Notes under the pieces: generated by a model
The model's input: only the letters and a program-made list of their open reading frames with translations
Told to the model about the DNA's origin: nothing
Database searches by the model: none
Shown: positions 1 to 64,000 of the stretch, piece by piece
Numbering within the stretch: position 1 is the stretch's first letter
Layout of the letters: each line of letters starts with the position of its first letter
Assembly (NCBI GenBank): GCA_020053735.1
Contig: JAGVMP010000019.1
Location: forward strand, 186,001-250,000
Direction of reading: 5' to 3'
Length of the DNA: 64,000 bases
Source: Pseudomonadota bacterium
GTDB lineage: Bacteria; Pseudomonadota; Gammaproteobacteria; Burkholderiales; Methylophilaceae
Position numbers and translations under genes: made by a program

Positions 1-543
1 TGCATACGGCTGCACTTGCTGAATCGCACCTGCCACATTTTTCGCATCTAGGCCGCCAGCCAAAATGATTGGTTTAGGCAAGTCTTGGGGGATTAAATTC
101 CAATCAAATGGTTGACCTGTGCCACCATAAGCTTGTTCAGTGTAGGCATCTAATAACAAGGCCTTAGCTGCTTTAAAATCAATTGCGTATTGTAACAAAT
201 TTGTATCAGGCTTGACGCGAATTGCCTTGTAATATGGCAAGTTTATTTGCGCACATGCTTGCTCACAATCTTGCGGCGTTTCATCCCCATGAAACTGTAC
301 AATGTCTAAATGCACCTGCGATAAGATAGATTGAATCTCTGCAGCGCCAGCATTAACAAACAAGCCAACAACGCTAACGAATGGCGGCATGGCGGCAACA
401 ATGTCCTGTGCTTGAGCAATACTCACACAGCGCGGACTAGACGCATAAAACACTAAGCCTATCGCATCCGCCCCTGCGTGAACAGCACATAGCGCGTCTT
501 CAACACGGGTGATGCCGCAAATTTTTACTCTTGTACGTTTCAT
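1..543 (-). CDS. trpF: Phosphoribosylanthranilate isomerase (partial, C-terminus outside window)
   Basis: Catalyses the Amadori rearrangement of phosphoribosylanthranilate in cytoplasmic tryptophan synthesis. Reading the minus strand from the ATG at 543 gives 181 codons open to the window edge. The N-terminus carries the family's KICGIT strand with the catalytic Cys. Further along are VQFHGDE and, near the edge, the phosphate-binding [12 protein letters not shown] segment. The family is usually about 205 residues, so only the last 20-25 are missing. It lies downstream of truA on the same strand with a 90-bp gap, an arrangement common in betaproteobacteria (usually followed by trpB and trpA). 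Identification is secure; the 3' end cannot be seen. Confidence 0.95.
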
Positions 544-632
544 TTAATTAAGTGTGTCATATTGTATAAGCGTAGCTGAAACACGACATATTGTCAGTTA
601 GATTTGGTTTTAATAAATACGACGATTTAGTC

Positions 633-1418
633 TTAATAAATACAACCTAGATTACGCTGTGTGTTGGGTAGGCCGAACTTTTCATCATACTTTACGCCCA
701 CCAAATATAAGCCATTAGGAGAAAACGTAGGTGGCGAAAGCGTACGATTTTTTTGTGCAAGCAAGTCTTGTATCAATGTGGGGGCATGTTTGCCATTACC
801 CACATAAATAAGCGCACCCACCATATTCCGCACTTGATGCTGCAAAAACGCATTGGCAGCAAACTCAAATACAAGGTACTCACCATGCTGTCCTAGCGTG
901 GCTATTTGCAAATTTTTAATTGGGCTTTTAGCTTGGCACTCACTGGCACGAAAAGCACTAAAATCATGCTCACCCCGCAGATAGGCAATGGCGGTTTGCA
1001 TGGCAGCCACATCCAAAGGCAGATGATACCAGCCTGCTTTACTGGCCATTATTGCAGGGGAAACTGGCGAATTCAACAATAGGTATTGATACCTGCGCAG
1101 CTGCGCTGAAAAGCGCGCATGAAACTCAACACTGACCGCCTTTGCCCACTGCACGCGTATACTCTCTGGCAAAAAAGCGTTCACCCCACGGACCCAAGCG
1201 CTATCAGGACGTACGGTTTCAGTATCAAAATGTACAATTTGCGCTAGCGCGTGAACCCCAGTGTCGGTGCGGCCTGCGGCGTGGATGCGTATAGCATGTC
1301 TAGCAATATTTTTAATCGCAACCTCTAAAAAATCTTGCACGCCGCATGCATTTGCCTGGCTTTGCCAGCCACAATAAAGCGCACCATCGTACTCTATACT
1401 TAAAGCAATACGCATCAT
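633..1418 (-). CDS. truA: tRNA pseudouridine(38-40) synthase TruA
   Basis: Converts uridines 38-40 of the tRNA anticodon arm to pseudouridine. The 261-residue product has the expected length. The catalytic motif GRTDTGVHA is at about residues 49-57, with Asp52 as the predicted nucleophile. I place the start at the ATG at 1418 because it overlaps the upstream gene's stop as TGATG, a translational-coupling arrangement. A TTG three bases earlier and an ATG three bases later are the alternatives. No terminator is visible between it and trpF. Confidence 0.95.
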   Translation of the reverse strand: MMRIALSIEYDGALYCGWQSQANACGVQDFLEVAIKNIARHAIRIHAAGRTDTGVHALAQIVHFDTETVRPDSAWVRGVNAFLPESIRVQWAKAVSVEFHARFSAQLRRYQYLLLNSPVSPAIMASKAGWYHLPLDVAAMQTAIAYLRGEHDFSAFRASECQAKSPIKNLQIATLGQHGEYLVFEFAANAFLQHQVRNMVGALIYVGNGKHAPTLIQDLLAQKNRTLSPPTFSPNGLYLVGVKYDEKFGLPNTQRNLGCIY

Positions 1419-2056
1419 CAAATCATACTAAGCATTAGCGATATGGCGCTGGTGGTTACCAGAGCAATTGCGACATAATCTGTAAAATTAAAGCTTGGCA
1501 CTACGAACGTAATACTGACACTTTCATTCGCTTGGTCAGCTTTAATATCCGCCATATTTTTTAATTGGTTGATAAAATTTTGCTTATTCAACGCTTCAGT
1601 TTGCAATTCCACATAGTGTAAAGTCAGCCAGAGGCGCGCCGCAAACCGCTCTACTTTCAAGCCTAAATGTTTAAGGGGCGAAAATATAAAATAGAAGCCA
1701 GAAATTAATTGTTGGCGCGTATTGCAAGCCAAGATTAAGCTCAAACTTGCCAGCATGAGCATAATTCTTAACAATTGCGTCACACCTGCTGTAATGCCTT
1801 CGTAAGTTGGTCCAAACGAAAATGGCCATGCTGCCACATGCTCACCTGGTGTGTTAAACACAAAGATAATGAGCATTACTAAAAAAAACCATTTGAAGCG
1901 CAAAGTCGCACGTATAAAACCATCTACTTTGTGAATTAACATTATGACCAACAGTATTGTTAGTAAAGCAATTAATACACTTAAATTCAAAAAGTTAATC
2001 GATATTGCTAGCATAAAAAAAACCAGCAATTGTGTCATGACATTAATTTTAAACAT
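1418..2056 (-). CDS. EcfT/CbiQ-like transmembrane protein
   Basis: A 212-residue integral membrane protein with about five hydrophobic segments, most of them in the first 125 residues and one at the C-terminus. The middle (TRQQLISGFYFIFSPLKHLG, then ERFAARLWLTLHYVE) resembles the coupling region of CbiQ/EcfT, the transmembrane subunit of energy-coupling-factor vitamin and metal transporters. No ATPase (EcfA) or substrate-binding (EcfS) gene is adjacent, so either the partners lie elsewhere or the protein has another role. It is coupled to truA by a TGATG overlap. A start six codons later (MTQLL) is possible; neither has a clear ribosome site. The family call is by pattern only. Confidence 0.6.
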   Translation of the reverse strand: MFKINVMTQLLVFFMLAISINFLNLSVLIALLTILLVIMLIHKVDGFIRATLRFKWFFLVMLIIFVFNTPGEHVAAWPFSFGPTYEGITAGVTQLLRIMLMLASLSLILACNTRQQLISGFYFIFSPLKHLGLKVERFAARLWLTLHYVELQTEALNKQNFINQLKNMADIKADQANESVSITFVVPSFNFTDYVAIALVTTSAISLMLSMI

Positions 2057-2101
2057 TCGAATATTTTATGCGTAATTGACCAACGTTGCCTACTTATCAA
2101 T

Positions 2102-2129
2102 AAAAAAGCCAGGCATCGCCCGGCTTTTT
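2102..2129 (-). terminator. Rho-independent terminator downstream of fimV
   Basis: A GC-rich stem (GCCAGGC / GCCCGGC around a 3-base loop, one mismatch) is flanked by A6 and T5. It starts 13 bases after the fimV stop. Because it has A and T tracts on both sides it could act in either direction, but no plus-strand gene ends here. Confidence 0.85.
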
Positions 2130-2141
2130 AACAAATACGCA

Positions 2142-5066
2142 TTATGTAATTTGCGCCAACAGTGCCTCTGCGCGCTTACGCTGGCCAGCACCGCCCTCTT
2201 TCATCACTTCATCTAACAGTTCTTTGGCACCTTCTTTATCATCCATTTCAATATAGGCTGCCACTAGGTCTAGCTTCGTTTCTACCTCAATGGGCTCAAC
2301 ATCAGAAATGCTTAACTCAGCCGGTTCTTCAGTAATTATGTCAGCTACAGCCGTGTTTGTGCCATCGTTCAACTCTAAATCAATGGTATTTAAATCAAAT
2401 GAGTTAAGCTCTGGCGCGTCATCATCCACAAAATTAGCTGCTTCTGGCGAGATGGTTTCAACGTTAAAATTAAAGTCGCTATCGGCCCCAAACTCTGCTG
2501 TGGTTGAGTCTTCCACCTGCTCCGTTATTGGCGTATCTGTTTGCAAAAAGTCAAACGATTCAGCACTTGCATCATTATCAGCATTTGCTTCATTAAACGC
2601 CGCCAAATCATCTACTTTGTCACTAGTGTCCAAGCTAATGGTATCCATATCGCTACTTAGTCCGCCAGCAGCTAAACCACTCAGATCTAACACGTTGTCA
2701 GCAACAACCTCGTCCGCATCTGCCAAGGCATCTGGCATAAATTTCGGCGCATCAAATGTGGGCATATCCAGTGCTGGCATAGTGTTGCCAAAGCTCGCTT
2801 CGGTTGTACTCTCTACGACCTCTTCATTGACGTCGGGTGCTTTTGCATTAAACTCACCAAAACTACCCATGTCAAAGTCCAAAGCATCGTTAGTGATAGG
2901 AGTGACTTCTGGCGCGGACTCAACTTTCGCTTCTGTATCAAACTGTGGCAGCTCTAAAGCAGCTTCATCGTTAGTTCCCGCCTCCGCAGCGAGCGAACTG
3001 TCAGGTGCAGTGTTATCAGCCGCAAAATTTTGCGTTAAAGATTCATTATCGAACGAGAAGTCTAAATCTTTTTCTGCTGCCAAAGGTGTGTTGGCAAAAT
3101 CACTCGCATCCAAGTTTCCACCTTTGCCTGTTGGCGCGCTATTGGCTTGGTATAGGGGGTTGTTTGGTTCTAGCTTAATACCAATTTCTGCCACTTTTGC
3201 CCACATTGGGTCTTCTGCGCCTAGCGAAGTGTAAAGCTCACCCGCGATAGTTTCAAACGCTGATAAATTTTTGCTTGCAGCATACATTTCTAACAGCTTT
3301 AAGTGCAACTCATGACGTTTCGGCTCTTTTGAAATCGCGTCTTTTAAAATTTCTTCTGCCTGCGCATCGCGGCCATACGCCATGTAAACTTCCGCTTCAG
3401 CAATTGGGTCTACGTCATTGGTGTCTATCATGCCGCCATTAGCACTTTGTGAGAAGTCGGTAAGGAACGAGGTATCGCCAGTATCCACACTGGCGCTAGC
3501 GGTGTTACCAAATACCGTGTTCGCTTTTAAGCCGCCAGAAGTCATGATGCCCTGTTCAAAGTCGGCTAGATTTTTTTCACGTTTCCTACGTAAATATAAC
3601 CATCCGCCACCTAACAAGGCTAACAAGCCACCAGCTGGTGCCAACAAACTTAAGTTCAAACCATCCAAGATGCTCGCAAAAAAACCAGACTCTCCAACTG
3701 GTGCAATTTCTGCTGGTGTAATCACTGGTTTAGGTTTACTTTCTACAGGCGCAACAGTTTCAGCTTGTGCTGGTTCAACAGGCTTTACTTCTTCTGCTGG
3801 TTTTATAGCTTCAACTGGCGGCACTACAACCGCTACTGGAACCTCTGCAGGCTTAGCTGCCTCGGCAGCAGCTTGATTTTGAATATCGGCCATTGCACCA
3901 TTTTTCATCGCCAACAGTTTTTGCATATCTGCGATTTGTTTTTCTAAATCAGCTGTTCTATCTTGCGCTTCTTTAACACTTTTTTCGCGTGCAGTCGCTT
4001 CCTCCTGCAAGGCAGTAATTCTTGCCTGTAGTGACTGTATATCTTGTGCGCTCTTTGTAGCCGCAGCTTCTCCGGCAGAAAGCTTCACCACATCTTTTGG
4101 GCCTGTTGAGGCCGCTTCAGATTTGTCTTCAGCACTCTTAATTTTACCGCCTGCCGATTGCGTGTTAGCCTCAGAGTCAGTTGGTGCCGCATCCGCGACG
4201 ATACCCGCTAATTTATTACGGTAAGCGTTCCAATTAGCAGCTTGTACTTTAATTTCACCAGCGGCTTCACGGCGTGAAATAGAATTTAAGGTGTCTTGTG
4301 ATGGCTGGCGTAGAATTTGCCCCACTTTAAGACGATTCATATTGCCTTGAAAAGCGTCAGGGTTCGTTTGGTATAAACCCACCAACATTTGCTCAAGACT
4401 TATGCCTTCTTGACTCATATTTTGAGCAATTTTTGCCAGTGTGTCACCACGCTGGGTCGTGTATTCTTCGCCGGCGGCTTCACCAGTAACTTCAGTTGGC
4501 GCTTGTTTAATTTTTTTGCTAGATTTATTTGATTTTACCGTAGCTTCTGAAGGCATCACATCAACTGGCACATTGTCATCTGCCATTTGATCTTTTTTGT
4601 TTTTGCTAAATGATTTCACCATTGGCACTTGCGCTGTTTGTGCACTCGGGTCGGTCTCACCGGTATAGCCAGGAGGATCTAACAAAACAGTATATTCACG
4701 CAGCAACCTGCCAGACGACCAATCCACTTGGATGAGCATGTCTAAAAATGGCTCGCTTATGGGCTGGGCAGATTGAAGCTTTAAGATGGGCGCACCGGCA
4801 GCGTTTTTTGTAACATCAACTTTAATGGTGTTGTGAGAAGCAGGTTTTTCTATGCCTTGAATGGTGTAGGCTTCTTCTGAAGCAATTGCAGCGGAAATAC
4901 TACTTAATTCTTCGGGAGTAACGGACAATAACTCAATGTCGGCTTTCAGCGGTTCGCCCAAGCCAGACATCACATTGAGCTTGCCTAGGCCAGCGGCAAA
5001 AACCGAAATTGGTACTAGCGCCATGCATAAGGCAACGGTTATTCGCTTTAATTTTGAGTTATGCAC
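2142..5066 (-). CDS. fimV: FimV-family pilus assembly / polarity protein
   Basis: A large inner-membrane protein (974 residues) that in relatives organises type IV pilus secretin assembly and cell-pole functions. Signal peptide at about residues 1-25; conserved FimV N-terminal domain to about 135; LysM peptidoglycan-binding motif at about 202-255; predicted coiled coil at about 338-390; Pro/Ala/Glu-rich linker; one transmembrane segment at about 472-492 followed by RRKREK. A long acidic cytoplasmic region follows, then a short C-terminal TPR-like FimV domain (LDLVAAYIEMDDKEGAKELL). Gene position between asd and truA is the usual one for betaproteobacterial fimV. Long open frames on the opposite strand are compositional shadows. 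Confidence 0.93.
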   Translation of the reverse strand: MHNSKLKRITVALCMALVPISVFAAGLGKLNVMSGLGEPLKADIELLSVTPEELSSISAAIASEEAYTIQGIEKPASHNTIKVDVTKNAAGAPILKLQSAQPISEPFLDMLIQVDWSSGRLLREYTVLLDPPGYTGETDPSAQTAQVPMVKSFSKNKKDQMADDNVPVDVMPSEATVKSNKSSKKIKQAPTEVTGEAAGEEYTTQRGDTLAKIAQNMSQEGISLEQMLVGLYQTNPDAFQGNMNRLKVGQILRQPSQDTLNSISRREAAGEIKVQAANWNAYRNKLAGIVADAAPTDSEANTQSAGGKIKSAEDKSEAASTGPKDVVKLSAGEAAATKSAQDIQSLQARITALQEEATAREKSVKEAQDRTADLEKQIADMQKLLAMKNGAMADIQNQAAAEAAKPAEVPVAVVVPPVEAIKPAEEVKPVEPAQAETVAPVESKPKPVITPAEIAPVGESGFFASILDGLNLSLLAPAGGLLALLGGGWLYLRRKREKNLADFEQGIMTSGGLKANTVFGNTASASVDTGDTSFLTDFSQSANGGMIDTNDVDPIAEAEVYMAYGRDAQAEEILKDAISKEPKRHELHLKLLEMYAASKNLSAFETIAGELYTSLGAEDPMWAKVAEIGIKLEPNNPLYQANSAPTGKGGNLDASDFANTPLAAEKDLDFSFDNESLTQNFAADNTAPDSSLAAEAGTNDEAALELPQFDTEAKVESAPEVTPITNDALDFDMGSFGEFNAKAPDVNEEVVESTTEASFGNTMPALDMPTFDAPKFMPDALADADEVVADNVLDLSGLAAGGLSSDMDTISLDTSDKVDDLAAFNEANADNDASAESFDFLQTDTPITEQVEDSTTAEFGADSDFNFNVETISPEAANFVDDDAPELNSFDLNTIDLELNDGTNTAVADIITEEPAELSISDVEPIEVETKLDLVAAYIEMDDKEGAKELLDEVMKEGGAGQRKRAEALLAQIT

Positions 5067-5234
5067 TATTTCACCCTTAAATTTACTTTGTAATTTGCAA
5101 TAACGAAAATAACATCAATTAGTTACACATGCAAGCTCATCATACACATTATATTCAGTAGCTATGTGGTTGACTGCGAATACTGTTGGATTTTTTCAAC
5201 GTTTTGTTTAATTTTTGATACTTACAATCAACAC

Positions 5235-6347
5235 CTAATGTGAAATCAATATGCGCAACATACGGCGCAACGGCTCTGCAGCACCCCATAACAGTTGATC
5301 GCCGACAGTGAACGCAGACAAATAATCATCGCCCATATTCAGCTTACGTAGACGTCCCACTGGGGTATCTAGCTGACCAGTCACCGCTGCTGGAGTCAGT
5401 CCACGCATACTGGCTTCACGCTGATTCGGGATCACTTTTGCCCACTGATTCGCCTCTGCCAACATCTGGCTAATCTCATCTAGCGGCACGTTTTTTTTCA
5501 GCTTAATGGTCATCGCCTGACTGTGGCAACGCATGGCACCAATGCGCACACACAAACCATCAATTGGAATTGGATTCTCTGAACGGCCCAATATTTTATT
5601 GGTCTCTACGCCACCTTTCCATTCTTCTTTACTTTGGCCGTTGCCCAAATCACTGTCTATCCAAGGAATCAAGCTGCCAGCCAGTGGCACACCGAAATTA
5701 TCAGTTGGAAATTTATCATCACGCAAAGTACCAGCAATGGTGCGGTCAATATCTAAAATAGCCGAGGCTGGATCTGCCAGTAATTTACTTGCGGCAAAAT
5801 GCGCTTCGCCCATCTGGTTTAACAGTTCACGCATATTTTGTGCGCCAGCGCCTGATGCAGCTTGGTAAGTCATCGAACTGACCCACTCGACTAAATCTGC
5901 TTTGAATAAGCCGTTTAACGCCATTAACATCAGCGAAACGGTGCAGTTGCCGCCTACCCAGTTTTTGCCACCCGCATACAGTGCGTTTTTAACCACATGC
6001 ATATTGACAGGGTCGAGAATAATCACGGCGTCTTTATCCATACGCAATGTAGATGCCGCATCAACCCAGTGGCCCTGCCAGCCAGCATTTCTGAGTTTTG
6101 GGAATATGTCGCTGGTGTAGTCGCCGCCTTGGCAAGTCACAATGACGTCCATTTTTGCTAACTCGGCAATGTCATTGGCATTTTTTAGCGCAGATGATTC
6201 TTTGCCAATATTTGGCGCAGTTCCACCCACTTGCGAGGTAGTAAAGAATTGTGGCTCAATTTCAGCAAAATCGTTCTCTTCCATCATGCGCTGCATCAGC
6301 ACACTGCCCACCATGCCACGCCAGCCTACAAAACCTACCTTTAACAT
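5235..6347 (-). CDS. asd: Aspartate-semialdehyde dehydrogenase
   Basis: NADPH-dependent reduction of aspartyl phosphate to aspartate semialdehyde, the branch point for lysine/diaminopimelate, threonine and methionine. The 370-residue protein has the N-terminal nucleotide-binding [13 protein letters not shown], the catalytic Cys135 in GGNCTVSLM, and the substrate region [11 protein letters not shown]. It is of the long gammaproteobacterial (E. coli-like) type. The start is set at 6347 because the AGGGA ribosome site is about 7 bases upstream; the ATG at 6353 abuts that site. It lies in a core minus-strand run between the entericidin-like gene and fimV. Confidence 0.95.
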
Positions 6348-6419
6348 ACTCATTCCCTACAGCGATATTAATTTAAAAAACGGCCGAATCTGGCCAAGAG
6401 CCTTTCGACAAGAACCTTG

Positions 6420-6548
6420 CTAGTTATTAGGCGATTTCTGGATTTTTTCGCCCGCTTTTTCCAAGTCTCGACCAAAACCATGCCACGTATTACAACCTGC
6501 CAAGACCAACACTACAGCCAACAACATAAATGTAATCAACTTTTTCAT
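6420..6548 (-). CDS. Entericidin A/B-family small lipoprotein
   Basis: A 42-codon gene. The translation begins MKKLITFMLLAVVLVLAGC, a signal peptide with a lipobox LAGC (Cys19). It then continues NTWHGFGRDLEKAGEKIQKS, an amphipathic tail typical of the EcnA/EcnB lipoprotein family. The AGTGCGTTATG context gives a weak but adequate start. In E. coli these peptides form an antidote/toxin pair; here only one copy is present, so the toxin-antidote role is not implied. Its placement before asd appears to be independent of the amino-acid genes. Confidence 0.85.
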   Translation of the reverse strand: MKKLITFMLLAVVLVLAGCNTWHGFGRDLEKAGEKIQKSPNN

Positions 6549-6569
6549 AACGCACTCCGTAAATTGAAA

Positions 6570-7064
6570 CTAATCTCTAAAATTACCAAATTGTAGCGGA
6601 AAATCCGTCACATTTTTCTTACAAAATGCAATTGCATCTTGCAATACATCTCTTTTTGCGCCATTGACGCGCACTTCATCACCCTGAATACTAGCCTGCA
6701 CTTTCATGCCGCTGTCTTTAATCAGTTTTGCAATGCGCTTGGCCAGCTCCGAATCAATGCCAGCGCGGATTTTAAGCTCTTGTTTGACTTTATTGCCGCC
6801 AATTTTTTGCACGTCTTTATGCTCTAAGCGTTTGGTTGAATCTGGCTCTTTTTTTTCCATAGCCGGCAGCAAAATGTCCTTGATTTGGTCTAGCTGAAAA
6901 TCGTTATCACCAAAGAGTGTAATGACATTGTCTTTTTCGTTCAGCTCTACCTTGGCCGAGGTGCCTTTAAAATCATAACGATTAATGATTTGCTTGCCCG
7001 CCGTATCAATGGCGTTTTTAAGTGCTACCATGTCTACTTCAGAGCTGATATCAAAACTTGGCAT
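6570..7064 (-). CDS. yajQ: YajQ-family nucleotide-binding protein
   Basis: A 164-residue cytoplasmic protein of the YajQ (UPF0234) family, members of which bind cyclic di-GMP or nucleic acid. It begins MPSFDISSEVDMVALKNAI and contains NRYDFKGTSA and the C-terminal FPLQFGNFRD, all family hallmarks. The sequence is full length. A good GGAGAGA ribosome site precedes the ATG at 7064. An intergenic repeat copy (7105-7170) lies just upstream, where the promoter or leader should be. The exact cellular role is not known. Confidence 0.92.
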   Translation of the reverse strand: MPSFDISSEVDMVALKNAIDTAGKQIINRYDFKGTSAKVELNEKDNVITLFGDNDFQLDQIKDILLPAMEKKEPDSTKRLEHKDVQKIGGNKVKQELKIRAGIDSELAKRIAKLIKDSGMKVQASIQGDEVRVNGAKRDVLQDAIAFCKKNVTDFPLQFGNFRD

Positions 7065-7104
7065 ATTCTCTCCAGTTTTCTTTATAAATTAAACGACAAC
7101 AGTG

Positions 7105-7170
7105 TTGCAATCGCTTGCTGTACTCATTTGTACTATCTGCGCGATTGCGCCTTGTTCTCGTTCAATTTCT
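7105..7170. repeat. Intergenic repeat, copy A
   Basis: Contains CTTGCTGTACT, a 5-base spacer, and GTACTATCTGC, the same arrangement as at 15964-16027. In this copy the core is flanked by CAATCGC and GCGATTG, which are inverted complements, so the unit can fold as a hairpin. It lies 41 bases upstream of yajQ. I see no gene in the remaining bases of the 7065-7296 gap. Confidence 0.6.
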
Positions 7171-7296
7171 TAAAGAAAAAATCAATCTATTTAACTTGTA
7201 TTTTAACTAGCATTCATTATCGAGAAAATTTTGATGCTCTGCAAGCCAATACCCAAGCGGCTTACAGGGCATTAAAATGAAGGTTACTCCCAGTCA

Positions 7297-7608
7297 CTAT
7301 TCGAAGTGGCAAACGTAATCTAGCATTTCAGTCACTTCAATATCAAAGCTAGAGTTGCCTGGTACTGTAAATTTCTCACCAGCGCCATAAGTTTTCCAGC
7401 CAGTTTCACCTTGCAAACGCACTTTGCAGTTGCCACTGTTTATTTCCATCAGCTCTGTTGCCGCAGTATTGAAAGTGAGCGTGCTTGGAAAAATCACGCC
7501 TATGGTTGAACGTGTGCCGTTTGGCAACATGACAGTGTGGCTGACGCATTTACCATCAAAATACACGTTAGCTTTCTTTTTTACGCTTACATTATCAAAC
7601 TGTGCCAT
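7297..7608 (-). CDS. ppnP: Pyrimidine/purine nucleoside phosphorylase (PpnP family)
   Basis: A 103-residue single-domain cupin-like protein of the UPF0345/PpnP family, which in E. coli phosphorolyses several nucleosides. Recognisable segments are [26 protein letters not shown] and the C-terminal DYVCHFE. Length matches the family (about 95-105). The ribosome site AGAGGA lies before the ATG at 7608. It is only 27 bases downstream of leuB, so probably read through from the leu genes, although its function is unrelated to leucine synthesis. Confidence 0.9.
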
Positions 7609-7635
7609 TTTTAATCCTCTGAATAATTATAGTGA

Positions 7636-8715
7636 TTACATTGCCGCGACGATGTGATCGCCCATTTCGCTACATGATACTTTTTTAGTGCCTGCTTCAA
7701 AAATATCGCCAGTGCGATAACCTGCCGCCAGCACTTTTTTCACCGCATTTTCAATGCGCGCAGCCGCCACTTCATTATCAAATGTATAGCGCAACATCAT
7801 AGCGGTAGAAAGCACAGTGGCAATTGGGTTGGCCAAATTTTTGCCTGCAATGTCAGGCGCGGAACCATGTGAAGGCTCATACAAACCTTTTTTAGTCTCG
7901 TTCAACGAGGCCGAAGCTAACATGCCGATTGAGCCAGTCAGCATCGAGGCTTCATCAGACAAAATATCGCCAAAAATGTTGCCAGTCACCATCACATCGA
8001 ATTGTTTGGGGTTACGAATCAGCTGCATCGCCGCATTATCCACATACATATGACTCAACTCTACCTCTGGATATTCTTTGGCGACGTCAATAACAATTTC
8101 CTTCCAAAACTCAGTGGTTTCCAGCACGTTGGCTTTATCGACTGAGCATAATTTACCTTTTTGACCATTTTTGCGGCGTTTCATGGCAATATCAAACGCT
8201 ACGTGAGCGATTCTGCGCACTTCAGACTCCGCATACACCATGGTATTAAAACCTTCACGCTCGCCGTTTTCATTGGTGCGCATGCCACGTGGTTGACCAA
8301 AATACACATCGCCAGTCAGCTCACGCACAATCATAATGTCTAAGCCAGATACTACTTCTGGCTTGAGCGTGGAAGCGTTGGCAAGTTCTGGATACAACAC
8401 AGCTGGGCGCAAATTAGCAAACAAGCCTAAATCTTTTCGAATCGCCAACAACCCACGCTCTGGACGCAACGGGCGATCTAAATTATCGTATTGCGGGCCA
8501 CCCACGGCGCCTAACAAGACGGCATCTGCATCGCGACAGATTTTTTGCGTGAATTCTGGGTATGGATGTCCATACTGATCGTAAGCTTGGCCGCCTAATG
8601 GGGCGTGCACAAACTCTAGTGGCATGCCTTCTGCTTTTAATACTTCTAGCACACGCAAGGCTTGTGCGATAATTTCTGGGCCAATACCATCACCGGCGAG
8701 TACTGCGATTTTCAT
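7636..8715 (-). CDS. leuB: 3-Isopropylmalate dehydrogenase
   Basis: NAD-dependent oxidative decarboxylation of 3-isopropylmalate, the third committed step of leucine synthesis. The enzyme also acts on 3-methylmalate in the citramalate route. The 359-residue protein has GDGIGPEI at the N-terminus, the [10 protein letters not shown] loop, and the metal-binding signature [19 protein letters not shown]. Start at 8715 with an AAGGA site. It follows leuD by 31 bases on the same strand and forms a leuC-leuD-leuB cluster with it. Confidence 0.97.
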
Positions 8716-8746
8716 TCAATTTTCCTTATATTTTTTGTGGTATTTA

Positions 8747-9385
8747 TTAGGCAAACAACCAAGGTTGTGTCGCTTTGTGTTTCTCTTCAAACACTTTAAT
8801 CTCATCCGCATGCAGCAGGGTTAAGCCAATTTCATCTAAACCATTGAGCAAGTTATGCTTGGATGTTGCATTAATCTCAAAACCAAATGATTCGCCAGAT
8901 GGCAAAGTGACGGTTTGTGAAGGTAAATCGACACTCAAGCGATAACCAACATTGGCCTCACATTCTTTAAACAGTTTGTCTACCATCGCTTCATCCGCCA
9001 CAATCGGCAACATGCCGTTTTTGTAGCAATTGCCAAAGAAAATATCGGCATAACTAGGTGCAATAATCACACGAAAGCCATAGTCTTCAATCGCCCACGG
9101 CGCATGCTCTCGACTTGAACCACAACCGAAGTTTTCGCGCGCCAACATAATTTGTGCGCCTTTGTAGCGCGCTTGATTCAGCACAAAATCCTTATTGAGC
9201 GGGCGTGTACTGCAATCCATACCAGGCTCTCCATGGTCGGTATAACGCCACTCATCGAACAAATAAGGCCCAAAGCCTGAGCGTTTAATCGACTTTAAAA
9301 ACTGTTTGGGGATAATCGCGTCGGTATCAATATTGGCACGGTCTATCGGGCAAGCCAAACCGTTTAACTGGGTAAATGCTTTCAT
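8747..9385 (-). CDS. leuD: 3-Isopropylmalate dehydratase small subunit
   Basis: Small (swivel-domain) subunit of isopropylmalate isomerase, partner of LeuC. 212 residues, normal length. It begins [20 protein letters not shown] and holds [14 protein letters not shown], the substrate-selecting loop of the family. An AGGAAAG site precedes the ATG at 9385. The 61-base gap to leuC has no terminator, consistent with co-transcription and 1:1 subunit synthesis. Confidence 0.97.
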
Positions 9386-9446
9386 GATGCTTTCCTAATA
9401 TTTACTTCCTAAATTTTCTCTAGTTCTACTTAATTGAACGCTTAAT

Positions 9447-10868
9447 TTAAACAGTGCGCACATCCACAAAGTGGCCTGCAATAGCCGCGGCAACAGCCAT
9501 GGCGGGGCTGACAAGGTGCGTCCGCCCGCCTTGACCTTGGCGGCCTTCAAAGTTGCGGTTTGAGGTGGATGCACAACGCTCACCGGGGCTTAACCTGTCC
9601 GCGTTCATTGCCAAACACATACTGCATCCAGGCTCACGCCACTCAAACCCAGCCTCAATAAAAATCTTATCAAGTCCCTCTTCTTCCGCCTGACGCTTAA
9701 CCATGCCAGAACCCGGCACCACTAAAGCTAACGAAATACTATTGGCGACTTTTTTGCCTTTGGCCACAACTGCAGCAGCACGCAAATCTTCAATGCGCGA
9801 ATTGGTGCAAGAGCCAATAAAAATCTTGTCTAATTTAATATCTTCCAGCGGCGTATTTGCACTCAACCCCATGTATTTCAAGGCGTTTTCGATACTGGTA
9901 CGCTTGGTAGCATCCATTTCCTTAGCCGGGTCTGGCACGCACCCATCTATCGGCAACACTTGCTCGGGCGAGGTGCCCCAGGTCACTTGCGGTGCAATGT
10001 CAGCCCCGTTCAATGTCACCACAGTGTCGAATTGTGCGTCGTCGTCCGTTTTTAGCGTATTCCAATATGCTACCGCTTTATCCCAATCTGCGGCTTTTGG
10101 TGCATGCAAACGGCCTTTTAAGTAAGCAGCCGTTTTTTCATCTGGTGCAATAATGCCTGCGCGCGCGCCCGCTTCAATCGCCATGTTACAAATCGTCATA
10201 CGACCTTCCATTGAAAGCGCGCGAATCACTTCACCGCCAAACTCAATGGCGTAACCGTTACCACCTGCGGTACCAATTTTACCGATTACTGCTAATGCCA
10301 CATCTTTTGCAGTAACACCGCTACCCAACTTGCCGCTTACATCTACCAACATGCGTTTAGATTTTTTAGCGATCAAGGTTTGCGTGGCTAACACGTGCTC
10401 CACTTCAGAGGTGCCGATGCCGTGCGCCAACGCGCCAAACGCACCATGCGTCGAGGTATGACTATCGCCACACACCACGGTCATGCCAGGTAAAGTCGTG
10501 CCTTGTTCTGGCCCAATCACATGAATAATGCCTTGATTCGCATGCTTAAACGGAAAGTAAACCAATGCACCAAAATCTTTAATATTGTTATCCAGCGTTT
10601 CAACCTGCAACCTGGAAATTGGGTCTTCAATACCTTTATCCCAGTCCTTAGTCGGTGTATTGTGGTCAGGATTAGCCACAATACTGCTGTTGCGCCATGG
10701 CTTACGGCCAGCGATACGCAAACCCTCAAATGCTTGCGGGCTGGTCACTTCATGCACCAAGTGACGATCAATATAAATGAGGCAAGTGCCATCTGCATCT
10801 TCGCGCACTAAATGTGTTTCCCACAATTTATCGTATAGTGTTTTTCCAGCCACCGATTTTCCTAACAT
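9447..10868 (-). CDS. leuC: 3-Isopropylmalate dehydratase large subunit
   Basis: The [4Fe-4S]-carrying subunit that isomerises 2- to 3-isopropylmalate (and citramalate to 3-methylmalate). 473 residues, full length. The cluster-binding cysteines are in [16 protein letters not shown] and [10 protein letters not shown]; the substrate region [19 protein letters not shown] is intact. A strong GAAGGAG site lies before the ATG at 10868. It is only 22 bases downstream of cimA, so the two enzymes that use citramalate are probably on one message. Confidence 0.97.
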
Positions 10869-10890
10869 GGTATTACTCCTTCAATAATTC

Positions 10891-12507
10891 TTAAGCTTGC
10901 AGTGCGCGTGCTTTGGCGCTTTGCATTTTAGTATGTTGACTTTGCGCGTCACGCATCAATTTGTATTCAATCGCATCCAGCATCGCGAGCCACGATGCAT
11001 CAATAATATCGGTGGATACACCTACCGTCGTCCAACTTTCATACTGGTCTGCCGATTCAATCAACACGCGTACTTTTGCTGCCGTTGCTTTGTCAGAATC
11101 TAAAACGCGCACTTTGTAATCAATCAACTTCACTTCGTTAATGGCAGGATAAAACCGCTCTAAGGCTTTGCGCACTGCTTTATCTAGTGCATTCACTGGG
11201 CCGTCACCTTCAGCCACCGTAGTTTCTTCTTGCTCACCCACCGCAATCCTAATGCTGGCTGAGGAATTCACGCCATCCGAAGCAGGCGCATGCGTAATCA
11301 CCTTGTATTCTTTGAGCGTAAAAAATGGACTAAGTTTACCCAACTGCCTTTGCATCATGAGCTCAAACGAGCTTTCGGCGCTCTCAAATTGATAACCTTC
11401 ATGTTCCAAAAATTTAAGATGTTCCAAAATACGTTTAGTATCTGCAGAATCTTTATTTAAAGATGCGTCCACTGTGTTAATTTTACTGAGTAATGCGCTG
11501 CGTCCTGCTACTTCAGACACCAAGATATGTCGCACATTACCGATTTTTTCCGGGTTAATATGTTCATACGAAGTCGGGTTTTTGCTCACCGCATCAATAT
11601 GCATACCACCCTTGTGCGAAAAGGCATCGTTACCCACATACGGCGCCTTGTCATTAAAAATCATGTTGGCGATTTCACTGACAAATCGCGCCGCAGACGT
11701 CAGTTCTGCCATGTTATCTGACGGTATACACTGCATGCCTAATTTAAGCTGCAGATTGGGAATGATGGCGCATAAATTGGCATTGCCACAACGCTCGCCA
11801 ATCCCATTCATAGTCCCTTGCACCTGCACTGCACCTGCTTGCACCGCAGCTATAGAGTTAGCCACCGCCATTTCACAATCATTGTGACAATGAATACCTA
11901 CCTGTACTTTGAAGCTGCCCACCACGGTTTTAGTGATGACAGACACCTCATCTGGGAAAGTACCGCCGTTGGTATCGCATAAGCACAGCACATCTGCACC
12001 TGCTTCTGCAGCAGCTTGCAGTGTTTGCATGGCATATTCTGGATTAGCTTTATAACCATCAAAAAAATGCTCTGCGTCAAACACCACCTCTTTACCCTGA
12101 CTTTTTAAGTAGCCAATGGTGTCGGCAATCATGTTCAAGTTTTCTTGCAAAGTGGTGCGCAAAATATCAGTGACCTGATAATCCCAACTTTTGCCGAAAA
12201 TCGCCACTGCAGTCGTGTTCGCGCTCAATAACGATTGCAAGTTTCTATCTTCTGCAGCGGCAATACCGACTTTACGTGTGCTACCGAAAGCAATAATCGT
12301 TGCATGCTTTAATTTAAGTGCGCTGACCTGCTCAAAAAATTCTAAATCTTTTGGGTTAGACCCAGGATTGCCCGCTTCAATGTAGCCAATACCCAACCCA
12401 TCCAAACGCTGCACGATTTTGAGTTTATCTTCCACCGTAAACGAAACGCCCTGTGCCTGCGCGCCATCGCGCAGGGTAGAATCATAGGCAATTACTTGAT
12501 TTTTCAT
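10891..12507 (-). CDS. cimA: (R)-citramalate synthase
   Basis: Condenses acetyl-CoA and pyruvate to citramalate, giving a threonine-independent route to 2-oxobutyrate and isoleucine. The 538-residue protein has the DRE-TIM barrel start YDSTLRDGAQAQG, the metal-binding GIHCHNDCEMAVAN, and a C-terminal allosteric LeuA-dimer-type domain. The sequence resembles the citramalate-synthase subgroup rather than 2-isopropylmalate synthase LeuA: STLRDGAQA replaces TLRDGEQSPG. Its position directly ahead of leuC-leuD-leuB supports citramalate synthesis, because those enzymes process the product. Gap to argG is 8 bases, which suggests an arg-cim-leu read-through unit. Confidence 0.9.
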   Translation of the reverse strand: MKNQVIAYDSTLRDGAQAQGVSFTVEDKLKIVQRLDGLGIGYIEAGNPGSNPKDLEFFEQVSALKLKHATIIAFGSTRKVGIAAAEDRNLQSLLSANTTAVAIFGKSWDYQVTDILRTTLQENLNMIADTIGYLKSQGKEVVFDAEHFFDGYKANPEYAMQTLQAAAEAGADVLCLCDTNGGTFPDEVSVITKTVVGSFKVQVGIHCHNDCEMAVANSIAAVQAGAVQVQGTMNGIGERCGNANLCAIIPNLQLKLGMQCIPSDNMAELTSAARFVSEIANMIFNDKAPYVGNDAFSHKGGMHIDAVSKNPTSYEHINPEKIGNVRHILVSEVAGRSALLSKINTVDASLNKDSADTKRILEHLKFLEHEGYQFESAESSFELMMQRQLGKLSPFFTLKEYKVITHAPASDGVNSSASIRIAVGEQEETTVAEGDGPVNALDKAVRKALERFYPAINEVKLIDYKVRVLDSDKATAAKVRVLIESADQYESWTTVGVSTDIIDASWLAMLDAIEYKLMRDAQSQHTKMQSAKARALQA

Positions 12508-12515
12508 TACAAAAT

Positions 12516-13751
12516 TTACTTTTTACGATTGTGCAAATTCGCTGCAATGCGCATCCGCAATGCATTGAGCTTAATAAAGCCGCCTGCATCACGCTGGTCA
12601 TAAGCACCCGCATCATCTTCAAACGTGGCGATGCTCGAATCGAATAAAGAGTCAGTTTTGCTATCACGCCCCGCCACAATCACATTGCCTTTATATAATT
12701 TTAGGCGCACCCAACCATTCACCGATTTTTGGGTGTGATCGATAAGTGTTTGCAAGGCCAGTCTTTCAGGGCTCCACCAATAGCCGTTGTAAATCATGCT
12801 GGCATAACGTGGCATCAAGTCGTCTTTCAAATGCGCAACTTCTCTATCCAAAGTAATGCTTTCAATCGCGCGATGCGCTTTCAGCATGATGGTGCCACCC
12901 GGCGTTTCGTAGCAGCCACGCGATTTCATGCCCACGTAGCGATTCTCTACCAAATCCAACCTGCCAATACCATGTTTGCCGCCGATTTTATTCAAATGCG
13001 CCAGTAAATCATGCGGCTTCATCGCCTCGCCATTCAAACTCACCGGGTCACCATTTACATATTCAATATCCAAATACTCAGCTGCATCTGGCGCAGCTTC
13101 TGGCGATACTGTCCAACGCCACATGCCGTCCTCAGCCTCAGCCGCTGGGTTTTCCAGATGACGGCCTTCGTAAGAAATATGCAACAAGTTGGCATCCATA
13201 CTATACGGACTACCGCCTTGCTTATGCTTCATTTCCACAGGAATATTATTTTTTTCTGCATAGCTCATCAATTTTTCACGGCTGAGCAAATCCCACTCGC
13301 GCCATGGCGCAATAATTTGGATGTTCGGGTTGAGTGCGTAAGCACCCAACTCAAAGCGCACCTGGTCGTTACCTTTACCAGTTGCGCCGTGCGAAATGGC
13401 ATCGGCTTTAGTTTCATTTGCAATTTCAATCAGTCTTTTTGCAATAAGCGGCCGTGCGATGGAGGTACCTAATAAGTATTCGCCTTCGTACACCGTGTTG
13501 GCGCGAAACATGGGGAACACAAAATCGCGTACAAATTCTTCGCGCAAATCATCGATGTAAATTTCTTTTACGCCTGCCGCTTTCGCCTTACTCCGCGCCG
13601 GTTCCAGCTCTTCTCCTTGGCCTAAATCAGCGGTAAAAGTCACCACTTCGCACTGGTATTCGTCCTGTAGCCACTTTAAAATCACGGACGTGTCTAATCC
13701 ACCCGAATAGGCCAACACCACTTTTTTTACGTTTTTAATCTTCGCACTCAT
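12516..13751 (-). CDS. argG: Argininosuccinate synthase
   Basis: ATP-dependent joining of citrulline and aspartate in arginine synthesis. 411 residues. The PP-loop [15 protein letters not shown] lies near the N-terminus, and [13 protein letters not shown] and the ESITLDRE region are present. It belongs to the type I (about 400-residue) family. It sits 33 bases downstream of argF, so the two consecutive reactions of the pathway are encoded in order. Confidence 0.97.
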
Positions 13752-13784
13752 TTAACTCTACCTAAACTTAAACTTTTTCTGAAC

Positions 13785-14711
13785 TTAAACTTTACCCAGC
13801 AACAAATACTCCATCAGCGCTTTTTGCACATGCAGGCGGTTCTCAGCCTCATCCCACACCACACTTTGCTTGCCATCAATGACTTCTGCCGCCACCTCTT
13901 CACCCCTATGGGCGGGCAGGCAGTGCATAAACAGCGCATCTTTGTTTGCCACTTTCATCATGTCTGCATCTACTTGCCAATCAGCAAAGTCACGTTTACG
14001 CTCTTCGTTCTCCGCTTCAAAACCCATACTGGTCCACACATCGGTAGTCACCAGATCAGCACCTTTGGCGGCTTCCATCGGGTCGACAAAAGTTTCAAAA
14101 TGGCTATTGCCATACAAATTGGCGCGTTCAGGCTCCACCTCATAACCTGGCGGCGTAGAAACGTGCACGTTAAAATCTAACAACTCGGCTGCTTGCAGCC
14201 AAGTGTTACAAACGTTATTGCTGTCACCTATCCACGCCACGGTTTTGCCTTTAATGCTGCTAATGTCGCCACCTCTATGTTCAATAAAGGTGAAAATATC
14301 CGCCAATATCTGACAAGGATGGTATTCATTCGTCAGGCCATTAATCACTGGTACGCGCGAGTTTGCAGCAAAGCGCTCAATAATGTCTTGCTCAAAGGTT
14401 CGTATCATCACCAAATCGCTCATGCGCGAAATCACTTGTGCCGCATCTTCCACTGGCTCACCGCGCCCAAGTTGAGAATCGCGTGTATTCAAGTAAATAG
14501 CGCTACCGCCCAATTGTTGAATACCTGCCTCAAACGACAAACGCGTACGCGTACTGGCTTTTTCAAATATCATTACCAGTGTACGATCTTGCAGCGGCCA
14601 GTACTGCTGATACGCCTTAAACTGCGCCTTGATCCATTGCGTGCGTGCAAAAATATGGTTCAGCTCGGCTGTGCTTAAATCGTTAAACTGTAAAAAGTGT
14701 TTAATGGCCAT
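13785..14711 (-). CDS. argF: Ornithine carbamoyltransferase
   Basis: Makes citrulline from ornithine and carbamoyl phosphate. 308 residues with all three signature motifs: carbamoyl-phosphate-binding STRTRLSFEAGI, the EYHPCQILAD region, and HCLPAHRGEEV containing the catalytic Cys. Lies 19 bases after argD with no terminator. Biosynthetic (argF) rather than catabolic (arcB) assignment comes from the neighbours argD and argG. Confidence 0.96.
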   Translation of the reverse strand: MAIKHFLQFNDLSTAELNHIFARTQWIKAQFKAYQQYWPLQDRTLVMIFEKASTRTRLSFEAGIQQLGGSAIYLNTRDSQLGRGEPVEDAAQVISRMSDLVMIRTFEQDIIERFAANSRVPVINGLTNEYHPCQILADIFTFIEHRGGDISSIKGKTVAWIGDSNNVCNTWLQAAELLDFNVHVSTPPGYEVEPERANLYGNSHFETFVDPMEAAKGADLVTTDVWTSMGFEAENEERKRDFADWQVDADMMKVANKDALFMHCLPAHRGEEVAAEVIDGKQSVVWDEAENRLHVQKALMEYLLLGKV

Positions 14712-14730
14712 AAATTTTAATTGTCTTATT

Positions 14731-15948
14731 TCAGGCTGCTTTTGTCAGTGGCTGCGCATGTAAAAACTCCATGACGAGTGGCACTAAACGGCTTACCAGC
14801 TCACGCGCTTCCTGTTCATTAATGATTAAAGGCGGCAACAAACGCACCACTTTTTCTGCAGTCACGTTAATCAGCATGTGTGCTTCCAACGCCATTTTTA
14901 CTAGCTCGGCACATGGCCTGTCCAGCTCTATACCCACCATCAAGCCTGCATTACGCACTACTTTAACGCCGGCCTCATTTTTAAAGGCATCTTTAAGCAA
15001 CTGATTAATCAAATCACCCATTTTTTGCGCATTTTCGCGTAATTTTTCATCGGCAATCACATCCAGCGTAGTCAGGCCTGCCGTGGCCGCCAATGGGTTT
15101 CCGCCAAAGGTGGAGCCATGCTTGCCTGGAACAAATGTTTCTGCTGCCACGCCGCGCGCCAAGCATGCGCCAATCGGCACACCAGAACCCAAACCTTTAG
15201 CCAAGGTCATCACGTCTGGCAAAATGTCAGTATGCTGGAATGCAAACCAAGTGCCAGTGCGCCCAATACCACTTTGCACCTCATCTAACATGAGCAGCCA
15301 GCCATTGTCGTCGCACACCTTGCGCAGACCTTGCATATAAGCCGCCATATCAGCCGGAATATGAATTCCGCCTTCACCCTGCACTGGCTCAACCAAAATC
15401 GCCACCACATTATTTTTGCGACTAGCAATCGCTTTTACCGCTGCTAAATCATCAAACGGTACCCGTACAAAGCCACTCACCAACGGCTCGAAACCAGCTT
15501 GTGCTTTTCTGTTGCCAGTGGCTGATAATGTCGCCATAGTACGGCCATGAAAGCTACGCTCCATGACAATAATTTCAGGATTTTCTATGCCTTTGTTGTG
15601 CGCATACAGCCGAGCCAACTTAATTGCAGCCTCGTTAGCCTCACAGCCGGAGTTGCAAAAAAACACTTTGTCCATGCCAGAAATTTCAGCCAATTTATTC
15701 GCCAGCACTTCTTGCTCTGCGATATGATAAATATTAGATACATGAATCATTTTTGCGACTTGGTTTTGGATGGCTTTAACCAACACGGGGTGCGCATGGC
15801 CGAGGCTATTTACCGCCACACCAGAAAGTGCATCAAGATATTTTTCACCATTGGTTCCCCATAGCCAAATGCCCTCACCATGAGTGAAGGTAATAGGTTG
15901 ACGACCGTATGTATTCATCAAATGCGACATAGTGTTCTCATTACTCAT
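14731..15948 (-). CDS. argD: Acetylornithine aminotransferase
   Basis: PLP-dependent class III aminotransferase that converts N-acetylglutamate semialdehyde to acetylornithine (often also succinyl-diaminopimelate). 405 residues. Landmarks are FFCNSGCEANEAAIKLAR, FHGRTMATLSATGN, the aspartate in LMLDEVQSGIGRTG, and the PLP-lysine segment MTLAKGLGSGVPIGA. The ATG at 15948 lacks a clear ribosome site; an internal ATG at 15930 (MSHLMNTYGRQPITF) is preceded by GAG and is a fair alternative. First gene of the apparent argD-argF-argG-cimA-leuCDB run. A dispersed repeat occupies the bases just upstream of the start. Confidence 0.95.
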   Translation of the reverse strand: MSNENTMSHLMNTYGRQPITFTHGEGIWLWGTNGEKYLDALSGVAVNSLGHAHPVLVKAIQNQVAKMIHVSNIYHIAEQEVLANKLAEISGMDKVFFCNSGCEANEAAIKLARLYAHNKGIENPEIIVMERSFHGRTMATLSATGNRKAQAGFEPLVSGFVRVPFDDLAAVKAIASRKNNVVAILVEPVQGEGGIHIPADMAAYMQGLRKVCDDNGWLLMLDEVQSGIGRTGTWFAFQHTDILPDVMTLAKGLGSGVPIGACLARGVAAETFVPGKHGSTFGGNPLAATAGLTTLDVIADEKLRENAQKMGDLINQLLKDAFKNEAGVKVVRNAGLMVGIELDRPCAELVKMALEAHMLINVTAEKVVRLLPPLIINEQEARELVSRLVPLVMEFLHAQPLTKAA

Positions 15949-15963
15949 TAAATCTAACTTTGT

Positions 15964-16027
15964 TGGCTCGCCTTGCTGTACTTAATACGTACTATCTGCA
16001 GCTCGCCGCCTCGTTATCTTCAATGTG
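15964..16027. repeat. Intergenic repeat, copy B
   Basis: Shares CTTGCTGTACT-N5-GTACTATCTGC with copy A at 7105-7170 and ends with a similar GCC(T)CGTT..CTTCAAT stretch. Here the outer arms are a direct repeat (GCTCGCC twice) rather than inverted. It starts 16 bases upstream of argD, so it overlaps the leader or promoter of the arginine run. Confidence 0.6.
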
Positions 16028-16067
16028 TGATAAGAACAATTGAAGCTTTGAGGCGAAATTTAAAATG

Positions 16068-16093
16068 AAAAACGGCGGCTAAGGCCGCCGTAA
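16068..16093 (-). terminator. Rho-independent terminator after the PuuD-like gene
   Basis: An 8-bp perfect stem ACGGCGGC/GCCGCCGT with a 4-base loop. In the minus-strand transcript it is followed by a T run. It begins about 16 bases after the stop of the gene at 16109-16603. Confidence 0.85.
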
Positions 16094-16108
16094 TAGCCTT
16101 AAATACTC

Positions 16109-16603
16109 TTATAGCCCAAGTGCTGCGCGATGGCTTAAGCCGTTTGCCATAAAAAATAACATGGGGATTGAAAGCATCATGTTGGTACGCGATGCCAACA
16201 TGGCTACGCGACGCGCTTTGGCTTTTACCTCATCGGTTGCTGGCACCATGCCTAAAATTTTCTTTTGGTTTGGCCAAATAAAATGCCAAACGTTAATTAG
16301 CATAATGGTGCCTAACCAAGCGCCAATGCCGATACCTTCCATGCCGTTACGCAATAAGAATGCATCAACAAAGCCAGCACCCAATAACCATGCGCCTGCC
16401 AGCCATGTAGCTACAGCCGACCAACGAAAATAAAACAAAGCGCGCGGCGCCACGTGTTTGGTGATGCCAGCTGCAGTACCATCGGCACCGGCGTCTTTAA
16501 GCGCAGCCATTTGCACCAAATTAAAATAGTACAACAGCCCAATCCAAGTGATACCAAAAATCACATGTAACCAGCGTGCAATGCCAGGCATTAAAGCTTC
16601 CAT
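16109..16603 (-). CDS. PuuD-like (Urate_ox_N) membrane protein
   Basis: A 164-residue protein with about four transmembrane helices. The sequence (IARWLHVIFGITWIGLLYYF, FYFRWSAVATWLAGAWLL, LINVWHFIWPNQKK) matches the pattern of the membrane domain of urate hydroxylase PuuD, with conserved His and Trp that could bind haem. The canonical PuuD also has a C-terminal cytochrome c domain; no CxxCH motif exists here, so this is the membrane domain alone. No purine-degradation gene is nearby, so urate oxidation is not supported; an electron-transfer role is possible. Preceded by a 31-codon gene and followed by a terminator. Confidence 0.65.
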   Translation of the reverse strand: MEALMPGIARWLHVIFGITWIGLLYYFNLVQMAALKDAGADGTAAGITKHVAPRALFYFRWSAVATWLAGAWLLGAGFVDAFLLRNGMEGIGIGAWLGTIMLINVWHFIWPNQKKILGMVPATDEVKAKARRVAMLASRTNMMLSIPMLFFMANGLSHRAALGL

Positions 16604-16613
16604 GTTGCGCTCC

Positions 16614-16709
16614 CTAAGCTAAAAAGTTTTTTAAAAAAAACACCAATACTACAGTGAGTATTAGCCCAGAAATAATCGTGCCGGCAACTGATTCTAATGG
16701 ATTTTTCAT
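16614..16709 (-). CDS. 31-residue single-pass membrane peptide
   Basis: An ORF MKNPLESVAGTIISGLILTV followed by VLVFFLKNFLA and a TAG stop. It is preceded by an unusually good ribosome site (AAAGGAG, 8 bases before the ATG), which is the main reason to accept it. The peptide is one hydrophobic helix with a Lys near each end. It ends 10 bases before the PuuD-like membrane protein, suggesting a co-translated small subunit. The coding strand has a run of eight Ts inside the hydrophobic segment, a possible slippage site. Confidence 0.65.
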   Translation of the reverse strand: MKNPLESVAGTIISGLILTVVLVFFLKNFLA

Positions 16710-16800
16710 CGCTGCATCTCCTTTATAAGTTTTATATATTTCTAAGCCGTGAGATTAGCTTAAAAGTGCTTATTTAGCAAGACGTTGGTCAATAGGTAGT

Positions 16801-17922
16801 CTAAATTTTAGACGCTTGATTGCAATCTTGTTTGGCAGCTAAAAATGGCTGAATACGCACCTGCGTATCGGGGTGCGAAGCCAACATCTCCAAAACAGGA
16901 TCAGGCTTAGTCGATTTTGGCTTGTTACTTTTTGTATTATTCTCGGCTTGCGGCTTTGTGGTTTTGTCATCACCTTCATCGCTCAAAGCTTGGTTTTGCA
17001 AGCGCTGCAAAATATCGGCGAAGGCTTTAGGCGGCAAACACGCTGTTTGCATGGCGTTTAGTGCAAACATATCGGCTTCAGTTTCGTGCGCGCGAGAGTA
17101 TTTCATTTGCATCAGCGCAGCTGGTAGACCAGACGCCACCGAACTGACATCACCCGTAATCGCCGCCAAAATCAAACCCGCCAACACCCCTTGCAAGCTT
17201 TGTCTAAACGCATGGCGTTGATTGACATGACCTAGCTCATGCGCTAAAACAGCCACCACTTCAGTATCGTTTTTTGATAACGTAATCAACTGGTCTGTCA
17301 TCACCACAATGCCGCCTGGCAATGCGAATGCATTGGCGCCGATATCGCCCTCTCCACCATCACGAAATTCCAAACGATATTGTGGGCAAGTTTTTAGTGT
17401 AGTGCAAAGCTGGTTTAGCTCTGCGATGACACTGGCTCTGCGTTTTGGCTCGGCCTTGCTGGGTGAAAAATAACCCACTTGACTATCCAGCCCAGCTAAT
17501 ACTTGTTCGCCAATTTTTGTCTCCATGCTGGGCGGCGTGATGTCAGCCACATATTCGGCCATTTTTGGTACGCCAAATTGCAAAAACATCCAGCCTGCAA
17601 ACACCGTAAGCAACATGGCCACAAACACCCAACCTAAGTGGTTTTCTAAATAGTGTAAGCCGCGCCAAAACGTACTGATTTTGGAAGGCATAGCAGCCTC
17701 AAGTTCACCTATATCGGCAGCTTCTAGCATGCCTCCATTGGGCAAATCAATCAGCCGTTTAGCTGAACCCAATTTAGCTTGTACTTCCAAATCTGCCAAA
17801 TTGAAAGTGAGCGTTTCACCATCCACATCAAAAATAATCTGTTTGGCATGCTCTGCAACCCGCACCAATACTGGCTTGTGGCTTGCCTTTATACCGTCGA
17901 AATAATTGGCTTGAAATGACAC
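16801..17922 (-). CDS. M48-family zinc metallopeptidase, membrane anchored
   Basis: 373 residues. An N-terminal soluble domain (about 1-85) precedes a transmembrane helix at about 97-115, then the peptidase domain with HELGH at 228-232 and the downstream Glu-containing RAHETEADMFALNAM. Several Pro/Lys-rich residues form a linker before the C-terminal ASHPDTQVRIQPF. Family members degrade or refold membrane and periplasmic proteins. It follows the YjgN-like gene by 24 bases on the same strand, a pairing frequently seen in proteobacteria. Confidence 0.88.
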   Translation of the reverse strand: MSFQANYFDGIKASHKPVLVRVAEHAKQIIFDVDGETLTFNLADLEVQAKLGSAKRLIDLPNGGMLEAADIGELEAAMPSKISTFWRGLHYLENHLGWVFVAMLLTVFAGWMFLQFGVPKMAEYVADITPPSMETKIGEQVLAGLDSQVGYFSPSKAEPKRRASVIAELNQLCTTLKTCPQYRLEFRDGGEGDIGANAFALPGGIVVMTDQLITLSKNDTEVVAVLAHELGHVNQRHAFRQSLQGVLAGLILAAITGDVSSVASGLPAALMQMKYSRAHETEADMFALNAMQTACLPPKAFADILQRLQNQALSDEGDDKTTKPQAENNTKSNKPKSTKPDPVLEMLASHPDTQVRIQPFLAAKQDCNQASKI

Positions 17923-17946
17923 GATTTGATAGGGTGGAGCCTAGCC

Positions 17947-19380
17947 TTAACCGAAGGAAAGATCGACGTCGAACATCTCGGCAATTTCTTCGCCAGTGGC
18001 TTTCACCTCAGCTTTTTTATCGCCGACAAATTGGTCAAAATCGACATCACCGACTATTTGTAATTTGCTAGCACGATAGCGTGCCATGCGGATTTGCGCC
18101 CACGGCGTGGCTAAGCCAAACGTCAGCATAATCGCAACGATATTAGAGAAGTACAGCCAAGCAAAATCACGGGCGCGCAGGTTGCTCTTAAACGATAATT
18201 TATCTAGCGTTGTGTTATTCCAAACAAGGTTGCCTATACGCGCTTGTAAATAACCCAAAAAGCCAAAAATAAACAGCAAATATATAGCTAAAATCACCAG
18301 CCCTACCATCACGCCCGCTAACAAAGCCTTGGGGTTTTTGAGTAAATCACGTAATTTGTCTTTTGTATTCGCATCAGCATTCTCTTGAGCTTCCATTTGC
18401 GCTAATTGCTCCTGAATTTTCTGTAAATCTTGCTCTGATAGTTTTTCTTGCATTTCACCCTCAAACTGCTCTACTTGTTCTTCTGTAGGCGCAGCTGTGG
18501 TAGCTTGTTCTGCAGCTTGTTCACTGGCTGGCGGGGGGTTGTTATCAGAATACACACGCTCTACTGTTTTAATTTCTGGCGCTTGAATTTCCTCCGCTTC
18601 AACTTCAATCTCATTAGCGGCCAGCATCATTTTTTGCGAATTGATAGGTGCAAAAGCCGCAATATTTGCAGACAACATTGATTGGCTTTGATTAGCCGCT
18701 TTGGCTTTTATTAGCTCCTGCCCTTTCATAACGCCACCAACAATAACACCGACTATTATTAATACTAAGGGCACAATTAATAAAAAAAAGTACACTTTGT
18801 AAAACTGCTTTACCACGCGTTTCATATCAAATTGGCTTAGGCCGAAACGATGGTTATTCATCAAAAATTGGTTTTTTTCATGTGCGGCATAGGGCGCGGC
18901 CAAGCCTAAGGTAATCATTGTGAGCAAGGGCATGCCAATAAACACACGCACGGCCTGACCAACTGTACCAATAAAATCAAATCTTAAACCGCGATGACTG
19001 CTGTTGCGTGAATTAAAAATAGAGCCACGTACCACCAACCATGGCAGTGCAATAAAAATCAGCAAAAAAACTAGGCTTTGCAAAATAGGGTTGATGGCTG
19101 CCACCACTAACAGCACCACGGCAATGAGACGCCCTTTTAAAATAGAAATGGGTTTGGCGTGGTAATCAAAGCCAACGTTTTCAATTAGGGTGTTGTTATA
19201 AAAGTATTTTTTTCGGCGTACTTTAGCCCAAGCAGAATAAATTCCTAAGGTCACTATACTAAGCAATAAATTGACGATCCAAATACCAAAATACTCTGAT
19301 GTTTTACCCTCAAAAATAACAGGTGTGTGCTTTTGATTCAGGTTTTGATTAGAGTCTTGATAGTTTGCGACGTCAGCCAT
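17947..19380 (-). CDS. YjgN-like DUF898 membrane protein
   Basis: 477 residues with the repeated DUF898 pattern: FxGxxxEYFGIWIVNLLLSI and LGIYSAWAKVRRKKYFYNNT at the N-terminus, echoed by LGLAAPYAAHEKNQFLMNNH and GLATPWAQIRMARYRASKL. About eight transmembrane helices. An unusual insertion of about 90 residues (approximately 245-335), rich in Glu, Gln and Ala and predicted to be coiled-coil, interrupts the domain. It ends with an acidic tail. Role unknown. It starts the minus-strand unit with the M48 peptidase. Confidence 0.8.
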   Translation of the reverse strand: MADVANYQDSNQNLNQKHTPVIFEGKTSEYFGIWIVNLLLSIVTLGIYSAWAKVRRKKYFYNNTLIENVGFDYHAKPISILKGRLIAVVLLVVAAINPILQSLVFLLIFIALPWLVVRGSIFNSRNSSHRGLRFDFIGTVGQAVRVFIGMPLLTMITLGLAAPYAAHEKNQFLMNNHRFGLSQFDMKRVVKQFYKVYFFLLIVPLVLIIVGVIVGGVMKGQELIKAKAANQSQSMLSANIAAFAPINSQKMMLAANEIEVEAEEIQAPEIKTVERVYSDNNPPPASEQAAEQATTAAPTEEQVEQFEGEMQEKLSEQDLQKIQEQLAQMEAQENADANTKDKLRDLLKNPKALLAGVMVGLVILAIYLLFIFGFLGYLQARIGNLVWNNTTLDKLSFKSNLRARDFAWLYFSNIVAIMLTFGLATPWAQIRMARYRASKLQIVGDVDFDQFVGDKKAEVKATGEEIAEMFDVDLSFG

Positions 19381-19571
19381 ACCTGCCCCTTATTGTTTGT
19401 ATAGGTTATTGTGTGTAGAAATATTACTTTGCAGCAGTGTAACTGATTTCACAAATTTGGCATATTGGGCAAATTCCCTCACTATTTAGCGGTTTTATTG
19501 TTTGCAAATCAAGTGTATTCGGGCAAAATTCGGTTTCTGTTTTTACAATACTTTTTTGCGCTTTATCCACT

Positions 19572-20726
19572 ATGTCTTCTATTGCAATTTTTCCTCAACA
19601 AAATAACCTCGAACAAAACAACCAGGCACAGCCACAATTGCCTGTTGCATGGTATACAGACCCAAGTGTTTACGCATTAGAACAACAACATTTGTTTGCC
19701 AATGCGCCTAAATATGCGGGACACGCTCTGATGGTGCCTAATGCGGGCGATTATTATGTGCAAGACTGGATGCATAGCGCAAAAAGTTTAGTGAACCGCG
19801 AAGGCGAAATCTCGCTGGTTAGCAATGTGTGCAGACATCGCCAAGCCATTATGCTTAATGGCAGCGGCAATACACAAAACATTGTGTGCCCACTGCACCG
19901 ATGGACCTATGATTTAGGCGGCAAGCTTTTGGGCGCGCCGCATTTTGACGAAAATCCTTGCTTGCACTTGCAAAAAACTACCCTGCACAATTGGCAAGGC
20001 ATGCTGTTTGAAGCTCCACACAATATTACTAAAGAGCTAGATTTGCTTGGCTGCAAGGATGATTTTGATTTTAGCGATTATCAGTTGGATAGTGTCAATG
20101 TTGAACACTACCAATTTAATTGGAAAACGTTTATCGAAGTCTATTTGGAAGATTACCATGTGGGGCCGTTCCACCCCGGCCTAAACCAGATAGTCGATTG
20201 CACTGATTTGCATTGGGATTTTGGTGAGAATTTTAGCGCACAAACCGTCGGCTATAAGGCCGCGCCTGTACAACATTTATCTCCCGCTTATCAAAAATGG
20301 CAAGCAGAAATTCAGCGATTTCAAGGTGAAAAATCACCCCATTTACAACCTAAGCATGGCGCTATCTGGATGGTGTATTACCCATTCCTAATGATGGAAT
20401 GGTACCCCAATGTGTTGGTGGTATCGCACCTGATTCCCACTGGTGTTAATAGTTGCAGCAATGTCGTGGAGTTTTATTATCCAGAAGAGATTGCCTGCTT
20501 TGAGCGTGCCTATGTAGAAGTGCAACAAGCGGCTTACCTTGAAACCGCCATTGAGGATAAAGAAATTTGTCAACGCATGCATGATGGCCGCCAAGCATTG
20601 TTTGCACAAAATATCGATCAACGCGGGCCTTACCAGCACCCACTAGAAACTGGCTTAGCACACTTTCATGTGTGGTATCGTCAGCATATGCAAGCGCATT
20701 TAAATCACTTAAACCCAACTGAATGA
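19572..20726 (+). CDS. Rieske-type aromatic ring-hydroxylating oxygenase, alpha subunit-like
   Basis: 384-residue non-haem iron oxygenase. Rieske [2Fe-2S] ligands are Cys87-x-His89 in NVCRHRQAI and Cys106/His109 in VCPLHRWTYD. The mononuclear iron site is visible in EVYLEDYHVGPFHPGLNQ (Asp, two His). These features are typical of ring-hydroxylating dioxygenases and glycine-betaine or carnitine-type monooxygenases. No reductase or beta subunit is adjacent. It overlaps the next gene by 4 bases (ATGA). The substrate cannot be read from the sequence. Confidence 0.85.
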   Translation: MSSIAIFPQQNNLEQNNQAQPQLPVAWYTDPSVYALEQQHLFANAPKYAGHALMVPNAGDYYVQDWMHSAKSLVNREGEISLVSNVCRHRQAIMLNGSGNTQNIVCPLHRWTYDLGGKLLGAPHFDENPCLHLQKTTLHNWQGMLFEAPHNITKELDLLGCKDDFDFSDYQLDSVNVEHYQFNWKTFIEVYLEDYHVGPFHPGLNQIVDCTDLHWDFGENFSAQTVGYKAAPVQHLSPAYQKWQAEIQRFQGEKSPHLQPKHGAIWMVYYPFLMMEWYPNVLVVSHLIPTGVNSCSNVVEFYYPEEIACFERAYVEVQQAAYLETAIEDKEICQRMHDGRQALFAQNIDQRGPYQHPLETGLAHFHVWYRQHMQAHLNHLNPTE

Positions 20727-21619
20727 AACTACCTCATTTAGGTAGTTTATGGATGTTGGTTGCCGCACTGGGTTTTGCCATCATGGGCGCACTGGTGAAG
20801 GCTGGTGCAACAAAATTCAGTAGCGCAGAGCTGGTGTTTTATCGCTCTATATTTGGTTTGCTGGCGATTTATGCTTACATTTTTGCCAACAAATTGCCGT
20901 TAAAAACGCCCGTACTGGCCAAGCACATGTCGCGCGCTTTGGTAGGGTTTATCGCGCTGGTGTTATTTTTTTACGCCATCGCTCACCTACATTTGGCCAC
21001 AGCCGTTACGCTGAACTACACCTCGCCCTTATTTTTGGCGCTGTTTATGCCATTTTTGCTGCATGAAAAGCCTAAAGGTATTTTATATATTGCCGTAGCG
21101 ATTGGTTTTATTGGCGTAGTGTTATTGCTAAAACCCACATTACATAGCAATGATACCTTAGCAGGCGCAATGGGATTGGCTTCTGGAGCAGGCGCTGCGA
21201 TTGCTTATATTAATGTGAAACAACTAGCCAACTTAAATGAGCCTGATTGGCGCACCGTGTATTACTTTACGCTGGTTTCTACCATCGCTTCTGGCGCCTG
21301 GATGTTAATCAGCGGCTTGCTTGGGCAGCCTGGATTTACCACACTGGATTGGCAAGACTTGTCTGTATTACAAGACCTGTCTGTATTAATAGGTTTAGGC
21401 GTTTCTGCCACCATCGCACAACTGGCCATGACGCGCGCGTATCGCACCGGTCACACACTCACTGTCGCTAGCCTCGCCTATCTCACTGTCGTGCTAGCCA
21501 GTTTTTTTGGTGTGTTATTTTGGCAAGAACAGCTATCAGTTGGTGAGTGGCTGGCGATTGGTCTAATTATTCTAAGCGGCGTCATTAGCGTAAACGCAAC
21601 AAACTCGACCACAAAATAA
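20723..21619 (+). CDS. DMT/EamA-family transporter
   Basis: 298 residues, about ten transmembrane helices as two EamA repeats. The first repeat contains VFYRSIFGLLAIYAY and TAVTLNYTSPLFLALFMPFL; the second contains TIAQLAMTRAYRTGHTLTVA. Such proteins export amino acids, metabolites or dyes across the inner membrane. It is translationally coupled (4-base overlap) to the Rieske oxygenase, so it may move that enzyme's substrate or product. This link is inferred from gene position only. Confidence 0.87.
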   Translation: MKLPHLGSLWMLVAALGFAIMGALVKAGATKFSSAELVFYRSIFGLLAIYAYIFANKLPLKTPVLAKHMSRALVGFIALVLFFYAIAHLHLATAVTLNYTSPLFLALFMPFLLHEKPKGILYIAVAIGFIGVVLLLKPTLHSNDTLAGAMGLASGAGAAIAYINVKQLANLNEPDWRTVYYFTLVSTIASGAWMLISGLLGQPGFTTLDWQDLSVLQDLSVLIGLGVSATIAQLAMTRAYRTGHTLTVASLAYLTVVLASFFGVLFWQEQLSVGEWLAIGLIILSGVISVNATNSTTK

Positions 21620-21821
21620 CTGCCAAATAACTGGCAAATGAAGCTTAAAACCACCAAATACTGTGGTTGTGTATTTCAGAAACCACAAGCTACATTTTTA
21701 CGTTATTTGCCTGCCGAATTTTTAATAAAACTACTAGTCATTTCTATAAAAACCACTAGACATTTCAATAAGTTAGCAGTAATCTGTACTTTCCGCGTTA
21801 GATATGTGAATTTAAGTTTTA

Positions 21822-22595
21822 ATGAACAAACTTAATATGCTTTTTAGATATATGGTTAGATATATCGCATTACTTTCAGCCGCCCTTTTGCTTAGTGGCT
21901 GTTTGGGTGGCACTGTTGCGCAGCAAATTGTGCGCTCTATCGCCACCAGCGTCGCCGATAAAGCGATGGCGCGCGCCATGGATGTGGATGAAGACCAAGC
22001 TTACAGTAATCGCCAAACAGACCAATCATACGCGCAAGCACCCTCAGCATTAAACACGCCAAACAGCTCTTTGCCGCAACCTTATAAGCCAATACCTACT
22101 CAGGCACAAGTAAATGAGGAATTAGCCAAACGAAATTTAACGCACTTCAATTCGGTAAAACGCAGCTTGCAAGAAACTCAGCCCGACCCTTATCAAATCG
22201 CAATTGCCAACACCGCATTCGAGGAATTGAAGCCAATAGCAGAGCCTCTGCCACAAGAAATGGCAGAAACTGAAAGCTCACCAGCCTCACCTGTCGTGAT
22301 ACAAGGCAACCAGTTGGTGCGCGTGGAGCTATTTAATATGTTGATTGGGGAAGAGAAAAATAGCGTATACGAAAATGCGCGCTTGATAGGCGCCACCAAT
22401 TTACCGCAAAAACGTGAATGGCCAATGTGGCGCGTGGCCACTGGGGCTATTCAATCTAGTCAAAGACAGCCAGATAAAAAATTAATCACGTTTTTAATTC
22501 CGCCAGAGTTTGGCAAGTTGCCTAGTGGGGCAGTCACCGTTGTAGAGCTTGCTAGCGCCGGTGAGCTAAATGTAGCACGTTATAAAGCCAACTAA
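21822..22595 (+). CDS. Putative lipoprotein of unknown function
   Basis: 257-residue protein with a signal peptide ending in the lipobox LLLSGC. It starts at 21822, but the ATG at 21852 gives the more typical signal MVRYIALLSAALLLSGC. The mature part opens with LGGTVAQQIVRSIATSVADK, then a Gln/Pro-rich low-complexity stretch, and ends in a folded region (GNQLVRVELFNMLIGEEKNS) likely exposed in the periplasm. I do not recognise the family. The gene ends 13 bases from the convergent response-regulator gene. Confidence 0.7.
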   Translation: MNKLNMLFRYMVRYIALLSAALLLSGCLGGTVAQQIVRSIATSVADKAMARAMDVDEDQAYSNRQTDQSYAQAPSALNTPNSSLPQPYKPIPTQAQVNEELAKRNLTHFNSVKRSLQETQPDPYQIAIANTAFEELKPIAEPLPQEMAETESSPASPVVIQGNQLVRVELFNMLIGEEKNSVYENARLIGATNLPQKREWPMWRVATGAIQSSQRQPDKKLITFLIPPEFGKLPSGAVTVVELASAGELNVARYKAN

Positions 22596-22608
22596 ATCAA
22601 AGTATAAT

Positions 22609-23247
22609 CTATGGTTCTAGCAATCCGCTACGCATCGCAATCAACGCAATCTCGGCAGAATTTTGCGCATTTAATTTTTGCTTAATGTTATACAAATGCG
22701 TACCGACGGTGCGCGGGCTCAAAAACAAATTCTCTGCAATCTCATTCGTTGTCTTGCCTTTTGCTAGCGACATAAACACTTCAAATTCACGCTCACTTAA
22801 CACATCCACAGGGCTTTGGCTGCCGCTTAATTGCTGAATCGCCATTTGTTGCGCGACGCTGGCCTCGATATATTTTTTACCACTCGCCACCATGCGAATT
22901 GCTTTAATCAACTCCTCAGCCGCACTACGTTTTGTTAAATAGCCCATCGCCCCAGCATTCAACACCCGCTTGGGGTGTACTGAATCTTCATGCGCAGAAA
23001 GCACTAATATATGTGCGCTACTATCTTTAGCCAAAATCCGCTCAATTGCTTCTAAGCCGCCCATACCCGGCATCGTAATGTCCATCACCACCACGTTAGG
23101 CTTATGCTCCATGTAAGATTTAATCGCGGTTTCACCATTCTCAGCTTCAGCAATCACTTTGATGTCTGCGGCTGATTCCAGCAACATTTTAAAACCCATG
23201 CGCACTACGGCGTGGTCATCAACCAGCATTACATTAATTAGGCTCAC
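22609..23247 (-). CDS. NarL/UhpA-type response regulator
   Basis: 212 residues. An N-terminal receiver domain contains the Asp pair DDHAVVRMG, phospho-acceptor Asp56 in VVVMDITMPGMGG, and the Lys of LTKRSAAEEL. It is followed by a LuxR-type helix-turn-helix (about 150-200: LSEREFEVFMSLAKGKTTNE, then IAENLFLSPRTVGTHLYNIK). Transcribed 65 bases after the histidine kinase, with which it forms a two-component system. The signal and target genes are not evident. Confidence 0.93.
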   Translation of the reverse strand: MSLINVMLVDDHAVVRMGFKMLLESAADIKVIAEAENGETAIKSYMEHKPNVVVMDITMPGMGGLEAIERILAKDSSAHILVLSAHEDSVHPKRVLNAGAMGYLTKRSAAEELIKAIRMVASGKKYIEASVAQQMAIQQLSGSQSPVDVLSEREFEVFMSLAKGKTTNEIAENLFLSPRTVGTHLYNIKQKLNAQNSAEIALIAMRSGLLEP

Positions 23248-23312
23248 TATTGTTCATCCTTTGTATCCATTCTATGAGTATCCATCCTTTGGCTAACTTT
23301 TAAACTGCCTAT

Positions 23313-24713
23313 TCAAACGACTTGCTCTGGCGCAATGGCTTGCGGAATGTTAATGTAAATGGCTGTACCTTTATTGCCAACGCCATTCTCATTTAACCCA
23401 GCATTCAAATTTAACCCAGAATCCACATTAAAACTGCCGCCAAAACTTTGCACACGCTCACGCATCCCCAGCAGCCCAAAATGGTTGCTTTGATCTACAT
23501 CGTGAATATTCATGCCCTTACCATCATCTTTAATCGTCAGCTGTAACGCCCCGGTTTTAGTGGTGCTTAAACTAATCTCTAAATTTTTTGCCGCGGCATG
23601 TTTAATCGCATTATTCATCGCTTCTTGCACAATACGATAGATATTAATATTTAAGCTCTCACCTAAGGCTTCTAACTTGCCAGATAGCGTCAAATTAACA
23701 TGAATATCAGGTTGCTGCTTTTGCAAATTATTGACAGCATCTTTTAATGTCTCGCTTAAGCCCAAATTATCGAGTGACCCCGGCCGTAGCTGGCGAATAA
23801 TATTGTGCATGCCGTCATAGATATGATTCGCCGCAGCTACAATAGTTTGCGCATGGCTTGAAATATCTGGCAAAGCACTATTAGATGCGCCTTTTTCGGT
23901 TTTATTCACAATCGCCACCGCAAAGGTTTTAATCGCTGTCACATATTGGCCAAGCTCGTCATGCAGCTCGCGCGCTAGGCTGCGCCGCTCATCCTCAATA
24001 TGGCTTTGAATTAGCGCGGTGAGTTGGCGATTTTCTTCCAGCTCACGCTCAGCAGTCAGCGATTCTGCCATGCGGTTTAAACTGTGCCCAATGCGGTCAA
24101 ACTCTGGCAAATCAAAGTTGGGTAAACGTGTGCTTAAATCGCCATGCTCCATTTTGTTAATCGCTTTTAGCATCGGCTGCAAGGGCTGCAGCCAGTGACC
24201 CAGCATCCAATACACAGCCAAATTGAGTAAGAAGAAAAACCCCAACCCCACCCACAACAAATTTTTAAACTTGCCCCACGCATCGCGAATAGCACCTGCA
24301 GGATTGGGCTGCACCACCAGCTTGCCAAAGTTGATATAACGTGTCACCGACTTTTCATGCGGATTCAGCATATTGTAAAACCACTGCGGCGGATTCTGGT
24401 TAGAGCGATATTTTGATGGCGGCGATTTGAAAAGTTGCATACCACTGATGCTATACAGCCTAATTTCGTTGCCACGCACATGGCCCAAATGTTGCAAAAA
24501 CCGATGCATCACTTCATGCGTATATCCCCATTCAGGGTTTTGCACCGAGCTTACAATCACAGTATCTAACAGCTGCGTTGTCACTCGCGTGGCTGCTTCG
24601 ACACCCTCTTGAATCGACGCTTTGGTGCCACTAAACACCACAAACCCAACCGCTGACATAAACAGTAGCAGCAGCGCAGTAATCAGCAGGTTTAAACGAA
24701 GGCGTAAGCTCAT
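23313..24713 (-). CDS. Sensor histidine kinase (HisKA_3/NarX type)
   Basis: 466 residues. N-terminal transmembrane helix at about 8-28, periplasmic sensing region at about 30-150 with no recognisable ligand motif, second helix at about 151-171, HAMP linker, then a HisKA_3 dimerisation domain with the phospho-accepting His251 in SLARELHDELGQ. The ATPase domain shows NAIKHA, DDGKG and GLLGMRERV. Partner of the adjacent response regulator. Confidence 0.92.
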   Translation of the reverse strand: MSLRLRLNLLITALLLLFMSAVGFVVFSGTKASIQEGVEAATRVTTQLLDTVIVSSVQNPEWGYTHEVMHRFLQHLGHVRGNEIRLYSISGMQLFKSPPSKYRSNQNPPQWFYNMLNPHEKSVTRYINFGKLVVQPNPAGAIRDAWGKFKNLLWVGLGFFFLLNLAVYWMLGHWLQPLQPMLKAINKMEHGDLSTRLPNFDLPEFDRIGHSLNRMAESLTAERELEENRQLTALIQSHIEDERRSLARELHDELGQYVTAIKTFAVAIVNKTEKGASNSALPDISSHAQTIVAAANHIYDGMHNIIRQLRPGSLDNLGLSETLKDAVNNLQKQQPDIHVNLTLSGKLEALGESLNINIYRIVQEAMNNAIKHAAAKNLEISLSTTKTGALQLTIKDDGKGMNIHDVDQSNHFGLLGMRERVQSFGGSFNVDSGLNLNAGLNENGVGNKGTAIYINIPQAIAPEQVV

Positions 24714-24742
24714 TTAGTGTTTATTCATTGACAACTATTTAT

Positions 24743-25126
24743 CTAGCGTGCCACACAATTGGCACGAATCCACGTTGCAAATTCTTGCTCGCCAAGCTCG
24801 CCACCTGCCACGGCTAGCATGGTGAGTGTTGCATCTACCTGCGTAGCTACCAGCTTATACCCGTTAAGTGCTAAAAACAAACCTACACTTAAAAAAGCCA
24901 CGCGCTTATCACCATCGACAAACGCATGGTTTTTTGCCAACCCCACACCATAGGCAGCAGCCAGTTCAGCGTAATCGGGCGCACCGTAATGGGCTAAATT
25001 TGGCGCGCGGCTTAACGCAGAGTCTAACAAAGCGTGATCACGAACACCGGAAGCACCGCCATGCAAAGCCAAACTTTCATCATGCAAAGTAACCAGCAGG
25101 TCTTTATCTAACCACTTCCACTGCAT
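24743..25126 (-). CDS. Doc/Fic-type toxin (death-on-curing family)
   Basis: 127-residue protein with the Fic/Doc fold motif H67-AFVDGDKR-75, close to HxFx(D/N)GNKR. The usual Asn is Asp here, which may alter phosphoryl or adenylyl transfer activity. In phage P1 Doc phosphorylates EF-Tu and arrests translation. The gene follows an AbrB-type antitoxin gene by 5 bases, matching a toxin-antitoxin module. The pair lies directly downstream of the broken integron integrase and on the same strand. Confidence 0.85.
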   Translation of the reverse strand: MQWKWLDKDLLVTLHDESLALHGGASGVRDHALLDSALSRAPNLAHYGAPDYAELAAAYGVGLAKNHAFVDGDKRVAFLSVGLFLALNGYKLVATQVDATLTMLAVAGGELGEQEFATWIRANCVAR

Positions 25127-25131
25127 AGTTG

Positions 25132-25356
25132 CTACTTAGCCAGTGCATTAAAAGTATCGCGGTATTCGCGCATAAACTGGCGGCCAATTTCAAGCTGCTC
25201 TTCAAAACTTGGATTATTAGGTGTAATGGCTACACCGCTTGGTGTATCCGTCAAAAACACCGTGTCGCCTTTTTCTAACTTAAGCCTTGCCAACACTTCT
25301 TTAGGCAAAACCAAGCCAACAGAATTGCCAATTTGTGTGAGTTTAATTCCTTGCAT
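25132..25356 (-). CDS. AbrB/SpoVT-type antitoxin
   Basis: 74 residues from the ATG at 25356 (MQGIKLTQIGNSVGLVLPKE), a swapped-hairpin AbrB/MazE DNA-binding fold. It is followed by an acidic-basic C-terminal segment (FEEQLEIGRQFMREYRDT) likely to bind the toxin. This start is chosen for the AAGGAG site 5-10 bases upstream; the longer open frame overlaps the integrase end and lacks a site. A palindrome lies 26 bases upstream, probably the autoregulatory operator. Confidence 0.85.
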   Translation of the reverse strand: MQGIKLTQIGNSVGLVLPKEVLARLKLEKGDTVFLTDTPSGVAITPNNPSFEEQLEIGRQFMREYRDTFNALAK

Positions 25357-25381
25357 GTTGAATACTCCTTGCATTGCAATG

Positions 25382-25401
25382 TTATAACAATTGTTATAAT
25401 A
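25382..25401 (-). promoter_or_regulatory. Palindromic operator/promoter of the toxin-antitoxin pair
   Basis: TTATAACAATTGTTATAA (25382-25399) is a perfect 18-bp palindrome. On the minus strand it overlaps a plausible -10 (TATTAT, 25401-25396) preceded by TTGCTT about 16 bases upstream. Position 26-43 bases ahead of the antitoxin start is ideal for autorepression by the AbrB-type protein. Confidence 0.7.
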
Positions 25402-25433
25402 CGCGCATATTTTGCAAAAGCAAATAGCCTTGC

Positions 25434-26421
25434 TCAAAGCACATCTAAGGGGCTGCTCACCCCACGCCCGCCCTTATTCAGCACGTGCGTGTAAATCATG
25501 GTTGTTGATACATCTGAATGCCCTAATAATTCTTGAACGGTGCGAATATCATAACCACCTTCAAGCAAATGCGTAGCAAAACTGTGGCGCAAAGTATGTG
25601 GCGTAGCGTGTTTGGTAATGCCTGCATCCATTACTGCTTGGCGAACGGCACGTTGAATAGCTTGATCTTGTACATGGTGACGACGCGTATCGCCAGAACG
25701 CGGGTCTACCGACAACTTACCCGATGGAAAAACATACTGCCAAGCCCAATCGATGCCAGCCGAAGGATATTTTTTATCTAGAGCCATTGGCATATACACC
25801 CGCCCAAAACCATTTTCCAAATCGGTAGCGTGCAAATTTTTCACTTTGTCTAAATGGGTTTTTAAAGGCGTTATTAAGCTTAAAGGCAGCATGGTAATGC
25901 GGTCTTTATAGCCTTTACCATCCCTAATTAAAATCTCTTTACGCGCAAAATCAATATCTTTAACCCGCAGGCGCAGCACCTCTAAAATACGCATGCCTGT
26001 GCCATAAAGCAAACTCACAATTAAATGATGCGTACCTGCTAACTGCACCAATATTTTAGCCACCTCATCTTGCGTCAGCACCACAGGCAAGCGTTTGGAG
26101 GTTTTAGCTTGCTCCCTCATCCAACCAAGGCAAAGCCGTACCCAGCACCTCTTTGTATAAAAACAACAACGCACTTTTGGCTTGATTTTGCGTGCTTGCG
26201 GCCACATTGCCTTGCACCGCCAAGTAAGTTAAAAACTGCTCTACCTGCACCGCGCCCAAATCTTTAGGGTGTTGCTTGTCAAAATGCAAAATATATCGTT
26301 TAATCCAATCTGTATAAGCCTGCTCTGTGCGAATACTGTAATGTTTTAAGCGAATTTTGCCGCGCACCTGATCTAACAGCTTTGGTGTGTTTGCATTTGG
26401 CTCTGTTTTTGACGTATTCAT
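25434..26421 (-). pseudogene. intI: Integron integrase IntI, frameshifted
   Basis: N-terminal part 26421-26104 reads SAM-like core-binding residues (YSIRTEQAYTDWIKRYILHF) up to PWLDEGAS and a stop. The catalytic part continues in another frame ([14 protein letters not shown]) to 25434. Removing one C from the CCC at 26114-26116 restores ...[15 protein letters not shown] and a 328-residue protein, normal for IntI. The IntI-specific patch ([20 protein letters not shown]) and the catalytic Arg ([10 protein letters not shown]), [19 protein letters not shown] residues are present. The integron-type identity is therefore clear, and the reading frame is broken unless there is a sequencing error or ribosomal slippage. 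Confidence 0.93.
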
Positions 26422-26554
26422 TTTATAAAATTAGGCAATACTAAAAATTAATAACAATATGATTTTATTATATACTTTAATCAACTTCAACAACCAAAAA
26501 TCCCACTTGACGCAATATAAAGCGTCAAATAGGATGTCTACTTTACGTTAGAGA
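26422..26554. other. attI-like region with the cassette insertion point
   Basis: Between the integrase start and the first cassette. The recombination core is GTTAGAG at 26548-26554, and the cassette would begin at the TT after the G. It contains TTGACGC-N8-GCGTCAA inverted arms (26507-26513/26522-26528) and several AT-rich stretches. A candidate -10 for the integrase (TATAAT, minus strand, 26472-26467) lies 46 bases from its ATG. No LexA box was recognised. Confidence 0.7.
26507..26535 (+). promoter_or_regulatory. Candidate cassette promoter Pc
   Basis: TTGACG (-35, 26507-26512), exactly 17 bases, then TAGGAT (-10, 26530-26535), pointing into the cassette array and ending 12 bases before the recombination core. 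Position corresponds to the Pc of known integrons. The -35 is part of the TTGACGC/GCGTCAA inverted arms, so a bound protein could affect it. Confidence 0.6.
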
Positions 26555-26568
26555 TTAAATAATTGCAG

Positions 26569-27051
26569 ATGACACACGACCTTATTTTTTTACTCGGATT
26601 TGTCACGCTTGGCGCCTTGGTTTTATTAGGCAGCCGATACCTGGACTCATATGCCTACAGCAAGCTACTGGCCGTAGTTATCATCTTGGCCATGGTAGTC
26701 ATGGTCTGGTTTCACGCTATCGCAATCAGAGTGGAGGGCGACAGTCAAGTCCATTTTATTGTGCTGGCGATCGCGCAGTTTTGGGTACTCGCACTTAGCT
26801 TTAAACTCTGGTTCTCCTTAAACTACCCACGCTTCAACCGCGCTCTGCGTGTATCGGTGCATGTGCTGTCTCATGCCTCACTGGCAGTTTCAGTGTTTGC
26901 AGGCTATTGGCTTAAGACTGCACATCCTGTGATCGTCTTTCTGCTCTATCCCCTGTCGAGCCTGTCAGTTGCCCTAATTGCTGAGAGCATCGAAGAGGCG
27001 GCGGAGCGGCGTGCAGCCAAGGCAACTTCGACATCCGAGGAAAGCTTCTAA
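26569..27051 (+). CDS. Cassette 1: four-helix membrane protein, unknown
   Basis: 160 residues from the ATG at 26569 (a TTG two codons earlier is less likely). Four hydrophobic segments are visible (FLLGFVTLGALVLLG, LLAVVIILAMVVMVWFHAI, QFWVLALSFKLW, HPVIVFLLYPLSSLSVALI) and the tail is charged and Ala/Glu-rich. There is no obvious ribosome site, which is common for cassette genes. Composition is more GC-rich than its surroundings, suggesting outside origin. Family not recognised. Expression would depend on the Pc just upstream. Confidence 0.75.
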   Translation: MTHDLIFLLGFVTLGALVLLGSRYLDSYAYSKLLAVVIILAMVVMVWFHAIAIRVEGDSQVHFIVLAIAQFWVLALSFKLWFSLNYPRFNRALRVSVHVLSHASLAVSVFAGYWLKTAHPVIVFLLYPLSSLSVALIAESIEEAAERRAAKATSTSEESF

Positions 27052-27104
27052 CAATTCACTCAAGCCGACGCCCCTTTGGGCGCGGCTTAATTCGGGCGTT
27101 AGGG
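27046..27104 (+). repeat. attC 1
   Basis: 59 bp, from TTCTAAC to GTTAGGG. The arms TCAAGCCGACGCCC and GGGCGCGGCTTAA pair across a small loop. The layout closely resembles the classical 60-bp attC of aadA-type resistance cassettes, unlike the other attC sites of this array. The gene's stop codon lies within the first bases of the site. Confidence 0.9.
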
Positions 27105-27177
27105 TTTAATTCTAAATCATTGTGTTTCTATTGTTGCGCCGCAGGGTTGTGTTGTTTGTCAGTATTGTGGTTGTAAT

Positions 27178-27291
27178 TCACAATCCGTTTACGTCATGCC
27201 ATTGTGTTAGTTTAATTTGAACGCTCATTTGAGCACGACGTAAGCCGTAAAGCTCGGTTGCGTTTGTTAATTCGGTGGTCTTTGCCACCAT
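27178..27291 (-). CDS. Short reverse ORF in cassette 2 (uncertain)
   Basis: The 245-base interval between attC 1 and the split attC has no plus-strand gene of useful length. On the minus strand a 37-codon frame reads MVAKTTELTNATELYGLRRA then QMSVQIKLTQWHDVNGL. No ribosome site is seen and the amino-acid pattern is unremarkable. The region also contains GGTGG/CCACC plus T5 (27274-27295) and TTTACGTC...GACGTAAG arms, so an RNA or regulatory cassette is equally possible. Confidence 0.3.
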   Translation of the reverse strand: MVAKTTELTNATELYGLRRAQMSVQIKLTQWHDVNGL

Positions 27292-27344
27292 TTTTAAGTG
27301 AGGTTAGCGTGGGTTGTTACTTTGTTTCTCTTAAGTTACTTTTT

Positions 27345-27378
27345 GCCCTAACCCGTCGTTCAAGCGGGACTGTGGACT
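27345..27378 (+). repeat. attC 2, left half
   Basis: GCCCTAACCCGTCGTTCAAG followed by CGGGACTG..., the 5' arm of an attC. It breaks off at the left end of the IS3-family element; the matching 3' arm is at 28626-28652. Confidence 0.75.
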
Positions 27379-27426
27379 TGCCCTAAAAAAGTAGACACAT
27401 CACTCTAACTTTTGAGGAGATGTGGC

Positions 27427-27798
27427 ATGGCAAGAACGATCAAACGGGCATACGCTCGCTATGCAGAAACATTTAAAGCGGAGGCGGTCAGATTAGCCTC
27501 TCAACCTGGCATATTGGTGCAGGATGTTGCGCAGTCTCTAGACATCCACCCCTTTATGCTGTCACGATGGAAGAAACAATGTCGTGAGGGCATCATTATG
27601 GTTAACCCTGAATCGAATCCTGCACCTGAGTTGGTCAGTGAAGCTGAGCTATTACGCTTGCGTGAGCTGGAGAAAGCCTACGCCCAGCTTAAGCTGGAGC
27701 ATGACCTTTTAAAAAAAGCCATCAAATTCACTTCCGATGCAAAACGGACATCTTCCGTTTCATTGCCCAAAATTGCCAAGATTTCCCGGTCCAAATGA
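27427..27798 (+). CDS. IS3-family transposase OrfA
   Basis: 123 residues from the ATG at 27427, preceded by GAGGAG. It has a helix-turn-helix DNA-binding domain (AEAVRLASQPGILVQDVAQS, LDIHPFMLSRWKKQ) and a leucine-zipper-like segment (LRLRELEKAYAQLKLEHDLL) as in IS3/IS911 OrfA. Ends by overlapping OrfB by four bases (ATGA). Confidence 0.93.
   Translation: MARTIKRAYARYAETFKAEAVRLASQPGILVQDVAQSLDIHPFMLSRWKKQCREGIIMVNPESNPAPELVSEAELLRLRELEKAYAQLKLEHDLLKKAIKFTSDAKRTSSVSLPKIAKISRSK
27711..27718 (+). other. Programmed -1 frameshift site (A7G) in IS3 orfA
   Basis: A run of seven A then G. A -1 slip here enters the OrfB frame, which stays open with KSHQIHFRCKTDIFRFIAQN then CQDFPVQMMCEQYQVSRSGF, normal OrfB N-terminal sequence. 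The fused OrfAB is expected to be the transposase, as in other IS3 elements. Confidence 0.75.
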
Positions 27799-28601
27799 TG
27801 TGTGAGCAATACCAGGTGTCGCGCAGTGGGTTTTATGCATGGCAGCGACGGCCAGCCTCTTTGCGCACGCAAGCTGATACTGCACTGTGTGAACATGTAC
27901 GTGAAGTCCATCAGTTCAGTCATGAAGCTTATGGCAGCCCACGTATCCATGCGGCATTGAAGCAACAAGGCATTGCATGTGGACGTCATCGCATTGCGAG
28001 GCTCATGCGTACCATGGGCATTGCAGGACGCGCTAGTCGCTTGTATTGGTCTAATGCGGGCAACCATGCGTTCTTTCAGCGGCACGGCAATGAGAAGCTT
28101 GGCATGGATGAACCGTGTACCGTGAATAAGCTTTGGGTGGGGGATGTGACGTTTATCAAGACGGGCAATGGTTGGCATTACCTTGCGGTGGTGATGGATA
28201 TGTTCTCCCGTCGTATTATTGGCTGGGCACTGGCCAATCACCGTAAGGCAAGCTTAACCTGTGAGGCGCTCAAGATGGCCATCAGTGCAAGGAAGCCAGA
28301 TGCCGGTTTATGGTTTCATTCTGACCGTGGCATTGAGTATGCTGCACTTGAATATCAGGCATTATTAATGCAATATGGCATCAAACCAAGTATGAACCGT
28401 CCTAGACAGTGTACGGATAATGCACATATGGAGTCATTCTTCCATTCATTCAAAAGTGAATGGATACATGGTTTCCGATTTAAGGGAGGGGACGATTTGA
28501 AAGTGGCGATTAAGCAATACATTGAAGACTTTTATAATCCTGTACGTTTGCATTCTGGTATCGGCTATCAATCACCGATGGCGCTGGAAGCTGCAGGTTA
28601 A
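27795..28601 (+). CDS. IS3-family transposase OrfB (DDE integrase domain)
   Basis: 268 residues. HTH-like start (YQVSRSGFYAWQRRP), then the rve integrase core with the DDE triad: Asp in KLWVGDVTFIK, Asp in WFHSDRGIEY, Glu in TDNAHMESFFHSFKSE. Typical C-terminal ending (DFYNPVRLHSGIGYQSPMAL). No internal stop or gap. Probably translated mainly as an OrfAB fusion. Confidence 0.95.
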   Translation: MMCEQYQVSRSGFYAWQRRPASLRTQADTALCEHVREVHQFSHEAYGSPRIHAALKQQGIACGRHRIARLMRTMGIAGRASRLYWSNAGNHAFFQRHGNEKLGMDEPCTVNKLWVGDVTFIKTGNGWHYLAVVMDMFSRRIIGWALANHRKASLTCEALKMAISARKPDAGLWFHSDRGIEYAALEYQALLMQYGIKPSMNRPRQCTDNAHMESFFHSFKSEWIHGFRFKGGDDLKVAIKQYIEDFYNPVRLHSGIGYQSPMALEAAG

Positions 28602-28625
28602 ATGTGTGTCCACTTTTTACGGGCA

Positions 28626-28652
28626 AGATCACCCTTATGTCAAACGTTAGGG
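28626..28652 (+). repeat. attC 2, right half
   Basis: Begins directly after the IS right end with AGATCACCCTTATGTCAAAC and finishes with GTTAGGG, the attC 3' arm and core. Joined to 27345-27378 it gives a 61-bp attC similar to attC 3. Confidence 0.75.
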
Positions 28653-28659
28653 CATCAAA

Positions 28660-28962
28660 ATGACCAGTATCAGCACATCGCTAGTTACAGTTGCAGTCGC
28701 GTTAGGCTTAGCTGCATGTTCCGAAAAAAGCTTTCCTGAATTGGAGATTTACACGCTTTATTCTTCAAATTATCCATCCGACGTTGGGCGAAGTGGTGTG
28801 GCGACATTCAATCTGGCCAATATTCCAGAATTGAATGGGCAGATTTGCCAAGAGGCTGCCGATCTTTTTCAAGCAGACTTTGAGAAAAGAAAGAGAGAAA
28901 AAGGCTGGGGTGCTAATACAAAGATGCGCTACTGGTGCGAAAAGGGAGGTTTCAAGAAATGA
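28660..28962 (+). CDS. Cassette 3 gene a: small lipoprotein
   Basis: 100 residues. N-terminal signal with lipobox LAAC (VAVALGLAACSEKSF), mature domain of about 80 residues with Cys residues in GQICQEAADLF and RYWCEKG that could form a disulphide. Starts seven bases after the attC 2 core, without a clear ribosome site. Family not recognised. Overlaps the next ORF by 4 bases. Confidence 0.7.
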   Translation: MTSISTSLVTVAVALGLAACSEKSFPELEIYTLYSSNYPSDVGRSGVATFNLANIPELNGQICQEAADLFQADFEKRKREKGWGANTKMRYWCEKGGFKK

Positions 28963-29198
28963 CAAGATCGATTAAGACCCCAGACGAGTTAAGAGAATTT
29001 CTGCTTACTGAGACAGAGAAACATACAGACTGCAAAGATTCATATTTTGGCGGCATTTACTGGCATGAGCCAGATGAAACTGGATGCAACTGGCAAGTCA
29101 GTACAGGCAAAGGCAATGACTGGAGCAAGTGTATCGAGCGCATTCTGCCATTTATCCAAAGGTTGCAGGAAGATTACAATATCCCCGACCCTGAATGA
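28959..29198 (+). CDS. Cassette 3 gene b: 79-residue protein, unknown
   Basis: Starts at the ATG at 28959, which overlaps the previous stop as ATGA; a GGGAGG ribosome site lies 10 bases upstream. The soluble product (MTRSIKTPDELREFLLTETE...) has four His/Cys/Trp-containing segments (FGGIYWHEPDETGCNWQVST) and no signal peptide, so it is likely cytoplasmic. It may be an immunity-like or regulatory partner of the lipoprotein, but this is only positional. Confidence 0.7.
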   Translation: MTRSIKTPDELREFLLTETEKHTDCKDSYFGGIYWHEPDETGCNWQVSTGKGNDWSKCIERILPFIQRLQEDYNIPDPE

Positions 29199-29199
29199 C

Positions 29200-29259
29200 G
29201 CCCAACCCATCCATCAAGCGGGACGCGCTAAAGCGCACCCCTTATGTCACACGTTAGGC
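29200..29259 (+). repeat. attC 3
   Basis: 60 bp from GCCCAAC to GTTAGGC, with GCGGGACGCGCT / AGCGCACCCCTT arms. It begins two bases after the stop of the preceding gene. Sequence is close to attC 2 and attC 5, so these cassettes probably come from related integrons. Confidence 0.92.
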
Positions 29260-29275
29260 CTCACTCCCCATGCAC

Positions 29276-29311
29276 TTGACTTTTGTGCAATAAAGGTATA
29301 TTTTTTATACC
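29276..29311 (+). promoter_or_regulatory. Promoter and palindromic operator of brnTA
   Basis: TTGACT (29276-29281) with TATATT (29297-29302, 15-base spacing) or TATTTT at 17-base spacing. The inverted repeat GGTATA-N5-TATACC (29295-29311) overlaps the -10 and ends directly against the GTG start, a natural autorepression site. The predicted transcription start is within a few bases of the GTG. Confidence 0.6.
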
Positions 29312-29575
29312 GTGATTAATTTTGAATTTGACGAAGCTAAAAGTCAGGCAAACCTTCTTAAGCATGGCATCAATTTTGTTGATGCTCAAGATTTGTGGAA
29401 CGACCCCAGTCTATTGGAAATTCCAGCAAAAACAGAGGATGAGCCACGATACCTGATGATAGGACTGATTAACGAGAAACACTGGTCGGCCGTTATCACC
29501 TACAGAGGCGCGGTTATTAGACTTATTTCTGTTCGTCGCTCTCGTACCGAGGAGGTTGCACTATATGAAAGCTAA
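29312..29575 (+). CDS. brnT: BrnT-family toxin
   Basis: 87 residues, GTG start. Characteristic BrnT pattern FEFDEAKSQANLLKHGINF, then DDAQ-like and RYLMIGL; C-terminal RLISVRRSRTEEVALYE. BrnT proteins have a RelE-like ribonuclease fold and inhibit translation; BrnA neutralises them. The gene has its own promoter and is followed by brnA with a 10-base overlap, toxin first, as usual in this family. One cassette encodes the entire module. Confidence 0.88.
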   Translation: MINFEFDEAKSQANLLKHGINFVDAQDLWNDPSLLEIPAKTEDEPRYLMIGLINEKHWSAVITYRGAVIRLISVRRSRTEEVALYES

Positions 29576-29789
29576 AGCGTTTGAACAACAGTTTGATGAG
29601 GCTATTGACATCACCACTTCGCTAGACTTATCAAAAGCGAAACGTGTGTTGCAAGAACAAAGACGTGTGAATGTTGATTTTCCAACCTGGATGATTGAAT
29701 CACTAGATCGAGAAGCTGGGAAACTTGGTGTAACAAGACAATCCGTTATTAAAGTTTGGCTCGCGGAGCGCCTTGAAAAAATCGCCTAA
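29565..29789 (+). CDS. brnA: BrnA-family antitoxin
   Basis: 74 residues from the ATG at 29565, chosen because GAGGAGG lies 9 bases upstream; the earlier TTG frame start would abut that site. C-terminal ribbon-helix-helix sequence (VNVDFPTWMIESLDREAGKL, GVTRQSVIKVWLAERL) binds DNA and toxin. Ends at the beginning of attC 4, the normal cassette layout. Confidence 0.87.
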   Translation: MKAKAFEQQFDEAIDITTSLDLSKAKRVLQEQRRVNVDFPTWMIESLDREAGKLGVTRQSVIKVWLAERLEKIA

Positions 29790-29839
29790 CCCATCAACCC
29801 AGCCGACCTTACAGCGTAGGCTGATTTCAAACGTTAGGC
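29784..29839 (+). repeat. attC 4
   Basis: 56 bp from GCCTAAC to GTTAGGC, arms AGCCGACCTTAC / GTAGGCTGATTTC. It differs from attC 2/3/5 in the arms, although the left outer part (CCTAACCCATCAA) resembles the stub at 30740. The brnA stop TAA overlaps it. Confidence 0.9.
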
Positions 29840-29842
29840 ATC

Positions 29843-30232
29843 ATGACATTATCATTGCGCTTTATCTGTCTCTCGATTTTGCTGGCATTTAGTTTTTCTT
29901 CACTGGCTGCGCCTATCTCAATCGAGGCGCAGTCTGTTATTTCAAAAGTACACACTGCTGCAAAAGAAAAAGATACAGTTGCATTAAAGAAACTGATGGT
30001 TACTGAATTTGTTTGGAGTTTTGGTGGTGATGCTAACGCAGAGCAGGCAATCCAAGCTTGGAAGGCCGATAAGTCTATGTTAAAAGAACTGTATCGTGCA
30101 ACTGGTCAAGATTGCATTGAAAACCCGGACCATTCTATAGAGTGCCCAAAAAATGCTGGCACAGGTTATCGCGCGGGTTTTAAGAAAACCACTGAAGGCT
30201 GGCGTATGTTTTATTTTGTGGCGGGCGACTAA
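29843..30232 (+). CDS. Cassette 5: secreted 129-residue protein
   Basis: Signal peptide with cleavage near SSLAAP (residues 1-23), then a compact domain with AIQAWKADKSMLKELYRATG, two Cys (QDCIENPDHSIECPK) likely disulphide-bonded, and RAGFKKTTEGWRMFYFVAGD. The overall pattern resembles small periplasmic NTF2-like proteins, but I cannot assign a family. Begins four bases after the attC 4 core. Confidence 0.7.
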   Translation: MTLSLRFICLSILLAFSFSSLAAPISIEAQSVISKVHTAAKEKDTVALKKLMVTEFVWSFGGDANAEQAIQAWKADKSMLKELYRATGQDCIENPDHSIECPKNAGTGYRAGFKKTTEGWRMFYFVAGD

Positions 30233-30236
30233 TGTT

Positions 30237-30295
30237 GCCCAATCCATCATTAAAGCGTATTAGCTACCGCGCGCTACCTATGTCAGACATTAGAC
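30237..30295 (+). repeat. attC 5 with altered core bases
   Basis: 59 bp, GCCCAAT to ATTAGAC. Relative to the consensus, the left AAC is AAT and the right GTT is ATT, so the paired positions remain complementary. The interior (CATCATTAAAGCG ... CCTATGTCAGAC) is of the attC 3 type. Confidence 0.75.
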
Positions 30296-30302
30296 ATCTC
30301 AA

Positions 30303-30728
30303 GTGAGCGAATCGCTGCCATATCAATTGCTTGCCGATGTGGTGCTGTCGTTGCATGTCGCCATCGTTGCGTTCGTAGTAGGCGGCCTTGTTCTCGTCAT
30401 CATTGGGAATCTTCGATCTTGGCGCTGGGTTAACGCGCTATCGTTTCGGCTGCTGCATCTGGTGGCAATTATCGTCGTGGTGTCAGAAGCGTGGCTCGGT
30501 ATCGTGTGCCCGCTAACATCTGTTGAAATGTGGCTACGCGCTAGAGCTCACGCTACAACCTACACCGGAAGTTTCGTCGAGTATTGGCTAGCGCGCATCC
30601 TATATTACGAGGCTCCAGCATGGGTCTTCACCACCGGCTACACAATATTTGGCCTGATTGTTGCAGCTACATGGTGGTATTTTCCGCCCAAGATTAAGCA
30701 GCGCACCCATGAAAAAAAAGACACTTAG
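30303..30728 (+). CDS. Cassette 6: DUF2784-type membrane protein
   Basis: 141 residues, GTG start at 30303. About four transmembrane segments (VVLSLHVAIVAFVVGGLVLV, LLHLVAIIVVVSEAWLGIV, AWVFTTGYTIFGLIVAATWW). Conserved CPLTSVEMWLRARAHATTYT is the typical DUF2784 segment. Function unknown; homologues occur frequently in mobile cassettes and in chromosomes. It ends 11 bases before a partial attC. Confidence 0.8.
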   Translation: MSESLPYQLLADVVLSLHVAIVAFVVGGLVLVIIGNLRSWRWVNALSFRLLHLVAIIVVVSEAWLGIVCPLTSVEMWLRARAHATTYTGSFVEYWLARILYYEAPAWVFTTGYTIFGLIVAATWWYFPPKIKQRTHEKKDT

Positions 30729-30739
30729 AAAACACAGAC

Positions 30740-30757
30740 GCTTAACCCATCAATGTT
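30740..30757 (+). repeat. attC stub at the end of the array
   Basis: GCTTAACCCATCAATG matches the first half of attC 4 (GCCTAACCCATCAACC), then the sequence runs into GTTTAGAG and into the convergent ppk2 gene. The 3' arm is absent, so this is a deletion endpoint of the cassette array. Confidence 0.6.
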
Positions 30758-30772
30758 TAGAGAAGTACTAGC

Positions 30773-31588
30773 TTAATCGCTAATTTTAATGCTATTAAAC
30801 TCTGCTGGCACAGGGGGATAAGATAAGTTTAAGCTTTTAAGCGTGCTTAATAACAGCCTAGAAATAAGAAAATTACGGTTGGTTTTAGAATCTGCAGGCA
30901 CCACATACCAAGGCGCGTTTTCTGTGCTGGTAGCACGCATGGCATTCTCGTAAGCCACCATGTATTTACTCCACAAATCGCGCTCTTTTAAATCATTTGG
31001 GTTAAATTTCCAGGTTTTAGTGGGGTCATTTAAGCGCTCTTGAAGGCGTAACTTTTGCTCTTGTTTTGATATGTGCAAGTAACACTTAATAATCACCGTG
31101 CCCGTCTCAGTAAGCATGCGTTCAAACTCGTTAATCTGCGCAAAACGACGCTTGCACTCTGCCTCACCTATCCAATCATGCACTTTAACTATCAGCACAT
31201 CTTCATAATGACTGCGATTAAAAATCACAATCTCGCCTTTTTGCGGCACCTGTTTATGCACGCGCCATAGGTAATCATGTGCTAATTCTTCTGGCGTGGG
31301 ACTTCTAAAACTAGCCAAACGAATGCCCAGCGGATCGCACTCGCTAAACACATGCTTAACGGTGCCGTCTTTGCCGCTAGCATCCATGCCCTGTAAAATC
31401 AGCAACACTTTATGCTTGCCCTGCGCGTATAAAATATCCTGTAACGCGTTAATTTTTTCAGCGAGCGCTTCCAACTCCATTGCATCCGCTTCTTTAGATA
31501 CACCGCGCTCCGACCTATCGTCGGGCTTGATATTTTTTAATGAAAATTTGCTATTAAGTTTGACACGGTATTTCTGCAAATTAGACAT
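30773..31588 (-). CDS. ppk2: Polyphosphate kinase 2 family protein
   Basis: 271 residues. The PPK2 Walker A (LILQGMDASGKDGTVKHV) is at about residues 63-80, with the Asp/Arg lid segments FRSPTPEELAHDYLWRVHKQ and VIFNRSHYEDVLIVKVHD. Such enzymes phosphorylate nucleotides from polyphosphate, or the reverse. Length corresponds to the one-domain class (about 260-300 residues). The ATG at 31588 fits the family start (MSNLQKYRVKLNSKF). It faces the integron and may mark the chromosomal side of its boundary. Confidence 0.92.
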   Translation of the reverse strand: MSNLQKYRVKLNSKFSLKNIKPDDRSERGVSKEADAMELEALAEKINALQDILYAQGKHKVLLILQGMDASGKDGTVKHVFSECDPLGIRLASFRSPTPEELAHDYLWRVHKQVPQKGEIVIFNRSHYEDVLIVKVHDWIGEAECKRRFAQINEFERMLTETGTVIIKCYLHISKQEQKLRLQERLNDPTKTWKFNPNDLKERDLWSKYMVAYENAMRATSTENAPWYVVPADSKTNRNFLISRLLLSTLKSLNLSYPPVPAEFNSIKISD

Positions 31589-31724
31589 AGTAAAAACCTT
31601 TAAAGTAATAGCATTAATTTAACACAAGCATCTCAATTCGCTTTATAAATAGCGTTATATTTACTCACAACCCTTTCATCCAGCGTATAAAAAACAAAAC
31701 ACCATAAAGTAAAAAAGGAATCAT

Positions 31725-32156
31725 ATGAAAATATTTAAAATAATGTACCCATTTGTCATCATGTTAGCCTGCATGTCAAGCGCATACCCACTTGAAGAAT
31801 CGGCATCGATTAAGGCTTCCACCATATTAAAAACGGAAACCAGCTGGGACGGTCAGCCGATTGAATATCCATCTGGAAAGGCTGAAATTACTGGCATGCT
31901 TGTAGAAATTGCACCTGGCGGTGAAACCGGTTGGCACCTGCATGCGGCTCCTTCATTCGGGATGATATTAGAAGGTGAGTTGGAAGTTCAGCTGAAAACT
32001 GGCGAAGTAAAACACTTAAAATCGGGCGAGGCGCTGGCAGAGGTTGTCAATACGCTTCACAACGGGCGCAACGTTGGTTCTATACCAGTGAAGCTCGTTG
32101 TTTTCTATGCTGGCGCGGTGGGTCAAAAGCTTTCGACAAAAGAAACTATACGTTAA
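31725..32156 (+). CDS. Secreted cupin-domain protein
   Basis: 143 residues. Signal peptide to about residue 23 (FVIMLACMSSAYP), then a single cupin barrel: PGGETGWHLHAAPSFGMILE with His/Glu metal ligands and a second motif EVVNTLHNGRNVG. A ribosome site AAGGA precedes the ATG. Periplasmic small-molecule binding or metal-dependent enzyme; no specific function can be assigned. Confidence 0.8.
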   Translation: MKIFKIMYPFVIMLACMSSAYPLEESASIKASTILKTETSWDGQPIEYPSGKAEITGMLVEIAPGGETGWHLHAAPSFGMILEGELEVQLKTGEVKHLKSGEALAEVVNTLHNGRNVGSIPVKLVVFYAGAVGQKLSTKETIR

Positions 32157-32275
32157 TTTGGTTGCTAAAACTTATAACGTTACTAAACGCTTACATCAGC
32201 ATGCACATCCACTGCATCATTAACACTTTTAGATAAACTATCGCAAAAAATGCCATTTAGTTTTAAACTAACACC

Positions 32276-32929
32276 ATGAAAACATCTACTATCATTTCCG
32301 CTGTGCACGCCATAGAGGCCGCGATTATTGCGCATGAGGTCGATATTGAGTCACTAGACCGCGCCATTGGCGACGGCGACCATTACATCAATATTAAGCG
32401 CGCTTGCGAGGTGTTGGCGGGTATGGGCACCGAGCTAGCACCACTTAAACCGCAAGAAGCCTTACAGAAAATAGGCACCACGCTACTTAGCACCATGGGT
32501 GGTGCTTCTGGCGTATTATTTGCCAGCTTGTTTTTAGGCATGGCCAAATTCTTTAAGCTGAATAACGATAAGGCCAACGAACTCAATAGCAACTTAGAGC
32601 ACGCTGCCGCATTTGCTTATGGTGTACAAAGTTTGATGATGCGCGGCAAATCGAATGTGGGCGAAAAAACTATGCTGGATGTACTGGTGCCCGCCTCCAC
32701 CACATTTACACACGCCGCCGCGCAAGGTAAAACTGTGACCGAGATTTGCAGAGAAGTAAAAAACGCGGCTGATAAAGGGCTGGAATACACACGCGATTTA
32801 GTGGCCAGTAAAGGGCGCGCGGCGAGTTTGGGTGAGCGTGCCATTGGCCACCTTGACCCCGGCGCAAAAAGCTGCCAAGTGATGATACATGCAGTGTGTG
32901 ATTTGTTGGCTCTAAAAGCACAAAAATAG
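32276..32929 (+). CDS. dhaL: Dihydroxyacetone kinase subunit DhaL
   Basis: 217 residues, DAK2 fold. The ADP/Mg-binding Asp cluster is visible as RAIGDGDHYINIKRACEVL, followed by STMGGASGVLFASLFLG and GARSK-like KSNVGEKTMLDVLVPA and the C-terminal GHLDPGAKSCQVMI. In the PTS-type enzyme DhaL holds ADP and is rephosphorylated by DhaM. It is encoded here before dhaK, the reverse of the common dhaK-dhaL order. No dhaM is seen in the window. Confidence 0.9.
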   Translation: MKTSTIISAVHAIEAAIIAHEVDIESLDRAIGDGDHYINIKRACEVLAGMGTELAPLKPQEALQKIGTTLLSTMGGASGVLFASLFLGMAKFFKLNNDKANELNSNLEHAAAFAYGVQSLMMRGKSNVGEKTMLDVLVPASTTFTHAAAQGKTVTEICREVKNAADKGLEYTRDLVASKGRAASLGERAIGHLDPGAKSCQVMIHAVCDLLALKAQK

Positions 32930-33135
32930 ATGCCCTGTAACCGTAAAGGTCATCCCCGCAGAACATACCAGCTAAGCCAGTATTTGGCTTGCCCGTGAAA
33001 TATACCAACTAAAGTTGGTTATTTACACGTCAAAGCTGGTTATTCATACGTGAAACCCGCATGGGTATTGGCTCCCAGGGCACTATATTTTGATGCTGCA
33101 TATGTTTAATTCATTTAAACATAAAATCAAACACC

Positions 33136-33211
33136 CGTCATTCCCGCGCAGGCGGGAATCCATTTTAAGGTTTTAAAGTCAACATGGATTCCCGCCTGCG
33201 CGGGAATGACG
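33136..33211. repeat. Pair of dRS3-like repeats in inverted orientation
   Basis: 28 bases at 33136-33163 are the exact reverse complement of 33184-33211, with a 20-base loop. Each arm contains ATTCCC-N8-GGGAAT, the dRS3 consensus known from Neisseria and common as dispersed CGTCATTCCCGCGCAGGCGG repeats in many proteobacteria. It forms a 28-bp hairpin between dhaL and dhaK. The rest of the 32930-33228 gap has no gene; a small ACCAACT/AGTTGGT hairpin sits at 33004-33019. Confidence 0.9.
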
Positions 33212-33228
33212 AACTAAGGAAAATTTAC

Positions 33229-34239
33229 ATGAAAAAATTTATCAATAAAACTGATGATATTCTCGCCGAAAGCCTTTCAGGTTTTGCTTTAGCGCACAGC
33301 GATTTAGTCAGCCTCAATTTAAACCCCAATTTTTTAACCCGTGCCAAGAAAAAACAGCCCAAAACCACAAACAAAGTCGCCATTATTTCTGGCGGTGGCT
33401 CTGGGCATGAGCCTTTGCACGCAGGTTATATTGGCTACGGCATGCTGGATGCTGCCTGCCCCAGCCACGTATTCAGTAGCCCCACGCCTGACCAAATGCT
33501 GGCAGCGGCAGAAGCCGTGCATGCTGGTATGGGTGTGTTATTTATTGTGAAAAATTACGCAGGCGATGTGATGAATTTTGAAATGGCCAGCGAAATGTTA
33601 GCGTTTGAAAACGCCACAGTTTTAACCTCTGATGACTGCGCAGTCATAAACAGCACCTACACCACGGGGCGTCGTGGTGTGGCTGGCACGGTAATCGTAG
33701 AAAAATGCGTAGGTAGCTTGGCCGAAACTGGCGCCAGTTTGCCAGCTTGCAAAGCGCTGGGCGATAAAGTAAATATCCGCACTGCCAGCATTGGCGTGGC
33801 ACTCACCAGTTGCACTGTGCCAGCCGCTGGCCGCCCTACTTTTGATATTAGCGACGCTGAAATTGAGATGGGTGTGGGCATTCATGGTGAGCCAGGCCGT
33901 AAGCGCGAAGCTATGCGCGAGGCAGAGGCTATTATAAAAGATATGGTAGACGCGATTTTTGCCGATTTTAAAGCGAGAAATATTAATACAAATAGCGAAG
34001 TTTTACTGCTAATCAATGGCTTTGGTGCCACCCCGCTGATGGAGCTTTATTTAATTTACAACAGCGCCGCCAAATTACTGGCTGAAACGGGTCTGAAAAT
34101 TACACGTAGCTTAGTGGGCAATTACACCACTGCGATTGATATGGCGGGTGCATCCATCACGGTTTGCTTGCTTGACGATGAAATTAGGCAACATTGGGAT
34201 AGCCCCGTGCATACCGCAGCTTTGCGCTGGGGTTGCTAG
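33229..34239 (+). CDS. dhaK: Dihydroxyacetone kinase subunit DhaK
   Basis: 336 residues from MKKFINKTDDILAE at 33229 (AAGGAAAA site upstream). The longer frame from 33184 begins within the dRS3-like repeat and is rejected. Substrate-binding GGGSGHEPLHAGYIGYGMLD, TGRRGVAGTVIVEK, and the catalytic-His segment VGIHGEPG are all present. The C-terminus closes with VHTAALRWGC as in the family. With DhaL it would phosphorylate dihydroxyacetone to DHAP; the phosphate donor (DhaM or ATP) is not determined here. Confidence 0.9.
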   Translation: MKKFINKTDDILAESLSGFALAHSDLVSLNLNPNFLTRAKKKQPKTTNKVAIISGGGSGHEPLHAGYIGYGMLDAACPSHVFSSPTPDQMLAAAEAVHAGMGVLFIVKNYAGDVMNFEMASEMLAFENATVLTSDDCAVINSTYTTGRRGVAGTVIVEKCVGSLAETGASLPACKALGDKVNIRTASIGVALTSCTVPAAGRPTFDISDAEIEMGVGIHGEPGRKREAMREAEAIIKDMVDAIFADFKARNINTNSEVLLLINGFGATPLMELYLIYNSAAKLLAETGLKITRSLVGNYTTAIDMAGASITVCLLDDEIRQHWDSPVHTAALRWGC

Positions 34240-34317
34240 TTGTAGACTTGCTAAGTTTTAAACAGGCTATTCCAGTTCACATGCTATTCTGTCGGCTTTT
34301 AAAACTAAAGCCCTGTC

Positions 34318-36057
34318 ATGACTGCCACAAACACTACCGAAACCTTCATACCAAGCAAAGACGCCTCTCTCGAATCCTCCATCGCCACGCTACAAGCCAA
34401 ATTATTGGCGCTTAATATTCATACAGAAGAGAAATCTTGGCTGAATGAAATTGAGGGTATTTGGTCGGTGCATGTCATCGATAAAGACTGTCCACGCTTG
34501 TTCACCAATGGCAAAGGCGCATCGCAACTGGCTGCTAGAGCAAGCGCACTAGGCGAGTATTTTGAGCGTTTGAGCACCAATTACTTTTGGACGCACTTTT
34601 ACTTAGGCGAAAAAATCGCCAATAAAGACTTTGTGCATTACCCGAATGAGCAATGGATTCCTCTAAAAAACGACAAATGGCCAAAAGAATTACTCACGCC
34701 TGAACTGCAACAGTTTTACAACCCTGAAGGCACTTGCCCAGCCAGTAATTTGATTGATTTAAACTCGGGCAATAAAGCGCGCGGAATCTGCGCAATCCCC
34801 TACACCCGTTTGCGCGATGGTAAAACCGTATTATTTCCAGTCAATTTAATTGGCAACCTGTATGTCAGCAACGGCATGAGCGCGGGCAACACCATGATGG
34901 AAGCGCGTACACAGGCACTAGCAGAAATTTTTGAGCGCGACATTAAATACAAAATCATACGCGAAGGCATTTGCCTGCCAGATGTGCCTGAAAGCGTATT
35001 AAACCGTTACCCACGCATTGCCGCTGGTATTAAAGGCTTGCGCGATGCGGGTTATGGTATCTTGGTAAAAGATGCCTCACTCGGCGGCCAATATCCTGTC
35101 ATGAATGTCACCTTATTACACCCTGAAGATCAAGGTTGTTTTGCCAGCTTCGGCGCACATCCGCGCTTTGAAGTGGCACTTGAGCGTGCGCTTACTGAGC
35201 TGCTGCAAGGCCGCGCCATGGATAGTTTAAAAGGCTTTGTTGCGCCAGGCTTTGATATGGAAGAAATCGCCGATTCGCAAAATCTGGAAATTCATTTTGT
35301 GGATTCTAGTGGCGTGATTAGCTGGGACTTTTTACGCAGCACACCAGATTACGAATTTGTGAATTGGAACTTCGGCAAGACGACGGAAGAAGACTATAAC
35401 TGGTGCGTCAATACCATCCATAACAGCAGCCATGATATGTACATTGCCGACTTCACGCATTTAGGCGTATACGCCTGCCGTATTTTTGTACCTGGCATGA
35501 GTGAAATTTACCCAGTAGAAGAATTGCAATGGGAAAACAACACCGTTGGTAATTTGGTGCGCCCTTTTGTACTGCGTTTGCCTGAATTAACCCAAACTGA
35601 ATCAGCCGAGTTGCTAGAAGCCTTGCTAGATTTAGAGCTGGCAGATGAGTTGCCAGTGACCACTTTAATTGGTCTATGCGCAGACCCAAATACGACTTGG
35701 GTTGATTTACGCGCAGGCGAACTTAAAACACTTGCCGCCTTGGCTGCTGGCCACACTGATGAAATTTTAGAGGGTTGCGCATGGATTGCACAGTTTGGCG
35801 AATTACCTGAAAAACGTGCCCGGGTTTACCGCTGTATTGGGAATATTGTACAAATTAAAGAGATGGCGGGTTCAGAAGATACGGCTGCGTTTGAGGCAAA
35901 TTTAGCATTGCTTTATGGTGCAGAAACCTTGCAGCAAGCACATAAATTGCTAAACCGTGAAGAGCAGTATTTCGGTTTAGGATTATTAGGGGAAAATATG
36001 GAAGGCAGCGTTATGCATCAGCGTTTGCTTGAAGCTTACGGCAAGGTTTGGAAATGA
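34318..36057 (+). CDS. ycaO: YcaO-domain protein (E. coli YcaO type)
   Basis: 579 residues, close to the 586 of E. coli YcaO, with which the pattern GKGASQLAARASALGEYFER and CLPDVPESVLNRYP agree. YcaO enzymes bind ATP and activate a backbone amide; in E. coli YcaO is reported to support the RimO-dependent methylthiolation of ribosomal protein S12. ATP/metal-binding Glu residues are expected in EARTQALAEIFERD and HPRFEVALERALTELLQG. Coupled to the next gene by an ATGA overlap. No azoline peptide precursor is seen nearby. Confidence 0.88.
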   Translation: MTATNTTETFIPSKDASLESSIATLQAKLLALNIHTEEKSWLNEIEGIWSVHVIDKDCPRLFTNGKGASQLAARASALGEYFERLSTNYFWTHFYLGEKIANKDFVHYPNEQWIPLKNDKWPKELLTPELQQFYNPEGTCPASNLIDLNSGNKARGICAIPYTRLRDGKTVLFPVNLIGNLYVSNGMSAGNTMMEARTQALAEIFERDIKYKIIREGICLPDVPESVLNRYPRIAAGIKGLRDAGYGILVKDASLGGQYPVMNVTLLHPEDQGCFASFGAHPRFEVALERALTELLQGRAMDSLKGFVAPGFDMEEIADSQNLEIHFVDSSGVISWDFLRSTPDYEFVNWNFGKTTEEDYNWCVNTIHNSSHDMYIADFTHLGVYACRIFVPGMSEIYPVEELQWENNTVGNLVRPFVLRLPELTQTESAELLEALLDLELADELPVTTLIGLCADPNTTWVDLRAGELKTLAALAAGHTDEILEGCAWIAQFGELPEKRARVYRCIGNIVQIKEMAGSEDTAAFEANLALLYGAETLQQAHKLLNREEQYFGLGLLGENMEGSVMHQRLLEAYGKVWK

Positions 36058-36683
36058 TTAATATACCGAATTTGATGGGAAATTTGGCGACCAAACGCAA
36101 AGCTTATTTTTCGGAAGCAGATTTCCAACATTCGTTTGCATGGGAAGTTCACAAACAATTTCCCGAAGCAGAAGTTCGATTAGAAAGACCGATAAAAGCA
36201 AACGGCAAACTATTGCATTTGGACTTTCAAATTCAGTTACCTGACAAATCATTAGCTGTTGAATTGAAGTACAAAACACGCAATTTGCTGATAGAGTCTC
36301 AAGAAGAATCTTATAGTCTTTCAAAACATGGTGCGCTGCCTCAAGGCAAATACGATTTCATTAAAGACATAGTTCGCCTTGAAAATATCACCTCTAGCCT
36401 AGAAAAATGTGAAGGTTATGCAATATTGCTAACTAACGATAATGCATATTGGAGACCCAGATTTAAGGACACTGTGGATAAAGCATTTAATTTGACAGAG
36501 GGTAATATCCTAAGTGGGGAAATGGCATGGACTGAAGCTGCATCACCTGGAACAAAGAAAAATCGGGAAAATTCTTTGGTGCTAAGTGGTTCATACAAAC
36601 TAAACTGGCAAGATTACTCGTTTGCAAATCAAGAAAATTGTGGCCAATTCAGGTACCTAGCAGTACATATTCAAGCCAAATAA
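36054..36683 (+). CDS. PD-(D/E)XK nuclease-like protein
   Basis: 209 residues from the ATG at 36054, which overlaps the ycaO stop by four bases (a TTG at 36048 is the alternative). The N-terminal part shows FSEADFQHSFAWEVHK, then HLDFQIQLPDKSLAVELKYK: the arrangement Glu...Asp...Glu-x-Lys of PD-(D/E)XK restriction-like nucleases. The remainder is Asn/Lys-rich with no signal peptide. Lower GC than its neighbours. No methylase or other defence gene is adjacent, so a restriction role is not established. Convergent with glnE, 26-base gap. Confidence 0.6.
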   Translation: MINIPNLMGNLATKRKAYFSEADFQHSFAWEVHKQFPEAEVRLERPIKANGKLLHLDFQIQLPDKSLAVELKYKTRNLLIESQEESYSLSKHGALPQGKYDFIKDIVRLENITSSLEKCEGYAILLTNDNAYWRPRFKDTVDKAFNLTEGNILSGEMAWTEAASPGTKKNRENSLVLSGSYKLNWQDYSFANQENCGQFRYLAVHIQAK

Positions 36684-36709
36684 AACTTAATTTCATTTAT
36701 TGAATAAAT

Positions 36710-39511
36710 TTATTTAATAAAAATCAAACTCCATAAAGTTGTTACTGCTGCAATATGCGCTACAACTGAGCTGACTTCTACTTTTGTTTGCGTCACGCCT
36801 TGCAACTTAAGCGCATGTTGCATTTTTCGGTACTCTCTGTAAGCCACGGCAACTTTTTCTGCCTCAACCGCATCGATAATACCGAACGTCGCCAACAGTT
36901 TTAATAAAGCGATATTGCCGATATTCTCTGTTAATTGTGGGTATTGTTTTGCGTGCGCTAATACCAAAAACTGTACTAAAAACTCCACATCAATAATACC
37001 GCCAGCGCCGTTTTTAAGCTCAAACATTTCAGTATCATTTTTACTGAGGTTATTTTTCAAACTTGTGCCTTGAGCAGTGCGCATTTTTTCGCGCATACTC
37101 AGCACTTCCGCTTTCAGTTTTTCCACATCGCGCGTTTGGGTAAGCACTTCAATGCGAACCTGCTCAAAAGCTTTGCCAATGTTACTATCACCTGCAATAA
37201 ACCTTGCTCGGGTAATGGCTTGGTGCTCCCATGCCCATGCTTTATTCAGCTGGTAGTCCCTAAATGCTGCCACGGTGCTGACTAATAAGCCACTGTTGCC
37301 ATCTGGCCGTAATTGCAAATCTGTTTCGTATAACAATCCGGCAGAAGTTAGGCTATTGAACCAGTTGTTAATGCGCTGCGCGAAGCGCGCATAGATTTCA
37401 GATAGGTCTTCTCCAGCTTCAGGCGCGTCATCGTCCCTAGCATTTTCATGCGGAGAATCATAAAGAAAAATAATATCTAAATCAGAGGCATAGCCAAGCT
37501 CTTTGCCACCTAGTTTGCCATACCCTATCACGGCAAACTTCGGCACTTGAATATGTTTGCCTTTGATATACGGCCATATCGTTGCTAGGCTGACACTTAA
37601 CACCAGTTGGGCCAACGCGCTCAAGTAATCTGAAAGTGTTTCTAACGCCAGTTCACCGTTAATATCTTGCGCAGCAAATCTGAAAACGCTGGCGTGTTTA
37701 AAGTGGCGCATGGTATCCATTTGTCGCTCTACATCTCCTTCAAATTCAGCCAATCGCTTCACCAAATCGCCACGCATGGCTGTAAAATCTGGCGTGGCAT
37801 ACAAGGTACGCGTATCTAGAAGCTCATCCAGCAGAATAGGATGCTGCGTTAAATAGTTAGCTAGCCACGGGCTGCTACTGCACAACTTAACCACCAAATG
37901 CATGGCTTGCGCGTGCTCTGCCAATAAAGCCAAGTAGCTTGCGCGACGGCAGATACTTTCTAATAAGTCAGTCACACGCATCAGTGTCACTTCAGGGTTT
38001 TGCATGGTGGCTGCGAGTGAAATCACATGCGGCATAAGCGCATCAAAGCGCTGGCGACTAAGCTCGGGCAATTGCAAATAGCGGTTAGCCTGATGCAAGG
38101 CATTGAGCCGACGATAGGTTTCTTGTACTTCCCTGTAGCCTAAATTTTGTAGCGCTTGCTCGGCGTCAGTTGAATTTAATGTACCGCTCCATAGCGATTT
38201 TTCAGTTACTAAGGAATCCTTACTCGCTTGTTGGCTGGTGTTGGCATCTGTAAAAGTCGCATCAAAATGTTGCTGGACATTTTGTCTGTAGCCATTTAAT
38301 TTGGTTAAAAATGTCTCCCAATCGGCGAAGTGCATGGCTTTGGCAATGCGCGTCTTTGCCTCATCAGACTTTGGCAACTCTTGCGTTTGTGCGTCATCTA
38401 CATACATCAGGCGGTGTTCTAAATTACGCAAAAACACATAAGCCTCATTTAACTCACTCACAGTGATTTCAGGCAATAGCCCTTTGTCTTTTAGTAGCGC
38501 CAGCACGGCGAGCGTTGGCTTAATTTGTAAACTGGTGTCTCGCCCACCACGCATCAGCTGGAATACTTGCGCGATAAACTCGATTTCACGAATACCGCCG
38601 CGACCCAATTTAATATTATCTGTTTGGCCTTTTTGCAGTACATCACGGTGAATCTGCAGTTTCAGCTCACGCATGCTCGCTAGTGCGTTGTAATCTAAAT
38701 ATTTTCTAAATACAAATGGCCTGAGGAGCGTATGGATATTGGTCTGTAGAGCGGTGATTTTTGGGCAAACTACACGTCCTTTTATCCAGGCGTAACGCTC
38801 CCATTCGCGCCCATGATTTTGATAATAATCCTCTAGCGCATCCACGCTAGAAACCAATACACCCTCGCCGCCAAACGGCCGCAGCCGCATATCGACGCGA
38901 AACACAAAGCCATCTTCAGTCACTTCATCCAAGGCAGAAATCACTTTTTTGCCTAATTTAGTGAAGAAATCCTGATTACTTATACCCTGACTAGTCTCCC
39001 CCTCTTCTTCGTAAGCAAAAATCAAATCGATGTCAGATGATACATTTAACTCGCCACCACCCAGCTTACCCATGCCAACCACAATCAAGTGTTGTGGATC
39101 TCCATTTTTGCACACAGGTTTACCATGTAAGGTTTCTAGCCATATTTGATGGTATTGGATGGCGATGTTTAAGCTAAATTCGGCTAACTGTGTCGTGCTT
39201 TGCAACACTTCTTGCAAATCAGCAAAGCCGTTTAAATCACGATATATTGTTCTTAAAATAACGCGCTGACGTAATTGACGCAGTGCCTTTTTAAGTGATT
39301 GCTCATCAACAATATTTGCCGCCTCTAAAAAATGTTGCATTTCCGCAATGACATAGGCTTGTTGATGATTTTGTAGCAAATCGTTTAACAAATCCGCATC
39401 TTTTGACAGCAATCGTTTAGAGAATAAACTGCATTCTAGCAAGCGCGTGACGCCCGCTGAAAAGCTAGCGCTGACGTGCTTTGCAGCTAATAAATTATCC
39501 AGTGTTAGCAT
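36710..39511 (-). CDS. glnE: Bifunctional glutamine synthetase adenylyltransferase/removase
   Basis: 933 residues. Controls glutamine synthetase activity by adenylylation and deadenylylation under PII. Two nucleotidyltransferase domains are visible: GGGELNVSSDIDLIFAYEEE near residue 150 and GGKELGYASDLDIIFLYD near residue 675, each with the DxD metal-binding pair. The regulatory helical domains separate them. Length (about 900-950) is normal. The C-terminus diverges after HIAAVTTLWSLIFIK without truncation. Divergent from acs. Confidence 0.96.
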   Translation of the reverse strand: MLTLDNLLAAKHVSASFSAGVTRLLECSLFSKRLLSKDADLLNDLLQNHQQAYVIAEMQHFLEAANIVDEQSLKKALRQLRQRVILRTIYRDLNGFADLQEVLQSTTQLAEFSLNIAIQYHQIWLETLHGKPVCKNGDPQHLIVVGMGKLGGGELNVSSDIDLIFAYEEEGETSQGISNQDFFTKLGKKVISALDEVTEDGFVFRVDMRLRPFGGEGVLVSSVDALEDYYQNHGREWERYAWIKGRVVCPKITALQTNIHTLLRPFVFRKYLDYNALASMRELKLQIHRDVLQKGQTDNIKLGRGGIREIEFIAQVFQLMRGGRDTSLQIKPTLAVLALLKDKGLLPEITVSELNEAYVFLRNLEHRLMYVDDAQTQELPKSDEAKTRIAKAMHFADWETFLTKLNGYRQNVQQHFDATFTDANTSQQASKDSLVTEKSLWSGTLNSTDAEQALQNLGYREVQETYRRLNALHQANRYLQLPELSRQRFDALMPHVISLAATMQNPEVTLMRVTDLLESICRRASYLALLAEHAQAMHLVVKLCSSSPWLANYLTQHPILLDELLDTRTLYATPDFTAMRGDLVKRLAEFEGDVERQMDTMRHFKHASVFRFAAQDINGELALETLSDYLSALAQLVLSVSLATIWPYIKGKHIQVPKFAVIGYGKLGGKELGYASDLDIIFLYDSPHENARDDDAPEAGEDLSEIYARFAQRINNWFNSLTSAGLLYETDLQLRPDGNSGLLVSTVAAFRDYQLNKAWAWEHQAITRARFIAGDSNIGKAFEQVRIEVLTQTRDVEKLKAEVLSMREKMRTAQGTSLKNNLSKNDTEMFELKNGAGGIIDVEFLVQFLVLAHAKQYPQLTENIGNIALLKLLATFGIIDAVEAEKVAVAYREYRKMQHALKLQGVTQTKVEVSSVVAHIAAVTTLWSLIFIK

Positions 39512-39634
39512 GTGATTTTTAAGGTAATATGACGATTCAAGTTTAGTTACATCTTACCTTAAACATTATTATAAAAAGTAAATGTCATTCATTAACGAAA
39601 AATTAATCAATGGCAAATTTGGGAGTTGAGTTGC

Positions 39635-41623
39635 ATGGCTATTGAATCTGTTTTAACCGAAAACCGCATATTTCATCCTAGTGAAGCATTTAAAGTACAA
39701 GCCAATGTTTCTGGCTTAGATGCATACAACGCACTTTGTGCAGAAGCTGAAGCGGATTATGAAGGTTTTTGGGCAAAATTAGCGCGCGAATTATTGGTTT
39801 GGCACAAACCTTTTACCAAAACACTCAACGAATCAGAAGCACCCTTCTATAAGTGGTTTGAAGATGGCGAGTTGAATGTTTCAGTCAATTGTTTGGATAA
39901 ACATTTAGCCACGATTCCCAATAAAACCGCGATTATTTTTGAGGCGGATAATGGTGACACGAAAACAATCACTTACAAAGCGTTGTATCACCAAGTATGT
40001 CAATTTGCCAACGGCTTAAAAACGCTGAATCTGCCAATTGGGGCATGCGTCATTATTTATTTGCCAATGGGCATTGAGGCGGTTGTCGCCATGCAAGCCT
40101 GCGCGCGCCTAGGCTTAACGCATTCTGTCGTGTTTGGTGGTTTCTCAGCCAAAAGCTTAAACGAACGTATGATTGATGCAGGCGCAGCGGCAGTGATTAC
40201 TGCCGATGGTCAATATCGCGGTGGCAAAACATTGCCATTAAAAGCGGCTGTAGATGAAGGCATTGCCCAAGCAAAAAATGAACATGGCTGGGATGGCATT
40301 CAAAAAGTCATCGTGCTGAAAAAAACAGGTCAAGACGTTGCTTGGAATACTAAAGACATATGGTGGACCGACTTAATTGCAGGTGAGCCCGATACTTGCG
40401 AACCTGTGATGGTAAATGCAGAACATCCGCTATTTTTACTGTATACCAGCGGCTCTACAGGCAAACCAAAAGGTGTACAGCATAGTTCAGCTGGTTACTT
40501 ATTGCATGCCATGAATACCATGCGCTGGACCTTTGATGTAAAACCAAACGATGTCTATTGGTGTACTGCCGACGTAGGCTGGATTACTGGCCACAGCTAT
40601 GTGACTTATGGCCCCTTAGCGATGGGCGCAACACAAGTAGTGTTTGAGGGCATTCCCACTTACCCGAATGCTGGCCGCTTTTGGCAGATGATTGAAAAGC
40701 ACAAGGTATCTATTTTCTACACAGCACCAACGGCTATTCGTTCACTCATTAAATCCAGCGAAACTGACCCCAAAACACACCCAAACCAATATGATTTAAG
40801 TAGCTTGCGCCTATTGGGCACAGTGGGCGAACCAATCAATCCAGAAGCGTGGATGTGGTATTACGAGCAGGTAGGCGGCGGCCGCTGCCCTATCGCCGAT
40901 ACCTTCTGGCAAACCGAAACGGGTGGTCATGTGATTACGCCATTACCTGGAGCGCATTCATTAACGCCTGGCTCCTGTACCATGCCGTTCCCAGGCATTG
41001 CCATTGATGTGGTCGATGAAACTGGCAAAGATTTACCTTGGGGCACAGGAGGTCTATTGGTGATTAAAAAGCCATGGCCATCGATGATACGTAATATCTA
41101 TAATGACCCAGAGCGCTTCAAAACCAGCTATTACCCAACAGATTTAGGTGGCAAATTATATCTTGCAGGCGACGGGGCTGTGCGTGATGCCAAAACTGGC
41201 AACTTCACCATCATGGGCCGCATTGATGACGTGTTAAATGTATCTGGTCATCGATTAGGCACCATGGAAATTGAATCAGCATTGGTTTCTAATCATCTGG
41301 TCGCGGAAGCCGCAGTCGTCGGTAAACCACATGATATCAAGGGCGAATCGATCGTCGCTTATGTCGTTTTAAAAGGCAGTAGACCTACTGGCGAGGAAGC
41401 GAAAAAAATCGTCGAAAATTTACGCAACTGGGTAGGCAAAGAAATTGGCCCGATTGCCAAGCCTGATGAAATAAGATTTGGTGACAATCTGCCAAAAACA
41501 CGTAGCGGTAAGATTATGCGCCGACTATTACGCAGCTTGGCAAAAGGTGAGGAAATTACTTCTGACATCTCAACTTTAGACAATCCAGCCATTTTAGAAC
41601 AGCTTAAAGAAGTCGTCCGTTAA
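39635..41623 (+). CDS. acs: Acetyl-CoA synthetase
   Basis: AMP-forming acetate activation, feeding acetyl-CoA. 662 residues from the ATG at 39635; GGGAG lies 10 bases upstream, whereas the TTG at 39626 abuts it. Adenylate-forming motif [12 protein letters not shown], the middle [20 protein letters not shown], and the C-terminal [12 protein letters not shown] with the Lys that is acetylated in Salmonella Acs. All core motifs are intact. Confidence 0.95.
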
Positions 41624-41650
41624 GCTTTAGTACTTTATGCAAAACTTATC

Positions 41651-42421
41651 ATGAAGAATACTTGGCAGGTGACTGATAGTAGCGGTCAATTAAGGCATAT
41701 ATTTGGTAATTTGCATGCGGTTTTTGGTCTGCAAGGGCAAAAAATCACGCAAGACAAAGTGTCCGATGTTATCAAAGTTAAACATGGCAATCTTTATTAC
41801 TATGTAAAACGTTACACTTCTGCTGGCAAAGGTATCAAAAAATTCATTGGCAAACCACGCGTGCAAGGTGAATGGGAAAGCTTGCAAAGGTTTGCGCAAT
41901 GGGGCATTCCTACCGCTAACTTAATTGGCTTTGGTTTAGAAAAGAAATGGGGCTTATTTCAACGCGGCGCTATTATCACGAAAGAAATTGCTAACACAAA
42001 AAACCTTGCACAGTTAGCAGCGCAATATAATTTTCCAAATAGTGTTATTAAAACCATTAGCGCGCAGCTGGCAGAGCACACACGCAACTTGCACACTCAT
42101 TGCTTTATTCATAACGACCTTAAATGGCGCAACATATTAATAGACAATCACTATCAAGTGTATTTAATTGATTGCCCGCTGGGTGATTTTTGGCAAGGCC
42201 AAATACTGCGTTACCGCATTGTGAGAGATTTAAAGACTTTAGATGATCACGCCAAGAAATACCTAACACGCACACAACGACTGCGATTTTTTTTGCAGTA
42301 TGTTCATAGTCCGCAACTGACTGTCGAACATAAAGTATTGTTAACACGTCTGCTGCAAAGACGCTCTAGAAGACATGACCAGCAAAGCAATTTAAGCTTA
42401 ATTTTTAATAAAAGCTATTGA
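41651..42421 (+). CDS. Lipopolysaccharide kinase (Kdo/WaaP)-like protein
   Basis: 256 residues with a compact protein-kinase-like fold of the LPS/Kdo kinase (InaA/WaaP) family. The catalytic loop HNDLKWRNIL (HxDxxxxN) is at about residues 155-164 and the Mg-binding Asp is in VYLIDCP. A Lys in YYYVKRYT is the likely ATP ligand. The start ATG at 41651 lies 28 bases after acs. These proteins phosphorylate inner-core heptose or Kdo; the actual acceptor is not known. Confidence 0.8.
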   Translation: MKNTWQVTDSSGQLRHIFGNLHAVFGLQGQKITQDKVSDVIKVKHGNLYYYVKRYTSAGKGIKKFIGKPRVQGEWESLQRFAQWGIPTANLIGFGLEKKWGLFQRGAIITKEIANTKNLAQLAAQYNFPNSVIKTISAQLAEHTRNLHTHCFIHNDLKWRNILIDNHYQVYLIDCPLGDFWQGQILRYRIVRDLKTLDDHAKKYLTRTQRLRFFLQYVHSPQLTVEHKVLLTRLLQRRSRRHDQQSNLSLIFNKSY

Positions 42422-42543
42422 TTTAGCATTAAATTTAGAACTTAAAGGGATGTTAGATTGCTTATAGTTTGCTGGGCCAGCTTGTTTAGAGGTCAATCTG
42501 TATTTCGGGTAAAATAGCGTTTTTTTCTAAACCGTTATTTATC

Positions 42544-44130
42544 ATGTCACTGCCCAATAGTAATTTACAGGCCGAAATCTCCCGCCGTCGCACCTTTGCT
42601 ATAATTTCGCACCCCGATGCGGGTAAAACCACCCTCACCGAAAAACTATTATGGTTTGGTGGTGCGATTCAAGTGGCGGGTGAAGTGCGTGGGCGCAAAG
42701 CCGCGCGTCATGCCACATCGGACTGGATGGAGCTGGAAAAACAACGCGGCATTTCGGTCACGTCATCCGTCATGCAGTTCCCGTATCGCGAGCACATGAT
42801 TAACCTGCTCGATACGCCAGGCCACGATGACTTTTCTGAAGATACTTATAGAACCTTAACAGCGGTAGACTCTGCTGTGATGGTGATTGACTCAGTAAAT
42901 GGTGTAGAGGCGCAAACAATTAAATTATTAAATGTGTGTCGCATGCGCGATACGCCGATTATCACGTTTATTAACAAATTAGACCGTGAAAGCCGCCCTC
43001 CGATTGAGTTGCTGGACGAAATTGAAACCACCTTAGGTATGGAATGCGCACCAATGACTTGGCCAATTGGCATGGGAAAAGGCTTTCGTGGCGTATATAA
43101 CTTATATACAGACACTATTTCGTTTTTTGACCCACGTGCTGAAAAAGGCACCTCGGAGACGATTAAAGGCCTTGATAATCCGCGCTTAGATGAGTTGCTT
43201 GGCCATGTGGCCGCAGAATTACGTGTGGATATTGAGCTTGTTCGTGGCGCTTCACACAGTTTTGACGCGGCACGTTATTTAAGTGGCAAACAAACGCCGG
43301 TGTATTTTGGCTCAGCCATTAATAACTTTGGCGTGCAAAGTTTGTTAGATGCCGTCGTCGATTTATCTCCACCACCTTTAGCACGTAAAACTGCCAGCCG
43401 TGAAGTAAGCGCAGATGAAGCAAAATTCTCGGGCTTTGTGTTTAAAATTCAAGCCAATATGGATCCAAAACATCGCGACAGAATCGCCTTTTTGCGCGTA
43501 TGTTCTGGCCGATTTGAGCGTGGCATGAAGATTAAACAAGTGGCTTCTGGCAAAACAATCAGCGTGAACAACGCGATCACTTTTATGGCGCAAGACCGCA
43601 CCACCATGGACGAAGCATACTCTGGCGATATTATTGGCATTCCCAACCACGGCACCATTAAGTTGGGCGATACTTTTTCAGAGTCCGAACCACTTAAATT
43701 TATTGGCATTCCCTCTTTCGCGCCCGAACATTTTAGACGCGCGCGCATCAAAAACCCGATGAAAATGAAACAGTTGCAAATTGGCCTAAAACAATTGGCA
43801 GAAGAAGGAGCAGCGCAGCTGTTTCGTCCTTTATTAAGCAATGATTTAATTTTAGGCGCAGTCGGCATGTTGCAGTTTGAGGTAGTGGCGCACAGGCTAG
43901 AGCACGAATATAGCGTCGATATGGTGTTTGAGCCTTACGACTGTTACACTGCGCGCTGGCTGCGTGGCTCTGACGCTGATTTAAAAGCGATTGCCGATAA
44001 ATATGGCTTTAACGTCGGCTTAGATGGCAACGATGAATACGTTTACCTTGCTCCCAACCGGGTGAATTTACAAATGGCGCAAGAGCGTTATCCTGATATT
44101 GAATTTTTAGCAACGCGGGAAATTAGCTAG
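42544..44130 (+). CDS. prfC: Peptide chain release factor 3
   Basis: 528-residue GTPase that recycles RF1/RF2 from the terminating ribosome. G1 is [16 protein letters not shown]3 [15 protein letters not shown]4 [11 protein letters not shown]-like domains II and III follow, and the C-terminal RF3 segment ([20 protein letters not shown]) is present. Start at 42544; 120-base intergenic region with a TAAAAT-like -10 upstream. Confidence 0.96.
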
Positions 44131-44145
44131 CCTTTCCATACCTAG

Positions 44146-44670
44146 TTACGAGGCGTTCTCCGAAGCATTTACCTGAGGGGGATTAGCCATCAAATGTGCT
44201 AGGCGTTCCATCAATTTATCGGCTACCGTACGGCCGTTGCGTGACTCTCTGATCGCCATATGCCAGCGTGCAACGCATGATTTTAATTCATCCGCATTAC
44301 TCACCAACGCAATCTTTTGCTCAATATCACGACTCATGAGACCTAGTTGCAGTTGTGACTCTTCTATTAAAAAAGTTTTAATGAAGGTGAGGTGATCACG
44401 AGACAACTCAACACTTTTGAGTTGCGTATCTTGCGCTTGCTTATATTCTGTTACTTGCTTTGCCATGTTAGCGTTAACCAAATAACCAAGCTTTTCTAAA
44501 TCTGCCAGCATTTGTACTACTTGCTCAGAATTAAACATTTGTGCAATTTGACGATTGGTGCGCCTACCGTTCACCATAATCAATAATTGTCTGTGTTTTA
44601 AACTAAGCGTGCGGCTACTTAGTTCAAATTCTTTAATGCCAAGCGCTGATTTTTCGTAAACAGTATCCAT
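44146..44670 (-). CDS. Hypothetical protein, helical, 174 residues
   Basis: Mostly helical and soluble, no signal peptide. The N-terminal part (LSSRTLSLKHRQLLIMVNGR then RTNRQIAQMFNSEQVVQMLA, DLEKLGYLV) looks like a winged-helix domain of the type seen in small regulatory proteins. The middle is Lys/Gln-rich, and the tail ends in a Pro/Asn-rich segment. The gene is convergent with prfC (15-base gap) and stands alone. I do not recognise a characterised family. Confidence 0.65.
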   Translation of the reverse strand: MDTVYEKSALGIKEFELSSRTLSLKHRQLLIMVNGRRTNRQIAQMFNSEQVVQMLADLEKLGYLVNANMAKQVTEYKQAQDTQLKSVELSRDHLTFIKTFLIEESQLQLGLMSRDIEQKIALVSNADELKSCVARWHMAIRESRNGRTVADKLMERLAHLMANPPQVNASENAS

Positions 44671-44799
44671 ATAATTAACTCGTTATTAATCTTAAAAGCG
44701 AGTTTAGTTATATAAAATGAATCTTTTATTACATTTATTAAATTGTGAAGAAATTATTACTCAGGACTAGTAAAGTTGGCTAACTAACACATTCTCTAC

Positions 44800-45672
44800 T
44801 TAATACTTATTAATAAACGCGGCTAGCGGTTTTAGTAACTCACCATTGCCGCGCAAGGGCTTAGCTAGCTTGGCCACCATGTCAACATGACCATAGCTTG
44901 CAAATTCGACCACTTCTACCTGACCATTGTTTTCTTTGATTTTTTTTGCCAAATTAATACTGTTGCGCGGCCACACGGTGCCATCTTTCATGCCTACCGC
45001 TAACAATAATGGTGGATTTTTACCATCCACAAAATTAATAGGTTGCGATTTCCACTGCTCAGCTTCGGGTGCAAATATCGTCTTTAATCTATCAGATTTT
45101 AATGGTAAAAAATCATAAGGGCCTGCCAAGCCTATCACTCCGGCAAAATCAGTAGGTTTGAGTGATTCTACAGCCAAATATTTAGCGTTGATCGCCATCA
45201 TGACGGCAATATGCGCGCCAGCAGAGTGGCCAGCTAGAAACACTTTATTAGCATCACCATTATATTTTTTGATATTTGTTTTTACCCATTTGGCTACGCT
45301 CACAGGGTCTGTCATCAACTCGGGGAATAGTACATCAGGATAAACGCGATAATCAGGCACTACCACAATATGGCCAAGGCCAGCCAACGCTTCGGCAGCA
45401 AATTTATATTCAGCCCGTTCACCTGAATCCCAGTTGCCACCATAATAAAAAATAATCACTTTTTTAAGCGCGTTAGTTTGTTGTGCCATTTTTGGCAGGT
45501 AGATGTCCAACTTTTGTCGCTGATGCTTGCCATATTCCACTGCAGAAACCAGTTCGTAGCCATTCTCTGGCACCAGCGAATTTAATACTTTCACGGGCGA
45601 GCAGGCACTGCTAAAACAAGCCATGATAGCCACTAGGTATCGACTAAGCTTATGATTGATTAATTGCATCAT
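44800..45672 (-). CDS. Alpha/beta hydrolase (carboxylesterase-like lipoprotein)
   Basis: 290 residues from the ATG pair at 45672/45669; the longer upstream frame is rejected because this start gives a signal peptide (LSRYLVAIMACFSSAC) with a lipoprotein-type Cys. The hydrolase core has an oxyanion-hole segment FYYGGNWDSGE, nucleophile elbow AGHSAGAHIAVMMA (GxSxG), and a C-terminal His segment (ASYGHVDMVAKLAKPL). Similar to BD-FAE/HSL-type esterases. Substrate unknown; predicted to be exported and membrane-tethered. Confidence 0.8.
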   Translation of the reverse strand: MMQLINHKLSRYLVAIMACFSSACSPVKVLNSLVPENGYELVSAVEYGKHQRQKLDIYLPKMAQQTNALKKVIIFYYGGNWDSGERAEYKFAAEALAGLGHIVVVPDYRVYPDVLFPELMTDPVSVAKWVKTNIKKYNGDANKVFLAGHSAGAHIAVMMAINAKYLAVESLKPTDFAGVIGLAGPYDFLPLKSDRLKTIFAPEAEQWKSQPINFVDGKNPPLLLAVGMKDGTVWPRNSINLAKKIKENNGQVEVVEFASYGHVDMVAKLAKPLRGNGELLKPLAAFINKY

Positions 45673-45727
45673 GCCCAATATACGTGACGAATGGCAATTT
45701 AGTTTCAAATGCAAATATTTAAAAAAG

Positions 45728-46288
45728 TTAAGATTCAAACGCTTCGCACAGTTGGCTGAGTAGCTGTCCAAAAATTGGTAGCACATCCTCTTTACTATGC
45801 GGGCTGTCATCATCGGTGCCAGCCACCACAAAGCTCACCGTGAGTTTATCTACATTTTCTCTAAATTCCACCCAATGCTCCGCCTCAGCTTCGCCAATCA
45901 ATTTAAATTTATTAAAACCACTTTCAATAATTTCCATCAGCTCAGCATCTGGCAAGCCCGCAAATAAAGTCTTTGCGATGATAATTTGCGCTTTGGTGAT
46001 ATCAGGCGTGACGCCCTCTTTAGTTAAAGGTGCGGTAAAAAACGCAAACGTGAGCAAGGCATAGGCTTGATACACACTCAGCATGTCAAAATTATTCTTA
46101 TACTCATCTGCCGGCTGCCTATCCGCTACCTGAATGGCCTGAAAAGTGACATAACTGGCTAAATAATGCGCCGAATCTTCCACCTCGTATTCAGCTAAAT
46201 TAGTGTTCGGCCGACTGCCATCTCCATCGTCAAAAGTTTCTGCCAAACACAAGGCATGTAACAAGTTGAGTCGTTTTGAGTAATCCAT
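45728..46288 (-). CDS. Hypothetical protein, 186 residues
   Basis: Soluble, acidic protein without signal peptide. It begins MDYSKRLNLLHALCLAETFD and contains AHYLASYVTFQAIQVADRQP and an internal hydrophobic helix (YQAYALLTFAFFTAP). Several acidic patches occur near the end (AGTDDDSPHSKEDVL). It sits between the esterase and the ABC-F gene, all on the minus strand with gaps of about 55-65 bases. No family recognised. Confidence 0.65.
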   Translation of the reverse strand: MDYSKRLNLLHALCLAETFDDGDGSRPNTNLAEYEVEDSAHYLASYVTFQAIQVADRQPADEYKNNFDMLSVYQAYALLTFAFFTAPLTKEGVTPDITKAQIIIAKTLFAGLPDAELMEIIESGFNKFKLIGEAEAEHWVEFRENVDKLTVSFVVAGTDDDSPHSKEDVLPIFGQLLSQLCEAFES

Positions 46289-46353
46289 GTGTATCCCTTT
46301 AATGGTTTTTTTACTGGCTTTTATTGCTAATTTTTAATTACGAATTTCTTCAT

Positions 46354-48306
46354 CTAATTAATTTCTGGCAAGGCTTCAAGCTGTTCGTGCAATTCTAACC
46401 AACGCATTTCAGCGTCATCAATTGCATTTGTTATCTCAGCTTGACGCTTTAAAAGTGCTTGCAGTTCAACTTTATTTTGCTGTTCGTATAAATCGGCTTC
46501 TCCCGCCCGCGTGTCTAAACGCGCTTTTTCTGCCTGATATTTATCTAAACTTTTTTCAATCTGCTCAGTTTCTTTTAATAGCGGCCTGCGCGCCACAATG
46601 CGCATTTGCCGCTCTTGTTTTTGTTGTGCATACGAGCCCTTAACCTCTGCCTTGGAAGCCTCACTGGTATTGGCTTGCAGGACATCTGTTTCGATAGTGT
46701 TGTTTTTTTGGCCGTTTTTTTGAGTTGCTAACCATGATTTATAGTCATCTAAATCGCCATCGAACGCTTCCACTTTGCCACCAGCCACCAGCACAAAATT
46801 ATCGCAGCTGGCTTTTAACAAAGCCCTGTCATGCGAAACCAAAATCACACCGCCCTGATAATCTTGCAAAGCCAAAGTCAAAGCATGGCGCATTTCAAGG
46901 TCAAGATGGTTGGTGGGCTCATCCAGCAATAGTAAATTCGGGCGCGTCCATATCAATAAAGCCAAAGCTAGGCGCGATTTTTCACCGCCAGAGAAATTTT
47001 CAATACAGCTACGCGCCATATCGCCTTTAAAATCAAAGCCGCCCAGATAATTCAGGTGTTCTTGCTCACGCGTATTCGGATCTAATCGTAGCATGTGTTG
47101 TAGCGGCGATTCGTGCAGGCGTAGTTGCTCCAATTGATGTTGGGCAAAGTAGCCAATGTTCAAATCCTTGCCTTCAACACGTTTGCCGGCTAATGGCTTT
47201 AATTCTGCTGCCAGTAACTTAATTAAAGTGGATTTCCCTGCGCCATTTTTACCCAGCAAGCCAATGCGTTCACCTGGCCGTATTGCGAGTACTACTTTAT
47301 TGAGTATCGTTTTATCAGAATACCCAGCATCCACATCGTCCAACACCAACAAAGGGTCTGGTGCAGCCAAAGGCAACCTAAACTCAAAGCTAAATTGCGA
47401 ATCCACATGTGCGGCAGAAATCATTTCCATGCGCTCCAACGCCTTGATTCTGCTTTGTGCTTGGCGCGCCTTGGTGGCTTGCACCCTAAAACGGTCGATA
47501 TAGCTGTGCAAATGCGCTACTTTGCGTTGCTGCTTTTCAAACATGGCTTGTTGCAGCGCCAGCTTTTCGGCGCGTTGCCGCTCAAAATCTGAGTAGCCGC
47601 CGCGATACAGCGTAATCGTCTGCTGCTCAATGTGCAGCACGTTATCAATCACCGCGTCTAAAAAATCGCGGTCATGCGAAATCATGAGTAAAGTGCCACG
47701 ATACTCTCGCAACCAGCCTTCTAGCCAAATCACTGCGTCTAAATCTAAATGGTTTGTCGGCTCGTCTAGCAATAATAGATCTGAACGGCACATCAGCGCA
47801 CGCGCCAAATTAAGCCGCACGCGCCATCCACCAGAGAAGTCACTAACAGGCCGTACCAAATCGGCTTGGCTGAAACCCAAGCCATCTAACAAAGCAGATG
47901 CGCGTGCTTTTGCGCTATAGCCTTCAATATCGCTTAGGCGATGATGCAGCTCGGCAATTTTTTCACCTTGATGGTTGGCCTCTGCCGCTGTTAAGGCGTT
48001 TTCTACTTGGCGCAACTGTTTTTCTATGCTGCGCAGCTCGTCATCGCCATCTAGAGTAAATTCAAGCGCAGGCTGATTCAGCGCAGGCGTTTCTTGTGCC
48101 ACATGTGCAATGACCCAACCTGGCGGAATTTCCAAATTACCTTTTTCTGGTTGTAGCTCACCGCGCAACAAAGCAAACAGTGATGATTTACCCGCGCCAT
48201 TTGCACCAATCAAACCCACTTTGTGGCCAGGATGTAGCTGAAAAGTGGCTGCCTGTAGCAACACTTTAATGCCACGCGTCAGGCTTAAATTTTTAAATTG
48301 AATCAA
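46354..48306 (-). CDS. ABC-F ATPase (YheS/Uup-like)
   Basis: 650 residues, two ATP-binding cassettes without transmembrane helices, typical of ribosome-associated ABC-F proteins. First cassette: GANGAGKSSLFALL, DFSGGWRVRLNLARAL, LLLDEPTNHLDLDA. Second: GKNGAGKSTLIKLL, NFSGGEKSRLALALL, LLLDEPTNHLDLEMR. The interdomain linker is highly charged, and a C-terminal coiled coil (about 570-650) resembles YheS. Gene is divergent from yhdP. Confidence 0.88.
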   Translation of the reverse strand: MIQFKNLSLTRGIKVLLQAATFQLHPGHKVGLIGANGAGKSSLFALLRGELQPEKGNLEIPPGWVIAHVAQETPALNQPALEFTLDGDDELRSIEKQLRQVENALTAAEANHQGEKIAELHHRLSDIEGYSAKARASALLDGLGFSQADLVRPVSDFSGGWRVRLNLARALMCRSDLLLLDEPTNHLDLDAVIWLEGWLREYRGTLLMISHDRDFLDAVIDNVLHIEQQTITLYRGGYSDFERQRAEKLALQQAMFEKQQRKVAHLHSYIDRFRVQATKARQAQSRIKALERMEMISAAHVDSQFSFEFRLPLAAPDPLLVLDDVDAGYSDKTILNKVVLAIRPGERIGLLGKNGAGKSTLIKLLAAELKPLAGKRVEGKDLNIGYFAQHQLEQLRLHESPLQHMLRLDPNTREQEHLNYLGGFDFKGDMARSCIENFSGGEKSRLALALLIWTRPNLLLLDEPTNHLDLEMRHALTLALQDYQGGVILVSHDRALLKASCDNFVLVAGGKVEAFDGDLDDYKSWLATQKNGQKNNTIETDVLQANTSEASKAEVKGSYAQQKQERQMRIVARRPLLKETEQIEKSLDKYQAEKARLDTRAGEADLYEQQNKVELQALLKRQAEITNAIDDAEMRWLELHEQLEALPEIN

Positions 48307-48504
48307 CGAATATCCGAACTTTATACTGGCGTGTCAGCCAAATTGACTAAAAGGCGTTATTTTAATGCAATACGGCTTAAGTTCTTATTAAATGTTTACG
48401 TTTTATTAACAAGTTATTCAAGCAAATTAAAGTAAAATAAACATCAAGTTAACGCAATTATTTTAAAATCATATTTAAAGTCCTCTTCACAAAACTCACT
48501 TTCA

Positions 48505-51500
48505 ATGTCATCCATAAAAAAAATATCACGCTGGGTTTTATATGCAGTGTTTACATTGTTACTTGTATTAGCGCTGATAGCGCTGGCGATTCGTTTTATT
48601 ATTTTCCCTAATATCGATAGTTACAAAGATGATATTGCTGCACATGCCAGCAAAACTGCGGGGCAAAAAATCACCATTGGCGACATTGAAACGGGATGGG
48701 ACGGCATATCGCCACACTTTATACTTAAAAATATTGACGTGTTTGACGCAGAAAACCGCTCTGCACTACATTTGAATGATGTGTCTGCCAGTGTTTCCTG
48801 GTTAAGTGTGCCATTACTACAGGCGCGGCTATATAAACTTGTTATCGAAAATCCAGAGCTGACCATACGCCGCAAAGCTGATGGCAGCATTTATCTAGCA
48901 GGCATTAGCTTGGCCGGCGAAAGTAAGCCTGAGCTGCCGAATTGGTTGCTTAGCCAATCTAAAATTCACATTAAAAATGCGCAAATCACCTGGCTGGATG
49001 AGTTGCGTCAAGCGCCGCCGTTAGCGCTCAAACAGCTTGATTTGACCCTGAGTAATCCTGCAATCAACAGTGCATTTGCAAAACACCGATTTGAAATTTC
49101 TGCCGTTCCATCGGTTGGCACAACACAAGCCATTCGCGCCAATGGCAGCTTTGTAGGCGGCGATGTCAGCAAAATAAATGATTGGTATGGCAGCTTGACT
49201 GTACAGCTTCAACAGGCGGATTTGAGTGTGTGGCGACCTTGGATCGATTACCCTATCGACATCAAAACGGGTATGGGTAACGCCAATATTACCTTGGATT
49301 TTGACGATGCTAACATTGAAAAAGTGAACGCGCAAACTGCTTTAACCAATGTAACAATCGTGCTGAATGAAGAAACCACCCCATTTATCGCAAAACAGCT
49401 AAGCGGCAATATTGACTGGAGCAACATTAACAATACGCAAACCATTGGTGCAAAAAACATCAAGCTCATCAGCAACTCCGGCTTAAATATTAACAACGGT
49501 AATGGCGCACTTACTAGCAGTACTAAAAATGGTAAAGATTGGCTAAAAGCCAACCTCAAACTGGATCAGTTTGATTTAGCTACCCTCAAACAGCTTGCGC
49601 CTTACTTTAAGCTGCCAGCTCATTTCATGCTCGATTTAAATGCCTTCTCACCCGTAGGTGAATTGCAAGGCTTGCAATTAGACTTTGAGGGCGAGCCCAG
49701 CAAGCCGGAGGCCTATAAAATCAATGCCAACTTTAAAAAATTGGGATTGAGTGCGCACAATAAAATTCCTGGTTTTAGCAATTTAAGCGGCAAAATTGTT
49801 GCTGATGAAGATGGCGGCGAAATCACCCTAGACACACAAAAAGCCATGCTGGATTTGAAGGACATTTTACGTTGGCCGATTCCTGCTGATAAATTAAATG
49901 GCATTGTGAGTTGGCGCATCAATGGTGAAAAGCTCAAAATTAACGCGGAAGATATTTACATCACCAGCCCGCATATTACAGGCACAGTGAATGCCAGCTA
50001 CGACAAAGATACTGGTCTTAATGATAAAAATAGCAAAGGTGGCTACTTAAACCTCACTGGAAAATTTGATAAGGGTGATGCTAAATACGCGCTGTTTTAT
50101 TACCCTATCATGCTGAGCAAGCCCACTTTGCAATGGCTAGACACTTCTATATTAGCGGGTCGCGCAGAAGATGTGAACATTACCGTTAAAGGCAATTTGG
50201 CAGACTTCCCCTATGTCAATAGCAAAAACCAGCTAGACCAAAAACTTGGGCTGTTTAGAGTCACTGCTAAAATTAGCGACGCGCTACTTGAGTACGGCAC
50301 TGGCTGGCCAGTGATTGAAGGCTTAGGGCTGGATATGCTATTCGAAGGCAAGCGCATGGAGTTGAACGCTAATAAAGGCCGTATCTTTGGCAACAAGATC
50401 ATCAAAAGCAAAACCGAAATTGCACAATTAGATGCTGATTGGCCAATACTGCGTATCGTAAGCGAAGTGGAAGGACCAGTGGCTGAGGGCATCAAATTTG
50501 TGAATGAAAGTCCAGTCAAACTGGCGACGCAAGGTTTTACTGACGATTTAAAAACAGCAGGCAACGGCAAGCTTAACTTAGAACTCATCATTCCGATGGA
50601 GGATTTAGATGCTTCTAAGTACAAAGGTGTATACAAAATTAGCAACGGCACAATTTTTGCAAACGCAGATATTGGCTTACCAGAACTTACCAAACTTAAT
50701 GGCAACCTTAGCTTCACCGAAAACAGCCTAACCGCACAGAACATCACTACCGAAATCTTGGGTGGCCCAGCCCAATTTAGCCTTAAAACGGGTGCAGATA
50801 AAATCATACGCGTGTCTGCCAATGGCAAATTGAATGACGCTGGTATAAAAAAACTTACTGCAAATACATTAGCAGACCGTATGCAAGGCAGTGCTGAATG
50901 GACTGGTGAAATCACTATTAAAAAACCATTACTAGATGCGAAAATACAATCTAATTTAGTTGGTATGGCCATAGACCTGCCGCCACCATTTAACAAACCT
51001 GCGAACCAAAGTATGCTGCTTACGTTAGATAAAAAGCAGCAAAGCCCTAGCTTCGACAGTATTAACATTACCTATGGCAATATGGTTTCTGCAAAACTAT
51101 TACGCACTGAGCAGGCTGGTAAGCTGGTGATAGAGCGTGGCGACATTGGTGTTTATATGCCAGCTGAAATATCAAATCAAACTGGTTTATCAGTGCATGG
51201 CAAGCTAGATTATGTGAATGCAGACGACTGGTTAGCACTATATAATCAAGCATCCATTAATCAAGCACCAAAAAACACTAGTGCATCAACACTTAAAATC
51301 AACAAAGCTAATGTAGCGATACAAAAGTTAGATATTTTTGGCCGCAGTTTAAATGCGCTTAAACTGACTGCGCAGCCCAATAATACTGGTCTAAAAATAG
51401 CCATTGAAAGCCAAGAGATAACAGGTGATGCCGAGTGGCAAGCAGTTAGCAATGCGCATATCAACGGCAAAATTATTGCACGCTTGAAAAATTTAACCAT

Positions 51501-52434
51501 TCCTGCCAACAGTGAAAACAAGGCGACAGATGCTAAAACCGCAACCGCTAAAAAGGAGATTCGTAAGTTAGCCAACGGCTACCCTGCGCTGGATGTGACC
51601 GCAGATAACTTTCAGCTAGGCAATAAGAAACTGGGCAGCCTAGCTTTAAATGCATTTGAAAATAACGACGATTGGGTGATACAAAAACTGAACGTCAGCA
51701 ACGCCGATAGTACGTTAACTGCGGATGGCATCTGGCAAAATTGGACACGTAACCCCAACACCAGCCTTAATTTTGTGCTCAAAGTAGACAATATTGGTAA
51801 GGCCCTAAAACGCTTTGGCCAGCCTGACGCAGTAAAAGGAGGCACAGCGGAAATTGAAGGCCTGCTCAGCTGGGCGGGCAGCCCGCATGAGTTTGAAACC
51901 ACAGGCTTAAGCGGTAACTTTAAGCTGATAGCTAGCAAAGGCCAGGTAGTAAAAGTACAGCCAGGAGTTGGACGTTTATTTGGCTTGCTCACTTTACAAA
52001 GCTTGCCACGTCGCTTAAGTTTAGATTTTAGAGATTTATTTAGTGATGGTTTTGCCTTTGACAAAATCAGCGCCAACGCAAAAATTAATAATGGCATTCT
52101 GCGTAGTGATGACTTTTTTATGACGGGGCCAGCCGCGGAAGCCAAAATCAGTGGGGAAACTAACCTCAAAACCGAAACTCAAAACTTACGGATACAAGTA
52201 ATTCCACATGTAAGTGATAGCTTGTCACTGGCTGCGCTGGCTGGTGGGCCCATTGTGGGTGCTGCTGCATTTGTTGTGCAAAAGATACTAAAAGACCCTT
52301 TTAACAAAATTGCCTCTAGCGAGTATGTGATTACTGGTACATGGGACAACCCGAAAGAGATAGAATTCGAGAAAGCAGAATCTAAGAAAAACGAGGCGAA
52401 TAAACCTAGCAACACCTCACCACTAACGCCTTAA
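48505..52434 (+). CDS. yhdP: YhdP-family AsmA-like envelope lipid transport protein
   Basis: 1309 residues. N-terminal membrane anchor (WVLYAVFTLLLVLALIALAI, about residues 11-31), then a very long beta-rich periplasmic domain with repeated Asn/Lys/Gly-rich strands, and a C-terminal AsmA_2/DUF3971-type end (LGLLTLQSLPRRLSLDFRDL then SDGFAFDKISA). Homologues (YhdP in E. coli) bridge inner and outer membranes and move phospholipids. Length agrees (E. coli YhdP about 1266). Separated from the next gene by 36 bases. Confidence 0.9.
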   Translation: MSSIKKISRWVLYAVFTLLLVLALIALAIRFIIFPNIDSYKDDIAAHASKTAGQKITIGDIETGWDGISPHFILKNIDVFDAENRSALHLNDVSASVSWLSVPLLQARLYKLVIENPELTIRRKADGSIYLAGISLAGESKPELPNWLLSQSKIHIKNAQITWLDELRQAPPLALKQLDLTLSNPAINSAFAKHRFEISAVPSVGTTQAIRANGSFVGGDVSKINDWYGSLTVQLQQADLSVWRPWIDYPIDIKTGMGNANITLDFDDANIEKVNAQTALTNVTIVLNEETTPFIAKQLSGNIDWSNINNTQTIGAKNIKLISNSGLNINNGNGALTSSTKNGKDWLKANLKLDQFDLATLKQLAPYFKLPAHFMLDLNAFSPVGELQGLQLDFEGEPSKPEAYKINANFKKLGLSAHNKIPGFSNLSGKIVADEDGGEITLDTQKAMLDLKDILRWPIPADKLNGIVSWRINGEKLKINAEDIYITSPHITGTVNASYDKDTGLNDKNSKGGYLNLTGKFDKGDAKYALFYYPIMLSKPTLQWLDTSILAGRAEDVNITVKGNLADFPYVNSKNQLDQKLGLFRVTAKISDALLEYGTGWPVIEGLGLDMLFEGKRMELNANKGRIFGNKIIKSKTEIAQLDADWPILRIVSEVEGPVAEGIKFVNESPVKLATQGFTDDLKTAGNGKLNLELIIPMEDLDASKYKGVYKISNGTIFANADIGLPELTKLNGNLSFTENSLTAQNITTEILGGPAQFSLKTGADKIIRVSANGKLNDAGIKKLTANTLADRMQGSAEWTGEITIKKPLLDAKIQSNLVGMAIDLPPPFNKPANQSMLLTLDKKQQSPSFDSINITYGNMVSAKLLRTEQAGKLVIERGDIGVYMPAEISNQTGLSVHGKLDYVNADDWLALYNQASINQAPKNTSASTLKINKANVAIQKLDIFGRSLNALKLTAQPNNTGLKIAIESQEITGDAEWQAVSNAHINGKIIARLKNLTIPANSENKATDAKTATAKKEIRKLANGYPALDVTADNFQLGNKKLGSLALNAFENNDDWVIQKLNVSNADSTLTADGIWQNWTRNPNTSLNFVLKVDNIGKALKRFGQPDAVKGGTAEIEGLLSWAGSPHEFETTGLSGNFKLIASKGQVVKVQPGVGRLFGLLTLQSLPRRLSLDFRDLFSDGFAFDKISANAKINNGILRSDDFFMTGPAAEAKISGETNLKTETQNLRIQVIPHVSDSLSLAALAGGPIVGAAAFVVQKILKDPFNKIASSEYVITGTWDNPKEIEFEKAESKKNEANKPSNTSPLTP

Positions 52435-52470
52435 ACTAATAAAAATTAACATAAAATCAAGAGAACTAGC

Positions 52471-53331
52471 ATGCCAATTACAACACGCAACAAACTTGCC
52501 AAGCCTACACAAGCCGCTGCTGGCACCTTTAGAGTTGCAGGCATACAAATGGCTTCTAGCCCGCATGTATCTTCAAACCTAACTGAGGCGGAACGCCTGA
52601 TTGCCATCACTGCACAGCAAGGTGCAAAAATTGTTGTGCTACCAGAATATTTTTGCATCATGGGTTTAAAAGATATCGATAAAGTGCAGGTTCGCGAAAA
52701 GCCAAACGATGGACCAATTCAAAGTTTTCTATCCAAGATGGCACGTGATTACGAAATTTGGCTGATAGGCGGCACTATTCCCCTGGTCAGCAATTATCCG
52801 AATAAAGTGCGCAATAGCTGCTTGGTTTATAACGATAAAGGTGAGCAAGTCGCACGTTATGACAAAATCCATTTGTTTGGGCTGGATTTAGGTACCGAGC
52901 ATTATCACGAAGAAAATACCATCGAGTCGGGCAATCAAGTCATTTCAGTTGACACGCCATATGGGAAAATTGGCTTGTCAATTTGCTACGATTTACGCTT
53001 TCCAGAGTTGTATCGCGCCATGGGGGAAGTGGATATGATTGTAGTTCCCTCCGCCTTTACCGAAACCACAGGCAAAGCGCACTGGGAAAGCCTGATTCGT
53101 GCGCGCGCTATCGAGAACTTATGCTATGTGATTGCGCCAGCACAAGGCGGTTACCATTTATCTGGCCGCGAAACACATGGCAATAGCATGATTGTGGACC
53201 CATGGGGCGTGGTGTTAGATCGTCTGCCACGTGGCTCTGGCATTGTCATCGCATCAATTAATCGAGATTATCAAGCCAGCTTACGTAACAGCCTGCCTGC
53301 GCTTAAACACCGCACGATTAAAGCTATTTAG
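52471..53331 (+). CDS. Carbon-nitrogen hydrolase (nitrilase superfamily, Nit1/deaminated-glutathione-amidase-like)
   Basis: 286 residues with the nitrilase Glu-Lys-Cys triad: Glu in VVLPEYFCIMG, Lys in YDKIHLFGLDL, Cys in LSICYDLRFPELYRAMG. The downstream HGNSMIVDPWG is typical of the Nit group, which hydrolyses deaminated glutathione. Start is chosen at the ATG at 52471 (AGAGAA upstream). Located between yhdP and tldD, as in many betaproteobacteria. Confidence 0.9.
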   Translation: MPITTRNKLAKPTQAAAGTFRVAGIQMASSPHVSSNLTEAERLIAITAQQGAKIVVLPEYFCIMGLKDIDKVQVREKPNDGPIQSFLSKMARDYEIWLIGGTIPLVSNYPNKVRNSCLVYNDKGEQVARYDKIHLFGLDLGTEHYHEENTIESGNQVISVDTPYGKIGLSICYDLRFPELYRAMGEVDMIVVPSAFTETTGKAHWESLIRARAIENLCYVIAPAQGGYHLSGRETHGNSMIVDPWGVVLDRLPRGSGIVIASINRDYQASLRNSLPALKHRTIKAI

Positions 53332-53418
53332 TAAAGCCATTTAAGCACCCTAATTCAAGAATATACTTAGCGCCTTTTTTTACTGCGCTGGTATAGTAAA
53401 ATTTATTTATGTCTCCAT

Positions 53419-54894
53419 ATGTATATTATGAAAATCGAACAGCCAAACTTAACCAACGCAAACCACTTTGACACCGCGCATGATGTTTTGCTTAAGCCTG
53501 CAGGCCTTACTACAAGCGCTTTGCAGGGCATCCTTGGCAATATCATGTCGCACCAAGTGGATTATGCCGATTTATACTTTCAATATAGCCGCAGCGAATC
53601 TTGGGGCTTGGAAGAAGGTCAGGTCAAATCAGGAAACTTCAGTATCGACCAAGGTGTCGGCGTGCGCGCAGTTAGTGGTGAAAAAACCGCTTTTGCCTAT
53701 TCGGATGACATTCATCTGCCTGCCTTACAGCAAGCGGCTAACGCCACAAAATCGATTGCTGCTTTAGGCCTTGAGCAAACTGGCAAGCACATTATCTCCA
53801 AACAAAACAGTCAGCTTTATTTGCCACAAGACCCAATTGCCAGTTTAAGTGCCGAGGCAAAAGTAAAACTACTTGAGCGCTTAGAGCAATTTGCCAAACA
53901 AATAGACCCGCGCGTCACGCAAGTCATGGCCAGTATTGCAGGCGAGTATGAAGTGATTATGGTGGCGCGTAGTGACGGCGTAATGGCGGCTGATGTAAGA
54001 CCCTTGGTGCGCGTTTCTGTACAAGTGCATGCCGAACAAAATGGTCGCCGCGAACAAGGTTCAAGCGGTGGTGGTGGGCGTTTTGATTACAGCTACTTTA
54101 CCGATGAAGTCTTGCTCGAATATGCACAAAAAGCCGTGCATCAAGCCTTGGTGAACTTAGATGCGCGCCCTGCCCCAGCTGGTAGCATGACGGTCGTATT
54201 AGGCGCTGGCTGGCCAGGCATTTTATTGCACGAAGCCATTGGCCACGGCCTAGAAGGCGATTTCAACCGCAAAGGCAGCAGCGCATTTGCTAACATGCTG
54301 GGCAAACGAGTCGCGGCCAAAGGCATTACCATCGTCGATGATGGAACCCTTACGGACAGAAGAGGCTCTCTTACCATGGACGATGAAGGTAACCAAACCA
54401 ATAAAACCGTGCTGATTGAAGACGGTATTTTGCGCGGTTACATTCAAGATAGCTTAAATGCACGCTTAATGAATATGCCATTGACAGGTAACGGGCGCCG
54501 AGAAAGCTATGCGCATATCCCGATGCCGCGCATGACAAATACTTATATGCACAATGGCGACAAAGACCCTGCTGAGATTATCAAGTCAGTCAAAAAAGGC
54601 CTCTATGCTGCCAACTTTGGTGGTGGGCAAGTCGACATTACTAGCGGCAAATTTGTCTTCAGCGCCGCTGAAGCCTACATGATTGAGGATGGCAAAATCA
54701 CCTACCCGGTTAAAGGCGCAACCCTCATCGGTAACGGACCTGACGTGTTAACGCGGGTGTCGATGATAGGCAACGATATGCAACTTGACTCAGGCGTTGG
54801 CACTTGTGGAAAAGAAGGTCAAAGCGTGCCTGTGGGCGTTGGTCAGCCCACACTTAAAATTGATGGTTTAACGGTGGGTGGTACAGCTTCTTAA
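53419..54894 (+). CDS. tldD: Metalloprotease TldD
   Basis: 491 residues. Zinc site HEAIGHGLEGDF; conserved GGGRFDYSYF and the C-terminal TLIGNGPDVLTRVSMIGNDM. In E. coli TldD acts with TldE (PmbA) as a protease that degrades CcdA antitoxin and matures microcin B17. The first ATG (53419) is used; the one at 53428 is a fair alternative and neither has a ribosome site. The pmbA partner is not in this window. Confidence 0.95.
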   Translation: MYIMKIEQPNLTNANHFDTAHDVLLKPAGLTTSALQGILGNIMSHQVDYADLYFQYSRSESWGLEEGQVKSGNFSIDQGVGVRAVSGEKTAFAYSDDIHLPALQQAANATKSIAALGLEQTGKHIISKQNSQLYLPQDPIASLSAEAKVKLLERLEQFAKQIDPRVTQVMASIAGEYEVIMVARSDGVMAADVRPLVRVSVQVHAEQNGRREQGSSGGGGRFDYSYFTDEVLLEYAQKAVHQALVNLDARPAPAGSMTVVLGAGWPGILLHEAIGHGLEGDFNRKGSSAFANMLGKRVAAKGITIVDDGTLTDRRGSLTMDDEGNQTNKTVLIEDGILRGYIQDSLNARLMNMPLTGNGRRESYAHIPMPRMTNTYMHNGDKDPAEIIKSVKKGLYAANFGGGQVDITSGKFVFSAAEAYMIEDGKITYPVKGATLIGNGPDVLTRVSMIGNDMQLDSGVGTCGKEGQSVPVGVGQPTLKIDGLTVGGTAS

Positions 54895-54907
54895 AAGCAT
54901 TTACCCT

Positions 54908-54933
54908 AAAAAAGCCGCATATGCGGCTTTTTT
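54908..54933. terminator. Bidirectional Rho-independent terminator between tldD and efp
   Basis: AAAAAAGCCGCAT and ATGCGGCTTTTTT are perfect inverted repeats of 13 bases with no loop spacer. It starts 14 bases after the tldD stop. The symmetric A/T tracts suit both the plus-strand tldD message and the convergent efp. Confidence 0.9.
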
Positions 54934-54946
54934 ACATTTAAATAAG

Positions 54947-55055
54947 CTAGCGAGACATTCGCAGTGCAAGGCGCACGGAACGCAAAAAGCGGAATGTACA
55001 CGCAGTACATGAGCATTTTGAGTACCGCGCAACGCCGCAATGCGTTGTCGCAGCA
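54947..55055. repeat. Intergenic repeat-like segment, copy C
   Basis: Contains TGTACACGCAGTACATGAGC flanked by GCGCA/GCGCAACGCCGC-type segments, a GTAC-N5-GTAC core like those of copies A and B but with different outer arms. It lies between convergent tldD and efp, adjacent to the terminator. No open reading frame. Confidence 0.45.
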
Positions 55056-55060
55056 GCTTA

Positions 55061-55621
55061 TTATTTTAGTACGCGATTTCTATATTCGCCGGTTCTAGTA
55101 TCAATCTCAATTTTATCGCCTTGTGCGCAAAATAGCGGCACTGGGAACTCAAAGCCTGAAGCCAATTTAGCCGGTTTCATGACTTTGCCTGAGGTGTCGC
55201 CTTTAACTGCTGGCTCGGTATAAGCGATTTCACGCACCACAGTGGTTGGTAACTCGATAGAAATCGCTTTGCCATCGTAAAAGCGCACATCGCAGGCCAT
55301 GCCGTCTTCTAAAAACGGTAAAGCATCTTCCATAAATTCGGCATCAACGTCCACTTGGTTGTATTCTGCATCCATAAACACATAAGTTGGGTCAGAAAAA
55401 TAGGAATAAGTGACTTCTTTTTTCTCCAGCACAATCACATCAAATTTATCGCCAGCACCATAAATCGTTTCACTTGGCGCTTCAGTCAGTAAATTTTTAA
55501 ACTTCATTTTTACTACCGCAGTGCTACGGCCAGATTTGTTGTATTCGGCTTTAACCACGACGAGTGGTGTTCCGTCGACCATAATCACATTGCCGGCGCG
55601 GAGTTCTTGTGCTGTTTTCAT
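55061..55621 (-). CDS. efp: Elongation factor P (Arg32 type)
   Basis: 186 residues. Rescues ribosomes stalled at polyproline. The tip loop reads [16 protein letters not shown] with Arg32 at the position modified in gamma- and betaproteobacteria by rhamnosylation; lysine (the EpmA substrate) is absent. Gene immediately follows earP, which encodes the modifying enzyme. A long polyproline-free leader and the GCGAT start context suggest ordinary expression. Confidence 0.97.
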
Positions 55622-55686
55622 CGCTAAAATCTTTAATAATTTGTGAAGTGCGCATTATACGCGAGACTTATACCTTTGTAAAAACA

Positions 55687-56856
55687 CTATGGATTGTATA
55701 AAGCATTGCAAAAAATCACCAACTTAGCGGCCAAATCGGGCTGGCTGGCGAGTTGTGCAGATTGCTGTTGCGTATAACTTTTAATCGCTGGTAAATGCTG
55801 CATGTACTCAATAAATACATCATCAAACTGCTGCCCTGCAGACCAATATTCATGCGCCTTACAGGGTAGGTATTTTTTATCGTAGTTAGCATAAAATAAA
55901 TCTAAAAATGCGTTCAGCTTGACCATGTGCGCGTTTTCATCTTGAATATACGGTTGCCAAATGAAAGGCTTTGCCGCCCAAATCGCGCGTATCCAGCTAT
56001 CTTCACCCCGTACAAAATTGAGGTCACACGCAGCTAATAAGTTGTCATAATCGGCCTGGCTTAAAAATGGCAGCACATGCAAGGTTAAGTTTTGCTGCAC
56101 AAGTGCTTGTCCTGCATGGATTGATTCTTGGCCAAAAAACTGCGCAACTTGGGCAAAAATATTACTATCGGAGATATAACAATGAATGGGCTGCGTTAAT
56201 TGTGCCATGACGCTAAGTAGCTGTTGCACAGGCGCAAATGGATAACAGAACAGTGATACTTTTAAACACGGATGATTGCTTAATCGCAAACTTTCCCAAA
56301 AATCGTCCTGCAAGTGCACATTGTCAGCAAGCAATTGATTTTTATGGAAGACATCAGGGGTTCGGATAAGCCCTCCGGTCTTTTCCGTGAAGCCAGGAAA
56401 GTAAAAATGGCGGATTAATCCATCAGGCTTTGGTGAAGGTTTTGCATGGAAATCGTCCACCCAAGTTTCTGCCGACAGGTATTCTAAATTCACCCATTTG
56501 CTTTTCTGTTGTGCCATGCTGGCTAAGTAAGCACAGGGCAAGCCACAGGCAAACGCCTCAATCACCACGCTTGCGGCTTGTGAAAAATCTGCGTCATCAT
56601 CTTTATCCACACCACTCCATTTAAAGATAGCAATGTCATCTACAAGCTGTTGATTTAGGTTGATATTTAAACTGGGAATGATTTTTTGTGCCCTGTCTAA
56701 ATCATCCACCCACAGCCTAATTTGCAAGCCATGCTCGAGGTGTAACTGCTGCGTCAAACGCCAACAGATGCCAATGTCGCCAAAATTATCGACAACTTTA
56801 CAAAAAATATCCCAGCGTTTTTGCACAGGGGCTTCAGTCAGAAAAATATCACTCAA
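55687..56856 (-). CDS. earP: EF-P arginine rhamnosyltransferase EarP
   Basis: 389 residues, GT-B glycosyltransferase that transfers rhamnose from dTDP-L-rhamnose to EF-P Arg32. Motifs: VVDNFGDIGICWRLTQQL near the N-terminus (Asp residues of the active site) and FVRGEDSWIRAIWAAKPFIW near the C-terminus. Its pairing with efp is a hallmark of the Arg32 system. It overlaps the upstream DUF3147 gene by four bases. Confidence 0.95.
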   Translation of the reverse strand: MSDIFLTEAPVQKRWDIFCKVVDNFGDIGICWRLTQQLHLEHGLQIRLWVDDLDRAQKIIPSLNINLNQQLVDDIAIFKWSGVDKDDDADFSQAASVVIEAFACGLPCAYLASMAQQKSKWVNLEYLSAETWVDDFHAKPSPKPDGLIRHFYFPGFTEKTGGLIRTPDVFHKNQLLADNVHLQDDFWESLRLSNHPCLKVSLFCYPFAPVQQLLSVMAQLTQPIHCYISDSNIFAQVAQFFGQESIHAGQALVQQNLTLHVLPFLSQADYDNLLAACDLNFVRGEDSWIRAIWAAKPFIWQPYIQDENAHMVKLNAFLDLFYANYDKKYLPCKAHEYWSAGQQFDDVFIEYMQHLPAIKSYTQQQSAQLASQPDLAAKLVIFCNALYNP

Positions 56857-57203
56857 AGCAAATCAATGCCAAAGTTTTTTAATAGCAGCGCGTACAGATA
56901 AAAAACCGCTAAAGTAAAAACTATGCAGCCAATTAAAGTCAGCCAAAACCCAAGCTTGGGTAGTAAATATGGAAATAGTAAAAACATTGGCAAAGTGGGG
57001 ATAACATACCAAAACGTGTAATAGGCATGATTAGCGATTTTAGTGGTCGGCTGATGCTCCACATAAAGCCAAATGAGCGTGAGCAACGTTACTAAGGGCA
57101 GCGCAGCCACTAAACTTCCTAGCTTGTCATTGGCTTTGGCAAATTCTGAAACCAGCACGACCACTGCGGCAGTGATTAAATACTTAATAATCAAATATGA
57201 CAT
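56853..57203 (-). CDS. DUF3147-family small membrane protein
   Basis: 116 residues, about four transmembrane helices (YLITAAVVVLVSEFAKAN, SLVAALPLVTLLTLIWLYVE, FWYVIPTLPMFLLFPYLLP, LTLIGCIVFTLAVFYLYALL). Function unknown. Overlaps earP by ATGA, so translationally coupled to the EF-P modification genes, perhaps by chance. Confidence 0.8.
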   Translation of the reverse strand: MSYLIIKYLITAAVVVLVSEFAKANDKLGSLVAALPLVTLLTLIWLYVEHQPTTKIANHAYYTFWYVIPTLPMFLLFPYLLPKLGFWLTLIGCIVFTLAVFYLYALLLKNFGIDLL

Positions 57204-57426
57204 AATTTACACCTAACAATTAATTAAAATAAAACATACAAGTGAAGATGCTAGGGTATAACTATTATCTCAGAATTTATATCTTAGTTAGATTATATGA
57301 AATCTATAGAAGGTCACAATTTACCGTAAATGGAATTACTCTTGATGTAGTTATAATTCAGAGAAAAATTTAACCTGTCTATGCTTGGATGAGACATATC
57401 TCATCCAAGTCCAAACATATTAATTA

Positions 57427-57804
57427 CTACTTAGTAGTATCACATGGTGCTGATGTCATCGCGAGTTTTTGCTCCTCCATCATTTGACTCATCAAGTCAT
57501 CCATAATCTTTTGATGCTCTACGAACCATTCATCACGCTCTGATTCAGTCATGCCTGCTTTGGGCTTCATCTCACGGCAGGTCACCATGTTGTCGTGTAA
57601 CATCTGTGAGTGCTCTGCCATCAGTTTTTGCTGTTCGGCACCCTTAGCAGCTTCTGCTTGTTTCAATTTCTGTTTAGTGACTTGTAAATTCTGAATTAAC
57701 TGTTCTTGAAAAAAGTCACGACCTGCCATAGCACCAGTTGAGATAAAGCCTAAGCTAGCAATGAATGCTGTGGCAATCAGTGTATTAATAATTTTGTTGT
57801 TCAT
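57427..57804 (-). CDS. Small exported protein, Gln/Lys/Met-rich
   Basis: 125 residues. Signal peptide cleavable after about residue 27 (STGAMAGRDFFQEQL). The mature part is helical and rich in Gln, Glu, Lys and Met (LMAEHSQMLHDNMVTCREMK; VEHQKIMDDLMSQMMEEQKL). The frequent Met and His spacing recalls metal-binding chaperones of the CpxP/Spy type, and the gene lies in the copper-efflux region. AAAGGA site upstream. Function inferred only from context. Confidence 0.65.
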   Translation of the reverse strand: MNNKIINTLIATAFIASLGFISTGAMAGRDFFQEQLIQNLQVTKQKLKQAEAAKGAEQQKLMAEHSQMLHDNMVTCREMKPKAGMTESERDEWFVEHQKIMDDLMSQMMEEQKLAMTSAPCDTTK

Positions 57805-57853
57805 GATAGATATTCCTTTAATTAAATTTTGAATGTTTTGGTTAGTTACGGTC

Positions 57854-57877
57854 GGGACGATATAAAAATATCATCCC
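57854..57877 (-). other. Intergenic RNA hairpin
   Basis: GGGACGATAT (57854-57863) and ATATCATCCC (57868-57877) pair across AAAA. On the plus strand there is one mismatch; in the minus-strand transcript it becomes a G-U wobble, giving a perfect 10-bp stem. This favours a minus-strand RNA. No T tract follows, so it is not a typical terminator; it sits between two co-directional small genes. Confidence 0.45.
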
Positions 57878-57899
57878 AACCCGCAGTGATTAGGCACTG

Positions 57900-58127
57900 C
57901 TAGCATTTCTTACTTTGCTCTTCCAGCCTTTTGCATTCCGCTGCCTTAGTAGACTCGCTACTTTGCTTGCTGGCTTCTACGGCTTTAATCTGCTGTTGTA
58001 GCTTATATATCTGCTCCGACGTGCGGCTTTGTATATCATCTTTGCCAGCAAAGGCTGATGATGATAAAGCGCCTAGACTGAAAGCCAAGATGCCAACTGC
58101 TAGTTTGTGTGTATATGTGTTTTTCAT
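57900..58127 (-). CDS. Small exported protein, 75 residues
   Basis: Starts at the ATG at 58127, chosen because AGGAGAG lies 6-12 bases upstream; the longer frame has no site. Signal peptide to about residue 27 (LGALSSSAFAGKDD), then a helical Gln/Lys/Ser-rich mature region and a C-terminal CKRLEEQSKKC pair of cysteines. Related in style to the 57427 protein (GRDFF/GKDDI start of the mature protein). Confidence 0.7.
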   Translation of the reverse strand: MKNTYTHKLAVGILAFSLGALSSSAFAGKDDIQSRTSEQIYKLQQQIKAVEASKQSSESTKAAECKRLEEQSKKC

Positions 58128-58211
58128 GATAACTCTCCTAAAATTGACGTTACTATTTTTGATGTTTGTGTCTATATTCTCGGAAGAATGTTGCAAGAAA
58201 TCTTTTGCCAT

Positions 58212-58495
58212 AGATTGGCTGAACGCAGCATCAATCCAACATGAGTGATTTTAGTGACGATGTTATCCGCACTATGATTGCCGTATCTGGTTGTGTGTGA
58301 CATGTTAATTCCTTACTTTGCAATTTTCCGAGAGAACTTATGCGCTCAGCAGCTCAAGGACGTATCTGTATTGCCAGATCAGTAACCGATCTGCTAAGCA
58401 GTTTTTTGTAGGTACTAAGTGATTGCTGGCTTTACTGAGTAAACTTCAGCTAAACTGAAACTAAAGCGCAGTCAGTAACAATCACCAAGTAAGTA
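58212..58495. other. Intergenic region with hairpins and no gene
   Basis: 284 bases. Contains CAGATC-N7-GATCTG (58375-58393) followed by CTGCT-A-AGCAG and six Ts, a possible plus-strand terminator. It also has an imperfect inverted segment (58411-58495) with GTGATTG / CAATCAC and TTCAG-N5-CTGAA pairs. No start-to-stop frame of convincing quality. It may be a decayed mobile-element or regulatory region. Confidence 0.5.
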
Positions 58496-58891
58496 CTAGG
58501 CAGGTATTTGCTTTGGTGGACGAAACAACGTGGGTGGGAAGTTTTGATAAGGCTGGTTAATCAAATCTTGATACTCAGTTGCCAATGTATCAGGCATGTC
58601 CAATAAGCCTGTACTAGTTAGTTGAAACACGCTTAAATGACAAATAGAGCATTTCAGATTAGAACAAGTTTTACCGCCACCTAGTAGGCAGCAGTTTTTA
58701 ACATTCATATCACAAGCAGCAGACATGGCTGTGACTTTATCTATCATAGTATTAGCGTGTGACGTAGTCACTAAGACATTAGCACCCATCGGCATATTAC
58801 CGCACGTTGGCATACTGATTGAAGCAAAGCCCTGCAGAGGAATGCTCACAGCAAGTAATATCGTTACCAGTAATTTAATCCAACGTTTCAT
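58496..58891 (-). CDS. Exported Cys/Met-rich protein, possibly copper-associated
   Basis: 131 residues. Signal peptide (LVTILLAVSIPLQGFASI) at about 5-24, then a mature part with many Cys, Met and His (MPTCGNMPMGAN, AACDMNVKNCCLL, GGKTCSNLKCSICHLS) suited to metal binding. It follows the cus genes on the same strand. The family resembles short proteins accompanying copper-resistance clusters; exact role not known. Start chosen at MKRWIKL, preceded by a poor ribosome site. Confidence 0.7.
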   Translation of the reverse strand: MKRWIKLLVTILLAVSIPLQGFASISMPTCGNMPMGANVLVTTSHANTMIDKVTAMSAACDMNVKNCCLLGGGKTCSNLKCSICHLSVFQLTSTGLLDMPDTLATEYQDLINQPYQNFPPTLFRPPKQIPA

Positions 58892-58959
58892 TTTAGTTTT
58901 GTCAATGTGTGCATATTATAAATATGCTATTTCATATCAATTAAGACTTAATTAATCAG

Positions 58960-58986
58960 TCTAGAGTTCATTTCTACTACTCTAGA
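58960..58986. promoter_or_regulatory. Candidate operator TCTAGAG-N13-CTCTAGA
   Basis: A perfect 7-bp inverted repeat with 13-base spacer, 69 bases upstream of the 58496-58891 gene start. Spacing is suitable for a dimeric regulator. The protein that binds it is not identified. Confidence 0.4.
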
Positions 58987-59135
58987 ATGCATCTCAACCT
59001 TATTTTTAGCCAATTTCTATATAACGACGAATCACTTTGCCGAAATACTTGAGACATTTGCTACTTTCCAATACTGCATGAGTCATTTTGCATCGCACTT
59101 TCCTTACAATTTTTTAAGCACTAAAATTATTATCA

Positions 59136-59156
59136 ACCTTGCCACTAGGGCAAGGT
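59136..59156 (-). terminator. Probable terminator after cusA
   Basis: ACCTTGCC / GGCAAGGT, an 8-bp perfect stem with a 5-base loop, 18 bases after the cusA stop. In the minus-strand transcript it is followed by TTGATAATAATTTT, a moderately T-rich tail. Confidence 0.65.
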
Positions 59157-59173
59157 CAATCTTTTTAAAGTGT

Positions 59174-62100
59174 CTAATTATCCAAAAATGTGGGGGGTAA
59201 CGCCTTTGTATAGCTCCTGCTAAGAAGCATATATGCCGCTGGCAACACAAACAATGACAGTAATGGCGCAGTTAGCATCCCGCCCACCATCGGCGCGGCA
59301 ATACGACTCATCGCTTCGGAGCCTGTACCTGTGCCAATTAAAATAGGGATTAAACCAGCCAAAATCACTGCCACTGTCATCGCTTTTGGCCTGACTCGCA
59401 AGGCTGCGCCTTCAATCAATGCCGCATACAAGTCATCCTTATTATTAAGCTTACCAGCAGTTTTGTAGCGTTCAATCGCGTCATCCAAGTAGACTAGCAT
59501 GATGATACCAAACTCAGCAGCTAGTCCAGTCAGCGCAATCATGCCAACACCACTGGCAATCGAGAAATGATATCCCAAGAAATAGAGAAACCAAACTGCG
59601 CCCACCAATGCAAATGGCAGACTACCTAAAATCAACAAGGCAGGTGCCATGCGCTTAAATGACAGAAATAATAAAATAAAGATAATGCCTATGGTCATCG
59701 GTACTACATAGCTTAGCCGTTTAGCTGCGCGCTCAAAATACTCGAACTGTCCAGACCATGCCAGTGAATAACCAGCGGGTAGCTGTAATTCTTTATCTAG
59801 CAAAGCTTTTGCATCTTTTACAAAGCCACCCAAATCACGGTCATGGATATCCACATACACCCACACATTTGGGCGTGCATTTTCGCTCTTAATCATCGGC
59901 GGGCCATCGGTGACTTTCACTTCTGCGACCTCACCAAGAGGAACCGTCGCACCTAGCTCAGTGATAATTGGTAAAGTTTTAATTTTTTCTACAGAATCTC
60001 GCAACTCTCTTGGGAAGCGCACATTGATTGGGAAACGCGCCAAGCCTTCAATTTTTTCACTGATGTTGTCACCCCCAATCGCTGTTGAAATCAATGATTG
60101 CACGTCTTCAATATTCAAGCCGTAACGTGCGATTTTGAGTCGGTCAATTTTAATATCAATATAACGTCCGCCAGTCACACGCTCCGCAATCACTGAACTG
60201 GCACCAGGTACTTGCTTCATCAAACGCTCAACCTCACCACCTAACCGCTCTAAAGTATCTAAGTCGGCACCACCTATTTTGATACCAATTGGGCTTTTAA
60301 TGCCAGTGGAAAGCATGTCTATCCGGTTACGTATCGGTTGCACCCATACATTCGCCATGCCAGGTATTTTCAATCTAGCATCTAACTCCTCCACCAGTTT
60401 TTCAGGCGTCATGCCCGCACGCCATTCATCACGGGGCTTGAATTGGATGGTGGTCTCGAGCATCTCCAATGGTGCTGGGTCGGTTGCAGTCTCTGCCCGC
60501 CCGGTTTTACCAAACACCGTCTTCACTTCTGGCACTGTTTTAATCAGTCTATCCGTTAACTGAAGTATCTCAGAGGCTTTAGATACGGACAACCCTGGTA
60601 ATGCTGTCGGCATATAGAGCAAGTCACCTTCGTCCAGTGGCGGCATAAACTCGCTGCCAAGTTTGCCTAAAGGGTACAAAGTAAGAACGACAATTAGCAC
60701 AGCAAATCCAAGCGTGACTTTCGGGAAGTGCAACACTTTACTCAGCATGGGTTTGTAAATGGCAATTAACCAGCGATTGAGCGGATTATCATGCTCTGGT
60801 CGAATATGGCCGCGAATGAATATGGTCATTAACACTGGAATAAGGGTCACTGATAAACCAGCCGCCGCCGCCATGGCGTAGGTTTTAGTAAAGGCCAAAG
60901 GTGCAAATAATTTGCCCTCCTGCGCTTCAAGCGTGAATACAGGGATAAACGACAGGGTAATGATGAGTAATGAAAAGAACAGCGCAGGGCCAACTTCACT
61001 TGCTGCATCAATAATCACCTTGATACGCTGGCTATTGTTGGGTTCGCCATGGTCATTTTTATAAGTTTCCAACTGTCGATGTGCATTTTCGATCATCACA
61101 ATCGCAGCATCCACCATAGCACCGATGGCAATGGCGATACCACCTAGCGACATAATGTTAGCGTTTACCCCTTGGTAATACATCACAATAAAACTCACTA
61201 ATATGCCAATCGGCAGTGCCACAATCGCCACTAAAGCTGAGCTGAAATGCCATAAAAACACGGCACATACCAATGCCACTACAATAAATTCTTCAATCAG
61301 CTTATGGGTTAGATTATCGACAGCGCGTTTAATAAGCTGAGATCTATCGTAGGTGGTCACCACCTCTACACCCTCAGGCAGACTCTTCTTCAATAATTCA
61401 AGCTTCGCTTTTACGCCATCAATGACTTCTAGGGCATTTTGCCCGGCACGCATGACAATCACACCGCCAGTGACTTCACCCTCGCCATTAAGCTCAGTCA
61501 CCCCGCGCCTAAGCTCTGGGCCGATTTGTATACGCGCCACATCTGACAACAAAATGGGCGTACCGTTTTCACTGACTTGTAACGGAATATTTCTAAAGTC
61601 ATCCAGCGATTCCAAATAACCATGCGCACGCACCATATATTCTGCTTCGCCAGTTTCTATCACCGCGCCACCTGTTTCTTGGTTGGCAGATTGAATCGCC
61701 GAGACGACCTTAGAGAGAGGTATGCGGTAATTGCGCAACTTATCGGGGTCAACTTGCACTTGATATTGGCGCACCATACCGCCTAATGTGGCAACTTCTG
61801 CCACCCCAGGAATAGTCTTTAATTCAAACTTTAAAAACCAATCCTGTAAAGCACGTAATTCACCTAAGTCATGCTTGCCACTTTTATCTACTAGGGCATA
61901 CTCATATACCCAGCCCACACCTGTCGCATCTGGCCCGAGGCTTGGATTAGCGCCTTTTGGTAAGCGTGATGATATTTGGCTTAAATATTCCAGTACACGT
62001 GAACGCGCCCAGTATTGATCCGTCCCGTCATTGAATAAAATATAAACAAATGAATCGCCAAAGAAAGAGTAACCGCGCACCGTTTTCACACCTGGCACGG

Positions 62101-62323
62101 ACAGCATGGTGGTGGTGAGTGGATAAGTCAGTTGATTTTCCACGATTTGTGGCGCTTGCCCAGCCCATTGGGTACGGATGATGACCTGCGTATCGGACAA
62201 ATCTGGAATCGCATCTAGTGGGGTTTTTAGCATGGCAAAAACGCCCCATGCGATTATCATGAAGGTGGCAAGCAGCACCAATAATCGATTATTGGCAGAC
62301 CAGCGAATGAGTTGCGCAATCAT
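59174..62323 (-). CDS. cusA: CusA/CzcA-family heavy-metal efflux RND pump
   Basis: 1049 residues, 12 transmembrane helices and two large periplasmic loops. HME-RND hallmarks: N-terminal [17 protein letters not shown], proton-relay Asp in [17 protein letters not shown], and the periplasmic region [16 protein letters not shown]. The CusA (copper/silver) rather than CzcA subtype is favoured by the adjoining CusF-like domain on the adaptor, not by a residue-level test. Overlaps the adaptor gene by four bases. Confidence 0.9.
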
Positions 62324-63942
62324 GGTTTAGCTCCATTCATGCTATCTTTCATGTCGCCTTTTTTCATACTGGTCGATTTTTCAACCCGATCAATCATATA
62401 TTGCGCTGGTCTATCAGCGGTTTCTGGAGCATCTGCTTTTAAATCAAACTCTACTTCATCGCCTGCTTTAAGTTTATCCAGTTGCTTGCTATCTTTCACC
62501 TTAAAGCCCATGGTCATCGACGGCCAACCTAGTTCTTTAATGGGCTCGTGATCTAAAATGAGTTTGCCTGTTTTAACATCAACTTCTACCACCTTGCCAC
62601 GTCCTTTAGGCATTTTTTCATCGTCCGTCGCTTTTTCCATAGGCATGTCCATCTCGCTCATACCTTTTTCCATCGCTTTATCTTGCTGAGAAAGCCTTGC
62701 AAGTACGCCCGATAACGACGCTTCGGAGTCAATTAAGAACTGACCTGAAGTAACAACCTCTTCACCCACTTTAGGGCCACTCATAATTTCAGTATAAGTG
62801 TCGCGCTCTTGACCAGTAATCACTTCTACGGGTCGGTAACCACCGCCTTCTTTAGAAATCACAATTTTACGTTTACCCGTAGCGATAATGCTTTCGGTTG
62901 AAACAGACATCGCTTCATAGGTTTGTCCTGTAAATAAAACATTACCGTACATACCAGGCCGTAAACGGTTTTGCTTATTCGGTAATTCAACGCGTACTTG
63001 TAACGTTCTAGAAGTGCCACTTAACATAGGGTATAAGTAGCTGACCTTACCTTTAAACACCTCTCCAGCAATACTTTGCAGCTGCACTTCGGCTTCTATC
63101 CCAGTTTTTAGTCTAGCCGCATCGCGTTCGGGCACCTCTGCCACCAACCACACTTGCGATAAATCGGTAATTTGCATTAACGAAGTACCCGACATCAACT
63201 GCGCACCTTCACGCACGCCCAGTTCAGTAAGCACACCGCTAGAAGGCGCATAAACACCGAATCTTGGGCTAGCTTTACCCGTTCTTGTAATGGCTGCTAT
63301 CTCACCTTCAGACATGCCAAGCAACTTCAAGCGGCTACGCGCCGCTTGTTTAAGTGAACCATCTGCATCTACCTGACCAAGTGTAGCTAGCGTTAAATAT
63401 TCTTGCTGTGCAGCTAAAATTTCTGGTGCATAAATTTCTGCTACTTTTTGACCTTTAGTTACAGGATCGCCCATGGCGCGTACTGATAGCTTTTCTACAA
63501 AGCCAGGCATACGGGTTTGCACTGCATAAAAACGACGTTCATCCGCTTCAATGCGGCCAACAGCGGATAAGGATTCACCAAATTGTGACATTTGAACCTT
63601 TTCAAGCCGAATACCAAGGTTTTGTGCAGTTTGTGAAGATATCGCTACACCACCTTCTTCACCGTCAGCACTTTCATTGGCATACTTTGGTTCCAGCATC
63701 ATATCCATAAACGGCGACTTTCCAGGCTTATCGAACTTTTGATTCGGTACCATGGGGTCATACCAATATTTAACGGTTTTACCGCTACCATCTTGAACGA
63801 CCCCATTGATGGATTGAGCCATTTTTGAATCAGGCATGTCTTTTGACGTAGGTGATTGCGCAGATTTTTGCCCAAAAAACCAACCTAATCCTGCGAACAG
63901 GGTTAATAAGATAAAAACTATTACTAAATGGAGTCGCTTCAT
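62320..63942 (-). CDS. cusB: CusB-type efflux adaptor with fused CusF-like domain
   Basis: 540 residues. N-terminal hydrophobic anchor ([19 protein letters not shown]). An early heavy-metal-binding segment ([27 protein letters not shown]) precedes the barrel and hairpin domains of an RND adaptor ([32 protein letters not shown]). The C-terminal 90 residues form a CusF-like domain: [11 protein letters not shown] holds the Trp and two Met that bind Cu(I)/Ag(I), and FDLKADAPE follows. In E. coli CusF is a separate protein; here it is tethered. Next gene on the strand is cusA with ATGA overlap. Confidence 0.9.
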
Positions 63943-63951
63943 TTTATTTCC

Positions 63952-64000
63952 TTAATATTTGGGCTTGATTACCCAGCGCACTTGGTTACTCAGCGTATTT
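63952..64000 (-). CDS. C-terminal tail of an upstream gene (partial)
   Basis: A frame open to the window edge ends NTLSNQVRWVIKPKY before a TAA at 63954-63952, 9 bases ahead of the cusB start, and the AGGAAA of cusB lies within that gap. This is the end of the preceding gene in the operon; by analogy it could be a cusC/TolC-type gene, but 15 residues are not enough to name it. Confidence 0.4.
   Translation of the reverse strand, partial: NTLSNQVRWVIKPKY

What the first reader, a model, noticed from the sequence alone, without database searches (positions are those of the whole stretch)
27345..28652. IS3-family element inserted in the variable loop of an attC
The 5' arm and core of one attC end at the IS left end and its 3' arm starts at the right end; together they give a 61-bp attC. 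No target duplication is seen, so insertion may have been followed by deletion, or the element may prefer attC hairpins. IS families that target attC are known (IS1111-attC), but an IS3 element doing so would be notable.
Basis: partly seen in the sequence, partly recalled or inferred. Interest (0 to 1): 0.6.

Follow-up and report, generated by a model that had tools for sequence, protein, structure and literature searches.

The report
IS3 transposons that target integron attC
This transposon belongs to a group of IS3-family insertion sequences that repeatedly land at a set spot inside integron attC sites, the DNA sites that let bacteria swap gene cassettes, a habit we found reported only for unrelated mobile elements.

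Summary
A 1259-bp IS3-family element (27373-28631) lies between an attC 5' half (27345-27372) and a 3' half (28632-28653): 50 bp in all, not 61, with no target duplication. The halves probably come from two different attC sites: their facing triplets mismatch at two positions, as in 1 of 30 intact family attCs against 50% of random re-pairings.

That the IS targets attC is supported by other copies. The nearest (93% aa) sits in another attC, same point and orientation, with a 3-bp duplication. A left-end model without attC sequence found 24 intact-tip left ends in 187 Methylophilaceae genomes; 13 abut an attC 5' half (chance 0.08% each). Diverged relatives in other Gammaproteobacteria behave alike: both attC cores flank 22 of 30 (this copy included), versus 1 of 14 other IS3 elements; stricter tests were weaker.

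In the window's clade the insertion lies 23-29 nt from the attC edge whatever the spacer length (14 measured), so the landmark seems to be the R''-L'' half, not the loop. In open-access literature I found attC targeting for IS1111 elements and REP targeting for IS3 elements, not this combination.

The parts
27373..28631 (+). IS3-family insertion sequence, 1259 bp, only match in this genome
27373..27400 (+). left terminal inverted repeat
   Evidence: 22 of 28 bases match the right end
28604..28631 (-). right terminal inverted repeat
27427..27798 (+). OrfA (HTH_Tnp_1, PF01527)
27795..28601 (+). OrfB, DDE transposase (rve, HTH_21; NF033516 IS3); the -1 frame is open from 27705
   Evidence: D117, D177, E213 are invariant among 14 relatives; calling them the DDE triad is recalled knowledge
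27711..27717 (+). A7 run: likely -1 frameshift site giving OrfAB (inferred)
27345..27372 (+). attC 5' half (R''-L''), joined to the IS left end
   Evidence: edit distance 2 to the family consensus; none of 89792 null positions is closer than 6
28632..28653 (+). attC 3' half (L'-R'), joined to the IS right end; probably from another attC
25434..26421 (-). integron integrase gene split over two overlapping reading frames (25434-26207 and 26104-26421)
   Evidence: TIGR02249 matches both
27047..27104 (+). attC 1 of the array, uninterrupted, of a different sequence type
   Evidence: read by eye
29200..29259 (+). attC 3 of the array, uninterrupted
29784..29839 (+). attC 4 of the array, uninterrupted

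Best explanation
The element belongs to a lineage of IS3-family insertion sequences whose transposase (OrfAB) chooses integron attC sites as target. In the window's clade it inserts, as a rule, 0-2 nt after the GGGAC-like end of the R''-L'' half, about 26 nt inside the attC edge, in one orientation, and (where seen cleanly) duplicates 3 bp. This splits the attC and should stop the integrase from moving the cassette (inferred). In the window copy a later event, most simply an IS-adjacent deletion reaching into another attC, removed the duplication, the spacer and probably the cassettes between, leaving mismatched halves. Shown: position, orientation, recurrence, clade pattern, mismatched halves. 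Inferred: that the transposase itself is the selector, the loss of cassette mobility, and the deletion route. Not known: whether double-stranded sequence or the folded single strand is recognised.
For: Second copy L002/L031 in another attC with CTG duplication and complementary halves. 13 of 24 intact-tip left ends in Methylophilaceae lie within edit distance 7 of the attC 5' half; null 0.079% of 89792 positions, so about 0.02 expected; these 13 are 10-12 independent events, since L065/L066 are orthologous and L047/L049 and L050/L052 share remnant and downstream DNA. All 13 are closer to the 5' half than to the reversed 3' half, so one orientation. Both attC cores beside 22 of 30 related elements (window and G128 copy included), 1 of 14 controls, 466 of 5148 random positions in the same loci; Fisher 4e-5 against the controls. 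Tree: attC on one or both sides in 22 of 25 rows of the window's clade (support 96), 10 of 10 of a second clade (95), 0 of 15 of the control clade (98) (labels by eye, and for the control L099 the IS ends were not located). Insertion distance: 5' arm 23-29 nt, SD 1.4; 3' arm 21-82, SD 22.3; 14 of the 20 located members measured, cores picked by eye; Levene 1e-6.
Against: 11 of 24 left ends are not within distance 7: three at 8-9, three at 10, five at 11-14. The left-end model was trained on 10 copies, 9 of them attC-flanked and first found with a query that carried 28 nt of attC. Of four strong right-end matches one, G054, has no clear attC. Only 6 of 19 attC-flanked copies with canonical TG...CA ends show an exact 3-bp duplication (6 more match at 2 of 3 positions), against 7 of 14 controls. 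A strict complementarity test passed only 4 of 25 related sites (0 of 14 controls, 62 of 6601 random positions), and a palindrome score reached p<0.05 for 12 of 25 (0 of 14 controls). Three rows of the window's clade and L078 show no attC. A scan for neighbouring attCs found none in 6 of 16 regions around related copies.
Confidence: 0.88

Rival explanations
1. Random insertion into dispensable cassette-array DNA: arrays tolerate insertions and the attC position is chance.
For: Arrays hold much non-essential DNA (recalled); some left ends lie outside attC.
Against: The same position and orientation recur in at least 10 separate attCs of one family and at 23-29 nt in the 14 elements measured; random positions in the same loci pass the core test in 466 of 5148.
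Confidence: 0.04
2. The attC 5' half is part of the mobile element (it travels with the left end) rather than part of the target.
For: In Methylophilaceae the 26 nt next to the left end are conserved in many copies.
Against: The half varies as intact host attCs vary, G128 has attC on both sides with the duplication inside it, and several left ends carry no attC.
Confidence: 0.03
3. Hairpin-loop targeting: the transposase recognises the folded top of attC, as might be expected from REP-targeting IS3 elements.
For: attCs fold; the second clade inserts at variable places in the spacer, some near the apex (L084, L077).
Against: Over 23 sites the insertion is not more apical than average (p 0.21); in the window's clade the distance from the R'' edge is set while the other arm varies from 21 to 82 nt.
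Confidence: 0.2
4. Window copy only: the halves are one attC whose spacer was trimmed by a small deletion next to the right end.
For: GCCCTAAC and GTTAGGGC are fully complementary; 1 of 30 intact attCs also has a two-base mismatch at the diagnostic triplet.
Against: Ratio of about 15 for different sites; in arrays the outer part of R' comes from the next cassette (recalled), so core complementarity says little.
Confidence: 0.2

Closest known systems
IS1111-attC group (IS110/IS1111 family; Tetu & Holmes 2008, Post & Hall 2009, not read; known through passages and reference lists of PMC11187229, PMC12444791, PMC11089894, PMC11616780)
   Same: Insertion sequences that specifically target attC sites of gene cassettes.
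   Different: DEDD transposase with a seekRNA from a non-coding region (PMC11187229, abstract start and passages); the present element has an rve (DDE) transposase, OrfA/OrfB, terminal inverted repeats and a 3-bp duplication in its nearest copy.
IS1397, ISKpn1, ISPsy8 (IS3 family; PMC1525189, passages)
   Same: IS3-family elements with strong preference for a repeated palindromic DNA target; that paper says experiments suggest that the transposases decide the target of IS1397 and ISKpn1.
   Different: They target REP/palindromic units, not attC; kinship of their transposases with this clade was not tested.
Group IIC introns associated with integrons (PMC7923331, search listing only; that they insert at attC is recalled)
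   Same: Mobile elements at attC.
   Different: Retroelement ribozymes, not transposons.

Membership tests
IS3 family | OrfA (HTH) and OrfB (rve integrase core) in overlapping frames | tested here: met
   (OrfB: NF033516, 286 bits against a cut-off of 160)
IS3 family | Terminal inverted repeats, TG...CA ends | tested here: met
IS3 family | Short target duplication (3-4 bp) | tested here: inconclusive
   absent in the window (CTG/CCC); CTG in the 93% identical copy
IS3 family | -1 frameshift making OrfAB | not testable with these tools
   A7 run and open -1 frame from 27705 fit
IS1111-attC group | DEDD IS110/IS1111 transposase | tested here: not met
   Pfam and NCBIfam give rve and IS3-type matches, no IS110/IS1111
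IS1111-attC group | Insertion at a specific attC position | tested here: met
   works alike, but not a member
REP-targeting IS3 elements (IS1397 type) | Target is a REP/palindromic unit | tested here: not met
   targets carry attC halves and cores; no REP search was made
IS3 subgroup (IS2, IS3, IS51, IS150, IS407) | Position in the ISfinder scheme | not testable with these tools

The most novel reading that the evidence does not exclude
Two related IS3-family lineages use attC as their home site: a protein-only DDE transposase reads the R''-L'' half (window's clade, set position) or the spacer (second clade), possibly on the folded bottom strand that integron integrase also uses, so that these elements live off integrons and lock or trim cassette arrays, leaving decayed left ends at attC halves across Methylophilaceae.
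Probability: 0.35. Interest if true: 0.75.

Novelty: new variant of a known kind. Interest (0 to 1): 0.6.

Why it matters
In what I searched, attC targeting is reported for IS1111 elements, whose target is chosen with a seekRNA, and for group IIC introns; an IS3 lineage with a DDE transposase doing the same would be a convergent case. It gives a compact system to learn how a DDE transposase picks a site at near-nucleotide precision, and a second way in which cassette arrays are frozen or trimmed. A survey found 23% of phyllosphere cassette-array transposases to be IS3 family but named only the IS1111 group as attC-targeting (PMC11089894, passages).

Tried and rejected
Loop or apex preference (folding of 23 empty sites): not supported. 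A strict two-core complementarity test and palindrome scores separated the groups less well site by site; the half-site core test and the family consensus were then used, so the choice of test came after seeing the first ones. Plasmids by DNA: no match. Plasmids by protein (each stopped at 5000 records and 15-25 rows shown): among the rows listed I recognised two clade members, the Tenderia plasmid and pKAZ2; 11 other listed records were fetched and all 11 fell in the control clade. Viral contigs: none. Rows dropped: L042 (contig end) and L086 (same OrfB as L084) from the tree; six tip-less left ends from the count of 24; L081, L082, L114, L117, L131, L120, L121 and L099 from the core test because an end was missing or not located. 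A mismatch count was wrong through a greedy pattern and was replaced. An idea that short left-end remnants stop at a common point near base 40 was dropped: much shorter ones would not have been detected. Pairs L047/L049 and L050/L052 share the IS remnant and downstream DNA but differ upstream; L051/L063 share downstream DNA; I could not explain this and do not build on it.

Full report
The element. The window lies in a 2.44-Mb genome (G000). I take it for a Methylophilaceae genome because a genome of its family, G128, has a contig of the same length and IS as NZ_JABFRA010000074.1, Methylotenera sp.. From 27373 to 28631 there is a complete IS3-family element: OrfA with an HTH_Tnp_1 domain, OrfB with rve and HTH_21 domains and a match to NF033516 (IS3 family transposase) above its cut-off, TG...CA ends and imperfect inverted repeats (22 of 28). 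An A7 run at 27711-27717 with an open -1 frame suggests the usual OrfAB frameshift (inferred). It is the only match in the genome.

Its flanks. On the left 27345-27372 is an attC 5' half, on the right 28632-28653 an attC 3' half; together 50 bp. Upstream lie attC 1 (27047-27104, by eye) and a split integron integrase gene (25434-26421, minus strand; TIGR02249 matches both parts); downstream lie attC 3 (29200-29259) and attC 4 (29784-29839) with cassettes, one of them a BrnT-CopG toxin-antitoxin pair. So the integron context is real.

Are the halves one attC? In 30 intact attCs read from Methylophilaceae loci, the triplet before CAAG in the 5' half and the triplet before TCAAACG in the 3' half are complementary in 27, one-off in 2, two-off in 1. 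The window pair is two-off; re-paired halves are two-off in 50%. The spacer and the duplication are also missing. The best reading is that the right half belongs to another attC and that the DNA between was lost. The ratio is about 15:1, not proof.

Does the IS choose attC? The nearest copy, G128 (L002 and L031 are the same place; 93% aa), lies in an attC of another integron, at the same point and in the same orientation, with a 3-bp CTG duplication and matching halves. To look without attC in the query I built a sequence-only model from IS left ends and searched 187 family genomes: 30 matches in 21 genomes. The model is not wholly unbiased: 9 of its 10 seeds are attC-flanked and came from a query that held 28 nt of attC. 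24 matches keep the end tip (model start 1-3; the other 6 were dropped). Of these 24, 13 have the attC 5' half within edit distance 7 directly before the tip (0.079% of 89792 window positions do), 16 within 9 (4.6% do), 11 do not reach 7. All 13 are closer to the 5' half than to the reversed 3' half. L065 and L066 are one orthologous insertion, and L047/L049 and L050/L052 share remnant and downstream DNA, so the 13 stand for 10-12 events. Most of these 13 are remnants of the left end: OrfB was found at E<=1e-60 in only 4 of 187 genomes, two of them (G000, G128) with this IS. A right-end model gave 7 genomes of 187, four strong: the window, G128, G186 (an attC-like 3' half with spacer follows) and G054 (no clear attC).

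Wider relatives. A search of 369 genomes of the class with OrfB gave 13 genomes at E<=1e-65, own included; a profile of 14 OrfBs was then run on 20, 4, 3, 85, 398 and 340 genomes (3, 2, 1, 10, 4 and 10 with a match at E<=1e-95; samples overlap). Identity to the window's OrfB is 41-52% for the attC-flanked relatives measured. Both ends could be located in 30 (window and G128 copy included) and flanks were tested for both attC cores (R'' RYYYAAC and R' GTTRRRY, at most one mismatch each): 22 of 30, against 1 of 14 control IS3 elements and 466 of 5148 random positions in the same loci (real attCs not masked); Fisher p 4.2e-5 against the controls. Harsher tests were less clear: 4 of 25 against 0 of 14 and 62 of 6601 random positions; 12 of 25 against 0 of 14 at p<0.05, Mann-Whitney 5e-6. 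A tree of 51 OrfB rows (quick method) puts 22 attC-flanked of 25 in the window's clade (SH-aLRT 96), 10 of 10 in a second clade (95), 0 of 15 in a control clade (98), and L078 without attC. Labels were mine, by eye; eight rows show attC on one side only, four of these at contig ends (L072, L082, L114, L117); the ends of control L099 were not located. Named hosts are Alcanivorax nanhaiticus, an Alcanivoracaceae and a Spongiibacteraceae MAG, Candidatus Tenderia electrophaga (plasmid CP013100.1; G428 has a copy at the same place and two more elsewhere) and the plasmid pKAZ2. A generic attC scan of 16 regions of up to 20 kb around related copies found at least one intact attC-like site in 10 (for example 6 in G603, 5 in G616, 4 in G595; shuffled mean 0-1 per region) and none in 6 (L151, L152, L155, L157, L164, L165).

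Where in attC? In the window's clade the distance from the R'' core to the insertion is 23-29 nt (mean 25.9, SD 1.4; 14 of 20 located members measured, cores picked by eye) while the other arm ranges from 21 to 82 (Levene 1e-6); the bases before the junction read GGGAC-like plus 0-2 nt in most. The second clade is variable (5' arm 31-72, n 9). Folding of 23 empty sites of both clades shows no preference for the apex (p 0.21). I conclude that the window's clade is positioned by the R''-L'' half. Whether it reads duplex sequence or the folded strand is open. Exact 3-bp duplications are present in 6 of 19 attC-flanked copies with canonical ends and near ones (2 of 3) in 6 more, against 7 of 14 exact in the controls, which leaves room for later mutation, rearrangement or an unusual target form.

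Comparison. What it works like: IS1111-attC elements (attC targeting) and IS1397/ISKpn1/ISPsy8 (IS3 elements with palindromic targets; PMC1525189, passages). Membership: an IS3-family element; not IS1111 (rve transposase). My literature searches over the open-access library showed no report of IS3 elements targeting attC in the titles, abstract starts and passages that I saw. I saw passages of PMC12444791, PMC11187229, PMC1382264, PMC1525189, PMC11089894, PMC11616780 and PMC10872708, and only listings of the rest. PMC1382264 mentions IS3-family transposase genes near the last cassette of two Vibrio arrays, without attC targeting. Tetu & Holmes 2008 is not held. PMC11089894 reports 23% IS3 among transposases of phyllosphere cassette arrays but names IS1111 for attC targeting. 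Subscription journals and ISfinder were not searched, so prior notice cannot be excluded.

Verdict.

Noticed in passing
window 25434-26421 (-): The integron integrase gene is split over two overlapping reading frames, so it is probably inactive (or a sequencing error).
   Followed up: partly
L047/L049, L050/L052, L051/L063: Left-end remnants whose downstream chromosome is shared between two genomes while the upstream DNA (in the first two pairs including the attC half) differs; the join to the IS end is at the same place in each of the first two pairs. Unexplained; IS-driven deletions into other attCs are one idea.
   Followed up: partly
L041 (G037), flanks of the IS around locus 1501-2292 (-): A different IS3 element sits with a GAC duplication in a palindrome-like GGGGTCAGACTCC sequence.
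   Followed up: no
window 29312-29789: Cassette with a BrnT toxin and CopG-type antitoxin pair.
   Followed up: no
L088 (pKAZ2, KR827391.1): A clade member lies in an attC-like site of an IncC conjugative plasmid, with an ACC duplication.
   Followed up: partly
L014 and L070 (both G170): A 172-bp stretch 96.5% alike lies downstream of two different left-end remnants.
   Followed up: no
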